From Actinoplanes sichuanensis (GTDB lineage Bacteria; Actinomycetota; Actinomycetes; Mycobacteriales; Micromonosporaceae), in the NCBI RefSeq assembly GCF_033097365.1, contig NZ_AP028461.1, positions 6,448,001 through 6,512,000 of the forward strand: 64,000 nt of DNA, written 5' to 3'. Each line of letters starts with the position of its first letter. The first letter of the stretch is position 1. A model generated the notes under the pieces. The model was not told the origin of the DNA. It did not search any database and saw only the letters and a list, made by a program, of their open reading frames with translations. The position numbers and the translations under genes are program-made. Below are positions 1 to 64,000 of the stretch, piece after piece.

Positions 1-12
1 AGGATCCGCCCC

Positions 13-564
13 ATGGACACCGAGTCGCCCCGACAGCTGCCTGAGGGCCGGTTGCTGCACGACGCCCAGAAGGCGTCAGGCCTCTCGATTTACGCCGTTG
101 CCGAGCGGGCGGGGATGAGCGACGCCCGCTGGCGCCAGATCGTCAAGGGATCGATGAGCGTGCAGGGCGTGGTCGTCCCGGTCGTCGCCAACGCGAAGAC
201 CCTGGCGCGTATGGCGCGAGCAGTCGGTCTGGGTCCGGACGACCTCATCGAGGCCGGCAGGGACGACGCTGCCGAAACGCTGCGGGCCACCGTTGCGGTG
301 GAGGGAGCGCCGATCGAGGAACCGGAAGGCGCGGCGATCGAGGAGCTGGAAGGCGCGGCGACGGAGACCGTGACCCAGCGGCCCGTACAGGTCGGCGACG
401 CCATTGAGATGATCTACGGGTCGAAGTCGATGACCGCGGAGCAGAAGCTCGACGCGATCCGCAGGGTGCTCCAGTTGCACGCTGAGATCGATGCCCGCAC
501 GGGGAACACCGCGACCTTCCAAGGCACCGGAGCTCTCACCGCCGGACGCCCCGAGGAGAACTGA
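13..564 (+). CDS. HTH (XRE-like) DNA-binding protein of the integrated element
   Basis: Predicted 183-residue protein. Residues about 12-75 fit a helix-turn-helix of the XRE/phage-repressor kind (AVAERAGMSDARWRQIVKG, then a hydrophobic helix ending in VGLGPDDL). After it come three degenerate Glu/Ala-rich repeats (about residues 95-118: EGAPIEEPEGAAIEELEGAA) and a helical C-terminus. The ATG at 13 follows an AGGA at the very edge of the window, so a longer start upstream cannot be excluded. It ends 3 nt before the convergent serine recombinase, so it probably belongs to the same mobile element and may control its maintenance or excision. That role is inferred from position. Confidence 0.75.
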   Translation: MDTESPRQLPEGRLLHDAQKASGLSIYAVAERAGMSDARWRQIVKGSMSVQGVVVPVVANAKTLARMARAVGLGPDDLIEAGRDDAAETLRATVAVEGAPIEEPEGAAIEELEGAATETVTQRPVQVGDAIEMIYGSKSMTAEQKLDAIRRVLQLHAEIDARTGNTATFQGTGALTAGRPEEN

Positions 565-567
565 CGG

Positions 568-1941
568 TTAGCCGTCCCAGGTGATGACCACGCTGTCCTT
601 GCTGAACAGCCGGCGGCCAGGTCCGGCTTGCAGCAGGCGAATCCTCATCCCGAGGTCCCGTATCACGGCCTGGCGCCGGCCGACGTCCGGGTAATCGAGC
701 CACGCCTGTCCCGGGTCGGGAGCGCTGAGCAACGCCCCTACCGCGCTTCCGCGGCCCAGCTCCGCCATCTGCCGTTCGAGGTCGACCAGCCGGTCACGGA
801 TCTTGCGGCTACGCCGGGCGAGGTCCCGCTCGTCGATGTCGAGGTTGTCGGCCAAGGTGTCCAGGCGCCGCCGCAACGCAACCACCTCGGTGCGCAGCGG
901 GGCGGCGTCAGGGGCCGGTTCCGCGAGCAGCGAAGCCAGATCCGGCCGGCGTAAACGCTCGACGACCACCAGTCGGATCAAGATGTCTATCGCCTCGGCG
1001 GCCCGGGTGAGGTAGCAGGCCGGGCAGCGGTACACCCGGCGCTGATCACCACGCGCCTTGGCTCCCCGGTAGGTGCAGATCATCGTCTGCTCCGGGCACC
1101 GGCTGCACAGGTAGAGGTTCGTGCCGAGCCAGGAGAGCGCGTTGCCGCGCCGGTTCGTCTTGCGGTCCGGGTCGCTGAGCAGCGCCACAGCCGCTTGGTA
1201 GACGCTTTCGCTGATGATCGGCCGCCAGGTGGCCTTACCCACCACGGCGCCCTTGTGAGCTCGCAGTGCGGCGTTGCGTGGGTTGATGAGCATCCCCCGG
1301 ACAGCGTTGTGCTTCCAGGGGCCGCCCATCGTGGTGGTGAGGCCAGCCCTGTTGAGGTCGGCGGCGATGCCGGACAGGGTGCCCCCGGCAAGGAGCGTCG
1401 CATACGCCTTCTTCACTGCAGCGGCCTCGGGGCGGACCTGATTGGCCCCGGTCGAGTCGTAGCCGAACGCGCGGCGGCCGCCGGGCGGCAGGCCCTGCTC
1501 GGCGGCCTGCTGGTTGCGGTCACGCTGCCGCTGGCCCTTGCGCTCCACCTCGTGTCGGGCGACCGCGGCTTTGATCCGCAGGTACATGCGGCCGTTCTCG
1601 GTGAACGTGTCGACCTCGCCGTCTGCGGTGATGAGCCGCACCTCGCCGCGCTGCCCCATCTCGATCCAGTCCTCGACTTCGCGCGGGATGCGGGTCAGGC
1701 GGTCGATGTCGTGCGCGATGACGACGGTGATCCGTCCAGCCCGCACGTCGGCGAGCAGGCGGGCGTAGTCACTCTTCGGCCCGCGCGGCTTACTCGCGGA
1801 CACGTCGTTGTCGACGTACTCGGTGACGCTGGTCCATCCGTGCCGGTCGGTGATCGCGCGGCACATCGCCCGGTAGCGGTCGATGCCGATCTCCTCGCCG
1901 GTTCGGTCCATGCTCATCCGCAGGTACACCCCCACTGTCAT
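568..1941 (-). CDS. Large serine recombinase (site-specific integrase)
   Basis: 457-residue resolvase/invertase-family enzyme that would integrate and excise its element through a covalent phosphoserine intermediate. The N-terminal catalytic domain has the YxRxS motif (YLRMS, Ser10) and the DNDVSAS and DRLTR blocks. A recombinase domain follows (RRAFGYD onward, about 155-260). A zinc ribbon with CSRC and CPAC pairs lies near 280-310, then a coiled-coil region at about 350-400. This layout and length are normal for large serine integrases. The start (ATG at 1941) lies only about 20 bp from the broken end of a radical-SAM gene, where an integrase gene next to its own att site is expected. The gene looks intact. 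Confidence 0.93.
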   Translation of the reverse strand: MTVGVYLRMSMDRTGEEIGIDRYRAMCRAITDRHGWTSVTEYVDNDVSASKPRGPKSDYARLLADVRAGRITVVIAHDIDRLTRIPREVEDWIEMGQRGEVRLITADGEVDTFTENGRMYLRIKAAVARHEVERKGQRQRDRNQQAAEQGLPPGGRRAFGYDSTGANQVRPEAAAVKKAYATLLAGGTLSGIAADLNRAGLTTTMGGPWKHNAVRGMLINPRNAALRAHKGAVVGKATWRPIISESVYQAAVALLSDPDRKTNRRGNALSWLGTNLYLCSRCPEQTMICTYRGAKARGDQRRVYRCPACYLTRAAEAIDILIRLVVVERLRRPDLASLLAEPAPDAAPLRTEVVALRRRLDTLADNLDIDERDLARRSRKIRDRLVDLERQMAELGRGSAVGALLSAPDPGQAWLDYPDVGRRQAVIRDLGMRIRLLQAGPGRRLFSKDSVVITWDG

Positions 1942-1954
1942 AGTGGGTAGGCTA

Positions 1955-1975
1955 CGGCACTAACGGCAGGCGTAG
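1955..1975. other. Predicted attachment-site junction (attL or attR)
   Basis: Reading the minus strand, the radical-SAM gene runs through TGT ATC TAC GCC TGC CGT and then meets TAG. The family continues R-(Y/F)-C at this point (TAY/TTY TGC), so the native sequence is lost within a few bases of 1960-1965. The integrase gene starts at 1941. The crossover core is therefore probably within GCCTGCCGTTA. The exact core cannot be fixed without the other element end, which lies left of the window. Confidence 0.6.
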
Positions 1976-2517
1976 ATACATCCCCGGGTGATCTCCAGGG
2001 CGTTGAATTTGTCCCACTTCAGAGCGAAGCCGGGGAAGTCGTTGAGATCGCGCTGCTTCGCCTTCCCGGTCCGGATCAGGTTGCCGGTAGCGTCCCGGTA
2101 GGCAAGGCCGGTGATGCCGGTCGGGTCACCCTTCGCGTCGACCAAAGAAAGCAGGGTCGACTCGCCCTCGCCGATCGCCGCCATGTCCCAGCCGGCGTCC
2201 AGGGTCTGCACCGGCTCCGCGGTGGCGTGCACTCCCCCGGCCAGATGGATGACACCCGGCGGGTCGGCCAACTGCCGGATCTGCTTCAGCTCCTCGGCCA
2301 GAGCGGCGGCATCAGGCGAATAGAAGGACCACAACACCAGGGTCCTTACGCCCGCCGCCTCACGGATGTGACGGGCGGTCTCCTCCACGCTCTCGCCGAA
2401 GCGCACCTCGTACCGGGTCGCGGTCTCATGCTGGCCCAACGCGCCGAGCAGCGCATGAAAGCCGTACGTCACCGCCTTGCGATAGCGCAGCACCAATACG
2501 AGATCCAGACCAGACAT
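1960..2517 (-). pseudogene. B12-binding/radical SAM protein, truncated inside the CxxxCxxC motif
   Basis: 185 residues remain. The first ~130 form a Rossmann-like cobalamin-binding-type domain (LVLWSFYSPD, HLAGGVHATA, AIGEGE), as in proteins that pair a B12-binding domain with a radical SAM domain. The ORF then enters the radical SAM domain at EITRGCIYACR and stops. This is one residue before the third cysteine of CxxxCxxC would be completed. The [4Fe-4S] site cannot form and nearly all of the catalytic domain is missing. The stop comes from foreign sequence, and the serine recombinase starts 19 bp further on. The 3' half should lie at the other end of the element. Substrate unknown. Confidence 0.85.
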
Positions 2518-2615
2518 GCGCCGATTCTGCCAGCCCGGATCGCCGCGGCCGCGAGAATGACGCCCAGTCGAAGGCGGGTTGTCACATCGACATCGACATC
2601 CATAAGTTGGTTGTC

Positions 2616-2950
2616 ATGGAGAACCTCGATTCCGCCGAGGAATGGCTGGACTCGTGGGTGGCCGGAGTCGATGCTCAGGCTTCTCGCACCGTCGAGCTGT
2701 CCCGCCGTGTGGCGGGCTGACCGGCGCCGCCCGCAGCCGGGACGGGTCCGTCACCGTCACGGTCGGATCGTCCGGGGCCCGGGAATCGCTGAGCATTGAC
2801 GATCAGGCCCTGCACACCACCGGCGCGGACCTGAGCACATCATGATCCTGATCCGGCAGGCCCAGGCACACCTCACCGAGCAGGTCCGCCAGACCGTCGG
2901 CCTGGACACCGAGACCGGCACGATGCGGGCCGGCGGTCACCACCCGCCCC
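2616..2950 (+). pseudogene. Decayed YbaB/EbfC-like nucleoid-associated gene
   Basis: A plausible start (ATG 2616, MENLDSAEEWLDSWVAGV) reads for 34 codons to a TGA at about 2718. Restoring one base there gives the next frame, with DGSVTVTVGSSG and SIDDQALHTTGADLS. A second shift near 2842 gives MILIRQAQAHLTEQV and TVGLDTETG. In that order these are the hallmarks of actinobacterial YbaB/EbfC-type proteins: an N-terminal helix, a DGxVTVTV strand, and a C-terminal amphipathic helix. At least two frameshifts break the gene. This accounts for most of the 450 bp between the radical-SAM remnant and the response regulator. Confidence 0.6.
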
Positions 2951-2968
2951 GATCGGGTTCAGTAACTC

Positions 2969-3601
2969 TCAGCCGGGCTCGATCAGGCCGCGCCGGGTTG
3001 CCTCGGCCACCGTGCTGACCCGGTTGCCGGTACCGAGCTTGCGGTAGATCCGGACCAGATGAGTCTTGATGGTCGCCTCGCTGAGAAACAGTGCCGCGGC
3101 GATGTCCCGGTTGTTGTGTCCGCGAGCCAGCAGCCGGACCACCTGCGTCTCCCGGTCGCTCAGCAGCGGCTCCGGGTCGGACACCCGGCTGATCAGACGT
3201 TCGGCGGCTCCCGGCGCGAGCGTCATGCCTCCGGCCGCCACCGTTCGGACCGCACGGAACAGTTCCTCGGGCTCACCGGCCTTGAGGACGTAGCCACGGG
3301 CACCGGCCTCGATGGCCCGCATCACTGCATCCTGGCTGCCGTAGCTGGTGAGAACCACGATCCCGGTTCCGGGAACGGCGGTCAGGATCCGCCGGGTGGT
3401 GTCGATGCCGTCGCCGCCCGGCCCGGCACCCAGTCGGACGTCCATCAGCACCACGTCGGGCCGCAGCCGCTGAGCCAGCCGCACCGCGGTGTCCCCGTCA
3501 CCACACTCACCGGCCACGGTGAACCCCGGCTCGCCGTCGAGCAACGCGAGCAGACCGGCACGGACCACGGCGTGGTCGTCAACGATCAGGATGCTGATCA
3601 C
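2969..3601 (-). CDS. NarL/LuxR-type response regulator
   Basis: 210-residue transcription factor of a two-component system. It has an N-terminal receiver domain (ILIVDDH, phospho-acceptor Asp54 in VVLMDVR, VVLTSYGS, YVLKAGEPEEL) and a C-terminal LuxR HTH (LSDRETQVVRLLARG, SEATIKTHLVRIYRKL). The frame stays open upstream, but that part is Arg/Pro-rich shadow of the kinase gene. The GTG at 3601 places the receiver at residue 1 and lies 10 nt after the kinase stop, so kinase and regulator form a coupled operon. Regulon unknown. Confidence 0.92.
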   Translation of the reverse strand: MISILIVDDHAVVRAGLLALLDGEPGFTVAGECGDGDTAVRLAQRLRPDVVLMDVRLGAGPGGDGIDTTRRILTAVPGTGIVVLTSYGSQDAVMRAIEAGARGYVLKAGEPEELFRAVRTVAAGGMTLAPGAAERLISRVSDPEPLLSDRETQVVRLLARGHNNRDIAAALFLSEATIKTHLVRIYRKLGTGNRVSTVAEATRRGLIEPG

Positions 3602-3611
3602 GGCGGGCCGC

Positions 3612-4721
3612 TCACGCGCCGGTGGGCAGGGTCGCCAGCACCCGGGTGCCCTGGCCGAGGGCGCTGTGCACCACGCAGCCGCCGCCGAACGCGGCGAGCC
3701 GTTCCCGCACCGCGGCCAGACCGAACCCGCGGCCGGCGGCGCTGGCGGCAACGGAGTCGAAACCCACCCCGTCGTCGCGGACCTCTACAGTGATCACCTC
3801 ACGCCGGTGATCGAGTGTGATCCAGATGTTCGTGGCACCGGCATGCTCGACCGCGTTGGCCAACAACCCCTGAACCACCCGCAGCAGCGCGGTGGCCCGG
3901 TCGGTGGCGGGTTCGCCGGGTTCGCCGCGGGTGGCGAAGACGATCTGCGGCGCCCCGTCGTGATTGCGGGAACACAGCTCGCGCACGGCTGCGACCAGTC
4001 CGGCACGCTCCAGCGTGGGCGGCGTCAGGTCGTCGATAATACTTCGGGTTTCGGCCAGGCTGGCGCCGAGGGCCTCGCTCACCACCCGCACCTGCCGGCG
4101 AGCCGCCTCCGGGCGGCGATCCCAGTCACGATCGGCGGCCTGGAGCAACATCCGGTTGCCGGCCAGCTCCTGGGCAACCGCGTCGTGCAGGTCGCGGGCG
4201 ATCCGGGCCCGTTCGGCAAGACGGCCGGCCTCGCGCTGTTGCCGGGCCGGCTCACCGTGAGCTGCGCGCAGCTCACCGACCAGCCGCTGCTGCATCCGGT
4301 AGAGGCCGACCGTGGTCCAGACCGCGGCGACCGGCGGGGCCAGCAGATCGAGCCGCAGGCCGCTGCCGACTCGGACCAGGCAGACGACCAGAGCCGCGGT
4401 GATCAGGGCGACGACGGCGACGGCCCGGTACTCGCCGAACATCCGCAGAGCGAGCACGGCCAACGGCACGACGAGCCAGGCGTAACCGGCCGCAAGGTGG
4501 GCCGGAAGAATCCAGCAGGCCCAGCACCACAGGATGAGCAGTGCGGTCAGCCAGGCATGACGAATCGCCGGGCGTAGCCGCTCCCAGCAGGCCAGCCCGA
4601 TTCCGTAGGAGACGGTGAGCAGAACGATCGGTGGCGCGACTTCCCAGCACAGCTCACTGGACACCACCGCGAGACGCCCGATGGTAGTGATCACCATCGC
4701 ACCGAACAACACGTGCGGCAC
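3612..4721 (-). CDS. NarL-type sensor histidine kinase (5' end possibly rearranged)
   Basis: 369-residue membrane kinase, partner of the downstream response regulator. About four or five hydrophobic segments fill residues 1-135, then a short coiled linker. The HisKA_3 dimerisation motif follows (RARIARDLHDAVAQEL, with the phospho-accepting His). The HATPase has LLANAVEHAGA (N box), DDGVGFD and GFGLAAVRERL. The GTG at 4721 is the annotated start. The frame extends only six codons upstream (SLFRLV, still hydrophobic) to a TAG at the junction with a truncated lectin gene, so some N-terminal residues and the native promoter may be lost. Confidence 0.88.
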   Translation of the reverse strand: MPHVLFGAMVITTIGRLAVVSSELCWEVAPPIVLLTVSYGIGLACWERLRPAIRHAWLTALLILWCWACWILPAHLAAGYAWLVVPLAVLALRMFGEYRAVAVVALITAALVVCLVRVGSGLRLDLLAPPVAAVWTTVGLYRMQQRLVGELRAAHGEPARQQREAGRLAERARIARDLHDAVAQELAGNRMLLQAADRDWDRRPEAARRQVRVVSEALGASLAETRSIIDDLTPPTLERAGLVAAVRELCSRNHDGAPQIVFATRGEPGEPATDRATALLRVVQGLLANAVEHAGATNIWITLDHRREVITVEVRDDGVGFDSVAASAAGRGFGLAAVRERLAAFGGGCVVHSALGQGTRVLATLPTGA

Positions 4722-4729
4722 CAGCCGGA

Positions 4730-5523
4730 ACAGGGACTACGAGACCTGCTGGTCGACCTGGGGCCTGCCGCTGCCGCACACTCTCACCGTCGACCTGGGC
4801 GGCATCTGGAGCAGCGTGTCGACGCTGGAATATCTGCCCAAGCAGTGGAATCGGCGCTACCTGACCGACGGGGACATCACGTCATACACGATCTCCACGA
4901 GTGCCGACGGCGTCACCTTCACCGAGGCTGTCTCGGGGACCTGGGCACCCGACCGGACCACCAAGATCGCGGAGTGGCCCGCCCGGACCGCAGGTTTCGT
5001 CCGGCTCGAGGTGCACGCCGGGACCGGTGGCTACGCCAATGTGAGCGGCCTGCACATCGGGGGTCGCCGCACCGCACCACGCCGGGTCGCTCCGCCCGCA
5101 CCGGCCGGGGGCACCTACCGGCTCGTCGCCCGGCACAGCGGCAAGGTCGCCGTCGGCAGCGGCGCGGACGTCGTCCAGGGCTCGTGGACCGGCGCCGCCG
5201 CCCAGACGTGGCAGATCCTGGCCGCCGTCGACGGCTACTGCAAGATCCGCAACGTCACCACCGGTTCCCTGATACAGGTCGCCGGCCTGTCCCGGAGCAA
5301 CGGCGGCAACGTCGCACTCGGGCCCGACGAGGAACTGCCCCAGCAGCAGTGGGCCGTCACCCCGCTCGGCGACGGGTATCACATCCTGATCAACCGGCTC
5401 AGCGGCCTGGCACTCAACGTCGCCGGTGCCGGCACCGGCGACGGGGCCGACATCGACCAGTGGGCCTACAACGCGGTCACCCAGCAGCAGTGGCAGCTCG
5501 TCGCGGAGCCCTCCGCCGTCTGA
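4730..5523 (+). pseudogene. 5'-truncated discoidin-like plus ricin-B lectin protein
   Basis: The coding signature begins abruptly near 4730 with DYETCWSTWGLPLPHTLTVDLG. This is the middle of an F5/8-type C (discoidin-like) carbohydrate-binding domain (YTISTSADGVTFTEAVSGTW, AGFVRLEV). A ricin-type beta-trefoil domain follows (GTYRLVARHSGKVA, and QQQW motifs at the ends of the last two repeats). There is no signal peptide and no start codon with a ribosome site, and upstream in-frame codons lie inside the divergent kinase gene. It is probably the C-terminal part of a secreted glycan-binding enzyme whose front was lost when this junction formed. Confidence 0.7.
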
Positions 5524-5664
5524 TAGCGCCGGACCCACCCCGGGCGGACAGCCGTCCGAGCGGTGACTCGCCGTCATCCGGAACGCGGTCGCGATCGGTC
5601 GGCCGCGGGCATCAGGCCGGTGACCCGATCCTCGCCGTCGAAGCCGCCTCCGGCGGGTCCGCGG

Positions 5665-7341
5665 TCACTGACCGGATCCGGCCGGAAGCACATGGGTGCG
5701 GGCGTATCTGATGGCGGTGGGGGTGTCGGGAAACACGTGCCCGTCACGGCGAAGCCGGTCGGCAACGCCGAGAACGTCCAGGATATGTTCGTGCTCGGGC
5801 ACGACACCGGACAGCAGCACGGTGATTCCGCGTCGTTGCAGGCGAGCGATCGCGTTTCCGAGGACGTGCGCTCCGGTCGCATCGATGGTCGACACCCGTG
5901 ACATACGCAGGATGACCACCCGCACGTCGGCGACCTCGGTCAGCTCCAGCAGGAAGTGATGTGCGGCGGCGAAGAACAGCGGACCGTCGAGCCGGTACGC
6001 GACGATGTGCTCGGCGAGGAGCCGGTGTTCCTCGGCCGAGTGATCACCGGGCTCCAGCGCGACCTGCTCCAGCCGAGCGGAACGGGCCACCGCTCGCAGC
6101 GCCAGGACCACGGCCACGCTGAGGCCCACAGCGACCGCGGTGACCAGGTCCAGAGCGACGGTCACGGTGAAGGTGAGCGCAAGGACCAGGGCATCCCCGC
6201 GGCCGGAACGCACCAGCGCCGTCAAAGCACTGACCTCGACCATACGAACAGTGGTCGCCAGCAGCACCCCCGCCAGCGCTGCGAGCGGGATGTGCGATAC
6301 CCACGGCGCGGCGACCAGGACGATTCCCATGAGGGCGACCGCATGGGTCAGGGAGGCGAGTTTGGAGCCGGCGCCGGCACGTACGTTGACCGCGGTGCGC
6401 GCGATCGCCGCTGTAGCCGGTATTCCGCCGAACACCGGGACGATCAGATTGGCCAGGCCCTGACCGAACAGTTCCCGGTCCGGATCATGCTGCTCGTTGA
6501 CGCTCATCGCGTCGGCGACGGAGGCCGACAGCAGACTCTCCAACGCGGCAAGGGCCGTCACCGCCAGTGCCGAAGGCAAGAGCGCGGCGGCGGCGTGCAA
6601 ATCCAGGAAGTCCAGCGACGTGGCGGGCAGTCCGGCCGGTAGCGTGCCGATGGGAGTCAAGCCGAGGGGCGTCACCTGGGCCAGAACCGTCGCAGCGGCC
6701 ACCGCGATCAGGGAGAACGGCAGCCGTGGACGCCACCGGGCACCGAGCAGCATCACCGCGGCGACGCCCAGCGCAACCACGACGGGGGCGGGGTGCGGAT
6801 CGGCGACAAAACGGGTCACGGAGTCGACCGCCACCGCCCACACCTTCTCCCCCTGCGCGCCCGCGACCCCGAGGGCGGCCGGAACCTGCTGCAACGCGAT
6901 CACCACGGCGATACCGGCGGTGAAGCCCTCGATGACGGGGGTCGGCAGGTATCGCACGTAACGGCCGAGCCGGGCGAGGGCCAACCCGAGCAGCAGTACC
7001 CCTGTCATTGCGCCGACCATCAACACCCCGGTGGCCCCGAACTGCGCCACCACCGGGACAAGGACCACCGTCATCGCCCCCGTCGGCCCGGACACCTGGA
7101 GGTTGGATCCGCCGAACACGGCCGCGACCGCGCCCGCGACCACCGCGGTCACCAGCCCGGCCTGCGCGCCGAGCCCGGAGGTGACCCCGAACGCCAATGC
7201 CAGGGGCAGAGCCACTACCGCCACGGTCAACCCGGCCAGCACATCACGGCCCGGATTGCGCCGCACCGCCACCCAATCCGAACGCTGCGGCAGAAGCCGG
7301 GCCATCCGCCCAGCGGCGCCGGCCACGGTAGCCGCCGTCAC
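5665..7341 (-). CDS. SulP-family anion transporter with STAS domain
   Basis: 558-residue inner-membrane carrier. Residues ~25-430 are strongly hydrophobic with typical SulP blocks: AGLTVAVVALPLALAFG (first helix), GPTGAMTVVLVP, EGFTAGIAVVIALQQVP. A STAS domain ends the protein (VVILRMSRVSTIDATGAHVL, GITVLLSGV). SulP proteins move sulfate, bicarbonate or dicarboxylates; the substrate cannot be read here. It starts with a GTG that overlaps the ArsR stop (GTGA), so it is translationally coupled to and probably controlled by that repressor. Confidence 0.92.
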   Translation of the reverse strand: MTAATVAGAAGRMARLLPQRSDWVAVRRNPGRDVLAGLTVAVVALPLALAFGVTSGLGAQAGLVTAVVAGAVAAVFGGSNLQVSGPTGAMTVVLVPVVAQFGATGVLMVGAMTGVLLLGLALARLGRYVRYLPTPVIEGFTAGIAVVIALQQVPAALGVAGAQGEKVWAVAVDSVTRFVADPHPAPVVVALGVAAVMLLGARWRPRLPFSLIAVAAATVLAQVTPLGLTPIGTLPAGLPATSLDFLDLHAAAALLPSALAVTALAALESLLSASVADAMSVNEQHDPDRELFGQGLANLIVPVFGGIPATAAIARTAVNVRAGAGSKLASLTHAVALMGIVLVAAPWVSHIPLAALAGVLLATTVRMVEVSALTALVRSGRGDALVLALTFTVTVALDLVTAVAVGLSVAVVLALRAVARSARLEQVALEPGDHSAEEHRLLAEHIVAYRLDGPLFFAAAHHFLLELTEVADVRVVILRMSRVSTIDATGAHVLGNAIARLQRRGITVLLSGVVPEHEHILDVLGVADRLRRDGHVFPDTPTAIRYARTHVLPAGSGQ

Positions 7342-7688
7342 CGAGCCGGCCGGTCGGCCTGCAGCTGCACCAGAAGGTCACCGCGATCAGTCAAGACCGC
7401 CCCGAGAATCCGGCGGCCGGCGGCCAACAAATCGGCCACGTCGGGAGTGCTCAACGCGTACCGGGTCGCGGCACCCTCCCGTGTGGACTCGACCAGACCC
7501 GCCCGCCGCAGGACGGCGAGCTGCTGCGAGAGGTTGGACGCCTCCACCTCAATCTCCGACAGCAGGTCACGAACCTTTCTCGGACCGTCCTGCAACAGCT
7601 CGAGCACCCGGATGCGCACCGGATGCCCCAACGTGCGGAACAGCTCCGCTTTGGCCTGATACAACGGCACCGGCACGCGCCCACCCAC
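7338..7688 (-). CDS. ArsR-family winged-helix repressor
   Basis: 116-residue ArsR/SmtB-type regulator: KAELFRTLGHPVRIRVLELL, the recognition region VEASNLSQQLAVLRRAGLV, and the wing TREGAATRYAL. No CxC metal-binding motif is visible, so a metal sensor is not supported; such proteins can respond to redox or sulfur species. GTG 7688 gives the longest form, and a GTG five codons further in (just before PLYQAKAE) is equally possible. It is the first gene of a two-gene operon with the SulP transporter. A perfect palindrome lies about 30 bp upstream, consistent with autoregulation. Confidence 0.9.
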   Translation of the reverse strand: MGGRVPVPLYQAKAELFRTLGHPVRIRVLELLQDGPRKVRDLLSEIEVEASNLSQQLAVLRRAGLVESTREGAATRYALSTPDVADLLAAGRRILGAVLTDRGDLLVQLQADRPAR

Positions 7689-7719
7689 CCGTCTCGAATC
7701 AACCTACCTAGTTTATCAA

Positions 7720-7735
7720 TTGAAGAATTCTTCAA
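7720..7735. promoter_or_regulatory. Perfect 16-bp palindrome, candidate ArsR operator
   Basis: TTGAAGAATTCTTCAA is a perfect inverted repeat in a locally AT-rich stretch (7700-7740) just upstream of the ArsR-SulP operon. ArsR-family dimers bind such palindromes over their own promoters. Its assignment to this regulator is inferred from position. Confidence 0.65.
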
Positions 7736-8136
7736 GTTGGGAACCGGCCGCAGGCGTTACGGTTGCGCATCACACCGAAGTCGGTTGTGGATGCCACGTC
7801 AAGCCTCCGGCCGGCGCTGCGGACCTCCACAGCGCGACGCACATGGCTCGAGTCTCGGTCTCGACTACCGGCCCCGCTGTCCAGGAGATCACAAAAGGTC
7901 AGGGACCTGGTTCGCGAGGAGTACCGCACGATCTTCGGAGAGGAACCATGACTTTGCCTGTACCGCCGAACCGTCCCGTGCCACCAGTCCGAGAGATGAG
8001 CGATATGGCATTGGCCGACCTCATCCGAGCCGGTGGCCCATTTCGGGAAGGCCGTTTTCGAACCGGGCGACAGGGCCGCGACCGACGAGGGCGCGGCGAG
8101 TCTGCTCGGGGATCCGACCCGCCTTCCTGTCCTTTT
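7736..8136. other. About 400 bp without a convincing gene
   Basis: Two short plus-strand frames touch by an ATGA overlap: 7763-7951, ending VRDLVREEYRTIFGEEP, and one from the ATG at 7948, starting MTLPVPPNRP. The overlap looks operon-like, but neither product resembles a family I recognise. The second becomes Arg/Gly-rich and runs into the 3' end of the ATPase gene. They may be remnants of a decayed two-gene unit. Confidence 0.3.
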
Positions 8137-9606
8137 TCAGTTGGTCGCGTACAGCTGGGCCAGGTCGATCAGTTGAATGCCTGAATCGGCGGCAGCCGCG
8201 ACACGGAGATCATCGGCGAATCCGCCGCCGCTGAACAGCAGCAGCCGGCACCGGTCGGTGCGGATGTCGTCCCGGCGATTGAGCAGGGTGCGGATGTGGT
8301 ATAGGCGTTGCAGATGACCGGTTCCCACGGTCTCGTTCCACTTGGCCTCACCGACGGCGAGCAGTTCTTCGCGGTCGTGATCGTCGCGGCCGAAGACGGC
8401 GACGTCGACTTCGTGTTGGGTCCGGGCCGCGGGGTCGTTTACGATGCCGGCCGCGACTCTGGTCGGGTAGCCACCGAGCAGGGCCGGGTCGGCTTCCCAG
8501 CGGGCCCAGCTCCGGCAGATCGTCTCGTAGTGCGGGCCGACGACCTTGCTCAGGAAGGTGCGCTGCAGGCGGGGCCAGACCTGCCGGGCACGACCGGTAC
8601 GTTCGAGGTCGCCCCAGGCCGGTCGCATGACGGCGTGGTAGAAGGTCAGCAGCGGCTCGGCGATCCGGTAGACGCCCCTGTTGCTCTTGAACGCGTCCTC
8701 CTCGCGTACGACCAGTCCGGAGTCCTCCAGCACGCCCAGGGCATGAGCCAGGTCGGACGGTTGCCGGCCCAGGAAGTTGGCGATCTCGCCGCGTCGCGTG
8801 CGTCCCTCGGCAATCGCGGCAAGGACCGAGTGGTACAAAGCCGGATCTCGGATGTCGGGTTCCTCTGCGAGCAGATAGCGGGCTTCCCGGAACAACGGGC
8901 GCGCCGGATTCAGCACAGCACGGACAACCCAGTCGTCGAAGTCGCCGGGCCCTTCTGGCGAATCGTCCTGGGTGAACTCGTGCCGATAGGCGGGCGTGCC
9001 GCCGACGATCGCGTTGACGAGCAGCGCGGTGCGCGGGTCGCCGATGTCCCAGAACCGGGCGGCCGCCCGGTAGTCAAGCGTCCGGACCACCAACTCGAGG
9101 CCGGCGCGGCCGCGCAGCGGCGCAGTCCCGGACAACAAGCCACCCATGAACGACAGCGCCGAACCGCACAGCAGCAGCCGCACCTGCGTGTTCGAACGTT
9201 GACCGGCCGGGTCGAGGGCACGCTGAATGATCGAAGGCAGCGCTGGGCTGGATCGGGCCAGAAACGGAAACTCATCGATCACCACAGGCATCGGCCCACG
9301 GCGGGCCAAGGCCATCGTCCGGGTGATCGCTTCGTCCCAGTCGACGAACCGCAGTGGCGTCGCCTCACCGAGGTGATCGCTGAGAGCCTGGCCGAACTGC
9401 CGTAACGCGTCGGCCTCGGACGACTCGGTGGCAGTGAACATGAAGCCGTCACCCGCCCGAACCAGCGCGTCGAGCAGGAACGTCTTACCCTGACGCCGAC
9501 GGCCGGACACGACACCCAGCGTCGCTCCCTGCTGCGGTAGCCGAGCGAAGCGGACCAATTCCTCCCACTCGGCGTCCCGGTCGAAGATCTCCCCCGGCTT
9601 CTCCAT
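8137..9606 (-). CDS. Archaeal-type P-loop ATPase with DUF234-like C-terminus
   Basis: 489-residue STAND-type ATPase. Walker A is GRRRQGKTFLL (about residue 31), a Walker B-like strand is MPVVIDEFPFL, and a sensor strand is VRLLLCGSALSFM. A winged helix follows (RRGEIANFLGRQPSDLAHALGVLEDSGLV). The C-terminal DUF234-like region has a nuclease-fold-like pattern (HEVDVAVF, AVGEAKW, i.e. D...ExK), as in PD-(D/E)XK-related domains. I chose ATG 9606 because GAGGG precedes it; ATG 9618 in the same frame is an alternative. These solitary ATPases are common in archaea and actinobacteria and have no settled function. No operon partner is visible. Confidence 0.85.
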   Translation of the reverse strand: MEKPGEIFDRDAEWEELVRFARLPQQGATLGVVSGRRRQGKTFLLDALVRAGDGFMFTATESSEADALRQFGQALSDHLGEATPLRFVDWDEAITRTMALARRGPMPVVIDEFPFLARSSPALPSIIQRALDPAGQRSNTQVRLLLCGSALSFMGGLLSGTAPLRGRAGLELVVRTLDYRAAARFWDIGDPRTALLVNAIVGGTPAYRHEFTQDDSPEGPGDFDDWVVRAVLNPARPLFREARYLLAEEPDIRDPALYHSVLAAIAEGRTRRGEIANFLGRQPSDLAHALGVLEDSGLVVREEDAFKSNRGVYRIAEPLLTFYHAVMRPAWGDLERTGRARQVWPRLQRTFLSKVVGPHYETICRSWARWEADPALLGGYPTRVAAGIVNDPAARTQHEVDVAVFGRDDHDREELLAVGEAKWNETVGTGHLQRLYHIRTLLNRRDDIRTDRCRLLLFSGGGFADDLRVAAAADSGIQLIDLAQLYATN

Positions 9607-9625
9607 CGCCACCCTCATGTAAGCG

Positions 9626-9640
9626 TAGTTACAGTAACTA
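9626..9640. promoter_or_regulatory. 15-bp palindrome upstream of the ATPase gene
   Basis: TAGTTACAGTAACTA is a perfect inverted repeat around a central A, in an AT-rich patch 8-22 bp before the ATG at 9618. It probably overlaps the promoter or 5' leader of the ATPase gene and may be an operator. The rest of 9640-9948 shows no gene. Confidence 0.5.
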
Positions 9641-9948
9641 TACCTACATAGGCCAGGCCTCACTGGCCTGCCACCGCATCGCCAACAGACAGCACCGGGT
9701 CCGAGCAGACACGTAGTGCGCGTCTGGTCGCAAAGCTGAGCAAGTCGATGACAGGTATGGATCTCCCGCCTGGAGCTGCTACGCACCCTCAAAGCGGTAC
9801 ACGCCGTCTACGCTCCATCGGTTCAGCGCTTACTCATGGTGCAGTCAGGATCGGGTCACTCGAACCGCAGTTCCTCGGTGCGTGAGATGCAGCAGGCGGC
9901 CGGCAGTACCGGGTGGGGGTCTCGCGCCGGCGATATTCTTGGGTGGAC

Positions 9949-11214
9949 ATGGAGTTTCGAATCCTCGGACCGCTCGAGGTACTTCGCGGTTCGGAACGGA
10001 TCGTGCTGGGCAGGCGCCGCGGGGAGCGCTGCCTGCTCGGCCTCCTTCTGCTCGACGCCGGTGAGGTGGTTCCGCTCGACCGGCTCGTCGATCTCCTCTG
10101 GGACGGCGATCCTCCCGTTACGGCACGGGGCACGGTCATGACCCACATCGCCCGACTGCGGTCGCTGCTCGACCCGCACCGCGATGGCCGCTTGGGCGTA
10201 CGCATCATCCGGGTCGGTGACGGATATCTGATCGACGTCGGCGCTGCCACGGTGGATGTCTGTCGGTTCCGGGAGCTGTACGAGCGGGCGAGGAACACCG
10301 CGGGGGTGGCCGAACAGTCGGCGTTGCTTCGCGAGGCGTTGCAGTTGTGGCGCGGTCCGTTGCTCGCCGACGTCGCGTCCGAGCGGGTACGGCAACGTGC
10401 CGCGACCGGTCTGGACGAGTTGCGCCTGTCGGTGCTGGAGTCCTGGGCGGACGCGGAGTTGGCGTGCGGCCGGGCGTCTCAGGTGATCGCTGCGTTGGCC
10501 GATACGGTACGCCGCCAGCCACAACGGGAGCGGCTGGTCGGCGCGTTGATGCTCGCGCTGCACCAGGAAGGGCGGCAAGCCGAGGCCCTGACCGTCTACC
10601 GTCGGACCCTCGACCTCCTCGGTGGGCGACTCGGGCTGGAACCGGAGCCGGACCTGCGCCGGCTGCACGCGTGGATCGCGCAGGACAGGCCGACGGTTCA
10701 ACTGCCGCCGCTCGCCGGTGGGCCGGACGCTTTGCGGCGGCTCGACGCGATCCTGGCCGCGCATGCCGGTGACCTCGGGCCGACCGTGGTGGTCATCTCG
10801 GCCGCGGCCGGTGCCGGCAAGTCGACCCTGGCCGTGCACTGGGGCCGTCGGGCACGACAGCAGTTCCCCGACGGCCAGCTCCATGTCGACCTCCGTGGGC
10901 GTACGGCTGCGTCAGCACTGCGGCCGATCGAGGCCCTCACCGTTCTCTTGCGGGCTCTCGGCCTGCCGGCGGACCGAATTCCCGCCGATGTGGACCAGGC
11001 GGCCTGCGTCTACCGCAGTTCGGTGGCCGGTCGCCGGCTGCTGCTGGTCCTCGACGACGCCCGCGATCCGGAACAGGTGCGCCCGCTGCTGCCCGGCGAT
11101 CCGGGCATCATGGTGTTGATCACCAGCCGTAACCGGCTGGGCGGGCTGGTCGCTATCGAGGGCGCACATCGGCTGACCTGCGATACGGCGCACTCGCTGC
11201 GTTCCGCACCCTAG
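9949..11214 (+). CDS. AfsR/SARP-family regulator, truncated in its NB-ARC domain
   Basis: 421 residues. It has an N-terminal OmpR-like winged helix (MEFRILGPLEVLRG, GERCLLGLLLLDAGEVV, DLLWDGDPPVTARG), then a bacterial transcriptional activation domain (to ~240), then the start of an NTPase (ISAAAGAGKSTLAVHWG Walker A, LLLVLDDARDPEQ Walker B, LITSRNRLGGL). Homology stops after GAHRLT. The full paralogue at 15059 continues for another ~500 residues through the rest of the NTPase and TPRs. The 3' end overlaps the last 62 bp of the convergent S26 peptidase gene. The DNA-binding half could still act. ATG 9949 was chosen because the SARP N-terminus begins exactly there. Confidence 0.85.
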   Translation: MEFRILGPLEVLRGSERIVLGRRRGERCLLGLLLLDAGEVVPLDRLVDLLWDGDPPVTARGTVMTHIARLRSLLDPHRDGRLGVRIIRVGDGYLIDVGAATVDVCRFRELYERARNTAGVAEQSALLREALQLWRGPLLADVASERVRQRAATGLDELRLSVLESWADAELACGRASQVIAALADTVRRQPQRERLVGALMLALHQEGRQAEALTVYRRTLDLLGGRLGLEPEPDLRRLHAWIAQDRPTVQLPPLAGGPDALRRLDAILAAHAGDLGPTVVVISAAAGAGKSTLAVHWGRRARQQFPDGQLHVDLRGRTAASALRPIEALTVLLRALGLPADRIPADVDQAACVYRSSVAGRRLLLVLDDARDPEQVRPLLPGDPGIMVLITSRNRLGGLVAIEGAHRLTCDTAHSLRSAP

Positions 11215-11665
11215 CCACCCCCAGGACCCTCTCGTACGGGAGAAAGCCGAACCGTCGGGAGTCGTTGGGATGCGTCGGGTTGTCGCTGAGCACGGTGAGC
11301 ACGCCCGCGGGCACTCGGCCGTCCGGGGTGTGGCACCGTCCCGGCAGCCCCGGCGGAATCGGATCGCCGGCCACCGCGGTGCACCGTTTGATCATCCAGA
11401 TGCGCCGGTCCCGTACCCCCGCGGCGGCTGTGGCCCGGTAGCCGCCGTCGTCGCTGTCCGGGTGCTCCAGAACGACGATCTGCCCTGGTCGGACCTGGGC
11501 ACCGGACAGACGCCGGACCAGGACGCGGTCACCGTCGCGGAGAGTGGGGAGCATGCTCGCGCCCCGAACGGTGACCAGGACGAGTCGTCGGCGCTGGACC
11601 AGGACCGTCGCACCGAGCAGACCGGCCGTGCCGAGCACCCCGATGAGCAGCATCCATCCGGTCAT
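11153..11665 (-). CDS. S26-family signal peptidase
   Basis: 170-residue type I signal-peptidase-like enzyme. One N-terminal membrane helix (MLLIGVLGTAGLLGATVLV) comes first. The catalytic Ser lies in VRGASMLPTLRDGD, the Lys base in IWMIKRCTAVAGD, and the C-terminal box in LSDNPTHPNDSRRFG. It should cleave exported proteins after an AxA-type site on the outer face of the membrane. The ATG overlaps the ABC transporter stop (ATGA), so it is the last gene of the Cys-rich-peptide operon. A dedicated peptidase there suggests that it processes the operon's precursor, whose leader ends in DAQA. Confidence 0.88.
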   Translation of the reverse strand: MTGWMLLIGVLGTAGLLGATVLVQRRRLVLVTVRGASMLPTLRDGDRVLVRRLSGAQVRPGQIVVLEHPDSDDGGYRATAAAGVRDRRIWMIKRCTAVAGDPIPPGLPGRCHTPDGRVPAGVLTVLSDNPTHPNDSRRFGFLPYERVLGVARVRNAASAPYRRSADVRPR

Positions 11666-13518
11666 CGCCGCACCATCGGCTGGTGTACGTCCTCGCCGGG
11701 GCGGGCTTCGCGATAGCCCCGGGCCTGGAGAGTGAACAGGCCGGAGTAGACCCCACCGGCCGCGAGCAGGGAATCGTGGTGGCCGGTCTCCACGACGACA
11801 CCGTCCTGCAGGACCACGATCCGGTCGGCATCCCGCACCGCGCTGAGCCGGTGTGAGACGAGCAGGCTGGTACGTCCCTGTCGATGCCGGGCGAGCTGGG
11901 TGTGGATCTGCTGTTCGGCCTCGGGGTCCAGTCCGGAGCTGGGCTCGTCCAGGATCAGCAGGTCCGGTCCTCCCTTGACGAGCGCGCGGGCCAGGGCGAC
12001 CCGCTGCCACTGCCCGCCGGAGAGCACCACGCCGGCGTCCGGACCGGACTCGCCGGTGAAGATCCGGGTGAGCTGGGTGGAGTACCCCTGCGGCAGCCGG
12101 CTGAGGACGTGGTGGATCCCGGCGCGGTCCGCGGCCTCCTGGACGCGACGCGACTCCTGCTCTCCGGCCACGTCGGCCAGGGCGATGTTCTCCTCGGCGG
12201 ACAGGTCGTAGTTCATGTAGTCCTGGAACACGACGCTGAGCCGGGCTCGCAGATCCTCGATGGTGAATTCCCGAATGTCGACGCCGTCCCACAGCACCGC
12301 CCCGCGGGTCGGGTCGTAGAACCGGCAGAGCAGTTTGACCAGCGTGCTCTTGCCCGATCCGTTGCGCCCCACAAGCGCCACCGACCCGCCGCACGGGATC
12401 GTCAGGTTCACTCCGCGCAGCGCCCACGGGTGCTCCGGGCCGTACCGGAACCACACGTCCCGCAGCTCGATCCCGCGCCTCAGCGGCGGCGCCGCGCGCC
12501 CCGGGACGGCTCGCGGGAGATCCGATGGATGGGCCTGGACGGCAGCGTGATGCGCGAAGAGCAACAACGACTGCTGAACCCGGGCAGCGTCCGAGATCCC
12601 CCGGCCCAACGCGGCCTGCACGCCGGCCACCGACGCGATGAACATCGTGACGTCGCCGGCGCTGAGCCGTCCGTCGGCCGCCGCGCGGACCGCCCACAGC
12701 AGCCCTACGCCCGCCACCACGGCGGCGGTCAGGGCCAGTCCGCCGTGCACGACCAGGGTGCGCCGGTCCAATCGGTCCTCGACGGAGTGCGCGGCGAGTC
12801 GCTCCGCGCGCATCCGGCTCCGCAGGAAGCCGCCGGCGCTGAAGAGCCTGATCTCCTTCGTCGCCTGTACGTCGGTGAGCAGGGTCGCGTAGAACATCTC
12901 CCGCCGGTGCCGAGGGCTGATCTCCCAATAAGCGGCGGCCTGCCCGCGGGCCAGCCATAGTTGCGCGATCAGAGCCGGCACCGCCGAGCCCAGCAACAAC
13001 ACGGTCATCGCCGGACTCAGTACGGCGAGCGAGGCCACGAAGCCGACCACGATCGCCACCGCGCCGAGTAGTCCGAGCACGCTGTCGAGGACCAGGGCGG
13101 GTGCGTTCTCCGCCTGCTGAGCCATCCGCAGCCGGTCCAGGAAAAGCGGGTCCTCGAGGTTCCGCAGTCCCTGCTGGCGCCCCACCGCGGCGTAGAGCCG
13201 ATCCTGGACGAGCAGGCCGGACCGGCGGCTGAGGCGGGCCTGGAGATAGCGGTTGAGCTGGGGCAGGACGGCGGTGCCGGCGGCGGTCGCGGCCAGCCCG
13301 ACCGCAAGACCGAGCACCGCCGAGGGCGCGACCGGGGGTTGAGTGACCCGGTCCAGGATCGACTTGGTGAGCCAGGCCGCCGCCACCGGCGCCACCACTC
13401 CCACCGCAGTCGTCAGGACGTAGGCCGTCACACACCACCGGGCCGGGCGCCAGACCAGTCCCCACACGGCCGGAAGGTGGCTCAGCGCCGCCTTCTCGGC
13501 GTTCGCGGCACCGGTCAT
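11662..13518 (-). CDS. ABC transporter, fused permease and ATPase (peptide exporter type)
   Basis: 618-residue half-transporter. Residues ~1-330 form a six-helix membrane domain; the rest is a nucleotide-binding domain with Walker A (LVGRNGSGKSTLVKLL), Q-loop (VFQDYMNYD), signature LSGGQWQRVALARAL, Walker B (LLILDEPSSGLD) and H-switch (LLVSHRLSAV). There is no N-terminal C39 peptidase domain, unlike bacteriocin exporters that trim GG leaders; a separate S26 peptidase follows instead. This architecture is common for lantibiotic-type and other RiPP export. The start overlaps the stop of the thioredoxin-fold gene by 4 nt. Confidence 0.9.
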   Translation of the reverse strand: MTGAANAEKAALSHLPAVWGLVWRPARWCVTAYVLTTAVGVVAPVAAAWLTKSILDRVTQPPVAPSAVLGLAVGLAATAAGTAVLPQLNRYLQARLSRRSGLLVQDRLYAAVGRQQGLRNLEDPLFLDRLRMAQQAENAPALVLDSVLGLLGAVAIVVGFVASLAVLSPAMTVLLLGSAVPALIAQLWLARGQAAAYWEISPRHRREMFYATLLTDVQATKEIRLFSAGGFLRSRMRAERLAAHSVEDRLDRRTLVVHGGLALTAAVVAGVGLLWAVRAAADGRLSAGDVTMFIASVAGVQAALGRGISDAARVQQSLLLFAHHAAVQAHPSDLPRAVPGRAAPPLRRGIELRDVWFRYGPEHPWALRGVNLTIPCGGSVALVGRNGSGKSTLVKLLCRFYDPTRGAVLWDGVDIREFTIEDLRARLSVVFQDYMNYDLSAEENIALADVAGEQESRRVQEAADRAGIHHVLSRLPQGYSTQLTRIFTGESGPDAGVVLSGGQWQRVALARALVKGGPDLLILDEPSSGLDPEAEQQIHTQLARHRQGRTSLLVSHRLSAVRDADRIVVLQDGVVVETGHHDSLLAAGGVYSGLFTLQARGYREARPGEDVHQPMVRR

Positions 13519-14057
13519 GCGAGCGCGGCGATCTGGATCTGCTGCGGCCGGTACGCCGACGACCGTACGACACCGGTCTCCCCGATCACGTAGTAGACCG
13601 GGTAGCCGCTCACCTCGAACGCCCGCGCCATCGGGCCGTCCTCCGGATCGAACAGCACCTGAGAGACCGGTCCCAGCTGTGCCACCATCGGCGCGGCCTC
13701 AGCGGCGGTGCCCGCCACCACGGCGAGCACACGGTGCCGCCCGCCCGGGGTGTCGCGGGCCAATTGCAGGAACGCGGGAAGGTTCTCCTCGCACGGCGGA
13801 CAGCCGGGCTTCATGAAGGCGACCACGGTGTCGCCGGTCAACACGTCACGGCTCACCGGCTCGCCGTCGACGGTGGTGGCCGTGAAGCCGCCGACACGCT
13901 CACCGGCGGGAATCAAGCCCGGCGATGCGACGCTGCCACCGCCGGCCGCGAGCATGGCCGTGTGCGTGCGCAGGCGCCTGATCACGCCGAGCATCAGCAG
14001 CAGGTTCAGGGCGGTGACCACGCTGAGGAGCACCAGGGCGGCGATTACGTACGTCAT
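13515..14057 (-). CDS. Membrane-anchored thioredoxin-fold protein (MauD/TlpA-like)
   Basis: 180 residues. An N-terminal membrane anchor (VIAALVLLSVVTALNLLLMLGVI) is followed by an extracytoplasmic thioredoxin fold with the redox centre GCPPCEENLPAF (CPPC) and a late YPVYYVIGETGVV containing the conserved cis-Pro region. In methylamine dehydrogenase clusters, MauD with a CPxC site works with MauE to install disulfides in the light chain. Here the neighbours are a MauE-like protein and a Cys-rich precursor, suggesting the same job. AAGGA precedes ATG 14057, supporting this start although the upstream frame overlaps it. Confidence 0.87.
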   Translation of the reverse strand: MTYVIAALVLLSVVTALNLLLMLGVIRRLRTHTAMLAAGGGSVASPGLIPAGERVGGFTATTVDGEPVSRDVLTGDTVVAFMKPGCPPCEENLPAFLQLARDTPGGRHRVLAVVAGTAAEAAPMVAQLGPVSQVLFDPEDGPMARAFEVSGYPVYYVIGETGVVRSSAYRPQQIQIAALA

Positions 14058-14613
14058 CGGAAGTCCTTGTCGTCGGAGAGTGCCGGGGCGGCGGCACGGC
14101 GGTGAACAGCTCGATGAGATCGTCGAGGCAGATGATCAGCACGGCGGCGGTGATGCCGGCGACTGCCGCGATCAGCACCCCGGCCGGGTCCGTTCCGTTG
14201 CCGGCGGGTCCGGTCAGGCCGATCACGGCCGCGCCCGCCAGCAGGCCGTTACGCAGCAGATGCCAGTGGCTGAGCGGGGATTCCCGGTGGCCGAAGCAGC
14301 GGCACGGCGCGGGCGTGCCCCGCACCAGAGCGACGGCCACTCCGGCCGTCAGCACGCCGAGCAGGCCCAGCGCGACGGTGAAGCCGGCAGCGGCGGTGCC
14401 GTCGGCGATGAGCAGCACGGGCACGGCCGCCTCGGTGAGGCCCAGAGCGACCGCGACGGACGCCACCGTCCGGGCGGGCATCAGGCGCAGCTGACGCAGC
14501 GACTCGGTGAAGTCGCGCATCCTCGTGCGGGAGCTCAGTTTGCCCAGGGCCGCCGCTACGAACACGGCGCCGAGCAGGACTCGACATGCCGTCGAGAGAT
14601 ACATCGCGACCAT
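13900..14613 (-). CDS. MauE/DoxX-like redox membrane protein (probable 3' frameshift)
   Basis: 237 residues as read. Four or so membrane helices fill residues 1-180 (CRVLLGAVFVAAALGKL, VALGLLGVLTAGVAVALVRG, GVLIAAVAGITAAVLIICLDDLI). A Cys pair lies in APCRCFGH, as in MauE proteins that pass reducing equivalents to a partner. The last ~50 residues are Arg/Pro-rich and overlap the thioredoxin-fold gene by 158 bp. Adding one C in the C-run near 14085 would instead end the protein at PALSDDKDFR with an ATGA overlap to the next gene. The protein probably ends there, with a one-base deletion or sequence error. Confidence 0.82.
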   Translation of the reverse strand: MVAMYLSTACRVLLGAVFVAAALGKLSSRTRMRDFTESLRQLRLMPARTVASVAVALGLTEAAVPVLLIADGTAAAGFTVALGLLGVLTAGVAVALVRGTPAPCRCFGHRESPLSHWHLLRNGLLAGAAVIGLTGPAGNGTDPAGVLIAAVAGITAAVLIICLDDLIELFTAVPPPRHSPTTRTSDDVRNRRPGAPQRGHRPEPAADARRDQAPAHAHGHARGRRWQRRIAGLDSRR

Positions 14614-14668
14614 CACTTCCCGTCGGAGGTGCCGGCCCGGCCGCACCGGACGCCGGGCCGGCGACCGC

Positions 14669-14917
14669 TCAGCACAGGCCGGCGTTGCGCCAGACCTGCC
14701 GGTAGACGTAGCAGCCCTCGAAAGTCTCCGTGTAGCAGTTGTAGAGCTGCTCTGCGCCGTGGCTGGTGCACCGGTAGATGCCGGTCCCACAGCAGCTTCC
14801 GCAGCAGGCTGCCTGTGCGTCCGCCCGCGGGAGGAACCGACCGAACAGACGGTCGCCGATCCGCTCCACTGCGGTCGGCCGGCTGCCGGCCGTCACCTTC
14901 GATGTGAGTCGTCTCAT
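14669..14917 (-). CDS. Cys-rich secreted peptide precursor (candidate MauA-like or new RiPP-like substrate)
   Basis: 82 residues from ATG 14917, preceded by GAAAGGG (a GTG at 14932 would add five). Residues 1-36 are a basic leader without a hydrophobic core (MRRLTSKVTAGSRP..., ending RADAQA). Residues 37-82 carry eight cysteines (38, 39, 42, 43, 50, 61, 69, 82) and five tyrosines, starting ACCGSCCGTG and ending NAGLC. Eight Cys in 46 residues implies four disulfides, or modification. The gene opens an operon with MauE-like, thioredoxin-fold, ABC exporter and S26 peptidase genes. The leader is loosely reminiscent of methylamine dehydrogenase light-chain leaders, but the core is far shorter. 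Function unknown; I infer it is the operon's substrate. Confidence 0.75.
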   Translation of the reverse strand: MRRLTSKVTAGSRPTAVERIGDRLFGRFLPRADAQAACCGSCCGTGIYRCTSHGAEQLYNCYTETFEGCYVYRQVWRNAGLC

Positions 14918-15007
14918 GCCATGCCCTTTCACAGACGGGTCCGGGAACGCCCCCGTGACGTCCCGCTCGGTCGAGAGTGCGGCGCGGCTGTTGACAGACC
15001 TTGGACA

Positions 15008-15026
15008 TGATCACTGCTGGTGATCA
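15008..15026. promoter_or_regulatory. Inverted repeat in the divergent promoter region of the peptide operon and SARP gene
   Basis: TGATCAC-tgctg-GTGATCA is a perfect 7-bp inverted repeat in the 141 bp between the peptide gene (start 14917, leftward) and the AfsR/SARP gene (start 15059, rightward). A perfect TTGACA (-35-like, plus strand) lies at 14991-14996. The position suits an operator controlling one or both genes. SARPs usually bind direct heptamer repeats, so a different regulator may use it. Confidence 0.5.
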
Positions 15027-15058
15027 GGCGTGCACCGTTTGCATAGACTCGGGTCGCT

Positions 15059-17914
15059 ATGGACTTCTTCGTGCTCGGACCGCTGGTCGTCCGCGATCGG
15101 GACGAGCCCGTCCGGCTCTGCCCTCGCCGGCGCGAGCGCTGTCTGCTCGGCCTGCTGCTGCTGGAGCCGGGCCGGCCGGTGACCGCGGGCCGCCTGGTCG
15201 ACCTGCTCTGGGACGGCGAGCCGCCGGCCCGCGCCGAGGCGATGCTGCGCAGTCACGTCTCGCGGTTGCGCAGCTCGTTGTCCGGCCTGAACGAGGTACG
15301 ACTGCGCCGCCAGGGCGCGGCCTACCTGCTGGAGGTGGCGCCGGACCGGGTGGACGTACACCGGTTCACCGCCCTGGTGCGAACGGCCTCGCAGGTGACC
15401 GGCCCGGACCGCCGCAGCCGGATTCTGCGCGAGGCGTTGGGGCTGTGGCGCGGGAACCTGCTGGCGGACATCGCCTCCGACCGGCTGCGGGATCGGGTGG
15501 GCGAAGACCTGACGGAGGCACGCCTGGGCGCCGCCGAGGATCTCTTCGAGGCCGAGCTCGCCTGTGGATGGCATGACCAGGCGGTTCCGGCACTCACCGA
15601 CCTGGTCGCGGATCATCCGTACCGTGAGCGGCTGATCTCGCTGCTCATGCTGGCGCTGTACCGTTCGGGTCGGCAGACCGACGCCCTGGAGGTCTACCGC
15701 CGCGCCCTGGCCCGGCTGGCCGGCGATCTGGGCATTTCGCCGGGTGCCGGCCTGCGCCGTCTGCACGAGGCGGTGCTCTGCCGTGATCCGGAGATCGACC
15801 CGCCGCTCACCTCGAGCGGCTCCACTCCGCTCGCCTCCCCTGTGGTGCCGGCTCAGCTCCCCGCGGCGCCGCGGCACTTCTTCGGTCGGGAGGGCGATCT
15901 CGCCGCGCTCGCCGCGGCCGGTACCGGTGCCGCACTCGTCACCGTCGAGGGGGCAGCCGGAGTCGGCAAAACCGCTCTCGTCCTGCGTTGGGCGGCCGCC
16001 GCCCGCAGACGGTTCACCGACGGCCAGCTCTTCGTCGACCTGCGTGGGTTCGCCGCCGAAGCGCTCCTGTCGCCCTCCGACGTCCTGTCACAACTACTCC
16101 GCGCGCTCGGCGTCCCCGCTGCCGACCTGCCCGCCGACACCGCTACGGCGGCGGCGAGATTCCGGGCGGTCGTCGGCTGGCGACGAATGTTGATCCTGCT
16201 CGACAACGCCGCCGGCGCCGAACAGGTCCGACCGCTGCTGCCCGCCGGGCCCCGGTGCGTCGTGGTGATCACCAGCCGCAACCGGCTGGCCGATCTACCC
16301 GGGGCCGGGAAGGCCGTCCGGATCACGCTGGGCCCCCTGCCCGTGAGCGACGCGATGGGTCTGCTGCGAGCGTTCCTAGGCACCGAGCGCATGGACCAGA
16401 GCCCGGGCGCGGCGAACGCACTCTCCCGCGCCTGCGGCCACCTCCCGCTGGCGCTGCGGATCGCGGCGGCCAATCTCGCCGACGACCCGGGCCGGTCCAT
16501 CGCCTCCTACCTGCAGGAGGCGGCCGCGACCGGCCTTTCCGCATGGAGCGTCGAAGGCGATCCCCACGCCGCGGTGCGACGAGCCTTCGACCTCTCGTAC
16601 GCGAAACTGGCACCCCCGGCCGCCCGCCTCTTCCGGTTGTCGGGCCTCGGTCCCGGCCCGATCCTGTCGATCACGGCCGCGGCCGCGCTGGCCGGCGGCA
16701 ACGTCGACGAGACCCGGGCGCTGATGCGGGTGCTGACCGACGCGCACCTCGTGGAGGCCGGTCGACCCGGCCGGTACGAGATGCACGACCTCATCGCGTT
16801 GCACGCGCGGGAACGGCTGTCCACCGACGAGCCGGCCGCGCACCGGGAAGCGGCCCGTGCACGGCTTTTCGGCTGGTATCTCGGCGTCTTCCACGCGGCC
16901 CACGCGCTTCTCGCACCACACCGGCGGACGCTGCCGGTCACCTCGCCCGATCCACCCGTCCCGCCGGAGTTCCCCGTCACCTGGGAGACGGCCCTGACGT
17001 TCCTGGACGCGGAACGCCCCGGCCTCGTCGCGTTGATCCGCTCCGCCGCCGCAGCCGCACTGGACGAACCCGCCTGGCAGCTGGCGTACCTGCTGGGGCC
17101 CTACTTTCAGCTCCGCGGTGACGGCCCGGACAGCCTCGAGATCTATCGGATCGGGCTCGGCGCGGCCCAGCGGGTCGGCAGCCCGTCGGCCCAGGCCGCG
17201 CTGCACAACAGCGCCGGGATCGCCTACGCGACGGCACACCGGCTGCCGGAGGCGGCCGAACACCTGTCTCGTGCCGTCGCGCTGTTCCGCGAAGGCGGGC
17301 AGGCCGACGCCGAGGCCGGCGCGCTGACCAACCTGGGCCGCCTCCTGGCCGAGCAGAACCATCTGCCTGAGGCTCGGGCGGCGTTCGAACGGGCGGTGCG
17401 GCTGCGGGCCGGCAGCGGCGACGCGGCACGGCTCGGCTTCATCCTGAACAATCTCGGCGGAACGCTGGCGGCGATGGGTGAGACCCGCCGGGCCGATCGA
17501 TGCCTGAGGCTCGCGCTGGCGCTGCATCGCCGCAACGGTGACCTGGCCGGGGAGGGCAACACGCTGGACAGCATCGGCGCCCTGCAGCTGGAGACCGGCG
17601 CGGTGCAGGAGGCACTCGTCAGCCTGCACACCGCCCTCGACGTCCTGCGCGCGGCGGGCTACCGAGAGGCCGAGGGAGTGACGCTCGCCAACCTGGGGCG
17701 GGCGTACCTGCGCCGGGGAGACACCACGGCGGCCGTCGGATATCTGCGCCGGGCCGCCGACCACTACGACGAGGCGAGCGACTGGCACCGAGCCGAGCAG
17801 ATCCGCCACGAGCTGGATGCCCTGGTCGGCGGATCCTCGCCCGAGGATGCCGATGAGACCGGGGATCTCGACCAGCCTGGTCCCGCTACGGTCGGAGATC
17901 AATCAGATGGGTAG
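15059..17914 (+). CDS. AfsR/SARP-family regulator, full length (SARP-NTPase-TPR)
   Basis: 951 residues. The winged helix and activation domain (1-~245) are near copies in pattern of the truncated regulator at 9949 (RRRERCLLGLLLLEPGRPV, DLLWDGEPPARAEAML). A STAND/NB-ARC NTPase follows (FFGREGDLAALA, VEGAAGVGKTALVLRW Walker A, LILLDNAAGAEQ Walker B, VVITSRNRLADL, ACGHLPLALRIAA). Several TPRs end the protein (LHNSAGIAYATAHRLPEAAEHL, LTNLGRLLAEQNHLPEARAAF, LNNLGGTLAAMGE, LANLGRAYLRRGDT). Such proteins activate secondary-metabolite or peptide clusters. It is divergent from the Cys-rich-peptide operon and is the best candidate for its activator. Confidence 0.93.
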   Translation: MDFFVLGPLVVRDRDEPVRLCPRRRERCLLGLLLLEPGRPVTAGRLVDLLWDGEPPARAEAMLRSHVSRLRSSLSGLNEVRLRRQGAAYLLEVAPDRVDVHRFTALVRTASQVTGPDRRSRILREALGLWRGNLLADIASDRLRDRVGEDLTEARLGAAEDLFEAELACGWHDQAVPALTDLVADHPYRERLISLLMLALYRSGRQTDALEVYRRALARLAGDLGISPGAGLRRLHEAVLCRDPEIDPPLTSSGSTPLASPVVPAQLPAAPRHFFGREGDLAALAAAGTGAALVTVEGAAGVGKTALVLRWAAAARRRFTDGQLFVDLRGFAAEALLSPSDVLSQLLRALGVPAADLPADTATAAARFRAVVGWRRMLILLDNAAGAEQVRPLLPAGPRCVVVITSRNRLADLPGAGKAVRITLGPLPVSDAMGLLRAFLGTERMDQSPGAANALSRACGHLPLALRIAAANLADDPGRSIASYLQEAAATGLSAWSVEGDPHAAVRRAFDLSYAKLAPPAARLFRLSGLGPGPILSITAAAALAGGNVDETRALMRVLTDAHLVEAGRPGRYEMHDLIALHARERLSTDEPAAHREAARARLFGWYLGVFHAAHALLAPHRRTLPVTSPDPPVPPEFPVTWETALTFLDAERPGLVALIRSAAAAALDEPAWQLAYLLGPYFQLRGDGPDSLEIYRIGLGAAQRVGSPSAQAALHNSAGIAYATAHRLPEAAEHLSRAVALFREGGQADAEAGALTNLGRLLAEQNHLPEARAAFERAVRLRAGSGDAARLGFILNNLGGTLAAMGETRRADRCLRLALALHRRNGDLAGEGNTLDSIGALQLETGAVQEALVSLHTALDVLRAAGYREAEGVTLANLGRAYLRRGDTTAAVGYLRRAADHYDEASDWHRAEQIRHELDALVGGSSPEDADETGDLDQPGPATVGDQSDG

Positions 17915-17971
17915 GCGCGATGCGTATTCCGGCTGGCCGCTGTGGGCGGCCGCCAAGGAGAACCGGACGTT

Positions 17972-18871
17972 CTACGCGGCGGGCTGACCGTCGGGGTCCA
18001 TCAGTTCGAGGCGGAGGATGACCGGCTCGGCCGAGTGGCGACGGTCGGTTTCGCCGTACTTCTGGGTGAACTCGGCGATGATCTGGTCGTAGTGGTCGAC
18101 GTCGGACTGCAGACGGGTCAGCGTGTAGCCGCAGGCGACGTCGCACGGGCGCCGGCCCGGCCTGCCCTCGGCGGTGATGTGCTCACGGCCGAAATCGATC
18201 AGCAGGTCGGCGATGTGACTGCCGTCGATGTAAGAGTCGCCCCGGTGTTCGACGTAGCGGACCTCCCGGCTGGCGATCCAGGCGCCATCACGGCAGAACG
18301 ACAGCTCGGTCATCCACCACTGGTCGAGGGTTGTGGTGATCTCGTTGTGCCACAGTTCATGGAAGCGCCGTTCGGCGAACTGGCCGAGCGACGAACCCAC
18401 GTTGATCTCCAGGTGGGGCGAGGCGGAGGCGCGGGTGCCGACCGGGTAGAACGAGATCAGCGCCCGGTCGTCCCACTGGTGCAACTGGAAGGCGGGCAGC
18501 GCGTCGTACGTCTTGACCATCAGATTGTCGGCGTGTGTCGGGATCATGGCGTCCCGGCAGTGGTGCAGGTAGCGCAGGTTCTCCACGATCACCCGGCGTA
18601 CGTCGACCGGGGTGATCTCCTCGGCGCGCTGTTCGGTGGCCTTGGCGTCCGGGTCGAGCAACAGGATCTGGATCCGCACCCCGCGCCCGGCGGCGATCCG
18701 CAGCGCCTCGAGGAAGCGGTCGCGCTGCCGGCCCTCCAGGATGTGGTTGCCGGTGTCCATGATCCGCACGACCGAGGCGGCGTACTCGACATTGCGGCTG
18801 AACCGGATGTCGTCGAAGAACGGCTGCTCGCTGACTCGGGCGTTGCGCAGCTCCTGAATGACAGCTCCCAT
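17972..18871 (-). CDS. PLD-like-fold protein of unknown function
   Basis: 299 residues. The first ~110 residues resemble one phospholipase-D-type half domain: FSRNVEYAASVVRIMDTGNH, FLEALRIAAGRGVRIQILLLDPDAKA. The second half has SFYPVGTRASASPHLEINVGSSLG where the HKD motif would sit, but no HxK(x4)D is present, so classic phosphodiesterase activity is doubtful. It ends in a helical region (HYDQIIAEFTQKYGETDRR). Upstream in-frame sequence is shadow of the S15 peptidase gene, so ATG 18871 is preferred. Stand-alone, between the SARP gene and the S15 peptidase. A signalling or effector role is possible but not shown. Confidence 0.65.
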   Translation of the reverse strand: MGAVIQELRNARVSEQPFFDDIRFSRNVEYAASVVRIMDTGNHILEGRQRDRFLEALRIAAGRGVRIQILLLDPDAKATEQRAEEITPVDVRRVIVENLRYLHHCRDAMIPTHADNLMVKTYDALPAFQLHQWDDRALISFYPVGTRASASPHLEINVGSSLGQFAERRFHELWHNEITTTLDQWWMTELSFCRDGAWIASREVRYVEHRGDSYIDGSHIADLLIDFGREHITAEGRPGRRPCDVACGYTLTRLQSDVDHYDQIIAEFTQKYGETDRRHSAEPVILRLELMDPDGQPAA

Positions 18872-18941
18872 CGCCCGTGATGGTGAAAGTCGGACCGACC
18901 GCCCCGCCGCGCGGCCGTGCAGGCCGCGCGGCGGGGGCTCG

Positions 18942-20714
18942 TCAGGGCCGGTGGCGCGGGGTGAGCGTGAAGGTTCCCTCGCCGACGTCGGTGAACGTGC
19001 GGGTGTACTGCCGCAGGTACGTGTCGAGGAACGGCGACCGGTCACCCTGGGTCGGCACATCGAGCCGCGGGTTCTGCAGGGCGAGGTTCATTCGCGCGCG
19101 GGTGATCTCGATCGTGTTGCCGCTCGGGGTGTCGCGCCAGCTTCCGCTGCCGATCGTTCCGATCTGCACGCCCAACCGATGACCCACCTCGAAGGTCCAG
19201 TCCGTGGACTTCAGGTCGAACGCGACGCGGCCGGCTCGTTCGATCAGCGCCACGTTCTCGTCGAACATCACCGCGGTCCCGTCCGGGGCGACGTCCCACA
19301 GCCGCGCCATGACATTGCCCGGCGCGCTCGCGTGCATCGTGATCTGCGGGGTGCCGGTGATCCGCAGCCGGGACTCGACCGGCGTGGACCAGGTGAGATA
19401 GCTGTGCGTGTCGGCCGCGAGGCCCTTGGCGGCGGGCGGAGCGGGATCGGTGTAGTGCTCCATGTCCCACTCCTGGCCGGTGGGCACGGCCAGGGTCGAG
19501 GCGATGCCGTCGTCGACGTACCGCCCGTCGGCCAGGGCCGACCTGGTGTGGGCGGACGGCGTCGGCCAGGTCGGCTGGGCGCGCCACGCGCCGGTGTTGT
19601 CCTCGACGGCGTAGGCCGGGTCGTGCACCGCCGGGCGGATGCCCTTCAGGTAGCGGTCGTAGAAGCGCATGACCTCGTCGAAGAACCCGGCGCGACCCAT
19701 CAGCAGCTGCCCCTGGCCGTTGGTCTCGTTGCCGCGGACGTGCTCCCACTGCCCCAGCCAGCCGCGCTCGACGCCGTGGTGGTTGTCGAGGAACTCCTGC
19801 ATGTCCTCGGGCTTGGTGTTGTTCTCGATGAAGCCCTGTGTGACGAAGAGCGGGGTGTTCGTCCCCCTGGCCTGGGCCGCCAGGTCACGCGCGCGCCAGT
19901 AGGGCGAGCCGGGATCGGGGTTGTCGTTGTTCGCGAGGTTGTCGGCGAGGCATTCGGGGTGGGCCTGCTCGTACTGGGCGTTGGCCCGATAGCGGCCGGT
20001 GTCGTCGGGTAGCGGCGCCATCGTGGCGATGCCGTTGTAGGCGTTCGGAGTACCGGTCACGTTGGGCCGGGGCACCCCGTTGCTGAACAGGTAGTTGTAC
20101 ATGTCCCACACCGGCTCCTGAGCCACCACGGCCTTCAGGGCGGGCAGGCGCAGATTGTTGCCGACGAGCCCGGTGACGGCGTCGTACGACTTGCCGTACA
20201 TGCCCACCTTGCCCGTCGACCACGGTTGCGTCGCCACCCACTGGATCGCGGCCTTGACGTCGGCCTGCTCCCCCGGGCCCATCCAGTCGAGGCAGCCGGT
20301 GCTTCCGCCGAAACCACGCAGGTCGACCATGACGTAGGTGTAGCCACGGGCGAACAGGCCGGTGCCGCTGGTGAAGTCCGCGAACCGGCTGGACGGGCCG
20401 GTCCGGGTCCACCCCTCCGGTCCGGTCTGGCCCGCGTGGCTGAAGTACGAGCCGACCGCGAGGATCACCGGCGTACGGGCGCGCGCCGGCAGGTGCGCCG
20501 GGCGCAGGACGTCGGCGTGCAGCTCGACGCCGCTGTCGTCGGCGGACGGGAAGTAGGCTTCGGTCCACACCGCGCCCTCCGGCACCCGTGGGTTCTCCTC
20601 GTGGGTGGCTCCCGGTGGCGAGACAGCGGCGGCGGTCGCCGGGCCACCCACCGCGAGAGCGGCAACCGTGATCAGCGCGGCGGCCGCGGCCGCTGCCCGT
20701 CTGCGTAGATTCAT
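18942..20714 (-). CDS. Secreted S15/CocE-type X-Pro dipeptidyl-peptidase or acyl hydrolase
   Basis: 590 residues with a Sec-type signal (MNLRRR, hydrophobic Ala-rich core, AxA near 29-31). The alpha/beta-hydrolase core has the nucleophile Ser176 in MYGKSYDAV (GxSYxx) and WMGPGEQADVKAAIQWV upstream of it. The likely catalytic His is in GQWEHVRGNETN. A C-terminal jelly-roll domain is typical of S15/CocE (SRLRITGTPQITMHASA, RLGVQIGTIGSGSWRDTPSGN). ATG 20714 has a GGAGG 4 nt upstream. The family cleaves Xaa-Pro dipeptides or ester bonds; substrate not readable. It is divergent from a secreted M6 metallopeptidase 61 bp away. Confidence 0.88.
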   Translation of the reverse strand: MNLRRRAAAAAAALITVAALAVGGPATAAAVSPPGATHEENPRVPEGAVWTEAYFPSADDSGVELHADVLRPAHLPARARTPVILAVGSYFSHAGQTGPEGWTRTGPSSRFADFTSGTGLFARGYTYVMVDLRGFGGSTGCLDWMGPGEQADVKAAIQWVATQPWSTGKVGMYGKSYDAVTGLVGNNLRLPALKAVVAQEPVWDMYNYLFSNGVPRPNVTGTPNAYNGIATMAPLPDDTGRYRANAQYEQAHPECLADNLANNDNPDPGSPYWRARDLAAQARGTNTPLFVTQGFIENNTKPEDMQEFLDNHHGVERGWLGQWEHVRGNETNGQGQLLMGRAGFFDEVMRFYDRYLKGIRPAVHDPAYAVEDNTGAWRAQPTWPTPSAHTRSALADGRYVDDGIASTLAVPTGQEWDMEHYTDPAPPAAKGLAADTHSYLTWSTPVESRLRITGTPQITMHASAPGNVMARLWDVAPDGTAVMFDENVALIERAGRVAFDLKSTDWTFEVGHRLGVQIGTIGSGSWRDTPSGNTIEITRARMNLALQNPRLDVPTQGDRSPFLDTYLRQYTRTFTDVGEGTFTLTPRHRP

Positions 20715-20775
20715 CCGACCTCCAAAAAATCGGCCGTCCATTGAGCAACGTCGATAAGTTTGCCAGGATGACGCC

Positions 20776-22785
20776 ATGACGACGGGGCGACGGTTGTTCT
20801 CGGCACTGTCCGTGGCGGCGCTCGTGGTGGCCGGCGCCTTCCACACCGCACCGGCGACGGCCGCGCCACCGACCGGCGATCCGGACACGCCGTGGCGCAT
20901 GCGGCACTGGCCGCAGACCCAGCCCTGGCAGGTCGACGAGGCGGTCACCCTGGGCGGCCCGGCGGGCACGCCACAACCGATCGACCCCCAGCGGTACGAG
21001 CTGCCGGACACGATGACCTGGGACGACTATCGCGCCGTGCCGGGCACCGACTGGGCCGACCCGGCGGTGCGCGGCTCGGAACGCACTTTCAACGGGGCGC
21101 TGGTGCTGGTCGACTACCCGAACCAGCCGTTCGTGGTCACGCAACCGGCGAACTCGACGATCTACGGGAACCCGTCCGGCGTACAGAATCTGGATCGCTC
21201 TGAAGTGCCGGCGTTCTACCGGGACTTCCTGAACGAACCGGGGACACTCAACCGCGGCCACACCATCCACGAATATTGGATGGAGGACTCGAACGGGCGT
21301 TTCGGCATCGACCTGAGCGCGTTCGGCGTCTATCAGATGCCGCACTCCAGTCACGAGTACGGCATCGAGAACTCCATGCAGCGCGGACTCGGTTGCCCGG
21401 CCGACGACGTGTGCGGGCGTGACCTGCGTACCGACGCGCGTGCCGCCTGGATCGCGGCGGTCGGCGAGCAGGAGGCGGCCTCGTACGATTTCGTCTTCTT
21501 CCTCTCGGCTGGCCAGGACGAGTCGGCCACCTGGCAGGAGTTCGGCCCGATGAAGTTCACCGCCAAGGAGGACGTGAGCGAGGAGTTCGGCCCGCCGGAC
21601 GCGTCGCTGCCGAACTGGAACGCGACCCGGTACGTCGAGTGGACCTCCTGGCAGGCGTCGGCGAACATCTGGCCGAACGCCACCCAGGGCAGCTCACTGC
21701 AGGCGGAGAGCTCCGGCATGTCGACGTACGCGCACGAGTTCAGCCACATACTCGGCATCGGCGACAACTACAACAACCCGTACTCGGTCCCGGCCCGCCG
21801 CGACTACAGCGGACCGTGGGAGATGCTGAGTCGCGGCACGTTCAACGGACCCGGCGGACCGCACAGCCGGTGGCTGATCCCGGGAACCGCGGGCTCGTCG
21901 ATGGGCGCACAACACATGCTGCGCAACAAGATGAAGCTCGGCATCGTCGACGACACCGCGGTGCTGAGGCTCTCCCGCGCGGGCCTGGCCGAGTCCGGCG
22001 TCGTGATCACCCGGGTGACGGCGCGCGTGGTCGATCCCGGCCCGCGCCGGCCGGCCGGTATCAACGTCACCCTGGACGGCGGCGACCGTGGGCCGGCCTG
22101 CAACACCGCGACGGACCCGTACTGCGACGGCGGTGGATACGACAACTACACCCTGGAAGTCGTCGACCGGATGGGCTTCGACTCGTTCACCCCGGACTCC
22201 GGCGTGCTACTGGCCAAGACGAAGAACGCGGATGCCGCCCCGTTCATCTGGACCATCGACGCCAACCCGCAGGACATCGACAAGGTCGACTTCGTGCTGC
22301 CGGACGGCACGCCACAGAAGATGACGATCGGGGACTACCGGCAACTCTCCGACGCGTTGTTCCACGCCGGCACCGGATCGGGCAGCCTCTTCGAGTACGC
22401 GGACACGGCCAACCGGCTGCACTTCTACGTCCTGGACCGCAGCCGGGACCGGCACGGCGTGCTCTCGTACGAGGTCGCGGTCCGCTCCCTCGACGGCGCC
22501 GGGCCGGCGGTCCGCGGTGTGCGGGCGTCGCCGGCCATCGCCCGACCCGGGCCGTCCGGCTGGGCCCGGTGCACGATCCCGATCCGCAACACCGGCCGGG
22601 ACGCCGACGTCTTCCGGATCTCCGCGCCGGGGGCGGTGCTGCCCCGGGCGGTCGTCGGAGTGGCCGGCCACCGGTCGGCCACGGTCGAGGTCTACGTCAA
22701 GGGCGTGCGGGCGGTGCCGGTCGAGGTCAGGTCGGAGAGCGACCCGGGCGCGACCGCCACGACCTCCTGCACCGCGCGACGATGA
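20776..22785 (+). CDS. Secreted M6-family metallopeptidase
   Basis: 669 residues. An N-terminal signal peptide (LFSALSVAALVVAGAFHTAPATA) precedes the catalytic region with zinc motif HEFSH (His320) in STYAHEFSHILGIGDN, followed by a conserved-looking GPWEMLSRGTFNGPGGPHSRW. M6 (immune inhibitor A-like) enzymes are secreted zinc peptidases. The C-terminus has a beta-rich, NEW3-like segment (SGWARCTIPIRNTGRDADVFRI, about 595-665). It shares a 61-bp divergent promoter region with the S15 peptidase, so the two exo-enzymes may be co-regulated. Confidence 0.9.
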   Translation: MTTGRRLFSALSVAALVVAGAFHTAPATAAPPTGDPDTPWRMRHWPQTQPWQVDEAVTLGGPAGTPQPIDPQRYELPDTMTWDDYRAVPGTDWADPAVRGSERTFNGALVLVDYPNQPFVVTQPANSTIYGNPSGVQNLDRSEVPAFYRDFLNEPGTLNRGHTIHEYWMEDSNGRFGIDLSAFGVYQMPHSSHEYGIENSMQRGLGCPADDVCGRDLRTDARAAWIAAVGEQEAASYDFVFFLSAGQDESATWQEFGPMKFTAKEDVSEEFGPPDASLPNWNATRYVEWTSWQASANIWPNATQGSSLQAESSGMSTYAHEFSHILGIGDNYNNPYSVPARRDYSGPWEMLSRGTFNGPGGPHSRWLIPGTAGSSMGAQHMLRNKMKLGIVDDTAVLRLSRAGLAESGVVITRVTARVVDPGPRRPAGINVTLDGGDRGPACNTATDPYCDGGGYDNYTLEVVDRMGFDSFTPDSGVLLAKTKNADAAPFIWTIDANPQDIDKVDFVLPDGTPQKMTIGDYRQLSDALFHAGTGSGSLFEYADTANRLHFYVLDRSRDRHGVLSYEVAVRSLDGAGPAVRGVRASPAIARPGPSGWARCTIPIRNTGRDADVFRISAPGAVLPRAVVGVAGHRSATVEVYVKGVRAVPVEVRSESDPGATATTSCTARR

Positions 22786-22801
22786 CGGGGCCGCCTCTGC
22801 G

Positions 22802-25800
22802 CTATTCGGGGCAGGTCGGCTGGTACGCCACCTCCGGGATGTAGGCGGCCCACTCGTCCGCCGTGAAGCCACCACCCGCCGCCCCGCAGGCGACCGCTGC
22901 GGGCTCGTCGCGCAGCGCGATCAACGACGAGTAGTCCCACAGCACCGCGCGTCGGCCGCCGAGTTCCCCACCGCTGGCCGTCAGGGTCCGTCCGTCCGGA
23001 TGCGGCACCAGCGACTTCGACCCCAACGAGGCGCGCCGCATCGCCGTCATCCGGACCGGGCCGGACAGCTCGCCCACGTCCCAGAACGCCACCGAGCCGT
23101 CCTCGGAGCCGGTGGTCAGCGTCCGCCCGTCCGGCGCGAACGCCACCGACCGTACCGCGGCCCTGGTGCCGGTCAGGATGGCCTGCCGGCGAGCGCGGCC
23201 GTCGAGGTTCCAGACCGCTGCCGTCCGGTCGGCGCTGCCGGTCGCCAGCATGCGCCCGTCGGGGCTGAACGCCGCACCGAGTACGGCGTCCGCGTGCCCC
23301 TTGAGCGTCGTGCGCCGCACCGGCTTCGTCCGGTCGGTCACGTCCCAGAGCGCGACCGACCGCCCTTCACCCACCGCGATGGTGTGCCCGTCCGGGCTGT
23401 AGGTGACGGCCTCGACCCAGTCCACGCCGTGCAGGAGGGACAGCAGCGCGGCCCGGGACGGCTCGGTGACGTCCCAGAAAGCGATGGAGTAGTTCCCGAT
23501 GTCGACGGCGAGCGTGCGCCCGTCCGGGCTGAACGTGATCCGCCCACCCGGTTCCCCGCCGGGCAACCCGCGGACCGTCTTCGGCGCGCTCGGGTCACCG
23601 ACCTCGGTGAGCGTCAGCGGCGCTTCGGGCGTCAACCCGCCGGCGGCGATCAGGGCGCCGGACGGGCTGACGGCGGCCGCGCCGATGCCCCCGTCATGGA
23701 CCCGCACGGTGGCTCGCCGGAGCGGGTGGGCCCGGTCGGTGACGTCCCACACGGTCGCCGTCCCGTCAGCGTGCACGGTGGTCAGCCGCCGCCCGTCCGA
23801 GGTGAGGGCCGCCGTCACCGTCCGCCCGGCGGTCCCGTCCGCTTGTCCGACGGCTGTCGGCTCACCGTGCGCCGTGGCATTCCACAGGCTCAGCGTGCGG
23901 GTGCTGCCGACCGTGGCCAGCGTCCGGCCGTCCGGGCTGAACGACATCGATCTCGGGGAACCGCCCTGGTCGCTGAGTTCGAGCATGGGGACGGGCGTGT
24001 CGGTCAGGTCCCAGAGCCGCGCCGTCCCGTCGTCGTCGCTGCTGGCCATCGTCCGGCCGTCCGGGCTGAACGCCACGGCGTGAGACCGGGTCGGCGCCGT
24101 GTCGCCCCGCTGCGGCCTCGCCGGGTCGTCCAGGCGCCAGAACGCCAGAGTCCCCGCATCGTCGTTGGTGGCCAGCAGGGGCCGGACCGGGTGGACGGTG
24201 ACCTGCGTCCAGTCGCCGGGCAGCGTACCCACCTTGGTCGGGCGGGTGCGGTCGGTGATGTTCCAGACGGTTCCGGGCGCGCCGGCGGCCACCACGCTAC
24301 GGCCGTCCGGGCTGAACCCCAGCGGCGCCGGATATCCCTCGGTCTGCCGGGTGAGCAGTGCGGGACGGGCCGGGTCGGACACATCCCACAGCGACCACAC
24401 GCCGTCGAGGTCGACGACACCCAGCATCTTTCCGTCCGGGCTGAAGGTGGTCCAATTGCCCGCCGGTTCGGGCACGGTACCGACCAGGACCGGATGGGCC
24501 GGATCGGATACGTCGAACAGTTGCGGCGTGAGCTCGAAGCCGCCGGACATCACGAGCAGCCGGCCGTCCCCGCTGAAGACGGGCTGGGCGGTGAAGAGGA
24601 AGCCGTCGAGCGGGGCGAGCCGGACCGGGTTCGCCGGGTCGGCCACGTTCCACAACCCGGCCGTGAAATCCGACTCGACGACCGCGATGACGCCACCGGA
24701 CCCGTGAGCGGCGTACCAGGTGTCGCTCATCGTGCCGGCCCGGCGGGTGGCGGCGACGATTCCGGCCAGCTCGGTACGGGCCTCGGTGCCCGGCTGGATC
24801 CGCTGTGCGGCGATTCCCAGGCGCAACGCCAGCACCGGGTCGTTGTCGATCGTCGCCTTCGCCTGGTTGATCAGGCGTCGCCCGGTGGTGACCCGCTTCT
24901 GCTCCTCGGCACCGGCCTCGTGTCGGCGCGCTTCCGCGGCGGCCGCTTCCGCTTTCCGCGCGTTCTGCTCGGCGAGGGCCTTCTGCCGGCGGGCCTCTTC
25001 CGCTGCCTCGTCAGCCATCCGCTGCTGTTGCTGGGCGTTGCGCCGCTGCCGTTCGGTCTCCGCGGCGGCCTCCTCGGCGAGACGTTGCTGCTGCTCCGCG
25101 ATGATCCGCTGGCTCGTCGCCTCCCGCGACGACTGCTGTGCCAGTTCGCGTTGTTCGCGGGCCACCGCCTCCTGCTCCCGGGCCAGCTCCCGGGCGCGTT
25201 TCGCCAGCTCCTGCTGGCGGCGCGCGGCCTTCTCCTGCCGGTCCGCTTCGGCCGCCGCCCGCTGCGCCGCGAGCTGCTGTTCCCGGGCGCGTTCCTCCTG
25301 CCGCTTGCGTTCGGTGGTGGCGGCGCGTGCCCGAGCCTCCTGGGCGCGCGCGTTGTCCTGCTGGCGGCGGGCCTGCTCGGCGTACCGCTCAGCCTCGCCC
25401 CGCTGGTGTGCGGCGTCCCGCTGCTGGCGCTGAGCCTCCACCGCCGAGGCCGTGGCCCGGTCGGCGTTGTGGTCCGCGAGCACGGCGGTCCCGGACGCCA
25501 CCACGGTCAGCAGCGCGACGGCGGCCACCGCCACCCGCCGCAGCCGGCGGCTCTGCCGGTGCTGCCGGAGGTCCTCGCTCTCCAATTCGTCCTTGCCGAC
25601 CCCGTGCATGGGCGCGGCCAGCTCCGCGATCGCGTCCCGGAACCGGGAGTCGCGCAGGTTCAACCTCCGGTCGTCGTTCGCCCACCGCAGGTCGAGGAAG
25701 AGCGGCTCCTCGGCGAAGACGCCACGCAGGGCGTCCGGCACGGCCGTCGAGTCCGCGGACAGGTCGTCGGCCTCCGCGTCCCATCGCCACTCGCCGTCGG

Positions 25801-26104
25801 TCACCACGGGCAGGATCCGGCCGGCCGGTTTCGTCGCGATCCAGTACTCGATCTCCCGGTTCACCCACGCCGACCGGGCCGCCGCCGGCGAGGCGAGGAG
25901 CACGAACCACTCCGAGCCGTCCAGCGCCTTCTGGATCGACGACCACAGCCCGGGCGTCACCGACAGGCCGGTCTGGTCGCGGAAGATCCACAATGCCTGG
26001 CGACGGTGCCAGGGCCTCGCGAGCCGGTGCAGTCCGCGCTGGACAGCCGGCGCCAGCTTGCCGTCCGCGGCATGGCTGTACGAGATGAAGCCGTTGAAGC
26101 GCAA
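22802..26104 (-). CDS. TIR domain - TM - coiled coil - WD40 repeat protein
   Basis: 1100 residues in four parts. (1) Residues ~1-165 are a TIR domain: FNGFISYSHAAD, WIFRDQTGL, LLASPAAARSAWVNREIEYW. Glu84 sits where NAD-cleaving TIR domains keep their catalytic Glu. (2) A single membrane helix spans about 190-210 (VAVAAVALLTVVASGTAVLA). (3) A long Ala/Gln/Glu/Arg coiled coil runs about 215-405. (4) About 450-1090 is a WD40 propeller or two, with repeated FSPDGRTLAT...LWD(V) units. Such proteins read like membrane-anchored receptors: the WD40 part senses, the coiled coil oligomerises, the TIR part signals or depletes NAD. This role is inferred. Confidence 0.88.
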   Translation of the reverse strand: MRFNGFISYSHAADGKLAPAVQRGLHRLARPWHRRQALWIFRDQTGLSVTPGLWSSIQKALDGSEWFVLLASPAAARSAWVNREIEYWIATKPAGRILPVVTDGEWRWDAEADDLSADSTAVPDALRGVFAEEPLFLDLRWANDDRRLNLRDSRFRDAIAELAAPMHGVGKDELESEDLRQHRQSRRLRRVAVAAVALLTVVASGTAVLADHNADRATASAVEAQRQQRDAAHQRGEAERYAEQARRQQDNARAQEARARAATTERKRQEERAREQQLAAQRAAAEADRQEKAARRQQELAKRARELAREQEAVAREQRELAQQSSREATSQRIIAEQQQRLAEEAAAETERQRRNAQQQQRMADEAAEEARRQKALAEQNARKAEAAAAEARRHEAGAEEQKRVTTGRRLINQAKATIDNDPVLALRLGIAAQRIQPGTEARTELAGIVAATRRAGTMSDTWYAAHGSGGVIAVVESDFTAGLWNVADPANPVRLAPLDGFLFTAQPVFSGDGRLLVMSGGFELTPQLFDVSDPAHPVLVGTVPEPAGNWTTFSPDGKMLGVVDLDGVWSLWDVSDPARPALLTRQTEGYPAPLGFSPDGRSVVAAGAPGTVWNITDRTRPTKVGTLPGDWTQVTVHPVRPLLATNDDAGTLAFWRLDDPARPQRGDTAPTRSHAVAFSPDGRTMASSDDDGTARLWDLTDTPVPMLELSDQGGSPRSMSFSPDGRTLATVGSTRTLSLWNATAHGEPTAVGQADGTAGRTVTAALTSDGRRLTTVHADGTATVWDVTDRAHPLRRATVRVHDGGIGAAAVSPSGALIAAGGLTPEAPLTLTEVGDPSAPKTVRGLPGGEPGGRITFSPDGRTLAVDIGNYSIAFWDVTEPSRAALLSLLHGVDWVEAVTYSPDGHTIAVGEGRSVALWDVTDRTKPVRRTTLKGHADAVLGAAFSPDGRMLATGSADRTAAVWNLDGRARRQAILTGTRAAVRSVAFAPDGRTLTTGSEDGSVAFWDVGELSGPVRMTAMRRASLGSKSLVPHPDGRTLTASGGELGGRRAVLWDYSSLIALRDEPAAVACGAAGGGFTADEWAAYIPEVAYQPTCPE

Positions 26105-26201
26105 TGCCCCGGTCCCTGTCCTCGTTGGTGAACGCCGACCGATTGTGCACGCCGGAGATCATCCGTGGAATTCGGTACGGGGTGTGGTAATCGTTGTCGC
26201 C

Positions 26202-28217
26202 ATGTTCGCCGGGATGGATGAGATCGACTGGACGTCGATGCGGCACGCCTACGGGCCCGCGACCGAGATGCCCGAGGTGCTCCGCGGGCTGGTCGCGAAG
26301 CGGAAACGGATCCGGTCCTGGGCGCAGGACTGCATGTGGGGTGGCATCCACCACCAGGGCGACGTCTACGAGTGCACGCTCCGGGCCGTCCCGTTCCTGC
26401 TGGAGGCGGCCGCGGCACCGGGCGTGCCGGGCCGGCCGACGATCCTGCGCCTGCTCGCGAGCATCGGCAGCGCGGAGGTCGACGACCTCGGCCGGCTGCC
26501 CGAGACGGGCGGCCTGTGGCGGGCCGCGCAGCCCGCCGTGGCCGAGGGTCATCCGACGTTCCTGGCGCTGCTCGCCGACGACCGGAAGAAGGTCCGGCGG
26601 GCGGCGACCGAGGCGCTGCTGGTCGACCGGGAGCGGACCGCGGAGACGCTGTCGGCGTTGCGGGGCCGGCTCGCCGTGGAGAAGGACGTCGCCACCCGGG
26701 CCGCCGTCATCGAGGCCATCGGTGTGATCGCGCGACGTCTGCGTGCCGGACGGCTGCACGGCGCCGACTTCGACGAGCTGCTCGGCTGGCTCGGCGGGCT
26801 CGCCGCCGGGTCACCGCATCCCGACGTGCGGCTGGCCGCGTTCACCGAGCGGCTGCGCCTGACCGACGAGCCGGACGACGACCTCGCGACCACGCTGTAC
26901 GACATGCTCGGCGCGACCGACGCGATCGACCTCCGGGACCTGCGGGAGGCGCTGGGCGACCGGGTCACCGTCCGCAACACTCTGCTGGCCCGCACCTTGC
27001 GGGAGGGCCCACCGGCGCGGAAGAACAACGCGATGTGGGCGGCGTCCGGGGCGACCAGCCACTGGCGCGGCGACTACAGCGACGTGATGCTGGCCTGCGT
27101 CGAACTGCTGCCGGATCCCCGGACCCGGCCCCTGGGCCTGCGCATGCTGACCGGGGATTCCTGGCCGCTGGTCGCGCCGGTCGCCGACCGGGTGTTCGAG
27201 TTCGTCGAGGCCGCGCTCGACCGCGGCGCCCCGGTTTACGCCGCTCAGAAACCCGACTTCTGGAGCTTCGACGGCGGTACGGTCTGGGCGCTCACCACCA
27301 CGCTGGCGAAACTGCGCGACCCCCGGGTGTTGCCGATCATCGCTCGGGCCCTCGAGGAGGACGCGCTGCCGGTCGACTGCCGGCCACCCCTGTTCGCCTA
27401 CCGTGACGAGATCGTGCCGCTGGTCCCGCTGCTGCGCCGGCAGATCCGGCGGACGATCGCCGCGGGTGATCACCAGTCCGGTCTGAACCTGCTGTGGCAC
27501 CTGCACCGCGCGGGCCCGGCGGCGGCCGAGGCGTTGCCCGAGGTGTCGGCCCTGGTGCCGTACGACGACTTCTGGGGTGAGTCGTTGCGGGCGCTGGCGG
27601 TGATGGGGCCCGCCGCGGCTCCGGCGCTGCCGCTGGTCCGGGAGCGTCTCGCCGACGGCGATCCGCGCACCGTCGGCCACGCCGCCGAGGCTCTGGCGGC
27701 CATCGAGGGCGGTACGGCCGAGGCCGAACTGCGGGCCCTGCTGGCCGACGCGGACGCCCACGTGCGTACCGGCGCCGCCAACGGACTCCGCGCGATCGGG
27801 GTCCCGGCCGTGGAGGTGCTGCACGCCTACGCGGAGGACGACTACTGGTCGTTGCGCACCATCGGCCCGGACGCGGCGCCCCTGGTGCCCCGGTTGCGTG
27901 CCGCGGTCGAGACGGCGCGATGGCCGGAGGGGGTGCTCACCCTGCTGTGGCAGATCACCGGTGACACCGGCACGTACCTGCCCGCGCTGATGGAGAACTT
28001 CACCCGCGAGCGGTCCCGCCACAATCTGACGGCGGAGATCTGGGCCGAGATGGGCCCGGCGGCGGCCGCGGCCGAGCCGTTGCTCCGCGCGGAACTGGCG
28101 AACCCGGTGCGGGCGACGTATCGGCCGAACAGCCACGGCAGCTCCGACGTCGAGGACGACGAGGCCTTCGTGACGACGTGCCGTAGGGCGCTGGCCGCGG
28201 TCACCGCGACCGGCTGA
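26202..28217 (+). CDS. HEAT-repeat (PBS-lyase-like) protein
   Basis: 671 residues from ATG 26202; the ATG at 26214 (MDEIDW) is an alternative. The protein is almost wholly alpha-helical repeats (LLASIGSAEVDDLG, FLALLADDRKKVRRAATEALL, RTVGHAAEALAAIEGGTAEAELRALLADADAHVRTGAANGLRAIG), typical of HEAT/PBS-lyase repeat scaffolds. No catalytic domain, signal peptide or membrane segment is seen. It is divergent from the TIR-WD40 gene with a 97-bp gap; whether they work together is unknown. A strong hairpin follows its stop. Confidence 0.8.
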   Translation: MFAGMDEIDWTSMRHAYGPATEMPEVLRGLVAKRKRIRSWAQDCMWGGIHHQGDVYECTLRAVPFLLEAAAAPGVPGRPTILRLLASIGSAEVDDLGRLPETGGLWRAAQPAVAEGHPTFLALLADDRKKVRRAATEALLVDRERTAETLSALRGRLAVEKDVATRAAVIEAIGVIARRLRAGRLHGADFDELLGWLGGLAAGSPHPDVRLAAFTERLRLTDEPDDDLATTLYDMLGATDAIDLRDLREALGDRVTVRNTLLARTLREGPPARKNNAMWAASGATSHWRGDYSDVMLACVELLPDPRTRPLGLRMLTGDSWPLVAPVADRVFEFVEAALDRGAPVYAAQKPDFWSFDGGTVWALTTTLAKLRDPRVLPIIARALEEDALPVDCRPPLFAYRDEIVPLVPLLRRQIRRTIAAGDHQSGLNLLWHLHRAGPAAAEALPEVSALVPYDDFWGESLRALAVMGPAAAPALPLVRERLADGDPRTVGHAAEALAAIEGGTAEAELRALLADADAHVRTGAANGLRAIGVPAVEVLHAYAEDDYWSLRTIGPDAAPLVPRLRAAVETARWPEGVLTLLWQITGDTGTYLPALMENFTRERSRHNLTAEIWAEMGPAAAAAEPLLRAELANPVRATYRPNSHGSSDVEDDEAFVTTCRRALAAVTATG

Positions 28218-28218
28218 C

Positions 28219-28268
28219 ACCCCGAGCCGCGCCGGCCGGTTCGGTCACCGGCCGACGCGGCTCGGGGT
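28219..28268. terminator. 50-nt near-perfect hairpin between convergent genes
   Basis: ACCCCGAGCCGCG (28219-28231) pairs perfectly with CGCGGCTCGGGGT (28256-28268). Inside it GGCCGGT pairs with ACCGGCC around a 6-nt loop. This gives about 20 bp of GC-rich stem with only 2-nt bulges. It starts right after the HEAT gene stop and reaches the stop of the convergent pseudogene, so it probably acts as a bidirectional terminator. There is no U-tract, as is usual in high-GC actinobacteria. Confidence 0.8.
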
Positions 28269-29581
28269 CAGCCCCGGCTGGAACCGAATCCGTACCTGAC
28301 GGTCTGGGTCGCCGTGCCGTCAGCGGTGTGGCCGGTGACGGTCAGCGTGTGCCAGGTGTGTGCCGTCGCCGGGGTGAAGCGGACCTCGGCCGCCCCGGTG
28401 GCGTCGGCCGTGACCGTGCCCGCCGCCACCTCGGCGCCGCTGAAACCGAGCCGGCCGGGAACGCCCACCCCGCCGTTCGGGCTCCACTCGTTCCACGAGC
28501 CGTAGTAGTCGACGACCGGGTCGACGATCTCGACGTAGAGCCGGCGGGCGTCCGACTCGGCGCCGTCCCGGGAGATCGCGACCACGTTGAAGATCTCATA
28601 GGTCGGGTACTCCGGGGTCCAGGCGACAGTCGCCGAACCGTCCGGCGCGGCGTCGACGGTCTGCGGCGATTCCGGGAACCAGCCCCAGTGGTAGCGGTAG
28701 CTCACCGGGCGTGGTGGCCTACCTGTACGTTCACGTTCACCCGGCGCGTCGCTGACCGAGATCTGCCTGGTCTTCGAGCCGATCCAGGACGAAGACGCCC
28801 GCCACACCCGAACCGCCGGAACCCGGGTACTCGGTCTCGACGTACTTCCGCGGCAGAATCGCCGGCTCCGCGGCGGGCGCCGTGTTGTCGATCCTCAGGT
28901 AGCAGGTCTCGCCCCACTCGCCCTGGTCGTCGTAGTCGGCGGCCTGTGCGCTCCAGGCCAGGACCGTGCCGTCGGCGTACGAGCGCAGGTTCGTGCTCAC
29001 CACCGGGGTGGCCCCGCTCCCGCTCCCGATGGGCGTGCGCTCCTCCGGCTTGTCGACCGGCCAGATCGCGAACGTGGTCGTCGGGTAGGACGACGGGTCG
29101 GCGTCGGCGGTGTTCGCGGTGAAATAGGCGAGCCCACCCGCGACCGGTGCGTCGGTGATCGTGCCGCACGGCCGGTCCGGGTAGCGCAGGCGCAGGCCGC
29201 TGACGGTCGGCAGGTGGTTGGTGGACATGCTCAGGTTCAGCGGGCGCAGGGAGCGCCAGGCGTTCGGGTCGCTCTCGGCGGAGGCCGCCAGCCGTACCCC
29301 GAAGGTGATGGTCTTCTCCCGGCGGGCGAGGGCCGCCGAGACCAGATCGGCCGCCTCGACGGTCAGGTAGGCGCCCGGGCAGACGACGCCCTTGCCGAGG
29401 TTGCGCTGAGCGACGAGTTCGAGGTCCTTCGCCGGCGCCAGGTGGTCCGGTCGGTGACCGGGCCGGTACGCCACACCTCGGCCGGCGCCGCGACCGCGCA
29501 GTCGGCGACCTTGGTCTCGGCGGTCCACAGGTCGGCCCGGTGGACGACCTGACCCTGGTAGGCGGAGATTTCTCGTCGCAT
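28268..29581 (-). pseudogene. Broken secreted/surface repeat protein
   Basis: One gene is spread over three frames. 29581-~29450 reads AYQGQVVHRADLWTAETKVADC and EVWRTGPVTD. ~29440-28770 reads AYLTVEAADLV, LNLSMSTNHLPTVSGLRL, GGLAYFTANTADADP, WGETCYLRIDNTAP and VFVLD. ~28700-28268 reads SYRYHWGWFPESP, DGSATVAWTPEYPTYEIFNVVAISRDG and a final Ig-like beta domain. This order matches actinobacterial extracellular proteins built of beta-sandwich repeats. At least two frameshifts and no signal peptide upstream mark it as a pseudogene. The second junction (~28700-28780) also contains a stretch that fits neither side. Confidence 0.7.
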
Positions 29582-29659
29582 CCTCGACGAGCGAGCGATG
29601 TCAACACCGTCGATGAACGGCGATCACTCCATTTCGGAGGGAGACGACCGGGGACCGGG

Positions 29660-29686
29660 GGCCCGGCAGAGCTGTGCCGCCGGGCC
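29660..29686. terminator. Hairpin downstream of the glycoside-hydrolase-like gene
   Basis: GGCCCGGC (29660-29667) pairs perfectly with GCCGGGCC (29679-29686) around an 11-nt loop, 8 bp past the stop of the minus-strand gene ending at 29695. It is a plausible intrinsic terminator without a U-tract. Confidence 0.55.
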
Positions 29687-29694
29687 GCGCCGGG

Positions 29695-30588
29695 TCAGTG
29701 CCGGGCGAGGGCGCCGGTCAGCTCGCGCATGGCGGCCCGGGAGTCGTCGGTGAGCACCCAGGCCTTGTCACCCTCGGCTCCCGGGGTGGACCAGGCGACG
29801 TAGACGGTGGGCGGCCGGTCGGCCGGATCGCCGGTGGCCGCGAAGCGTTCGAAGGCCCGATCCAGCCAGGCCGACTCCCGGCGGATGGTGTCCGCCCGCA
29901 CCCGGTCGTCGCCCATGAAACCCCGCTCGGCCAGGCCGTACGTCACTCCGTCGCGCAACCGTGGCCGGACGATCGTGTCGAACCAGCCGGTGTAGCCCGG
30001 GTGCTCGGGCAGGATCAGGTGGGCCGGGAACGCGCCGTTGTTCTCGTTCATTCCGGAGTAGACGTCGCACAGGTACTCGTCGGCCTCGACCCGCCGCCAC
30101 TGGCCGGGCGCCTGGGCGGCCCGGCCGCTGGGCCGCCACTGGTAGGCCATCGCGCAGTACGCCACCCGCGCGCCCGCCCAGCCGGCCTTGATCTCGTCCC
30201 GGGAGCGGGCGAAGACGGCACGGAAGGTCGCGCCGTCCAGGCGGTCACGGCCGCCCTCCGGCTCGTGGTGCACGATGATCCGGACCCACGGGTGGTCGGC
30301 CAGCCACCGGCCGATGTCGCGATGGACCCGGGTCCAGTCCCCCGCCGCCACCTCACCGGGCGCCGGTTTGTAGGAGATGTAGACACCGCCGTCACGCCAC
30401 GGCAGGGCCAGGTCACGGATGCGTTCGAACACCTTTCCCGGTTCTTTTCCGGGTGGCAGTGGCGGAATGAACTCGCGGCCGAACCGGGCCGCCGGGTAAC
30501 GCTCCCGGGTCACCGACGGGAGGGCGTCCTCGTGCACCCCGACGGCCACCGTGCGGGTGCCGCGAGCGCTGCTGTGATCGACGGTCAT
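29695..30588 (-). CDS. Glycoside-hydrolase-like (GH26-type barrel) protein, cytoplasmic
   Basis: 297 residues. TVAVGVHEDALPSV at the start and WVRIIVHHEPEGGRDRLDGATFRAVFARSRDEIKA in the middle follow the pattern of mannanase-type (GH26-like) TIM barrels, where an HExx(G/N) strand carries the acid/base Glu. YCAMAYQWRP and ADEYLCDVYSG would be the next barrel strands. No signal peptide is seen, which is odd for such an enzyme in this actinobacterial setting. ATG 30588 follows GGAGGG by 8 nt; the longer frame begins outside any ribosome site. Substrate unknown. Confidence 0.6.
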   Translation of the reverse strand: MTVDHSSARGTRTVAVGVHEDALPSVTRERYPAARFGREFIPPLPPGKEPGKVFERIRDLALPWRDGGVYISYKPAPGEVAAGDWTRVHRDIGRWLADHPWVRIIVHHEPEGGRDRLDGATFRAVFARSRDEIKAGWAGARVAYCAMAYQWRPSGRAAQAPGQWRRVEADEYLCDVYSGMNENNGAFPAHLILPEHPGYTGWFDTIVRPRLRDGVTYGLAERGFMGDDRVRADTIRRESAWLDRAFERFAATGDPADRPPTVYVAWSTPGAEGDKAWVLTDDSRAAMRELTGALARH

Positions 30589-30793
30589 GTTCCGGCCCTC
30601 CGAACTCTCCACCTGCCCGCTTTACGGACATATAGGGGAATTCTCCCGGTCGAGGTGCCGCCCCACCGGATCGACACGGCGAGGCGGGAACAGATCATGG
30701 TAGGTGGCGGTAACAAGAAATTCACGTTGTTCTTTTTCTCGGGACCGAAATCTACTCTCCGGTAACTACCGCTACGGCTATCGGAGGCCACCG

Positions 30794-31576
30794 ATGAGTA
30801 GGGCTACCCCCCTCGCCTGTCTCGTCACCACGTCCGTCCTGGCACTGGGGCTCGCCGCCCCGGCTCAGGCGGCGAGCAGCATCGACTACGCCGCGCTCGG
30901 CGACTCCTACTCCTCAGGGGTCGGCGCGAGCGGGCAGTCCGGGTCGTGTCTGCGCAGCAACAACGCCTACGGTCCGCTCTGGGCCGCCCAGAACAGTCCC
31001 GCCTCGTTCCAGTTCCTGGCCTGCACCGGCGCCACCACCGACGATGTGCGCAGCAGCCAGATCCCCAGTCTGAGCAGCGGGGCCGACCTGGTGAGCATCA
31101 CGGTCGGCGGCAACGACGTCGGTTTCACCTCGACCCTGCTCACCTGCTGGACCAGCACCGATTCGGGGTGCGTGGCCAAGGTCAACGAGGCCAAGGCGTA
31201 CGCGGCGAGCACCCTCGGCGGCAAGCTGGACGCCACCTACGCCGCGATCAAGGCGAAGGCGCCGGGCGCCAAGGTGGTGGTGCTGTCGTACCCGCTGATC
31301 TACGCCACGCCGGCCACCGGCTGCACGCTCAGCACGGCCAAGCAGGCGGCGATCAACGACGGCGCCCGCACGCTGGACGCGAAGATCCAGGAGCGTGCCG
31401 AGGCCGCCGGTTTCGTCTACTCCGAGGTGCGCGACGAGTTCTCCGGCCACGAGGTGTGCTCGTCGACGCCGTACCTCAACGGCGTGACCCTCATCCCCGC
31501 CACCAACTCCTACCACCCCAACAACAACGGCTATCGGTACGGCTACCTGCCCGCCTTCACCGGAGCGGCCGGCTGA
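30794..31576 (+). CDS. Secreted SGNH-hydrolase (lipase/esterase)
   Basis: 260 residues. A signal peptide (LACLVTTSVLALGLAAPAQA, cleavage after AQA) is followed by the SGNH blocks: GDSYSSGVGA (catalytic Ser in block I), ITVGGNDVGF (block III Asn) and SYHPNNNGY (block V His). It resembles the streptomycete SGNH esterases/lipases stabilised by three disulfides: six Cys occur in pairs around CLRSNNA/FLACTG, CWTSTDSGC and GCTL/EVCSS. It is monocistronic, with CGGAGG 8 nt before the ATG, and probably cuts lipids or polymer esters outside the cell. The 180 bp upstream contain no gene. Confidence 0.92.
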   Translation: MSRATPLACLVTTSVLALGLAAPAQAASSIDYAALGDSYSSGVGASGQSGSCLRSNNAYGPLWAAQNSPASFQFLACTGATTDDVRSSQIPSLSSGADLVSITVGGNDVGFTSTLLTCWTSTDSGCVAKVNEAKAYAASTLGGKLDATYAAIKAKAPGAKVVVLSYPLIYATPATGCTLSTAKQAAINDGARTLDAKIQERAEAAGFVYSEVRDEFSGHEVCSSTPYLNGVTLIPATNSYHPNNNGYRYGYLPAFTGAAG

Positions 31577-31583
31577 GCGACCG

Positions 31584-31616
31584 GGGAGCCGTTGAGCAGT
31601 TCGAGCAACGGCTCCC
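31584..31616 (+). terminator. Intrinsic-type hairpin after the SGNH hydrolase
   Basis: GGGAGCCGTTG (31584-31594) and CAACGGCTCCC (31606-31616) form a perfect 11-bp stem with an 11-nt loop, 8 bp after the stop codon. No U-tract follows. The remaining stretch to 31865 has no convincing gene. Confidence 0.75.
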
Positions 31617-31865
31617 ACAGGGCCTTGATACCCGTCTCGGTCTCGGTTGCGGCGCGCCGACCGGCGGTTCCGTCGGTCCGGGCGGTGGCGGTGAGCTGCG
31701 AAGAAGTCATGCCGAAAGCTTGCGATCGCAGTCTCAGCACAGCCTCAAGTCGGACTCAGGGGACGGACAAATCCGCCCCGGCTCAGAAGTCGTGACACCC
31801 CGCCGAATGGGCAGACAGGCGGGAATGTCGAGGCGAGAGGCCTGTCCTTGACCGGGACGAGACTG

Positions 31866-33335
31866 ATGGCGGCCCTGACCGCGGTCTACGCCGCGGCGAT
31901 GATCGGGGTCGTCACGTCGGCGGCCACCGGCGTCGGCACGGTCGAACGGATCGCCGGACCGGCCATGCTCCTGCTCGATGTGGCCGGGGTGGTCTTCGGC
32001 GTACGGGCGTCGCGTGCTCCGGGCCTCGACCGGCCCACCCGCCGTTTCGCCCGGGTGGTCACCGCCGGGATGTGGCTGACCCTCGCCGTCTCGCTCACCT
32101 TCACGGCGACCGGCACGAAGGCGTTCCCGCAGCTCGGCGACGTCCTCCACATCGCCGTCATGCTCGTGCTCTTCGGGGCGCTGATGCTGGCCCCGCTGCG
32201 GGCTGCGGCCCGGCGCGAACGGTGGAAGACCCTCCTCGACGCCGGCACCGTGGCGGCCGGCGCCTCGATGCTGCTCTGGTATCTGATCATCGGGCCGTCG
32301 ATCGAGCGGCAGCAGGTCTCGGCCGGGCTGGTCCTCGCGGCGGCCTGTTATCCGGTGGCCGATCTGCTCGTGCTGTTCGGCCTGGCCCGGGTGCTGCTGC
32401 GGGGCGCCGGCCAGGTCTCCCGTCGCACCCTCGCGATGCTCGGTGGAGCGAGCCTGGCGATCCTGGCCGGTGACGTGCGGCTCGGGTACGTCCAGGCGCA
32501 CGTCGCCGTGTTCGACCGCACCGCGTTCGACTTCGGTGTCTGGCTCACCACGCACTTCCTGCTGTCGTGTGCCGCGGTCGAGTTGTGGCGGCAGGCGGTC
32601 CGGCCGGTGACCACGGCCGACGGTGTCCGGCCGGGCCTCGGCGGCAAGCTGCCGTTCCTCGGTATCGGCCTCGGCTACGGGCTCCTGACGACGGCCGCGC
32701 TCCAGGAGGAGCGGGTGTTCCCGTGGGCCGGGCTGGTGCTCGGCGGTGCCGGCATCACCGGCCTGGCCGTCCTGCGGCAGTTGGTGGTGCAGGAGGAGAT
32801 CACCGAGGCCGCCGAGACGGATCCACTCACCGGTCTGGCCAACCGGGCCCGGCTGCACCGGGAGTTGTCCCGCGCGCTGCGCCGGGCCACCCGGCACGGC
32901 CGACGCGTGGCGGTGCTGCTCGTCGACCTCAACGGCTTCAAACAGATCAACGACACGCTGGGGCATCAGGTGGGCGACGGGCTCCTGGTCGCGGCGGGGG
33001 CCGCGATGCGGGATGCGGTACGCGACAGCGACCTCGTGGGCCGGCTGGGCGGTGACGAGTTCGCGGTGCTGGTACGCCCGATCGCCGACGAGGCCGAGGC
33101 GGTCGCCGTGGCGGAGCGGGTGAGCCGGGCCGTCGCCGGGCCGTTCGTGGTGGCCGGCCGGCCGATGGGCGCGTCGGCAAGCATCGGGCTGGCGGTCAGC
33201 GAACCCGGCGAGTTCACCTCGGACGCTCTGCTGCATCGCGCGGACATCGCCATGTACGACCTGAAGCGACGGGGCAGCGGATGGCAGGCGTGGCATCCGG
33301 GACTCGCCGCGGCGGAGGACTCCCCGGGTCGGTGA
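31866..33335 (+). CDS. Membrane-bound diguanylate cyclase (GGDEF)
   Basis: 489 residues from ATG 31866 (a TTG at 31848 would add six). Nine or so hydrophobic segments span 1-~295 with no recognised sensor fold. A GGDEF domain follows: TDPLTGLANRARLHRELSRAL, LLVDLNGFKQINDTLGHQVGDGLL, active site LGGDEFAVL, and SASIGLA. It should make c-di-GMP from two GTP. An inhibitory RxxD site five residues before GGDEF is seen as RDSDLVGRLGGDEF. No EAL partner is nearby. c-di-GMP controls development in filamentous actinobacteria. Confidence 0.92.
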   Translation: MAALTAVYAAAMIGVVTSAATGVGTVERIAGPAMLLLDVAGVVFGVRASRAPGLDRPTRRFARVVTAGMWLTLAVSLTFTATGTKAFPQLGDVLHIAVMLVLFGALMLAPLRAAARRERWKTLLDAGTVAAGASMLLWYLIIGPSIERQQVSAGLVLAAACYPVADLLVLFGLARVLLRGAGQVSRRTLAMLGGASLAILAGDVRLGYVQAHVAVFDRTAFDFGVWLTTHFLLSCAAVELWRQAVRPVTTADGVRPGLGGKLPFLGIGLGYGLLTTAALQEERVFPWAGLVLGGAGITGLAVLRQLVVQEEITEAAETDPLTGLANRARLHRELSRALRRATRHGRRVAVLLVDLNGFKQINDTLGHQVGDGLLVAAGAAMRDAVRDSDLVGRLGGDEFAVLVRPIADEAEAVAVAERVSRAVAGPFVVAGRPMGASASIGLAVSEPGEFTSDALLHRADIAMYDLKRRGSGWQAWHPGLAAAEDSPGR

Positions 33336-33579
33336 AACACTGTTTCCCCTGCTCATAGCTGGAGTGCGCCACCGTACGCCTGTCATGATCCGTTGGAAAG
33401 TGACAAACCTCACTGGCACCCGAACGTTTTCATCTATCAGCCGATACGGCGTGACTTTCGGTCGAGTCGCCGTCACTCCGCGCGGTCCTGTAGTCGTACG
33501 TTCACCCGACGAACCTGTGGTCTGTTCAAGGGCAACGCGCGGCACTCGCTTCCGACGCTGTCCGGAGAGCGAGCGAAAG

Positions 33580-34662
33580 ATGACCGTCAGAACACGCCAG
33601 CACCAACGTGGCCGGCCGATCGGCGCCGTGACGCGGCTGCTGCTCCCGATTCTTCTGGCCATGTCGGTGACGGCGCTGTTCGCCATGGTGTGGCAGTCGA
33701 CCGGTGAACAGTCCGACTTCGCCGAGCTGGAACGGGACGGCGTCCGGTACATCCAGGCTCTCGGGCCACTGGAGATCGCCCTCACCAACGCCGGTTCGGC
33801 CGCGGTCACCGGCACCCCCGCCAAACCGGAGGACCTGACCCGGGCCGTCGACGCGGTCGCCGCCGTCGACCGGGAGCTCGGCGAACGGCTGAGCACCCAG
33901 GACCGGTGGGCGGGCCTGCGCGCCAAGATCGAGGCGCTGCCCGCCGAGGCGGACAAGACGGAGACCATCGCGGCGTACGGCACGGTCAACGACCTGCTGC
34001 TGGCACTGATGGACAAGGTCCGGAACAGCTCCAAACTGGTCCGCGACCCGGACGCCGACCTCTTCTACCTCGGTGACGGCGCCGCCCAGGAACTCCCGGA
34101 GAGCATCGTGGCCGCCACCAGGTACACGAATCTGCTGGTGAGCCTGCCCGGGCTGGCCGCGGCCGACCGCGCCTCGACGCTCATCGACATCAGCACGGCC
34201 GGCTCGTCGCTGGCCGGTAACGCCCGGGACCTCTCCGACGACGTCCGGCTGGCCGTCGAGGGCACCGGCAGTGAGAGCTTGGGCAGCGCGCTGCTGAGTC
34301 GGCTCGACCGGTTCAACCGGGCAGTCGACAACCTGATGCCGCTGATGTCCGGACGCGAGGGGGCCGACACCGAGCAGGTCACCCAGCGGCGCGACGAGAT
34401 GCAGGCCGCCGCGGCAGACCTGTCGGCTGCGCTGCTCAGCCAGATCGACATCGGACTGCAGGACCGGATCTCCGCGCTCGACCAGCGCCTTCTGCTGGCC
34501 TCCGGCATCTTCGTGGTCTCGGTGCTGCTGGCCCTGGTGCCGGCCGGGCTGGCCCTGGCCACCCGGTCCCGCGGCACCCGGCCACCACGACCGGAACCGG
34601 TGGCCGTGCCGGAGCTGGAGTCGGAGCGCGAACGGTGGGGGCGGGTCAGTGTTCCTCAGTAG
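33580..34662 (+). CDS. Two-helix membrane sensor protein upstream of a conservon
   Basis: 360 residues. An N-terminal membrane helix (LLLPILLAMSVTALFAMVW), a ~290-residue mostly helical extracytoplasmic region, and a second helix (LLLASGIFVVSVLLALVPAGLALA, about 310-333) precede a short charged tail. There is no kinase, HAMP or methyl-accepting domain, so it looks like a stand-alone sensory module. Its 3' end overlaps the CvnA-like kinase gene by 14 nt, so the two are translationally coupled. The sensory part of CvnA is itself helical, and the two may interact. I do not recognise a named family. Confidence 0.75.
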   Translation: MTVRTRQHQRGRPIGAVTRLLLPILLAMSVTALFAMVWQSTGEQSDFAELERDGVRYIQALGPLEIALTNAGSAAVTGTPAKPEDLTRAVDAVAAVDRELGERLSTQDRWAGLRAKIEALPAEADKTETIAAYGTVNDLLLALMDKVRNSSKLVRDPDADLFYLGDGAAQELPESIVAATRYTNLLVSLPGLAAADRASTLIDISTAGSSLAGNARDLSDDVRLAVEGTGSESLGSALLSRLDRFNRAVDNLMPLMSGREGADTEQVTQRRDEMQAAAADLSAALLSQIDIGLQDRISALDQRLLLASGIFVVSVLLALVPAGLALATRSRGTRPPRPEPVAVPELESERERWGRVSVPQ

Positions 34663-36970
34663 GCTCCGCATCCGCGGGAAACTGATTCTGCTGGTGATCA
34701 TCCCGCTGCTGGCGATGGTCGCGCTGGTGGTGCCGGTGATCCGCAGCCTGGTGAACGACGCCGCGAAGGCCAACGAGATCGACACCGTCGCGACCATCGC
34801 CGGCCGGGTCGGCCCGCTGGTGGAGGACGTGCAGCGCGAGCGGCTGCTCTCGGTCGGCTTCCTGCTCGACGTCGTGGACGCCGACGACCTGGCGCTGCAG
34901 ACCGCCGCGGTGACCGACCGGGTCCGCGAGGTGCAACGGGACCTGGGCGACCGGCTGACGTCCGGGTTGCGGGGCGAGATCGGCCGGGTGGACGGTCTGG
35001 AGGACGTCCGGCAACGGGTCCGCGACCGGTCGATCCAGCCGGACATCGTCATCGCCGAGTTCGACCTGGTGCTGGACAGCATCATCGACTCGCTCGCGCT
35101 GGCCGACGAGGCCGACGCCGGCACCGCCGCCGGACGGCAGCTCATCGCGCTCGACGCCCTGTTCCGGATCGACGAGTCCACCAACGACAGCACCATGCTG
35201 CTGGCGATGATGGCGGCCGGCGGCATCGGCCGGTACTCGGTCGAGTACCGCGAGGAGAGCGCACGGTTCCAGACCTACCTGGATCAGTTCGCCGACTACG
35301 CCACGCCGGGCCAGCAGGAGCTGTACGAGCTGGTGACGGCCGCGTTCCAGGAGCGGGTCGGCAAGGACTTCGAAACCCGGTTCGCCGACGACCCGGCGGC
35401 CGCGATGACGGCGCTGCCACTGGACCGGCTCTTCCCGCAACTGCGTTCGTTCAGCATCCTCGGTGGTTTCGCCAAGAAACGGGTGGTCGACGACGTCACG
35501 GCGGCCGTCGCCGAGCAGCGCCGGGAACAGCTCACCATCGCGTACGGCACCGGTCTGCTCGTGGTCCTTGTTCTTCTCGTGGTCCTGGTCCTGGTGGCCA
35601 CCGTGGCCCGGGCCGTGGCCGTGCCGCTGACCAGGCTCGGCCGCGCCGCCGAACGGGTGGCCGAGGCGGGCGAGACGGAGCTGCGGCGGATCGCCGACGA
35701 CGAGGCCGAGACCATCGAGCCGGTCCGCATGGAGGTCCTCGACCTGGACGCCCAGGACGAGATCGGTGACCTGGCCCGGGTCTTCGCCCGAGTCCAGCGG
35801 ACCGCCTCGCAGCTGGTCGAACGTCAGGTCCTCAGCCGGCGCAACGTGGCCGAGATGTTCGGGCACATCGGCCGGCGTACCCAGAACCTGGTCGGCGGTC
35901 AGGTGGACCTGATCGACGAGTTGGAGAACGAGGAGACCGACCCGGACCGGCTGGCGAAGCTGTACCGGCTCGACCACATCGCCAACCGGTTGCGCCGTAG
36001 TGCCGACAGTCTCGTGGTGATCTCCGGGGCGGACCGGGAGGAGAGCCACTCCTCGCCGGTCCGGCTGATCGACGTGGCCCGGCTGGCGCTGGCCGAGATC
36101 GAGGACTACACCCGCGTCGACGTGGACGTCCCCCTCGAACTGCTGGTGGCGCCGTCGCTGGTCAGCGACCTGGTGCTGATCTGCGGCGAACTGCTGGAGA
36201 ACGCGACGGTCTTCTCCCCGCCGCACACCCGGGTGACGGTCGCCGCCCGGGCGGTGCCCGGTGGTGCCCGGCTGACCATCGCCGACCACGGCATCGGCAT
36301 GCTGGACGACCGACTCGCCGAGGAGAACTCCCGGATCGCCCGCCGCGAGCGGCTCGACCTCGTGCCGACCCAGGTGCTCGGGTTGTTCGTGGTCGGCCGG
36401 CTGGCGCGACGGCACGGCATGAACGTCGCCCTGTCGCACACCCCCGGCGGCGGGGTCACCGTCCAGGTGTCCATCGGCAGCGTCCTGCTGGCCGGGGACA
36501 TGCTCGTCGGCGAGCCGGTCGCGGGCCGGCCGCCGGGCCTGGAACGGCCGAGGCCGGTCGAGGTCCCGATGCCGATGCCGATGCCGGTGCCGCACGGGGC
36601 GCACGGGGGCGGTCCGGAACGGTCCACCGTACGGGAGGCGATCTCCCGGGTCAGCGACGTGATGAGCGACCCGATCACCTGGAACGGCTTCGACGTGGCC
36701 CGGCAGCTGCCGTCCGCCCCGCCGCCGGCCGCGATTCCGCCACCACCCGCGCCACCGGCGCCCGCACCCCCACCGGCGTCCGCCCCCACCTCGGTGGGTG
36801 GCCTGCGGCGGCGGATCCCGGGCGCCCAGCTGGCGCCGGCCGAGGCCGCGCCACTGGTCGCGCACCCGGCGACCGGGCCGGACCCGGACGCGGCCCGCCT
36901 GCTCGTCGAGCAGCTGGAGCTGGGCGTGGCGCAAGCGCTGCACGAAACCTCAACACACCCCCGACAGTGA
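34649..36970 (+). CDS. cvnA: CvnA-like sensor kinase with nitrate/nitrite-sensing-like domain
   Basis: 773 residues from GTG 34649. A membrane helix (LILLVIIPLLAMVALVVPVI), then a NIT-like helical sensor domain (VQRERLLSVGFLLD, ESTNDSTMLLAMMAAGG), a second helix (about 305-325), and a HAMP-like linker. A DHp-like stretch follows (NVAEMFGHIGRRTQNLVGGQVDLIDEL, LYRLDHIANRLRR). The HATPase is GELLENATVFSPP, IADHGIGM and VVGRLARRHGMNVAL. The C-terminal ~200 residues are Pro/Ala-rich and disordered. This architecture and the roadblock and DUF742 genes downstream define the CvnA position of a conservon. The normal fourth gene (CvnD GTPase) is missing. Confidence 0.9.
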   Translation: MFLSRLRIRGKLILLVIIPLLAMVALVVPVIRSLVNDAAKANEIDTVATIAGRVGPLVEDVQRERLLSVGFLLDVVDADDLALQTAAVTDRVREVQRDLGDRLTSGLRGEIGRVDGLEDVRQRVRDRSIQPDIVIAEFDLVLDSIIDSLALADEADAGTAAGRQLIALDALFRIDESTNDSTMLLAMMAAGGIGRYSVEYREESARFQTYLDQFADYATPGQQELYELVTAAFQERVGKDFETRFADDPAAAMTALPLDRLFPQLRSFSILGGFAKKRVVDDVTAAVAEQRREQLTIAYGTGLLVVLVLLVVLVLVATVARAVAVPLTRLGRAAERVAEAGETELRRIADDEAETIEPVRMEVLDLDAQDEIGDLARVFARVQRTASQLVERQVLSRRNVAEMFGHIGRRTQNLVGGQVDLIDELENEETDPDRLAKLYRLDHIANRLRRSADSLVVISGADREESHSSPVRLIDVARLALAEIEDYTRVDVDVPLELLVAPSLVSDLVLICGELLENATVFSPPHTRVTVAARAVPGGARLTIADHGIGMLDDRLAEENSRIARRERLDLVPTQVLGLFVVGRLARRHGMNVALSHTPGGGVTVQVSIGSVLLAGDMLVGEPVAGRPPGLERPRPVEVPMPMPMPVPHGAHGGGPERSTVREAISRVSDVMSDPITWNGFDVARQLPSAPPPAAIPPPPAPPAPAPPPASAPTSVGGLRRRIPGAQLAPAEAAPLVAHPATGPDPDAARLLVEQLELGVAQALHETSTHPRQ

Positions 36971-36983
36971 AGAAGGCTCCACC

Positions 36984-37412
36984 ATGGACAGTACTCAGCT
37001 CAGTGCCGAGGTGAAGACCTTCAACTGGCTGCTCGGCTCGTTCGCCAGCCGGACCGCCGGGGTGCAGGAGGCGGTCGTGGTCTCCTCGGACGGCCTGCTG
37101 ATGGCCCGGTCCTCGAAGCGGGAGCGGGCCGACTCGGATCGCCTGGCCGCCGTGGTGTCCGGGATGGCGAGTCTCGCCGCGGGCGCCTCCGAGTGGTACC
37201 GGCTGGGCGCGCTGAACCGGGTCGTGGTCGACATCGCCGAGGGCTATCTGGTGATCACCACGATCAGCCGGGGCTCGGCGCTGGGCGTCGTCGCGAGCCG
37301 GTCGGCCAATCTGGTCACCGTGGCGTACGAGATGACGCTCTTCGGGACCCGGGCCGGGGCGACGCTGACGCCCGGGTTGATCGCCGAACTGAAAAGCGCA
37401 GTGCAGAGTTGA
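36984..37412 (+). CDS. cvnB: CvnB-like Roadblock/LC7 protein
   Basis: 142 residues with the roadblock fold: FNWLLGSFASRTAGVQEAVVVSSDGLLMARS, ADRLAAVVSGMASLAAGAS, and a VVVDIAEGYLVITTISRGSALGVV strand pair. In conservons, CvnB regulates the CvnD Ras-like GTPase and forms a membrane complex with CvnA and CvnC. ATG 36984 follows AGAAGG and lies 13 nt after CvnA. Its stop overlaps the TTG start of the next gene. Confidence 0.92.
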   Translation: MDSTQLSAEVKTFNWLLGSFASRTAGVQEAVVVSSDGLLMARSSKRERADSDRLAAVVSGMASLAAGASEWYRLGALNRVVVDIAEGYLVITTISRGSALGVVASRSANLVTVAYEMTLFGTRAGATLTPGLIAELKSAVQS

Positions 37413-37864
37413 GCGGCGCGCCGGACCCCGAGTCGATCGGAAGGATCCCACCGTATCTTCGGGCCAACCCGGCCGGCGCCGCCCCGGCCGGGTCCCCGAA
37501 CCGGCCGCCGGCCGGCCAGGCGTCGCTGCGCCCGTTCATCCTGACCGCGGGCCGGGTCAGCGCGGTGGACCCGGAGATCGATCTGGAAACCCAGGTCACT
37601 CTCCGGCCGTACGATCCACGGACCGGTCGGCTGCCGTTGACCTCGCTCGGGCCGGAGATGCAGGCGATCGTCGAACTGTGCGTCGAGCCGGTGTCGGTCG
37701 CGGAGATCTCGGCCCGGCTGCGCCTGCACCTCGGGGTCACGAAGATCCTGGTCGCCGACCTGCGTGCGGCCGGATACCTGGACGTGCACGTCATCGACAC
37801 CCTGACCCCGATGTCCGCCGACACCATCCTGCGTGTGATGCAGGGACTCCGCGCGCTCTCCTGA
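37409..37864 (+). CDS. cvnC: CvnC-like DUF742 protein
   Basis: 151 residues. The start TTG 37409 overlaps the CvnB stop (TTGA). A Pro-rich N-terminus is followed by the DUF742 core: ASLRPFILTAGR, QVTLRPYD, MQAIVELCVEPVSVAEISARLRLHLGVTKILVADLRAAGYLDV, a winged-helix-like fold, and ILRVMQGLRAL. In conservons CvnC sits between CvnB and the GTPase CvnD. Here no cvnD follows: the next gene, after 123 bp, is a pectinesterase. Confidence 0.9.
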   Translation: MSGAPDPESIGRIPPYLRANPAGAAPAGSPNRPPAGQASLRPFILTAGRVSAVDPEIDLETQVTLRPYDPRTGRLPLTSLGPEMQAIVELCVEPVSVAEISARLRLHLGVTKILVADLRAAGYLDVHVIDTLTPMSADTILRVMQGLRALS

Positions 37865-37922
37865 CCCCACCCGGCTCATTGACACTCGACTATGTCGGGC
37901 CTACCGTCGGACGCACCGTTCA

Positions 37923-37936
37923 GGAAAGCGCTTACC
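37923..37936. promoter_or_regulatory. Palindromic site upstream of pectinesterase gene
   Basis: GGAAAGCGCTTACC contains the perfect 8-bp palindrome AAGCGCTT. It lies about 52 bp before the pectinesterase ATG, downstream of a possible TTGACA (37879-37884). LacI-family repressors of actinobacterial polysaccharide genes bind palindromes centred on GCGC. Candidate operator only. Confidence 0.45.
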
Positions 37937-37987
37937 TACAGGTCGCATCCCCCATCGCCGCGACCTGCTGAGGAAAGGACGTCCCCC

Positions 37988-38974
37988 ATGCAACGCTCCG
38001 TCCCCGCGGCCGTGGTCCTCGCGGTCGGGCTGATCGCCGCCCCCGCACCGGCGATCGCCGCCACCTCGTTCACCGTCGCCGCCGACGGGTCCGGGAACTA
38101 CACCACGATCCAGGCCGCGATCGCCGCCTCGTCCACCGGCGGGGTGATCACCGTCAAGGCCGGCACCTACCAGGGGCAGGTGCAGATCCCGGCGAGCAAG
38201 TCGGGGCTCACCATCCAGGGGGCCACCGGCAACTCCGGGGATGTGATCATCACCGGGAACAAGCCGCAGTCGACCGCCGGCACCGCGGGCAGCGCGACCG
38301 TCTACAACCTGGCTCCGAACAGCACGATCAAGGGCCTGACCATGCAGAACACGTACGGCGCGGGCAGTCAGGCACTGGCCCTGTACGCCGCCGGGGATCG
38401 GCAGGTCTACCGCAACGTGCAGATGAAGGGCTATCAGGACACGTTCCTGTCGTGGGGCGGCACCGGGTCGTCGCAGATCCGGCAGTACGTCTACAAGTCC
38501 TACATCTCCGGTGCGGTCGACTTCATCTACGGCAACGGCGCGGTGGTCATCGACAGCACCACCATCGAGTCGCTGAACATCGGCAGCAGCTCGAACAACG
38601 GCTACATCACGGCCGCCGCGACCGACGACGGCAATCCGTACGGCTTCCTGATCACCCGCTCCACGCTGAAGAGCTCGGCCGCCGCGCAGACGGTCGCGCT
38701 GGGCCGCTGCTGGCACGCCGGGAACGCCTCGGACGCGATCGGCCAGGTGCTGGTCCGGGAGTCGACGATCGGCAGCCACGTCCGGCAGGCGGGCGCCTGG
38801 CAGGACATGAGCGGCTGGTCCTGGAAGACGTGCCGGTTCAACGAGTACGGCAACACCGGCGCGGGTGCGACCAACGGCACCTCGGACCGGCCGCAGATGA
38901 GCGCGTCGACAGCGGCGAACTACACCGCGCAGAAGTACCTGGCCGGCTCGGACGGCTGGAACCCCGTCCAGTAG
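37988..38974 (+). CDS. Secreted pectinesterase (CE8)
   Basis: 328 residues. A signal peptide (AVVLAVGLIAAPAPAIAA) precedes a right-handed beta-helix with pectin methylesterase motifs: GSGNYTTIQAAIAA, MKGYQDTFLSWG (first catalytic Asp in QDTF), SGAVDFIYGNGAVVID (second Asp) and ALGRCWH (Arg of the LGRxW motif; Cys replaces the usual Pro). It removes methyl esters from pectin, releasing methanol. Monocistronic, preceded by a candidate LacI-type site and GAAAGGA. It matches the plant-polymer degradation theme of the region. Confidence 0.93.
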   Translation: MQRSVPAAVVLAVGLIAAPAPAIAATSFTVAADGSGNYTTIQAAIAASSTGGVITVKAGTYQGQVQIPASKSGLTIQGATGNSGDVIITGNKPQSTAGTAGSATVYNLAPNSTIKGLTMQNTYGAGSQALALYAAGDRQVYRNVQMKGYQDTFLSWGGTGSSQIRQYVYKSYISGAVDFIYGNGAVVIDSTTIESLNIGSSSNNGYITAAATDDGNPYGFLITRSTLKSSAAAQTVALGRCWHAGNASDAIGQVLVRESTIGSHVRQAGAWQDMSGWSWKTCRFNEYGNTGAGATNGTSDRPQMSASTAANYTAQKYLAGSDGWNPVQ

Positions 38975-39038
38975 GACGATCGATCCGCCGGCATCCGCCC
39001 TTAGGATCCTCTGTGGACTGACGTCACAGGGAGGCGCG

Positions 39039-40205
39039 ATGCCGGCGGACACCACGGTCGTGATCATCGGGGCGGGGCCCGCCGGGATGTCGCTGGCCAA
39101 CTTCCTGCAGCGGCGCGGCGTGAGCTGTGTGGTGCTGGAGATGCGCGATCGGGAGTACGTCGAAGGGCGCCAACGGGCCGGCGTCATCGACCACCGCGCC
39201 GGGGAGATCTTCGCCGAGTTCGGCCTGGACGGACCGGTCGCCGCGGGCGGGCCGGTCGAGACGCTGCTGGAGATCCGCACCGACGGGGTGCCCCGCCTGC
39301 TCGACGTCCCGGCGCTCGCCGGTGGCCGGCCGAGCCGGCTGGTACCGCAGCAGATGCTGGTCCAGCGGCTGATCGGCGCCTTCCTGGACGGCGGCGGCGA
39401 CCTGCGGTTCGCGGCGGCCGACGTGACCCCGCACGACCTCGACGGCGACCGGGCCCGCGTCACCTACCGCGATACGGACGGCACCGAGCACGAGCTGACC
39501 TGCGAGTACGTGGCCGGCTGCGACGGTTTCCACGGGGTGAGCCGGCGCAGCATCCCGGAGGGCGAGCTGTCCACCTACTCCTTCGACCACGGAATCGGGT
39601 GGTACACGGTGCTCGCCGACTCCCCCGCCCCGCGTTACCCGTTGATGGCGGTCAGCCGGTACGGGTTCGCCGCCCAGTTCGCCCGTGGCCCGTACGCCAG
39701 CCGGTTCTATCTGCAGTATCAGCCCGGCGACGACCCGCGGCAGTGGCCGGACGAGCACACCTGGGAGCAGTTGCGGTTGCGGCTCGGCGACGAGAGCCTG
39801 CCGGCCGGCACGATCACCGGCCGCGAAGTGGTGGAGATGCGCAGCTTCGTGGCCGAGCCGATGTCGTGGGGGCGGATGTTCCTGGTCGGCGACGCGGCGC
39901 ACATCATCACGCCGATGGGCGCGAAGGGCATGAACCTGGCGATCGCCGACGCGTACGTGCTGGCCCGGGCGATCATCGACGGCGAGGGCCTCACCGGCTA
40001 CTCGGCCACCTGCCTGCGCCGGACCTGGGACTACCAGGAGTTCTCCCGGTGGTACGCGGAGATGGTGCACGACGCGGGCGACGACTCGCCGTCCGGCGCG
40101 TTCCGCCGCAAACTGGCCCTGGCCCGCCTGGACCGGCTGTTCCGGTCACCACCGGCCGCCGCCGCGTTCGCCGATCTGATGGCCGGCACCGAGGTCGCGC
40201 CTTGA
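39039..40205 (+). CDS. pobA: 4-hydroxybenzoate 3-monooxygenase
   Basis: 388-residue group A flavoprotein that converts 4-hydroxybenzoate to protocatechuate with NAD(P)H and O2. FAD motifs are VVIIGAGPAGMSLANFL (Rossmann), CDGFHGVSRRSIP (the DG motif) and FLVGDAAHIITPMGAKGMNLAIADA. ERDREYVEGRQRAGVIDH-type residues near 32-52 and the PLMAVSRYGFAAQF strand match PobA. Length is as expected. The ATG at 39039 has GGGAGGCG upstream. No PcaR/PobR-type regulator or pca genes adjoin it, so protocatechuate would have to be used elsewhere. Confidence 0.93.
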   Translation: MPADTTVVIIGAGPAGMSLANFLQRRGVSCVVLEMRDREYVEGRQRAGVIDHRAGEIFAEFGLDGPVAAGGPVETLLEIRTDGVPRLLDVPALAGGRPSRLVPQQMLVQRLIGAFLDGGGDLRFAAADVTPHDLDGDRARVTYRDTDGTEHELTCEYVAGCDGFHGVSRRSIPEGELSTYSFDHGIGWYTVLADSPAPRYPLMAVSRYGFAAQFARGPYASRFYLQYQPGDDPRQWPDEHTWEQLRLRLGDESLPAGTITGREVVEMRSFVAEPMSWGRMFLVGDAAHIITPMGAKGMNLAIADAYVLARAIIDGEGLTGYSATCLRRTWDYQEFSRWYAEMVHDAGDDSPSGAFRRKLALARLDRLFRSPPAAAAFADLMAGTEVAP

Positions 40206-40299
40206 TCAGGGCTTGCACAGCTCAGACACAGGCATCCTTGAGTCATTTATGAGCATCGATTTCTAGCGTCTGCCGGGTCCCATCCCACAAGGAGGATCC

Positions 40300-41145
40300 A
40301 TGGACAACGACGACGAACCCGTCGGCCGCGTGCTCAGCCGCAGGCACGCGCTCGCCCTACTCGCGCTGACCGGCACCGGCCTGGCGGTGGCCGGGACGGC
40401 CGCGCAGGCCGCCACGAGGACGACCGCCGCCCCGGTGGCGACGAGTGTCGACTGCGTGGCGAAACCGGAGATGACCGAGGGGCCGTACTACGTCGACGAG
40501 GGGCTGGAGCGCTCGGACATCCGCGTCGACACCCTGGACGGCACGATCTCCGACGGCACCCGGTTCACCCTCGACCTCGACGTGCTCCAGATCGCCGCGG
40601 GCGCGTGCAGCGCACTGCCCGGCGCGATCGTCGACCTCTGGCACTGCGACGCCTACGGGGTCTACTCGGACCAGGCGGCGAACGACTCGGTCGGTCACAC
40701 GTTCCTGCGCGGATACCAGGTCAGCGACGAGTGCGGGCGGGTCCGGTTCGTCACCGTACTGCCCGGCTGGTACCAGGGCCGGACCGTGCACTTCCACCTC
40801 AAGATCAGAACCATCGGGACGGACGGCAATCCGTACGAGTTCACGTCCCAGCTGTTCTTCACCGACACCTTCAACAGCGCGTTCCTGGCCACCGAACCGT
40901 ATGCGGCCAAGGGCACCCCGGACACCACGAACGCCACCGACTTCATCTACCTGGCGGCCGGAGAGCAGATGCTGCTGTCGCCGCGCCGGGTACGCGGCGG
41001 CTGGACGGCCCGGTTCGCGATCGGCCTGGACCTGTCGGACACCGAGGTCGGCGACGACGACAGCGGCGGCGGCCCCGGCGGCCCGGGTGGCCCTCCGCCC
41101 GGACCGCCGCCGTCCACGTCACCGTCCCCGTCGGCGTCCGCCTAG
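40300..41145 (+). CDS. Tat-exported intradiol ring-cleavage dioxygenase-like protein
   Basis: 281 residues with a twin-arginine signal (LSRRHALALLALTGTGLAVAG, AQAA). The dioxygenase core has EGPYYVDEGLERSDIR, VDLWHCDAYGVYS (Tyr ligand), FVTVLPGWYQGRTVHFHLKI (Tyr and the two His ligands of Fe(III)) and SQLFFTDTF. Such secreted single-chain enzymes open catecholic rings, probably from lignin-type aromatics, outside the cell. A Gly/Pro/Ser-rich tail follows residue 250. A strong AAGGAGG precedes the ATG. The TAG stop lies inside the CTAG target duplication of the IS that follows. Confidence 0.88.
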   Translation: MDNDDEPVGRVLSRRHALALLALTGTGLAVAGTAAQAATRTTAAPVATSVDCVAKPEMTEGPYYVDEGLERSDIRVDTLDGTISDGTRFTLDLDVLQIAAGACSALPGAIVDLWHCDAYGVYSDQAANDSVGHTFLRGYQVSDECGRVRFVTVLPGWYQGRTVHFHLKIRTIGTDGNPYEFTSQLFFTDTFNSAFLATEPYAAKGTPDTTNATDFIYLAAGEQMLLSPRRVRGGWTARFAIGLDLSDTEVGDDDSGGGPGGPGGPPPGPPPSTSPSPSASA

Positions 41146-41159
41146 GCCGCGTTTCGTAA
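41146..41159 (+). repeat. Left terminal inverted repeat of the IS
   Basis: GCCGCGTTTCGTAA, identical to the inverted right end. Counting the adjacent AG of the target duplication, the match extends to 16 bp. Confidence 0.92.
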
Positions 41160-41264
41160 GTGCGGTCGAAGTGTGACGGGTCTCGGCGTGGCGGTTGTCG
41201 ATACGAAGTGAGGTCTCCGGTAAACGGGTTAGCGACCAAGCAAACCTGAACCACCGGAGACCTC

Positions 41265-42158
41265 GTGCCCAGCGTAGCGGCAGCGAGGCGACACGATCTC
41301 ACCGACGCTCAGTGGGCGGTGCTGGAACCGGCACTGCCTGCGGAGCCGGCAAGGGGTCGTCCGCCACGATGGACGAAACGGCAGATCATCGATGGGATTC
41401 GGTGGCGGGTCCGGGCGGGAACCCCGTGGCGGGACGTGCCCGAGGTGTACGCGCCCTGGCAGACGCTGTATCGCTGGTTCCGGCGCTGGCAGCGCGACGG
41501 GACCTGGGCGAGGATCCTGGCCCGGCTCCAGACCCGGGCCGACGCCGCCGGCGACATCGAATGGGCGGTGAGCGTCGACTCCACGATCAGCCGTGCCCAT
41601 CAGCATGCCGCCGGCGCCCGTCACGACGGTGACCTGCAGAAGGAACCGCCGGGTGGGGTGTTCACCGAACCCGCCGATCATGCTCTGGGCAGGTCCCGGG
41701 GCGGGTTCACCACCAAGACCCACCTGGCCTGCGAACAGGGCCGTAAGACGCTGTCGACGGTGATCACCGCTGGTCAGCGGGGTGACAGCCCGCAATTCAT
41801 CACGGTCCTCGAACGCATCAAGGTCTATCGGGTCGATGGTGGCCGGCCCCGGACCCGGCCGGATCTGGTCCTGGCAGACAAGGCGTACACCAGCAAAGGC
41901 AATCGCGGCTATGCCCGCCGCCGCAAGATCAGGGTGTGCATCCCGAGCAAGGCCGACCAGGACGCCCACCGCAAAGCCAAAGGCTCCAAGGGCGGGCGTC
42001 CTCCAGCGTTCGACCCGGTCGTCTACCGGCAGCGTCACGCCGTGGAGTGCGGCATCAACCAGCTCAAACAGAACAGGGCGATGGCCACCCGGTACGACAA
42101 ACTCGCCGTCCGTTTCGAAGCCACCGTCACCATCGCCGTCATCAACCAGTGGCTTTGA
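41265..42158 (+). CDS. IS5-family DDE transposase
   Basis: 297 residues in one frame. The N-terminal helix-turn-helix region is [14 protein letters not shown], then [21 protein letters not shown]. The DDE (RNase H-like) domain has [16 protein letters not shown] (first Asp), [13 protein letters not shown] (second Asp) and [31 protein letters not shown] (the Y-R-E type C1 signature with the catalytic Glu). ATG or GTG choice near 41265 gives [13 protein letters not shown]. No frameshift. Confidence 0.94.
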
Positions 42159-42164
42159 TGGCTT

Positions 42165-42178
42165 TTACGAAACGCGGC
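42165..42178 (-). repeat. Right terminal inverted repeat of the IS
   Basis: TTACGAAACGCGGC, the exact complement of the left end, 6 bp after the transposase stop and directly followed by CTAG. Confidence 0.92.
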
Positions 42179-42964
42179 CTAGCCGTGCTTGACGGTCAGG
42201 CTGTAGAACTTCACCTTCGCGCCGTTGGTGGTGCTCTCCGACGACGACTGGTTGTAGGAACCCGCCTTGAAGTACTGGCGGTACGGATTGAAGGCCGACG
42301 GGATCGTGTACGCGGTGGTCGTACCGTTGATGGTGAGCCTGAGGTTGTTGCCGTTGACGTTGATGACGTAGGTCCACTTCGTGCCGAGCGCCACGGTGCC
42401 GACCTTGTGCAGGGTCTGGCCGCTGGCGTCCGGTGAGTTCTGGGTGCCGAAGTAGATGTCGCCGTTCGGGCGGTAGTAGAGCTCGGCCAGGGGCTTGGTG
42501 GACGTGCCGCCGGTGCCGAGCTTGACCTGCCCGACGGCGACGTTCTTCGTCACCGAAACGATCCGCAGCTGGGCGCTGAGTGTGTGGTTTCCGGCCAGCG
42601 TCCAGTTCGCGGCACTGCCGTTGGCGTTCATCTCGCGCAGCTCGGACCGGGCGTACTTCGAGTTCGGCGTGGTGACGCCCTTCTCCGGCGCCCAGAACGT
42701 CATCGAACCGTCGTTCTTGTCGGTCCAGAAGAAGGACGGGTTCGAGTAGCCGTTCGCGCCCTTGAGCTGCCCCGGAGAGATGGTGTCGGGGCTGCCGGGC
42801 GAACCGGTGGGCAGCTGGAGCGACCAGACCGAGAGGTCGAAGTTGCCGCCGGGCGGCAGGCTCGGGTCGAGCGTCGCGGCCGAGGCACTGCCGATGCCGA
42901 GGGCACCGAGAGCGCCGGCCGCGGCGGTGGACAGGGAGAGGGCGAGCACGGTGCGTCGCTGCAT
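42179..42964 (-). CDS. Secreted PL7-like polysaccharide (alginate-type) lyase
   Basis: 261 residues with an RR-containing signal (MQRRTVLALSLSTAAAGALGAL, ASA|A). The PL7 jelly-roll motifs are KYARSELREM (R(S/T)E(L/V)R block) and YFKAGSYNQ (carries the catalytic Tyr). The third family motif, usually Q(I/V)H, reads VAVGQVKLG here, so the general-base His position holds Lys. Substrate could therefore differ from alginate, or neutralisation may use another residue. It is convergent with the dioxygenase (the TAG lies in the IS target duplication) and divergent from a sugar-type symporter that could import its products. Confidence 0.87.
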   Translation of the reverse strand: MQRRTVLALSLSTAAAGALGALGIGSASAATLDPSLPPGGNFDLSVWSLQLPTGSPGSPDTISPGQLKGANGYSNPSFFWTDKNDGSMTFWAPEKGVTTPNSKYARSELREMNANGSAANWTLAGNHTLSAQLRIVSVTKNVAVGQVKLGTGGTSTKPLAELYYRPNGDIYFGTQNSPDASGQTLHKVGTVALGTKWTYVINVNGNNLRLTINGTTTAYTIPSAFNPYRQYFKAGSYNQSSSESTTNGAKVKFYSLTVKHG

Positions 42965-43073
42965 GGGGGATGACCTCGCTACCGTCGGGGGAATCGGCAA
43001 GACGGTTAACAGATAACCATCCTTACGATTGACACACAAGACCCCGACCCTTCTTTCATAGACTGCGATCACT

Positions 43074-43113
43074 GTGTTCCATGTATTGACAAGGTGTTCC
43101 ATGTAGCAGAACA
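43074..43113. promoter_or_regulatory. Tandem operator-like repeats between lyase and symporter genes
   Basis: GTGTTCCATGTA occurs twice (43074-43085 and 43094-43105), exactly 20 bp apart, about two helical turns. The second copy forms part of an inverted pair TGTTC...GAACA (43095-43113). It lies in the 203-bp divergent region of the PL7 and symporter genes. The IclR-type regulator encoded after the symporter is the likely user; IclR proteins often bind as tetramers to paired sites. Confidence 0.6.
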
Positions 43114-43167
43114 TCCGGTGCACGAAACGTCCCTGTAACGCGTGTCATGCACCGGAGGGGAGCTCAC

Positions 43168-44679
43168 GTGACCGCGCTCGACTGGGCAATACTCAGCGGA
43201 TACTTCCTGGTGATGGTCGGCATCGGCCTGTGGGCCAAGAGCCGCGTGCACAACGTCGCCGACTTCTTCACCGCACGAGGCCGGATCCCCTGGTGGCTGG
43301 CCGGCATCTCGCATCACATGTCCGGCTACAGCGCGGTCATGTTCGTGGCCTTCGCCGCCGTCGCCTACAACTACGGCCTCGCCATGTACGTGTGGTGGGC
43401 CCTCACCATCGGTCTCGGCGTGGGCATCGGCGCGTTCGTCTTCGCCGCCCGCTGGAACCGGCTGCGTTCCAAGCACGGGGTGGCGTCCCCGCTGGAGTAC
43501 CTGGCCCGCCGCTACAACCTGCCCACCCAGCAGGCCCTCGCCTACAGCGGGGCGCTGCTCAAGGTGGTCGACATCGCGGCCAAGTGGGTGGCCATCTCGA
43601 TCCTGCTGCGCGGGTTCGCCGGCGTGCCGATCATCTGGGGCATCCTGATCACCGGCGTCGTCACGCTCGTCTACATCACCCTCGGCGGGCTCTGGGCCGA
43701 CGTGCTCACCGACTTCGGGCAGTTCGTCATCCAGGCCGTGGCCGGCATCGCGATGTTCTTCGCGTTCCTGGCCCACCTCGGCGGCGTGTCGGCACTGTGG
43801 ACGATGTGGGGCGACCTGCCGGACGGGCACGGCGATCCGTTCAGTGGGCCGTACACCATGACGTTCTTCCTGGCCCTGCTCTTCATCAAGACGTTCGAGT
43901 ACAACGGCGGCATGTGGAACCTGGCGCAGCGCTACATGGCCGCGCCGTCCGGCTCGGCCGCGAAACGGTCCGCGCTGCTGTCCAGCGGGCTGTGGCTGGT
44001 CTGGCCGCTGATCCTGTTCCTACCGATGTTCGCGGCGCCGCTGATCGTGCCCGGTCTGGCCAACGCCGAGCAGGCGTACGTCGAACTGGCCAAGACCCTG
44101 CTGCCGCCCGGTGTGATCGGCCTGGTACTGGCCGGCTTCTTCTCGCACACCATGGCGATGGTCTCCTCGGACGCCAACGTGATCTCGTCGGTGGTCACCC
44201 GGGACATCGCGCCGGTGCTGGTCCGGGCGGTGCGCAACCTCAGCGAACGGGCCGAGCTGACCTTCGCCCGGGTCACCACGTTCACCTTCGTGGTGATCAG
44301 CATGGTCATCGCGATCAGCACCGAGGGCCAGGGCGTGGTCCTGAAGATCGTGGTCGACCTGGTCGCCGCCACGATGGGACCGATCTCGATCCCGCTGATG
44401 CTCGGACTGCTCCCCTGGTTCCGGCGCAGTGGCCCGACCGCCGCCCTGGTCTCGTGGGCGGCCGGCCTCGGCGTCTGGGTCGTCGTCAAATGGATCATGG
44501 AGGAGACCAGTCAGACCATGGTGGTCGGCGTCCCGCTGGTCACGTCCCTGGTGCTGTACGTCGCGATCGGCCTGCTCCGGCCGGAGCGCACCGCCGAACG
44601 TGACACCCTGATCGATTCGCTGGAGACCGATCCGGCCGTCGATGCGGTGGCCGTCGAGGAAGGCCGGCCGGCCCGATAA
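43168..44679 (+). CDS. Sodium:solute symporter (SSS family)
   Basis: 503 residues, about 13-14 membrane helices. Typical SSS elements are LDWAILSGYFLVMVGIGLWAK (first helix), SVHN/ADFFTARGRIPWWLAGISHHMSGYSAVMF and the long GLWADVLTDFGQFVIQAVAGI signature. GTG 43168 was chosen with GGAGGGGA just upstream; an ATG at 43147 would add seven residues before the ribosome site. It is divergent from a PL7 lyase and 19 nt before an IclR gene, so uptake of lyase products (uronates or oligosaccharides) is a reasonable inference. Confidence 0.9.
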   Translation: MTALDWAILSGYFLVMVGIGLWAKSRVHNVADFFTARGRIPWWLAGISHHMSGYSAVMFVAFAAVAYNYGLAMYVWWALTIGLGVGIGAFVFAARWNRLRSKHGVASPLEYLARRYNLPTQQALAYSGALLKVVDIAAKWVAISILLRGFAGVPIIWGILITGVVTLVYITLGGLWADVLTDFGQFVIQAVAGIAMFFAFLAHLGGVSALWTMWGDLPDGHGDPFSGPYTMTFFLALLFIKTFEYNGGMWNLAQRYMAAPSGSAAKRSALLSSGLWLVWPLILFLPMFAAPLIVPGLANAEQAYVELAKTLLPPGVIGLVLAGFFSHTMAMVSSDANVISSVVTRDIAPVLVRAVRNLSERAELTFARVTTFTFVVISMVIAISTEGQGVVLKIVVDLVAATMGPISIPLMLGLLPWFRRSGPTAALVSWAAGLGVWVVVKWIMEETSQTMVVGVPLVTSLVLYVAIGLLRPERTAERDTLIDSLETDPAVDAVAVEEGRPAR

Positions 44680-44698
44680 CGACCAGTAGGCTGACCTC

Positions 44699-45475
44699 GT
44701 GGTGAGGGAAGGCAGTTCCATCGACAAGACGCTGGCGGTGCTCGAAGCGCTGGCCGAGCACCACCGCGTCACCGACATCGCCGTCGCGACGGGCGTCTCC
44801 AAGTCGACCGTGCACCGCATCCTCCAAGCACTGGTCACCTGGGGATTCGCCCGTCCCGACGGGCTCGGCAGCTACGAGCCCGGGCCGCGGATCCTCACCC
44901 TGGCCGGGCGGGTCATGCACCGGTTCGACCCGGCCCGGCAGGCGTCCGGCGCACTGCACGCGCTCTGCGAGGCCACCGGGTTCACCACACACTTCGCGAT
45001 CCGCAGCGTCGACGAGGCGGTCTACGTCGACAAGCAGGAGGGGCGGCGGCCCTATCAGATGCCGTCCCGGGTCGGGATGAGCCTCGCCCTGCACACCACG
45101 GCCATCGGTAAGGCGATCCTGGCCGAGCTCAGCGACTCCGAGGTGCAGGCGATCAGCCGGCGCACCGGGCTGCCGCGGCGTACACCCAACACGCTCACCA
45201 GCGAAGAGGACCTGCTCACGCATCTGGCCCGGGTCCGGGCGGTGGGCTACGCGATCGACGACGAGGAGAACGAGCCGGGGATCCGCTGCGTCGGGGCGGC
45301 CGTCTTCGACCACACCGGGCAGGTGCTCGGCGGGATCTCCATCTCCACTCTCGCGCTCGACATGGACATGGCGGGGGTGGAGGCACGAGCGGCCGAGGTG
45401 ATCGCGGCGGCCCGTCAGGTGTCGGCCGCCCTCGGGGCATCCGCCCCGGCCGCCGTCACACCGCCCGCCCTTTAG
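44699..45475 (+). CDS. IclR-family transcriptional regulator
   Basis: 258 residues. The N-terminal winged helix (SSIDKTLAVLEALAEHHRVTDIAVATGVSKSTVHRILQALVTWGFA) is followed by the IclR effector domain (HALCEATGFTTHFAIR, LHTTAIGKAILAEL, RAVGYAIDDEENEPGIRCVGAAVFDHTGQVLGGISIS). GTG 44699 is the start, 19 nt downstream of the symporter, so they are likely co-transcribed. It probably senses a breakdown product of the lyase and binds the repeated GTGTTCCATGTA sites at 43074-43113. Confidence 0.93.
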   Translation: MVREGSSIDKTLAVLEALAEHHRVTDIAVATGVSKSTVHRILQALVTWGFARPDGLGSYEPGPRILTLAGRVMHRFDPARQASGALHALCEATGFTTHFAIRSVDEAVYVDKQEGRRPYQMPSRVGMSLALHTTAIGKAILAELSDSEVQAISRRTGLPRRTPNTLTSEEDLLTHLARVRAVGYAIDDEENEPGIRCVGAAVFDHTGQVLGGISISTLALDMDMAGVEARAAEVIAAARQVSAALGASAPAAVTPPAL

Positions 45476-45479
45476 CGGC

Positions 45480-45509
45480 GGCCGCCGTCGGCGTCTTTTC
45501 ACGGCGGCC
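45480..45509. terminator. Hairpin between convergent IclR and membrane-protein genes
   Basis: GGCCGCCGT (45480-45488) pairs perfectly with ACGGCGGCC (45501-45509) around a 12-nt loop containing TCTTTTC, directly after the IclR stop. Confidence 0.65.
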
Positions 45510-45586
45510 TGCCCACCGTCAGTCTGCCGGGCGTTTTCGGGGGGCTTCCGCAGGGCGCTCCGCCGGCGTTTTCGGACGGTCGGCGG

Positions 45587-47266
45587 TTACAGTGCGGCTT
45601 CCGCCGGTCGCCTCCCGCACAGGTGACGGCGGGACAGCGTCAGCGCCGTGAGGCTCAGCGCGATGCCGATGTAGACCGGCGCCAGGTGTACGAGGTCGGT
45701 GTAGCCGATCACCATGTGCACCGCCACGGCCGGCAGAAAACCGGCCGCCGCCGAACCGGCCAGTGTCCACCACACCCAGGTATCGCCTCGCCGCCAGCCC
45801 CACATGCTCAGGGTGATCACCGCCAGCGCGGCGGCGATCAGGGCGCCGCCGAAACCGGCTCGGTCGTGGGCCACGAACGGCAGCAGGCGGGGGTTCGCGT
45901 GCCGCAGCGGATCGGCGTGGGTGCGCAGGAAACCGAGGTCGGTGGTGACGAACACGTCGGTCAGGCCGACCACCGACACCACCACACCGCCGATCAGCAG
46001 GCCCACCCCGGTGACGATCATGAGGAGCTGACCGGTCAGGGCGCGGCGGCGGTCCGGCTCCGGGCCGTCCGGGAGCAGCGTCCATCGTGGGGTGTCCGGG
46101 CGGCGCGCCACCGCCAGCACGAACATCGGGGCCAGCACGATCGTCACCGCGGCGTGCAACGGCTCGACGAAACCGCCAGACCCCAGGAAGTACAGGATGC
46201 TGGGGAACCCGACCGCGCCGGACAGCAGGTAGGCCGTCCGGGCCCACGGCCAGCCCCGCCGTAGGCCACCCCAGGCCAGACCGGCGTACAGGACTCCGAT
46301 GGCGATCATCGTGCCGGACATGGTGATCCGGTCGTGCTGCAGGAACGGGACCAGACGCTCGTTCAGAGCCGCGAGCTGTTCGCGGCGCATGCCCAGGTAG
46401 TCGTTGTCGTACCAGAGCAGCACCGGGCCCAGGGTGATCAGCGCGGCGCCGATCCCGGCACCGATCATCCCCAGGCCGACCAGCAGGCCCCAGATCCAGG
46501 CCGGCCAGCGGCGCGGATCCGTCCCGGCGTCGCGCGGGCCGGGGGCGGACTCGGTCGGCGTCTCGGCTTCGATGACCCGCTGGAACCAGCCCGGTCCGGC
46601 GGCGACCAGCACCTCCGTGGTGGCCAGCACGATCGCGTCCGGGTCGGCCAGTGCCCGCCGCGCCCCCGCCACGGCCGGATCGGTGAGACGGACGATGCCG
46701 GGACCGACGACGCCCATACCGGGCTGCCCAGCGCCCATACCGGTACCCGCCGTCCCGATACCGGTACCCGCCGTCCCCCTACCGCCCTCCGCCGCACCCA
46801 TACCGGCCGCCGCCGCACCCCCATCAGCCTTCACCCCACCCGCGGCGGTCTCCGCCGCGTCCTCGGCGGCCTGTTCGGTGAGGACGTGGTCGACGTATGG
46901 TTCGAGGGCAGCGGCGACCGCCGGATCGGCGGTCCGGGCCCAGACCGGGCAGCGGCGCCCGGTGGTGGCCGCGCGCACGGCCGGGACGTCGGCCATCGTC
47001 ACCGGACCGATTTCGATCAGACCAGCGCCCTGTACGGGAAGGGCGCGGATCGCGTCTCGCGCGTGCCGGACCGGCACCGTGGCGCCCAGCCGGGCGGCCA
47101 GGCCGGGTGGTGCCGATGGGTGGGCGAAGACCGCCGCCACCGCCCGTGCCCCGAAGGGCCGGGCGGTCAGCGTCGCCAGCAGGTGCAACGCGGCACGCTG
47201 GGACCGCTGCCGACCGAGGACGCGTGCGGTGATCGGGCGGAGCGGGTGATAGGTCCAGTCCGGCAC
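45587..47266 (-). CDS. Membrane protein with DHODH-like N-terminus and Gly-rich tandem repeats
   Basis: 559 residues from GTG 47266. Residues 1-~135 resemble the front of dihydroorotate-dehydrogenase-type barrels (PDWTYHPLRPITARVLG, LPVQGAGLIEIGPVT), but the flavin- and orotate-binding parts are absent, so no such activity is expected. Residues ~145-190 are a Gly/Ala/Met low-complexity run of seven-residue repeats (GTAGTGM/I). The second half has about eight membrane helices in two similar groups; each has a loop with NERLVPFLQHDRITMSGTM or NPRLLPFVAHDRAGFGGAL, pointing to an internal duplication. Function unknown. It is 10 nt downstream of the flavin monooxygenase gene (same strand). Confidence 0.75.
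   Translation of the reverse strand: MPDWTYHPLRPITARVLGRQRSQRAALHLLATLTARPFGARAVAAVFAHPSAPPGLAARLGATVPVRHARDAIRALPVQGAGLIEIGPVTMADVPAVRAATTGRRCPVWARTADPAVAAALEPYVDHVLTEQAAEDAAETAAGGVKADGGAAAAGMGAAEGGRGTAGTGIGTAGTGMGAGQPGMGVVGPGIVRLTDPAVAGARRALADPDAIVLATTEVLVAAGPGWFQRVIEAETPTESAPGPRDAGTDPRRWPAWIWGLLVGLGMIGAGIGAALITLGPVLLWYDNDYLGMRREQLAALNERLVPFLQHDRITMSGTMIAIGVLYAGLAWGGLRRGWPWARTAYLLSGAVGFPSILYFLGSGGFVEPLHAAVTIVLAPMFVLAVARRPDTPRWTLLPDGPEPDRRRALTGQLLMIVTGVGLLIGGVVVSVVGLTDVFVTTDLGFLRTHADPLRHANPRLLPFVAHDRAGFGGALIAAALAVITLSMWGWRRGDTWVWWTLAGSAAAGFLPAVAVHMVIGYTDLVHLAPVYIGIALSLTALTLSRRHLCGRRPAEAAL
46737..46777. repeat. Two exact 20-bp repeats with a 21-bp period inside a gene
   Basis: ATACCGGTACCCGCCGTCCC occurs at 46737-46756 and 46758-46777. 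On the coding (minus) strand it encodes the repeated G-T-A-G-T-G unit. Degenerate copies flank it. Such slippage-prone repeats can vary in number between strains without shifting frame. Confidence 0.85.
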
Positions 47267-47276
47267 GCGGACATGA

Positions 47277-48461
47277 TCACACGCGGAAGCCGATCACCGG
47301 TGTCATGCCCCGGAGCACCGCCTCGGCCGGCACGAGGCGAGCCAGCAGGTCCCGGGCCGCGGCCGCGGGGGGCCAGGCGATCTGGCCGATCGTGTTGAGC
47401 CGGGCCGAACGGGTCACGACCGCCTGCGTGCGAGGGCGGCGCAGCGCGTCGTAACGGGCCAGGCCGGTGGCCGTGTCGACGTCCCCGGCCAGGCAGTCGG
47501 CCAGCACCACCGCGTCCTCCAGCGCCTGGCAGCCGCCCTGGCCGAGGCTGGGGGTCATGGCGTGCGCGGCGTCGCCGACCAGCACCGTCGTCCCGTGCAC
47601 GAACGACGGCAGCGGCGGCAGGTCGTAGAGATCGTGCCGGAGCACCGCCTCGGGATCGACGCCGTCCAGCAATGTCGGAATCGGGTCCGGCCAGCCACCG
47701 AATCGGCGCACCACCTCGGCGAACTCGGAGGCGGCCAGCGAAACGGGGACCGGGCCACCAGGACCCGCCGCGCCGCCGTCCGAAACGACCGCATTGCCTT
47801 CCGGGATGGCAGCGCCGCCTTTGGGGGCGGCTGAGCTGCCTTCCGGGACCGTTGCCGTTCCGAAGCAGTAGACGGCGCCGCCCGGAAGCGGGGCGTAACC
47901 GAATCGCTCGCCGCGACCCCACAGCACCGCGCCCTCGCCCAGGGGTGGCAGCGGGCGGGTGACCATGCGCCAGGCGGTGTGTCCCGCGTATCGAGGCCGG
48001 ACGTTCGGCCACAACCGGGACCGGATCGTGCTGCGCAGGCCGTCGGCGGCGACCACGAGATCGGCGTCCGGTGGGTCGGTCACGGTTTCGCCGGGACGGA
48101 GGACCTCGTCCGGCAGTGCGGTGAGCAGCGCCTCCAGCAGCCGGCCCCGGTGCAGCACGACTACCGGGTGACCGAATCGGCGTTCCAGCTCGGCCGAGGT
48201 GACCCGGGTCAGCCAGCGGCCGCGGAGGTCCTTCGCACCGCCGGCGACCTCCCTCTCGGACCGTTTCCGCACCTCGTCGAGCAGGCCGAGCCGGTCCAGG
48301 GCGTGCAGCGCGTTGGGCCACAGCGAGATGCCGGCGCCGACCTCGGTGAACGCGGGCGCCCGTTCATGCACGGTGACCCGCCAGCCGACCCGCCGCAACG
48401 CGACCGCGGTCGCCAGCCCGCCGATGCCGCCCCCGATGATCGCCGCGACTCTCTCCGTCAT
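47277..48461 (-). CDS. FAD-dependent aromatic-type monooxygenase
   Basis: 394-residue group A flavoprotein hydroxylase. Dinucleotide fold IIGGGIGGLATAVALRRVGW, GAGISLWPNALHALDRLGL, the DG motif ADLVVAADGLRSTIR, and TVLVGDAAHAMTPSLGQGGCQALEDAVVLA. About residues 208-240 form a Gly/Ala/Pro low-complexity insert (built of PEGSSAAPKGGAAIPEG-like units) inside the substrate-side sheet, not normal for this family. It is likely to hydroxylate or epoxidise an aromatic or polyene; substrate unknown. ATG 48461. Confidence 0.88.
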   Translation of the reverse strand: MTERVAAIIGGGIGGLATAVALRRVGWRVTVHERAPAFTEVGAGISLWPNALHALDRLGLLDEVRKRSEREVAGGAKDLRGRWLTRVTSAELERRFGHPVVVLHRGRLLEALLTALPDEVLRPGETVTDPPDADLVVAADGLRSTIRSRLWPNVRPRYAGHTAWRMVTRPLPPLGEGAVLWGRGERFGYAPLPGGAVYCFGTATVPEGSSAAPKGGAAIPEGNAVVSDGGAAGPGGPVPVSLAASEFAEVVRRFGGWPDPIPTLLDGVDPEAVLRHDLYDLPPLPSFVHGTTVLVGDAAHAMTPSLGQGGCQALEDAVVLADCLAGDVDTATGLARYDALRRPRTQAVVTRSARLNTIGQIAWPPAAAARDLLARLVPAEAVLRGMTPVIGFRV

Positions 48462-48633
48462 ACCGCGACTGTAGGCGTGTTGATCATCCGGTCCGCTGGC
48501 GAGCTGTCCCGGCCGGCACCGATCCGGTGGAGGTCGGCGACGACGGTGTGTCGGAAATCCACCAGAGCCATCCGACCGATTTCACGCTTCCGGCTGCGGG
48601 TATCCGTACCGCAAAAGGGATAAAGTCCCCGGC

Positions 48634-49065
48634 ATGGCCACGCCTACCTTCGTCTACGACGGTGACTGCGCGTTCTGCAGCAGTTGCGCCCGGTTCATCG
48701 AGCGCCGGATCCCGACCCGCGCCCGCCTGGTCCCGTGGCAGTTCACCGACCTGGGGGCGCTCGGTCTCACCAGCGACGAGTGTGAGCAGGCGGTGCAGTG
48801 GGTGGGCGACACCCGGGCGGCCGGGCCGGATGCGTTCGCGCTGCTGCTGCGGGACGCCGGTCGGATGTGGCAGGTGCCGGGGGCGGCGCTGCAGTGGACG
48901 CCGGTGCGTCTGCTGGCCTGGCCGGCGTACCGCTGGATCTCCCGGCACCGGCACATGCTGCCCGGCGGCACCGCCGCCTGCTCCCTGCCACAGGCGGAGC
49001 GGAACCGGATGATCGACACGCCGCCGAAAGAACGTATTACGCCGTTTATCACTGATTTGGGCTGA
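48634..49065 (+). CDS. DCC-family thiol-disulfide oxidoreductase-like protein
   Basis: 143 residues. The family signature FVYDGDCAFCSSCARF gives a CxxC at Cys12-Cys15 right after the first beta strand, as in DUF393/DCC (YuxK-like) thioredoxin-fold proteins. RLVPWQFTDL and GRMWQVPGAALQWTPVRLLAWPAYRWI match the rest of the fold. It starts an apparent three-gene unit with a DUF5819 protein (40 nt on) and an HTTM protein. DCC domains are known next to or fused with HTTM membrane proteins. Confidence 0.88.
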   Translation: MATPTFVYDGDCAFCSSCARFIERRIPTRARLVPWQFTDLGALGLTSDECEQAVQWVGDTRAAGPDAFALLLRDAGRMWQVPGAALQWTPVRLLAWPAYRWISRHRHMLPGGTAACSLPQAERNRMIDTPPKERITPFITDLG

Positions 49066-49104
49066 CCATCGGGCGGTAAACCCGATGGAAGGCGGAAAAC
49101 CCAA

Positions 49105-49731
49105 GTGCGGCAACGGTACGGAGAACTCGACGACAAGCGGCTACGCCTGGCCAAGGGGGCCGTCGCCGGTCTGTGCGCGACCGCCGCCCTGGCCCACGTG
49201 CTGCTGGTGTTCCTGCACGTGGCGCCGTCGAACCCGGTCTCCCAGCGCTACCAGGAGCAGATCGACGCCTGGATCAACCCGTACTTCGAGCAGAACTGGC
49301 TGCTCTTCGCGCCCAATCCGGAACCCACCCGGACGTACATCTACGCGCGCACCGGCTGGGACACACCGGAGGGCGGCCACGGCACCAGCGACTGGCTGGA
49401 CATCACCGCCGCCGACGACGCCGCGATCACCCACAACCCTTACCCGAGTCGTACGAACCAGAGCATGCTCCGCCGCGCGTGGAGCGCCTACCAGTGGGCG
49501 CACGGCGACAGTGACGTGTCCGAGAACGAATGGGCGCAGATCCGGGCCGAGTACCTGCGCAACATCGCCGTGCAGCGGGCCACCCCGCTCAGCCCGCAGC
49601 CGTTCCAGGTGATCCGCCTGAAGGTCGTGACGGAACCGATCACGGTGCCCGGCGACACCTCGGAGACCGGCTCGGCCGAACCCGTTACCAGGATCCTGCC
49701 CTGGTGGAATGTGACGTCCGATGGCAGTTGA
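49105..49731 (+). CDS. DUF5819-like membrane-anchored protein
   Basis: 208 residues from GTG 49105, with GGCGGAAAA upstream. One N-terminal membrane helix (GLCATAALAHVLLVFLHVAPSNPV) precedes an extracytoplasmic domain with the conserved block YQEQIDAWINPYFEQNWLLFAPNP. This pattern is found in DUF5819 proteins encoded beside HTTM proteins. The 3' end overlaps the HTTM gene by 11 nt, so they are translationally coupled. Activity unknown. Confidence 0.8.
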   Translation: MRQRYGELDDKRLRLAKGAVAGLCATAALAHVLLVFLHVAPSNPVSQRYQEQIDAWINPYFEQNWLLFAPNPEPTRTYIYARTGWDTPEGGHGTSDWLDITAADDAAITHNPYPSRTNQSMLRRAWSAYQWAHGDSDVSENEWAQIRAEYLRNIAVQRATPLSPQPFQVIRLKVVTEPITVPGDTSETGSAEPVTRILPWWNVTSDGS

Positions 49732-50722
49732 CCAGACGCCCCTCGTCGCACCGGCACCGACGCCGGACGAGAAGGGCAAGACACCCAGTCGTTTCGACAG
49801 GTTCTACGGCCTCCTCACCGAACGACCGCTGTCGCTGTACGCCACCGCGTTCCTCCGCATCGGGTACGGCCTGCTGTTCCCGATCATCCTGTTACGGGAG
49901 TTCCCGAACCGGCACATGATCTGGGGACCCGACGCGGCCTGGAGTCCCGACCTGGCCCGTCGCATGTTCGCCGAGAACGGCGGGTTCAGTCTCCTCACGC
50001 TCTCCGACGACCCGTGGTACTTCGAGATGTGCTACGTCGGGGCGATCCTGATCAGCGTGCTGTTCCTGCTCGGCTGGCACACCCGGATCATGTCGGTGCT
50101 GTTCGCCGTCGCGGTGGTCTCGTTCTACTCACGCGCCGTGCTGATGAGCGACGGCGGCGACAACCTGATGGTCCTGATGGCCATGTACATCATGTTCACG
50201 GCGTGCGGGCGACGATGGTCCCTCGACGCGCGGCGGACCGGGACGGCCGAGCCACGGCCGGGCTTCCGCGAATTCGTGGTGACCGTCGTGCACAACTGCG
50301 GGCTCTTCGTGATGATGGCCCAGATGTGCGTCCTGTACGGGGCCGCCGGTCTCTACAAGGTGCAGGGCGAGACATGGGGCGACGGAACGGCCCTGCACTA
50401 CGTCTTCAAACAGGACCTGTTCCGGCCGTGGCCGGCGCTGTCCGACTTCCTCGACAGCCACCACATCATGATCGCGCTCGCCTGCTACATGACCGTACTG
50501 GTGCAGGTGGCCTTCCCGTTCAGCCTGTTCAGCAAGCTGAAGTACGTCGTGCTGCCGATCCTGATCGGCATGCACCTGGGCATCGCCTTCCTGATGGCGC
50601 TGCCGATGTTCTCCGCGGTGATGGTCCTGTCGGATCTGGTCTTCCTGCCGGACCGCTTCTACCGATGGGCCCTCCGCACCGGCCGGCGGTTGTTGCGGCG
50701 GGACCCGGCCCCGTCGGTGTGA
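49721..50722 (+). CDS. HTTM-domain (vitamin K carboxylase-like) membrane protein
   Basis: 333 residues with several membrane helices. ATAFLRIGYGLLFPIILLREFPNRHMIWG, YVGAILISVLFLLGWHTRIMSVLFAVAV and VHNCGLFVMMAQMCVLYGAAGLYKVQGETWGDGTALHYVF match HTTM proteins, the family that includes the membrane part of vitamin-K-dependent gamma-carboxylase and Bacillus SdpB. The lysine in GLYKVQG is in the region that acts as general base in the carboxylase; whether it does here is unknown. With DCC and DUF5819 neighbours it probably performs a redox-linked modification at the membrane. Confidence 0.88.
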   Translation: MAVDQTPLVAPAPTPDEKGKTPSRFDRFYGLLTERPLSLYATAFLRIGYGLLFPIILLREFPNRHMIWGPDAAWSPDLARRMFAENGGFSLLTLSDDPWYFEMCYVGAILISVLFLLGWHTRIMSVLFAVAVVSFYSRAVLMSDGGDNLMVLMAMYIMFTACGRRWSLDARRTGTAEPRPGFREFVVTVVHNCGLFVMMAQMCVLYGAAGLYKVQGETWGDGTALHYVFKQDLFRPWPALSDFLDSHHIMIALACYMTVLVQVAFPFSLFSKLKYVVLPILIGMHLGIAFLMALPMFSAVMVLSDLVFLPDRFYRWALRTGRRLLRRDPAPSV

Positions 50723-50735
50723 CGGAGCCGGGCCC
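50701..50735. terminator. Imperfect hairpin between convergent HTTM and DUF4153 genes
   Basis: GGACCCGGCCCCGTC and GACGGAGCCGGGCCC pair with one or two mismatches around a GGTGT loop; the stem includes the HTTM stop codon. It probably terminates the upstream operon. Confidence 0.5.
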
Positions 50736-50738
50736 ATC

Positions 50739-52865
50739 TCACCGGCGGGTCTTGGGTAGGTCGAACTGGTCGGCGCGGCGGCAGTCCTTCTGATTGCCGA
50801 CCGCGTCCGCACCCAGGCTCTTCAGCGCCTCCCGGGCCCGGGCCCGGCCCAGGTTCCACGCGTACCAGGGGTCGGGCTCCTTCAGGTCGTCGGCGATCCA
50901 GCTCAGCGTGCACCGCCGGACCGGATCGGGCAGCCTGGTCAGCGCCGGGGTCGCGTCGGCCGAGAGCGCCCGCAGGTACCAGGCGTCGATCTTGCCGGTC
51001 GCCTCGTAGCGGACCGCGTTACGGCTGGCCACGTAACCCTCCGGGTCGAGGACCGCCAGACCCAGCAGCATCACCACGGCCAGGCCCACGGTGGCCTGCG
51101 GGATCCACCGGCCCCGCCAGCTGATTCCGGCCACCGCGATCAGCACGAACACCGTACCGAGCAGCAACTCCAGCGACATCACGAAGATCCGCTCGCCGGT
51201 GAAGCTGTAGACCCGCTGGTACGCCCACATGCGCGACAGCGCGGACGCGACGATCACGACACTCAGCGCGCACAGCAGACCGAGCAGCACCCGCAGCAGG
51301 ACCCGCTCGATCCGCTGGTCCCGTTTCGCCCACCGGGCCAGCGCCGCGAGCACCCCCAATGACAGCAGCGTGACCGCCGCGAGTTGCCAGAAACCACTGC
51401 GGGCGTACTCGGCGTAGCTCAGGCCCGAGGTCTCCAGCACGTGCCGGGATCCGCCGAACAGGACGGTGAACTGGACCCCGACGAAACCGGCGAACAACAG
51501 CACCAGCGCGGACGAGGCGGGCGCCCACTCGACCAGGCCGAACCGGCCGCGGCCCGGGGTGTCCAGACCGGACGTGACGGGCGGTGCCGACAGCGTGTAG
51601 ACACCGGAGACGGCGAGCAGGCCACCGACGGCGGCCAGGAAGAGCCACTCGAAGACATGGCCCATCTCGAAGTCCGGCACCACGTCGTCGAGCAGCGCCG
51701 AGAACGCGACGTCGGCCGAGGACAGCAGGCCGCCGAAGACGAGCAGGATCACGATCGTCAGGACCGCGGAGAACACCACCCGGCCGGCCATCCCCGGGTT
51801 ACGGCCGGAGGACTGCAGGTGGTCGCGAACCCACGGGAGGCCGCGGAACGCCGCGTAGGGTGCGGCGAACAGGCTGAACAGGATCGACCTGATCTGCTTG
51901 CCGCCGACGATCGCCAGGGTCGCGCAGCCCAGCGCGCCGAGCACGCTGAACGTCACCAGCCACCAGGCGTTCCGGAACGCCGGAACCAGGAGCAGGGCCA
52001 GCGCCGACACGGTCCAGCCGATCCGGGTCCACCGGTCGGTGCGGGACATCTCGCCGGCCTTGCGGACCGCGGCGACCACACCGGCGGTCAGCGCCAGCGC
52101 GGCCAGGAACCAGCCGATGCCGACCCGGCCCAGCGGCAGGAACACGACGAAACCGAGGGCACCGGCCAGCACCCCGGCGGGTACGGCGCGGCCACGGGCC
52201 GCTTTCGGGCCGGGCCAGTTCTTGTCCCGGAACTTCCTCCAGGTCGACGGCGGCAGCGGCTCGTAGGCACCGTAGGGACCGGTCAACGGCGCCACCCGGC
52301 TGACCGGAATCGGCCGGCCCGCAGTCGGAGCACCGGGGGCCGGGCTTCCCTGCGCCGCTGAGGCCTCCTGGCCGGTCACCAACGGGCGGGCCAAGGGTGC
52401 GGGCTTGCTCTGGCCGGCCGCTCCCGCGTCGGCCGGGCCAGACTTCGCCGCAACATCTCCCTTACCGGCTTCAACCGGCGCATCGCTTTTGTCGGAACCC
52501 TTGGCCGGCGTGGCGTCGGCGGCCTTCGCGTCCGCGGCCTTCGCGTCCGCGGCGGCTGGTGTGACCGCGGGCTGCGGCGCGGCCGGGTCCGCGGTGGGCG
52601 GCACGGATCGGGCGACGTCGGGCGATGCGGGGGCCGGCGATGCGGCCGGCGCGGCGTCATCCGACGGCGCGGCCACCGGCAGCATCGGTACGAACAGCGC
52701 GTACCCCCGCGTACCGGAAGGGATCTGCACCGGAATCGCCCAGGCGGGCGCGCCCTCGGGGCCCGGCCAGACGATCGACGGGATCGCGTCCGTCGACGGC
52801 ATGACGAGGACTTGGGGTGGTGGGGCTTCCGACGGTTTTCGTTGTTCAGGCGGCGGCTCGGACAC
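50739..52865 (-). CDS. DUF4153/DUF4173-type polytopic membrane protein with Pro/Ala-rich N-terminus
   Basis: 708 residues from GTG 52865 (GAGGGGG just upstream). Residues 1-~215 are Pro/Ala/Asp/Lys-rich and probably disordered, with short repeats (AKAADAKAADA, from tandem GCGTCCGCGGCCTTC DNA). About a dozen membrane helices follow. The end has the family signature YSFTGERIFVMSLELLLGTVFVLIAVAG, then NAVRYEATGKIDAWYLRALSADATPALTRLPDPVRRC. Function unknown for the family. The long cytoplasmic tail is unusual and could be a binding platform. Confidence 0.82.
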   Translation of the reverse strand: MSEPPPEQRKPSEAPPPQVLVMPSTDAIPSIVWPGPEGAPAWAIPVQIPSGTRGYALFVPMLPVAAPSDDAAPAASPAPASPDVARSVPPTADPAAPQPAVTPAAADAKAADAKAADATPAKGSDKSDAPVEAGKGDVAAKSGPADAGAAGQSKPAPLARPLVTGQEASAAQGSPAPGAPTAGRPIPVSRVAPLTGPYGAYEPLPPSTWRKFRDKNWPGPKAARGRAVPAGVLAGALGFVVFLPLGRVGIGWFLAALALTAGVVAAVRKAGEMSRTDRWTRIGWTVSALALLLVPAFRNAWWLVTFSVLGALGCATLAIVGGKQIRSILFSLFAAPYAAFRGLPWVRDHLQSSGRNPGMAGRVVFSAVLTIVILLVFGGLLSSADVAFSALLDDVVPDFEMGHVFEWLFLAAVGGLLAVSGVYTLSAPPVTSGLDTPGRGRFGLVEWAPASSALVLLFAGFVGVQFTVLFGGSRHVLETSGLSYAEYARSGFWQLAAVTLLSLGVLAALARWAKRDQRIERVLLRVLLGLLCALSVVIVASALSRMWAYQRVYSFTGERIFVMSLELLLGTVFVLIAVAGISWRGRWIPQATVGLAVVMLLGLAVLDPEGYVASRNAVRYEATGKIDAWYLRALSADATPALTRLPDPVRRCTLSWIADDLKEPDPWYAWNLGRARAREALKSLGADAVGNQKDCRRADQFDLPKTRR

Positions 52866-52952
52866 GGGACCCCCTCGATTGATCGGTCCGCACACTGTAG
52901 GGCGCCCACGCCAATACGTCTACGTTGGGACGATCCCGTTTCGCCGCGACGA

Positions 52953-54458
52953 TCACCCGCCCTCGGTGAACACCTCCTCGCGCCGCCGCCGGATCGCCGG
53001 GAGCGCGGCCACGACCAGCGCAGACAGGGTGAGGAACAGCAGGGCCGCCGAGATCGGCCGGGTGACGAACACCGACGGGTCACCCCGGGAGATGATCAGC
53101 GCGCGCCGCAGGTTCTCCTCCAGCAGTGGCCCGAGCACGAAGCCGAGCAGCAGCGGTGCCGGCTCGCAGCCGCACTTGATCAGCACGTAGCCGAGGACTC
53201 CGAAGAACGCGATCGCATAGACGTCGAACGCGTTGAACGCCAGTGAGTAGGTGCCGATCACGGCGAACAGCACGATCATCGGGAACAGCACCCGGTACGG
53301 GATCCGCAGCATCCGCACCCAGATCCCGATCAGCGGCAGGTTGAGCAGGACGAGCAGCACGTTCCCGATCCACATCGACGCGATCAGGCCCCAGAACAGG
53401 GCCGGTTCCTCGGTGATGACGTTCGGTCCGGGGGTGATGCCGTGCACGATGAACGCCCCGACCATCAGCGCCATCACCGGATGGGCGGGCAGTCCGAGGG
53501 TGAGCAGCGGGATGAACGACGTCTGCGCGGCCGCGTTGTTCGCCGACTCGGGACCGGCCACCCCCTCGATCGCACCGCGCCCGAACTCGGCGCGCCGCTT
53601 CGAGATCCGCTTCTCCACCGCGTACGAGGTGAACGAGGCCAGCACGTGCCCGCCGCCGGGCAGCACACCGAGGGCCGCGCCGAGTCCCGTACCACGCAGG
53701 ATCGGACCGACGATCCGCCGCCGGTCCTCGCCGGTCGGCCAGAGGTTCGTCACGCCGCCGAGCAGGGCCGGTCGGTCGCGTTCGTTCTCCAGGTTGCGCA
53801 GGATCTCGGCGATGCCGAACATGCCGACGGCGACCGACACGAAGTCGATGCCGCCGTAGAGTTCGCGCTGCCCGAGCACGAACCGCGGCGTGCCGGTGTA
53901 GATGTCCTGGCCGACGGTGCCGAGCAGGATGCCGAGGGCGATCATCGCGAGCGCCTTCAACGCCGAGCCGCGGGCCAGCGCGATCGACACGATCAGGCCG
54001 AACAGCACGAGCGCGAAGTAGTCGGCCGGACCGAACCGGAGCGCGATCTCGGCCAGCGGCGGGGCGGCGACCGCCAGCACGACGGTGGCGACCGTACCGG
54101 CGAAGAAGGAACCGATCGCGGCGGCCGCCAGAGCCGGTCCGGCCCGCCCCTGGCGCGCCATCTCGTGGCCGTCGAGCGCGGTGACCGCGGCCGACGACTC
54201 GCCGGGCAGGTTGATCAGGATCGCCGTGGTGGAGCCGCCGTACTGGGCGCCGTAGTAGATGCCGGCCAGCATGATCAGCGCGGTGACCGGCTCGAATCCG
54301 AAGGTGATGGGCAGCAGCATGGCCACTGTGGCGGTCGGCCCGATGCCGGGCAGCACGCCGACCGCGGTGCCGAGCAGCACACCGGCGAAACAGTAGAGGA
54401 CGTTCTGCAGCAGGAAGGCGGTGGAGAAACCGAGGACCAGGTTGTCGAGGAGGTCCAT
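52953..54458 (-). CDS. tctA: TctA, large membrane subunit of tripartite tricarboxylate transporter
   Basis: 501 residues, about 11-12 helices. LGTAVGVLPGIGPTATVAMLLPITF is the characteristic TctA loop; a second copy of the fold carries LGVLPGGGHVLASFTSYAVEKRISK. IYYGAQYGGSTTAILINLPGESSAAVTALDG is diagnostic. It forms the channel with TctB and is fed by the binding protein TctC. Its ATG overlaps the TctB stop by one base (TGATG). It is the last gene of the tctCBA operon; substrate probably a di- or tricarboxylate. Confidence 0.94.
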   Translation of the reverse strand: MDLLDNLVLGFSTAFLLQNVLYCFAGVLLGTAVGVLPGIGPTATVAMLLPITFGFEPVTALIMLAGIYYGAQYGGSTTAILINLPGESSAAVTALDGHEMARQGRAGPALAAAAIGSFFAGTVATVVLAVAAPPLAEIALRFGPADYFALVLFGLIVSIALARGSALKALAMIALGILLGTVGQDIYTGTPRFVLGQRELYGGIDFVSVAVGMFGIAEILRNLENERDRPALLGGVTNLWPTGEDRRRIVGPILRGTGLGAALGVLPGGGHVLASFTSYAVEKRISKRRAEFGRGAIEGVAGPESANNAAAQTSFIPLLTLGLPAHPVMALMVGAFIVHGITPGPNVITEEPALFWGLIASMWIGNVLLVLLNLPLIGIWVRMLRIPYRVLFPMIVLFAVIGTYSLAFNAFDVYAIAFFGVLGYVLIKCGCEPAPLLLGFVLGPLLEENLRRALIISRGDPSVFVTRPISAALLFLTLSALVVAALPAIRRRREEVFTEGG

Positions 54459-54901
54459 CACCAGCCCCAGAGCGGGACACGGAGCTGGAGTCCGACCACG
54501 AAGATCAGGGTGGCCGCCACGGTCAGCCCGGCCGACACGGCCAGCGCGGCGAGCGGCCGGACCCGGCGGGCGGCCAGGGTGGCGAGCATGGCGGTCACCA
54601 TCGAGGTCGGCACGAACCCGAGCCGCCTGACGAAGACGCCGAAGAACACCACGGCCGACAGGATCAGCAGCACGGCCCGCCACGGCACCGGCCCGAAGGT
54701 GATGTCGTCGGCGGCGATCAGTCCTTTGACCACGATGGCCAGGCCGAGTACCACCACCACCGCGCCGATCAGCAGCGGGAAGTAGCCGGGCCCCATCCGC
54801 AGTGGGGTCCCCCGGTCGTAACCGAGGGACCCCACCACGAACAGGCCGCCGATCAGGACGAAGATCCCGCCGGCGAGCAGATCCGGGAACGAGCGGCGCA
54901 T
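54458..54901 (-). CDS. tctB: TctB, small membrane subunit of tripartite tricarboxylate transporter
   Basis: 147 residues, four helices. FPDLLAGGIFVLIGGLFVVGSLGYDRGTPLRMGPGYFPLLIGAVVVVLG has the TctB hallmark of a first helix and the loop (R)MGPGYFP. It is translated directly after TctC: its ATG follows the TctC TAG with no gap. Confidence 0.92.
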   Translation of the reverse strand: MRRSFPDLLAGGIFVLIGGLFVVGSLGYDRGTPLRMGPGYFPLLIGAVVVVLGLAIVVKGLIAADDITFGPVPWRAVLLILSAVVFFGVFVRRLGFVPTSMVTAMLATLAARRVRPLAALAVSAGLTVAATLIFVVGLQLRVPLWGW

Positions 54902-55903
54902 CTACGAGGCCTTGACGCCGGCGTCGGAGATGACCTTGGCCCAGGTGGCGATCTGTTCCTCGAGGTGGGTGCGGTGCGCCTCGGGGGTGGCGTCGGCGGC
55001 CGGCACCGGGGCGGTGCCGAGCTTGGCCATCTGGTCGATCACGGCCGGGTCGGCCAGGGCCGTGGTCAGGGCGCCGGACAGCTTCCGTACCACCTCGTCG
55101 GGTGTCCCGGCCGGAACGTAGAGGCCGTGCCAGACGCTGACCTGAAGTTGTGGCATGCCGGCCTCGGTCGTGGTGGGCAGGTCGGGCAGGCTCTTCACCC
55201 GCTCGGGGGTGGTGACCGCGTACGCCTTGACCTTGCCCGCGGTGATCTGTCCGGTGGTGTTGGTGGTCTGATCGCACATCACGTCGACCTGCCCGCCGAC
55301 CAGGTCGGTCAGCGCCGGTCCGGTCCCCTGGTAGGGCACCTCCTGGAGCTTGACCCCGACCGCCGATTGGAAGAGCAGGCCACACAGGTGCGAGGCGGCG
55401 CCGATCCCGGCGTTGGCCAGGGTGACCGTGCCGGCGTTCGCCTTCAGGTACGCGGTCAGGTCGGTGAACGTGGCGGGTGGGAGGTCGGGCCGCGCGACCA
55501 CGGTCATCGGCACCTCGGTGACCAGCCCGATCGTCGCGAAGTCCGCGAGCGGCTGGTAGCCGAGGTCCTTGTAGAGGGCGGGCGCGGTGGACATGCCGAT
55601 GTGGTGCATGAGCACGGTGTAGCCGTCCGGCTGGGCGGCGGCGACCTGACCGGCGGCGACGGTTCCGCCGGCGCCCTCGACGTTCTGGACGACGATCCGG
55701 CCGCCGAGGGCCTTCGCCATCGGGTCGGCGATCATCCGGGTGACGGTGTCGGTCGGCCCGCCCGCGCTGAACGGGACGACGATGGTGATGTTCTGGTCCG
55801 GGTACCCGCCGCCGCTGTCGGTTCCGCCGTCGCCCGAGCACGCGGCGACGAGCGAGACGACGGTGAAGGCGGCGATCATCCTGGGCACGGTGCCGAGTCG
55901 CAT
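54902..55903 (-). CDS. tctC: TctC, substrate-binding lipoprotein of tripartite tricarboxylate transporter
   Basis: 333 residues. The signal ends in a lipobox, VSLVAAC (Cys near residue 22), followed by a Gly/Ser linker. The Bug/TctC fold is clear: ITIVVPFSAGGPTDTVTRMIADPMAKALGGRIVVQNVEGAGG, GYTVLMHH, LKANAGTVTLANAGIGAASHL, VPYQGTGPALTDLVGGQVDVMCDQT. It captures the carboxylate outside the membrane and hands it to TctAB. ATG 55903 was chosen for the lipoprotein signal. A TctDE-type two-component regulator is not present nearby. Confidence 0.93.
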   Translation of the reverse strand: MRLGTVPRMIAAFTVVSLVAACSGDGGTDSGGGYPDQNITIVVPFSAGGPTDTVTRMIADPMAKALGGRIVVQNVEGAGGTVAAGQVAAAQPDGYTVLMHHIGMSTAPALYKDLGYQPLADFATIGLVTEVPMTVVARPDLPPATFTDLTAYLKANAGTVTLANAGIGAASHLCGLLFQSAVGVKLQEVPYQGTGPALTDLVGGQVDVMCDQTTNTTGQITAGKVKAYAVTTPERVKSLPDLPTTTEAGMPQLQVSVWHGLYVPAGTPDEVVRKLSGALTTALADPAVIDQMAKLGTAPVPAADATPEAHRTHLEEQIATWAKVISDAGVKAS

Positions 55904-55995
55904 GTCCTGGCCTCTCTGTCGGTGACTCCCCCTCGATGTCGATATCCATTGACGAACGTATATCAAGCAGGTCGCCAGGCGTTACGATCCGTGCC

Positions 55996-56298
55996 GTGCG
56001 GGTCGATGCGGACGAATTGCGGGACGCGGCGCGGGCCTTACGGGACGACGCCGCCGAGGGTCTCCGGCAGGCGGCCGACCGGGTACGGCTACCCGACCAG
56101 CGGTACGGCGTGGAGGCCGCGTTCGACAGGTACACCACCGCGATCCCGTACCGGGCGCTCGCCGCCGCGGTCGAGCAGGAGCTGCGCCTGCTCGAACAGG
56201 CCGCACGCGAACTGGCCGACGCCCTGGACCGCACCGCGGCCGACTACCGGCAGTCCGACGATCGGGCCGCACACCGGTGGGGCGGCGGGCCGCGGTGA
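55996..56298 (+). CDS. Small helical WXG100-like protein
   Basis: 100 residues from GTG 55996. Two long amphipathic helices: DADELRDAARALRDDAAEGLRQAADRVRL and YRALAAAVEQELRLLEQAARELADALDRTAADYRQSDDRAA, with an in-between turn. The size and helix-turn-helix hairpin match ESX/WXG100-type proteins and YxxxD/E-like ends (YRQSDD), though a W-x-G in the turn is not seen. Its stop overlaps the GTG of the next gene (GTGA). It may be a secretion partner or targeting factor for that product. Confidence 0.7.
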   Translation: MRVDADELRDAARALRDDAAEGLRQAADRVRLPDQRYGVEAAFDRYTTAIPYRALAAAVEQELRLLEQAARELADALDRTAADYRQSDDRAAHRWGGGPR

Positions 56299-57833
56299 CC
56301 GACGAGGATCTGCGGGCGTTGCGGCACGAGCAGGGCAACATCCGGGCGGCGTACGGGCTGTGGGGCACCGACGAACTGACCGCCGGCTGCCGGGCCGGGG
56401 CGCGGGTGCCGGGTTTCGGCGGCGACCCGGGCACCCTCGACGACATCGCCCGCAACCTCACCGAGGTACGCCGGATCACCGCCCTCGCCGGGGAGGTCGT
56501 CGGTGACCTGCGGGACCGTGGCGTCGCCGCCGGCTGGGCCGGGGACACCCAGGTCGAGGCGGCCGAAGCCGTCGAGGCGCTGTTCTCCGCGGTGCACGGG
56601 CTGCTGGACACCCTCGGTGATCTTCCGGCGCGCGTCGACGCGTACCGCATGATGATCGAACGTTGGGGAAACACCGACCTGGCCGCGACCGAGGACCTGA
56701 ACGATGTCGCGGCGCACGCCGCGCGGATGACCGCGCTGAATCGTCTGCCGGACCCGTCCGACTACGACGCCGGACTGATGGCCGTCCTGCACGAACGTGC
56801 GATGCGATCGATCAACGACCGGGTGACCGGGCATCACGCGATCACCGAAGCCGGCCGTGATCTCGCCTCCCACCTGCGGGATCGAGCCGCCCAGGCGCGC
56901 GCCCGGCGGATGGCCGGCTCGCCGCTGAGCGCGCTGGACGAGGTGGTGCTGACCGAGGCCGGCAGTGACTGGCGGTCGGCCGACCCCGGTGTGCTGACGC
57001 CCTCCCAGGCCGAGCGGGCGGCCGCGGCTCTCGACCGGCTGGAGGCAGCCGACCGGCGCGCCATGATCGATCTGCTGCGGTCGGCGGTCTCGCCGGAGCA
57101 GCGCGCCCATCTGATGAAAGCGCTGGCCGCCGGATATCCGGTCGAGGAGGTCGCCGAGTTCAACGGCCTGATCGCCGGACACGGTGACGACGGACCGTGG
57201 CTGGCGGCGCGGCTCGGACCGTTCGACATGGACTCCGGGCCGGGGCCGGCGGCCGGGCCCGGCTGGTCGCAGGAACAGCTTCCGACCTGCGTGGCCGCGT
57301 CGACCGTGGCCGCGCGGGCCGCCGTCGACCCGATCTACGCGCTGCAGTTGACCACGGGTGGGCGCCCCGGCGATCCGGCGTACGACAGCCCGGCCGCCTT
57401 CCGCGAGCGGTGGCGGGCCGAGCAGCTGCGGATCTACGACGACGGGCGGGACCTGGTGCAGAAGATCGCCGGAACGGACGGGATGACGTCCGGGCAGTCC
57501 GCGGCGATCGCCGACGAACAGATCGGCACGCGGACCGGGGTGGTCTACGCCAATGCGGACATGGACAGTGCCGACGGCCGGGCCGGCATGCTGCCGCGGA
57601 TCGAGGCGGCCGTCGACGACGGTCATCCGGTGCCGGTGACCACCCGCTCGGACGGCACCGCCCACCAGCTGATGATCATCGGGCATCAGGGCGGTGAGCT
57701 GCAGATCTACAACCCCTGGGGCTACACGTACTGGGTTTCCGAAGACGCCTTCACCGACGGTGACATCAGCAACGGTGACCCGGGCCTGCCGCGGACGCCG
57801 ACCTCGGTACGCCTTCCGGACGGGGTGGGCTGA
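56295..57833 (+). CDS. WXG-domain protein with C-terminal papain/C39-like cysteine peptidase domain
   Basis: 512 residues from GTG 56295. Residues ~45-145 are helical with W81-A-G83 (GVAAGWAGDTQVEAAEAVEAL), a WXG-type motif. Residues ~150-300 are mixed helical (LTPSQAERAAAALDRLEAADRRAMIDLLRSA). Residues ~320-485 look like a papain-fold or C39-like peptidase: Gln327 and Cys332 in SQEQLPTCVAAS, His457 in GTAHQLMIIGH and Asn473 in IYNPWG give a Cys-His-Asn set. This reads like a polymorphic-toxin or T7SS-type effector. It overlaps both neighbours (GTGA and TGATG). No signal peptide. Confidence 0.75.
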   Translation: MTDEDLRALRHEQGNIRAAYGLWGTDELTAGCRAGARVPGFGGDPGTLDDIARNLTEVRRITALAGEVVGDLRDRGVAAGWAGDTQVEAAEAVEALFSAVHGLLDTLGDLPARVDAYRMMIERWGNTDLAATEDLNDVAAHAARMTALNRLPDPSDYDAGLMAVLHERAMRSINDRVTGHHAITEAGRDLASHLRDRAAQARARRMAGSPLSALDEVVLTEAGSDWRSADPGVLTPSQAERAAAALDRLEAADRRAMIDLLRSAVSPEQRAHLMKALAAGYPVEEVAEFNGLIAGHGDDGPWLAARLGPFDMDSGPGPAAGPGWSQEQLPTCVAASTVAARAAVDPIYALQLTTGGRPGDPAYDSPAAFRERWRAEQLRIYDDGRDLVQKIAGTDGMTSGQSAAIADEQIGTRTGVVYANADMDSADGRAGMLPRIEAAVDDGHPVPVTTRSDGTAHQLMIIGHQGGELQIYNPWGYTYWVSEDAFTDGDISNGDPGLPRTPTSVRLPDGVG

Positions 57834-58234
57834 TGCGGATCCGCACCGACGAGGAGGCCGCGCGTTCCGATGTGGCGGCGCTGCTGGCCGACGGGCGGTT
57901 CGCCGACGCGCTCGTGCCCGCGGCCGTTCAGGCCGGGCGGCTCGGCGTTTCACCACGGTCGCTGACCTTCCTGGCCGAGATCGTCCGCCGCGGCGGCGCC
58001 GTCTTCGCGGCGCGACTTCAAGAGCCGATCCCCGACCATCCCCATCTGGTACGGCCATGGCTGCTCGCCTTCGCGAACCTTCCTCCCGGGCCCGCCTCGC
58101 CGCCCGGTCTTGTTTCGCCGCCCGGGCCCGCCGTCCCGTCCGGGGCTTGGGAGGCGGATGTCCGGCTTGCTCGCTGGCTCGACGGGGTGGCCATGCTGGT
58201 CGAGGCCCGGCGAGGCACCGTCGCGTTCAGCTAA
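57833..58234 (+). CDS. Small partner protein (candidate immunity or chaperone)
   Basis: 133 residues; the ATG overlaps the stop of the peptidase-domain gene (TGATG). Helical start (EEAARSDVAALLADGRFADALVPAAVQAGRLG, SLTFLAEIVRRGGAVFAARLQEP), then a Pro/Gly-rich insertion (PPGPASPPGLVSPPGPA) and a final helix. No signal peptide and no known family. Tight coupling to an effector-like gene suggests an immunity or accessory protein; this is inference. Confidence 0.65.
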   Translation: MRIRTDEEAARSDVAALLADGRFADALVPAAVQAGRLGVSPRSLTFLAEIVRRGGAVFAARLQEPIPDHPHLVRPWLLAFANLPPGPASPPGLVSPPGPAVPSGAWEADVRLARWLDGVAMLVEARRGTVAFS

Positions 58235-58306
58235 CTCTCAGCTACACACGTTCTGCCCAGGAATTCCTCAGGGTCCTACCATGATCCACATTGAACCTCT
58301 CGGTCC

Positions 58307-59830
58307 ATGACACACACCCACCGCAGCCCGAGCCGGATCAGCCGACGGCACGTTCTCGCCGGAGCGTTCGGGATCGGCGCCGTCGCGGCCCTCGCCCGGA
58401 TCGGCACCGGCACCTCCTTCGCCGAGGAGACCGCCACCTCCGTCGAGGCGACCGAGGCCGTCACCCTCGCCACCGCCGCCGGCGGCACCCTGCCCATCCC
58501 CGATCTGCTGACCGCCACCGACGAGGACGGCGTCTCGGTCTTCGCGCTCGACGCACAGACCGGCACCAACACCACCCTGGTCAGCGGCAAGACGATCAGC
58601 ACGGCCGGATACAACGGAACCTTCCTCGGCCCGACCATCCAGCTCACCGACGGCCAGTCGGTCCGGTTCGACATCACCAACAACCTCGGCGAGGAGACCA
58701 CCGTCCACTGGCACGGGCTGCACATCGCCCCGTCCAACGACGGCGGCCCGCAGAACACCATCGAGGACGGGGCCACCTGGTCCCCGGCGACCACCATCAA
58801 CCAGGGCGAGGCGTGCACACTCTGGTACCACCCGCACGGGCTGGGCACCACCGCCGACCAGGTGGCCCTCGGCCTGGCCGGCTTGATGATCATCGACGAC
58901 GGCTCGGACGCCAACGCGGCCCTGCCCCACGATTACGGCGCCGACGACATCCCGATCATCATGCAGTCCACCGCGGTCACCAGCGCGGGTGCGTTCGCCA
59001 CCGCCAACAACAACTTCACCGCCTCCGCCTCCACGCTGAAGTTCCTGGTCAACGGGATGAGCGCGACCGACGAGACACCGACGCTGGAGGTCGCCTACGG
59101 CCGGGTCCGGTTGCGCCTGCTGAACGCCTCACTCACCGACAGCATCACCGTCGCCCGCTCCGACAGCGCGAGCTTCACCCAGGTCGCCAGCGACGCCGGG
59201 CTGCTCCTCGAACCGCTCTCGATCACCAGCCTGCGGATCAGCCCCGGCGAACGCGCCGAGATCGTGCTCGACCTGACCGCCGCCGACGACGCCGTGAAAC
59301 TGCAGGCCACCGTCCGCAACACCACGAACGGCACGCGTTACACGGCGTCGATGCTGTCGGTCAGCAGCACCGCCACATCCGCCGCCGACGACCTGCCGAC
59401 GACCCTCAACACGATCACCGACCTCGACGCGACGGACGCCACCACCCGGACGTTCACGCTGAGCAACAGCGGCGCCAGCATGCTGATCAACGGAATCGCC
59501 GGCACCACGATGGACATCATGGACGCCAACGCGGTGATGACCACACTCGGCGCCATCGAACAGTGGACGATCACCAACAGCAGCACGAACATCTACCACA
59601 ACTTCCACCTGCACGACGTGCCGTTCCAGATCGTCTCGGTGGCGGGCGCCGCCCCGACCGGCGCGAACACGGCCTGGCGGGACACCATCGAGGTGGCCCC
59701 CGGCACCAGCGTGGTGATCAAGATGCAGTTCACCGACTACGCCGACAACGAGTACATGTACATGCTGCACTGCCACAACGTCATCCACGAGGACGACGGC
59801 ATGATGCTCGCCCTGATGGTCATGTCCTGA
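58307..59830 (+). CDS. Tat-exported three-domain multicopper oxidase
   Basis: 507 residues. Twin-Arg signal (SRISRRHVLAGAFGIGAVAAL). All copper motifs are present: VHWHGLH, CTLWYHPHGLG, IYHNFHLHDVPF (T1 and T3) and the final MLHCHNVIHEDDGMM with the His-Cys-His and an axial Met. The three cupredoxin domains are in the order of CueO/bilirubin-oxidase-like enzymes. It oxidises phenols or metal ions while reducing O2 to water, outside the membrane. Monocistronic; only 72 bp separate it from the peptidase module. Confidence 0.93.
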   Translation: MTHTHRSPSRISRRHVLAGAFGIGAVAALARIGTGTSFAEETATSVEATEAVTLATAAGGTLPIPDLLTATDEDGVSVFALDAQTGTNTTLVSGKTISTAGYNGTFLGPTIQLTDGQSVRFDITNNLGEETTVHWHGLHIAPSNDGGPQNTIEDGATWSPATTINQGEACTLWYHPHGLGTTADQVALGLAGLMIIDDGSDANAALPHDYGADDIPIIMQSTAVTSAGAFATANNNFTASASTLKFLVNGMSATDETPTLEVAYGRVRLRLLNASLTDSITVARSDSASFTQVASDAGLLLEPLSITSLRISPGERAEIVLDLTAADDAVKLQATVRNTTNGTRYTASMLSVSSTATSAADDLPTTLNTITDLDATDATTRTFTLSNSGASMLINGIAGTTMDIMDANAVMTTLGAIEQWTITNSSTNIYHNFHLHDVPFQIVSVAGAAPTGANTAWRDTIEVAPGTSVVIKMQFTDYADNEYMYMLHCHNVIHEDDGMMLALMVMS

Positions 59831-59848
59831 CCGGGTAAGGCTGCCGCC

Positions 59849-59981
59849 GTGCTGCGCAGTGAGATCACCCGGATCAACGAGCTACGGACCGTCATCACCG
59901 ACGACCCCGGCGATCTGGAGGCGCGGCGGCAGCCGGCCGACACAGTTCCCCGGCGACCCCGACTACCCGAACGAACGCTGA
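59849..59981 (+). pseudogene. Short remnant of an unknown coding sequence
   Basis: GTG 59849 opens VLRSEITRINELRTVITDDPGDLEARRQ in a protein-like helical style. A different frame then ends FPGDPDYPNER with a TGA at 59979. Together they look like two ends of a decayed gene, joined with a frameshift near 59945. It is very short and the family is not recognised. Confidence 0.3.
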
Positions 59982-59996
59982 CGGACAGGCCCCGAA

Positions 59997-61103
59997 TCAG
60001 ACGCTGAGGCGGGTGGTCACCCAGTCGTGGAAGGCGCCGATGTGGTGTTCGGAGGGGACCAGGACTCCGCCCCGGGCGTAGGCGCGGGAGCTCATCGCCG
60101 GCTGGCAGCGCTCGCACGCGTCGAAGTCCTGGACGTTGACCCGGTGGAACAGCTCCACCGAGCGGGACACGTCACGGCCGGAGGCGACCACCTCGTTGGA
60201 GTAGAGCCAGTCGCATTCGACGATCGTGCGGTCGGCGGCGACCGGGTACATCCGGTGCAGGATGATGTGGTCGGGCACCAGGTTGACGAAGACCTGCGGC
60301 TTGATGGTGATGGCGTAATAGCGCCGGTCCTGGTCGTCGGTGACGCCGGGCAGTTTCTCGAACCCCTCCGACCCGTCGACGGTGAAACCCTGGATGCCGG
60401 TGCCGAACTCGGCGCCGTGCCCCACGTAGTACTGGGCGGCATACCCGTCGGCGAACTCCGGCAGCACCTCCACCAGCTCCGGGTGGATGGTCGCGCAGTG
60501 GTAGCACTCCATGAAGTTCTCGACGATCAGTTTCCAGTTCGCTTTGACGTCGTAGGTGATGCGCCGCCCGACCTGAAGGGTGTCGATCTCGTACGAGTCG
60601 ATCGCCGACAGCGTCCCGAGCCGTTCGGTGACCGCGCCCATCACGTCGTCCTCGAACGACGGCGGCTCGTCGGCGAGGCACACCCACACGTATCCGATCC
60701 ATTCCCGCAGATGCACGTTCACCAGCCCGTACTCGACACGGTCGATGTCCGGCATCCTGGTCAGGTTGGGGGCGGCGATGAGCTTGCCGTCGAGGCCGTA
60801 CGTCCACGCGTGGTAGGGGCACTGGAAGGCCCGTTTGACCTCACCGCTCTCCTCGGTGCACAGTTTCGCGCCACGGTGCCGGCAGATGTTGAGGAACGCG
60901 CGCAGCGAGCCGTCGCGCCCGCGGACGATCAAGACGCTCTCTCGCCCGATCTCCACCGACTTGAAGCTGCCCGGTTTCGGCAGGTCGGCGGCGCGGGCCG
61001 CGCAGAACCACATCTGCTCGAAGATCCGCGACTGTTCGAGCGAGAAGATCGTCGGGTCGGTGTAGTAGTGGCCGGGGAGAGTGGGGATGAGACTGGCGGT
61101 CAC
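59997..61103 (-). CDS. gbcA: Rieske-type oxygenase alpha subunit, probable glycine betaine monooxygenase
   Basis: 368 residues from GTG 61103. The Rieske [2Fe-2S] motif is NICRHRGAKLC...FQCPYHAW (Cys74, His76, Cys95, His98). The mononuclear iron site is NFMECYHCATIHPEL (His202, His207), with an Asp later in the QDFDACERCQPAMSSRAY region. This pattern (ECYHCxxxHPEL, CxRCQPAMSSRAY) fits GbcA-type enzymes that demethylate glycine betaine to dimethylglycine. It is 10 nt downstream of a dimethylglycine-dehydrogenase-like gene on the same strand. The matching reductase (GbcB) is not in the window. Carnitine or stachydrine are alternative substrates. Confidence 0.85.
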   Translation of the reverse strand: MTASLIPTLPGHYYTDPTIFSLEQSRIFEQMWFCAARAADLPKPGSFKSVEIGRESVLIVRGRDGSLRAFLNICRHRGAKLCTEESGEVKRAFQCPYHAWTYGLDGKLIAAPNLTRMPDIDRVEYGLVNVHLREWIGYVWVCLADEPPSFEDDVMGAVTERLGTLSAIDSYEIDTLQVGRRITYDVKANWKLIVENFMECYHCATIHPELVEVLPEFADGYAAQYYVGHGAEFGTGIQGFTVDGSEGFEKLPGVTDDQDRRYYAITIKPQVFVNLVPDHIILHRMYPVAADRTIVECDWLYSNEVVASGRDVSRSVELFHRVNVQDFDACERCQPAMSSRAYARGGVLVPSEHHIGAFHDWVTTRLSV

Positions 61104-61113
61104 GGCGGCACCT

Positions 61114-63546
<2,433 letters not shown>

Positions 63547-63554
63547 TCACAGAG

Positions 63555-63580
63555 CGCAACACCGCTTGGAATACGCAACA
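63555..63580. promoter_or_regulatory. Direct repeat upstream of the betaine operon
   Basis: CGCAACA at 63555-63561 and 63574-63580, 19 bp apart, in the 120-bp gap between the IclR-type regulator and the dehydrogenase gene (both on the minus strand). A possible regulator site; weak evidence. Confidence 0.3.
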
Positions 63581-63636
63581 GCTTCGACGAACGGCGGGAC
63601 CGGAGTCAAGGCATCGACTGTTAAACCTGCGTTGTC

Positions 63637-64000
63637 TTACGCGACCCAGCCCATCCGGGCGCTCACCTCGTCGGCCGCGGCGATCACCCGCTTGGCCACG
63701 GCCGGGAAGGTGTCCGGATCCAGCCGGTACGCCGGGCCGGAGACGCTGATCGCCGCGATCACCGCGCCGTCGGCGCCCCGGATCGGCGCGGCCACCGCGT
63801 TGAGGCCCACCTCGTACTCCTCGGCGGTGAAGGCCCAGCCCAGCTCGCGGGCCCGGGCCAACTCGGCGGTCAGCTCGGCCTCGGTGGTGACGGTGGCGTC
63901 GGTGAACCGCTCCGGCGGCTCGGCGAAGACCGCGGCCCGCACCTCGGACGGGGCGTGCGCGAGCAGGATCTTCCCGCTGGAGGTGGCGTGCAGCGGGGTC
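63637..64000 (-). CDS. IclR-family regulator, 3' part (runs off the window)
   Basis: The last ~121 codons are visible. TPLHATSSGKILLAHAPSEVRAAVF, RELGWAFTAEEYEVGLNAVAAPIRGADGAVIAAISVSGPAYRLDP and VIAAADEVSARMGW are the IclR effector-binding domain. The HTH would be beyond 64000. It is upstream of, and in the same orientation as, the dehydrogenase-Rieske pair with a 120-bp gap, so it probably regulates betaine use. Confidence 0.9.
   Translation of the reverse strand, partial: TPLHATSSGKILLAHAPSEVRAAVFAEPPERFTDATVTTEAELTAELARARELGWAFTAEEYEVGLNAVAAPIRGADGAVIAAISVSGPAYRLDPDTFPAVAKRVIAAADEVSARMGWVA

Follow-up and report, generated by a model that had tools for sequence, protein, structure and literature searches.

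A small open reading frame at the head of an operon in Actinoplanes sichuanensis encodes a cysteine-rich peptide that shares its leader with peptides from equivalent loci in other actinobacteria. The comparison of these loci suggests a real and widespread peptide class defined by that leader, the members of which are probably disulfide-rich and exported. As a whole, the findings are best explained, and quite likely correctly so, by a class of disulfide-rich peptides that would be cleaved after an AxA motif and exported by an ABC transporter, with the genes for their maturation encoded in cis.

In the window (the whole stretch of 64,000 nucleotides analysed here), the precursor ORF lies on the minus strand at 14669-14917 and encodes 82 residues. 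Its 36-residue leader (14810..14917, minus strand), which includes GDRLFGRFLPRADAQA and has DAQA at its end, precedes a predicted mature core of 46 residues with 8 cysteines (14672..14809, minus strand), the cut after DAQA being a prediction. The sequence AAAGGG is found upstream of the ATG. These coordinates, the length and the eight cysteines in the 46 residues past DAQA had been given by the first-pass annotation and were all borne out; its description of a basic leader ending in DAQA was right about the ending, but the leader is not merely basic and carries the family motif LADRLLxxxVPxxxAxA, here as IGDRLFGRFLPRADAQA. No Pfam or NCBIfam family matched the precursor at E 0.1, and structure prediction of the peptide gave no usable fold (pLDDT 45.9). 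A protein search with the peptide yielded one other protein, P0003, which is 70% identical and keeps all 8 cysteines.

The next four genes on the minus strand encode a MauE/DoxX-type membrane redox protein of 237 residues with a CxC site (13900..14613; PF07291, 8.1e-26), a TlpA/MauD-like membrane-anchored thioredoxin-fold protein with a CPPC motif (13515..14057; AhpC-TSA, 3.7e-10), an ABC exporter with fused membrane and ATPase parts (11662..13518; assigned by profile), and an S26 peptidase with a Ser/Lys dyad (11153..11665). The exporter shows no C39 peptidase domain by Pfam. The peptidase scores above the curated signal peptidase I cut-off (TIGR02227, 64.7 bits versus 47), with Ser and Lys aligned, and the TlpA-like protein falls below the cut-off of the MauD equivalog (TIGR02661, 20.1 versus 188.6 bits). 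Precursor and MauE genes are separated by a gap of 55 nt; MauE and TlpA genes overlap by 158 nt, and overlaps of 4 nt join TlpA to ABC and ABC to S26, the S26 start lying over the ABC stop. The MauE frame runs on for 62 residues past its domain, into the TlpA gene (13900-14057), and because this run-on measures 0-22 residues in 42 other members of the family, the usual MauE stop may have been lost in the window. A full-length AfsR/SARP-type regulator of 951 residues (15059..17914, plus strand) is divergent from the operon; a shorter gene of this type (433 residues, 9913..11214, plus strand), which looks truncated beside the longer one, is convergent and overlaps the 3' end of the S26 gene. Profile searches agree with the first-pass annotation on the identities of the four operon proteins, including an exporter without C39, and on the full and shorter regulators on either side. 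They also agree on the lack of modifying enzymes: no lanthionine, radical-SAM or YcaO enzyme was found among the seven operon-region proteins scanned with Pfam and NCBIfam.

Had the peptide been unconserved in other copies of the operon, the idea of a dedicated system would have fallen. We searched 60 genomes (the own genome and relatives) for MauE at E 1e-6, obtaining 30 matches in 17 genomes, and examined up to 14 kb around each of the 29 loci besides the window. A small cysteine-rich ORF with the same leader is present in 23 of these 29, so the peptide is a conserved partner of the operon, and the pairing of MauE/MauD-type proteins with a small cysteine-rich AxA peptide, first noticed in the window, recurs across loci. 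One locus of the set (L039) holds a weaker precursor candidate. Near the MauE gene of L066, a cysteine-rich ORF (4114-4443) has a more hydrophobic leader, unlike that of the family, and several loci carry at least two precursors per machinery set (L047, L055, L063, L108, L115, L162, L164, L203, L221 and others).

An alignment of 31 precursors gives the leader consensus quoted above, with cores that can hardly be aligned, so that a conserved leader and a variable core stand within one small gene, as in RiPP-type precursors. Searched against NCBIfam and Pfam, these 31 precursors matched no curated RiPP family, giving scattered one-member matches to unrelated families. Cysteine spacing is hypervariable among family members, and the number of cysteines stays even in most: in 51 of 56 first-set precursors, and in 44 of 49 once similar cores were removed (the five odd ones come from L048 and L050, two each, and L053). 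In the last 30 residues of the leader, the longest uncharged run is at most 9 in 47 of the 56, unlike a typical Sec signal. The catalytic sites of the partner proteins are kept throughout the sequences aligned, which were not deduplicated: the CxC of MauE in 46/46, the CxxC of TlpA in 49/49, and in S26 the Ser in 44/44 and the Lys in 43/44.

For an independent test, named genomes were scanned with no query but the ABC exporter, and the best 80 of 590 relatives were analysed. These 80 loci come from Streptomyces, Actinomadura, Nonomuraea, Microbispora, Micromonospora, Lentzea, Amycolatopsis, Nocardia, Nocardiopsis and other genera. By profile, TlpA was detected in 77, S26 in 75 and MauE in 60 of the 80, and a full-leader precursor in 65; TlpA, ABC, S26 and precursor co-occur in 63, and all five components, MauE included, in 48. 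MauE is found in 53 of the 69 loci of at least 12 kb. It was undetected by profile in 20 of the 80, 16 of which are at least 12 kb long, and is therefore not obligatory in cis. The 15 loci without a leader match include L176, L177, L193, L205, L214, L220 and L224, where divergent precursors can be recognised by eye, the short contig pieces L178, L183 and L204, L186 with its ABC gene only, and the odd locus L200; in L173, L223 and L225, no precursor candidate was found by leader profile or by eye. A Streptomyces sub-group has CWQC and CC motifs in the core (L161, L167, L170, L174, L191, L194 and L219).

As a check on circularity, leader positions 1-18 alone were used as the query, with no requirement for cysteines. 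This search returned 46 ORFs in 45 of the 80 loci, with Ala at -3 in 42 and at -1 in 45 of them. Forty-five of the 46 have at least 6 cysteines and an even number; the sole exception, in L231, looks frame-broken. When 4 ORFs with training-like cores are set aside, AxA is present in 38/42 and an even number of cysteines in 41/42. At the threshold applied, the 18-position profile had no match among 13,727 shuffled ORFs; together with the eight cysteines kept in P0003 and the recurrence of the leader at dozens of other loci, this argues against a chance ORF.

The precursor family is patchy in its distribution. Searched against a set of 5.8 billion, the profile of 31 precursors found 33 proteins at E 0.01, counting the query and P0003. 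At E 0.001, the precursor profile matched 6 of 148 genomes of the host class, and a wider profile at E 0.0001 had matches in 2 of the 246 host-phylum genomes and 21 of the 67 host-genus genomes, the own genome being counted each time. The own genome encodes five leader-bearing precursors. Within about 6 kb of two of them (L097 and L098), no convincing MauE/TlpA/ABC/S26 set was found, and a third (L096) has ABC and S26 alone nearby; these three may rely on the machinery of another cluster. Two Streptomyces plasmids carry the arrangement in the gene order of the window operon. On that of Streptomyces atratus (NZ_CP108285.1), a BTAD regulator, a 73-residue hypothetical protein, MauE/DoxX, a hypothetical protein, ABC and S26 follow one another, and on that of Streptomyces sp. 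NBC_00053 (NZ_CP108263.1), a 68-residue hypothetical protein, MauE/DoxX, a hypothetical protein, ABC and S26; the small ORFs bear the family leader, as EALGSNVLERFVPRIDASA and EAMGTALLERVVPSVTADA, respectively. The records of two other matches, in Embleya and Nonomuraea, carry no annotation at that place.

We propose that the window ORF would encode the precursor of a secreted peptide with intramolecular disulfides, probably four, and that the conserved leader would mark it for a dedicated machinery. The TlpA/MauD-like thioredoxin would form or proofread the disulfides, with MauE as its membrane partner where present; the S26 peptidase would cut after AxA, in the window between DAQA and ACC; the ABC exporter would carry the peptide out; and a SARP-type regulator would control the operon. 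Oxidation, cleavage and export in that order are a possible sequence of events, and TlpA and MauE might serve as reductant or isomerase instead of oxidant. Given the hypervariable cores and the patchy occurrence of the clusters, the likeliest role would be that of an antagonistic or signalling natural product.

Disulfides might not be the whole of the chemistry. The leader/core layout is RiPP-like, and clusters of a similar kind are listed among the RiPP candidates of decRiPPter (PMC7794033), so the product could be a RiPP that carries some additional modification not recognised here. Among the best 80 of 590 loci, however, the next most common coding family is that of SARP-type genes (35/80), and once these and ORFs that look antisense are set aside, no group of genes occurs in more than 8 of the 80, in a comparison that would miss proteins below 110 residues and very divergent enzymes; a further modification is on this evidence unlikely. 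The assignment of the cut to the operon's own S26 peptidase has a competitor as well, in which a housekeeping signal peptidase would remove the leader after export and the S26 protein would do something else. A signal-peptidase cut at AxA has been predicted for cinnamycin-type leaders, the cinnamycin site being AFA, and AFA and AYA sites in actinobacterial lantibiotics provide a precedent (PMC2843593, PMC12837462). Against this stand the S26 gene in 75 of the 80 ABC-selected loci and the conservation of Ser and Lys in the aligned set, and we consider such a division of labour distinctly unlikely. Leader removal by the enzymes of the cluster would fit the conserved AxA register, an indirect indication.

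A metal-binding or redox peptide, whose cysteines would bind Zn or Cu or be kept reduced by TlpA and MauE, has little in its favour. TlpA-like proteins can act as reductants, and one of the 31 precursors in each library weakly matched a zinc-ribbon model (TIGR02605, 0.0013; PF09723, 0.0012), but disulfides fit better than one metal site because the cysteine spacing is hypervariable and the number even, and we regard this reading as very improbable. That the product is an enzyme subunit matured like the light chain of methylamine dehydrogenase, rather than a free peptide, is scarcely credible: the position of the CxC in MauE and the presence of a MauD-like partner recall four canonical mau operons, but no amine dehydrogenase gene was found among the operon proteins scanned or in the 14 largest gene groups of the best 80 of 590 loci, and the precursor has no light-chain match (PF02975, E 0.1). 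A search for the large subunit (PF06433) gave no match in the own genome, nor in any control genome, and so has no bearing on this reading.

The charges flanking the membrane segments offer a hint about the side of the membrane on which oxidation and cleavage would take place. In 49 TlpA-like proteins, whose anchor helix is preceded by few K/R and followed by RRLR, the mean K/R count rises from 0.49 ahead of the anchor to 3.65 over the 15 residues that follow it; the corresponding means for 40 S26 proteins are 0.43 and 2.98. The count is higher after than before in 46/49 TlpA-like and 37/40 S26 proteins, with the reverse in two of each; start codons were set by rule in these counts, and true starts may differ. 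Inspected by eye, three ordinary signal peptidases encoded in the own genome show their K/R ahead of the helix. In MauE, whose CxC loop is on the Arg-rich side, the mean is 3.54 in the segment after helix 1 and 2.38 in the CxC loop, with 0.03-0.33 in the opposite loops; the C-terminal tail, predicted on the side of the CxC loop, has 1.28 K/R but 2.21 D/E. By the positive-inside rule, the active sites of all three proteins would thus face the cytoplasm. The four canonical mau operons (L153-L156) served as a control. They have the same CxC in MauE, the anchors of their MauD proteins, preceded by no K/R and followed by about two Arg, show the same pattern in weaker form, and their MauA carries an RR signal compatible with either membrane side. 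Because canonical MauD and MauE share the pattern, the charge evidence is unspecific and the control undecisive, and we treat cytoplasmic oxidation and cleavage before export as a lead rather than a result.

A full inward-facing model for a widespread actinobacterial class, in which MauE, the thioredoxin and S26 would all act from the cytoplasmic side, disulfides and the AxA cut would be made there, and the ABC exporter would release the folded peptide, is accordingly one we hold tentatively and with more doubt than belief. If true, it might explain the Tat-like signal of the methylamine dehydrogenase light chain. The side on which the disulfides of canonical MauA are formed by MauD may merit re-examination.

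A few predictions made in 2020 thus become a defined class, with a leader that can be searched for, a cut site that can be predicted and a core set of genes, spread over many actinobacterial genera (in the best 80 of 590 loci) and at least two Streptomyces plasmids. One leader with ever-changing cores suggests that secreted peptides locked by disulfides form a large class that has hardly been explored. If this is true, evolution would have furnished a large collection of disulfide scaffolds, about 28-55 residues long and each accompanied by dedicated maturation genes, and the function and membrane side of MauE and MauD could be studied in a tractable system.

The first-pass annotation did not recognise the system as described, a view that holds only in part; the idea was partly foreseen in print. 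decRiPPter lists three Streptomyces mauE candidate families, one also with mauD, with precursors of at least 8 cysteines; the clusters had been filtered for genes of peptidases, transporters and regulators, and the families are untested predictions, for which a role of mauE in precursor modification is suggested (PMC7794033). The window has the same arrangement, a mauE gene adjoining a precursor with at least 8 cysteines. A cluster of this kind is also present in Streptomyces viridosporus NRRL 2414 (L206), where the precursor has 6 cysteines; decRiPPter names strain T7A. The available decRiPPter text, confined to Streptomyces, names no shared leader, AxA/S26 link or ABC-TlpA-S26 core (PMC7794033). 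Among the literature matches listed, no other paper treats the theme, and the shared leader, the link between S26 and AxA and the breadth of the class were not found.

Other known systems share parts of the proposed logic. The mau operon of methylamine dehydrogenase likewise combines MauE, with its CxC at the same position, a MauD-like thioredoxin and a cysteine-rich substrate; its substrate MauA, however, forms part of an enzyme and bears a Tat-like RR signal, whereas the window peptide is linked to ABC and S26 genes. Class II bacteriocins with C39 exporters have a leader, disulfides and ABC export, as proposed for the window peptide, but use a double-glycine leader and a C39 peptidase in place of AxA and S26. 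The TMcin RiPPs have their own disulfide-forming, DsbA-like TmcD, a leader protease and export, and differ in a transmembrane-helix precursor, an S2P-type protease and a single disulfide (PMC13252029). The nearest proven logic among the matches listed is the QhpC/QhpD/QhpE/QhpF route to quinohemoprotein amine dehydrogenase, in which a small protein is cross-linked, loses its leader in the cytoplasm and is then exported by an ABC transporter; there, the cross-links are thioether bonds made by a radical-SAM enzyme, the protease is subtilisin-like, and the product is an enzyme subunit (PMC7876137).
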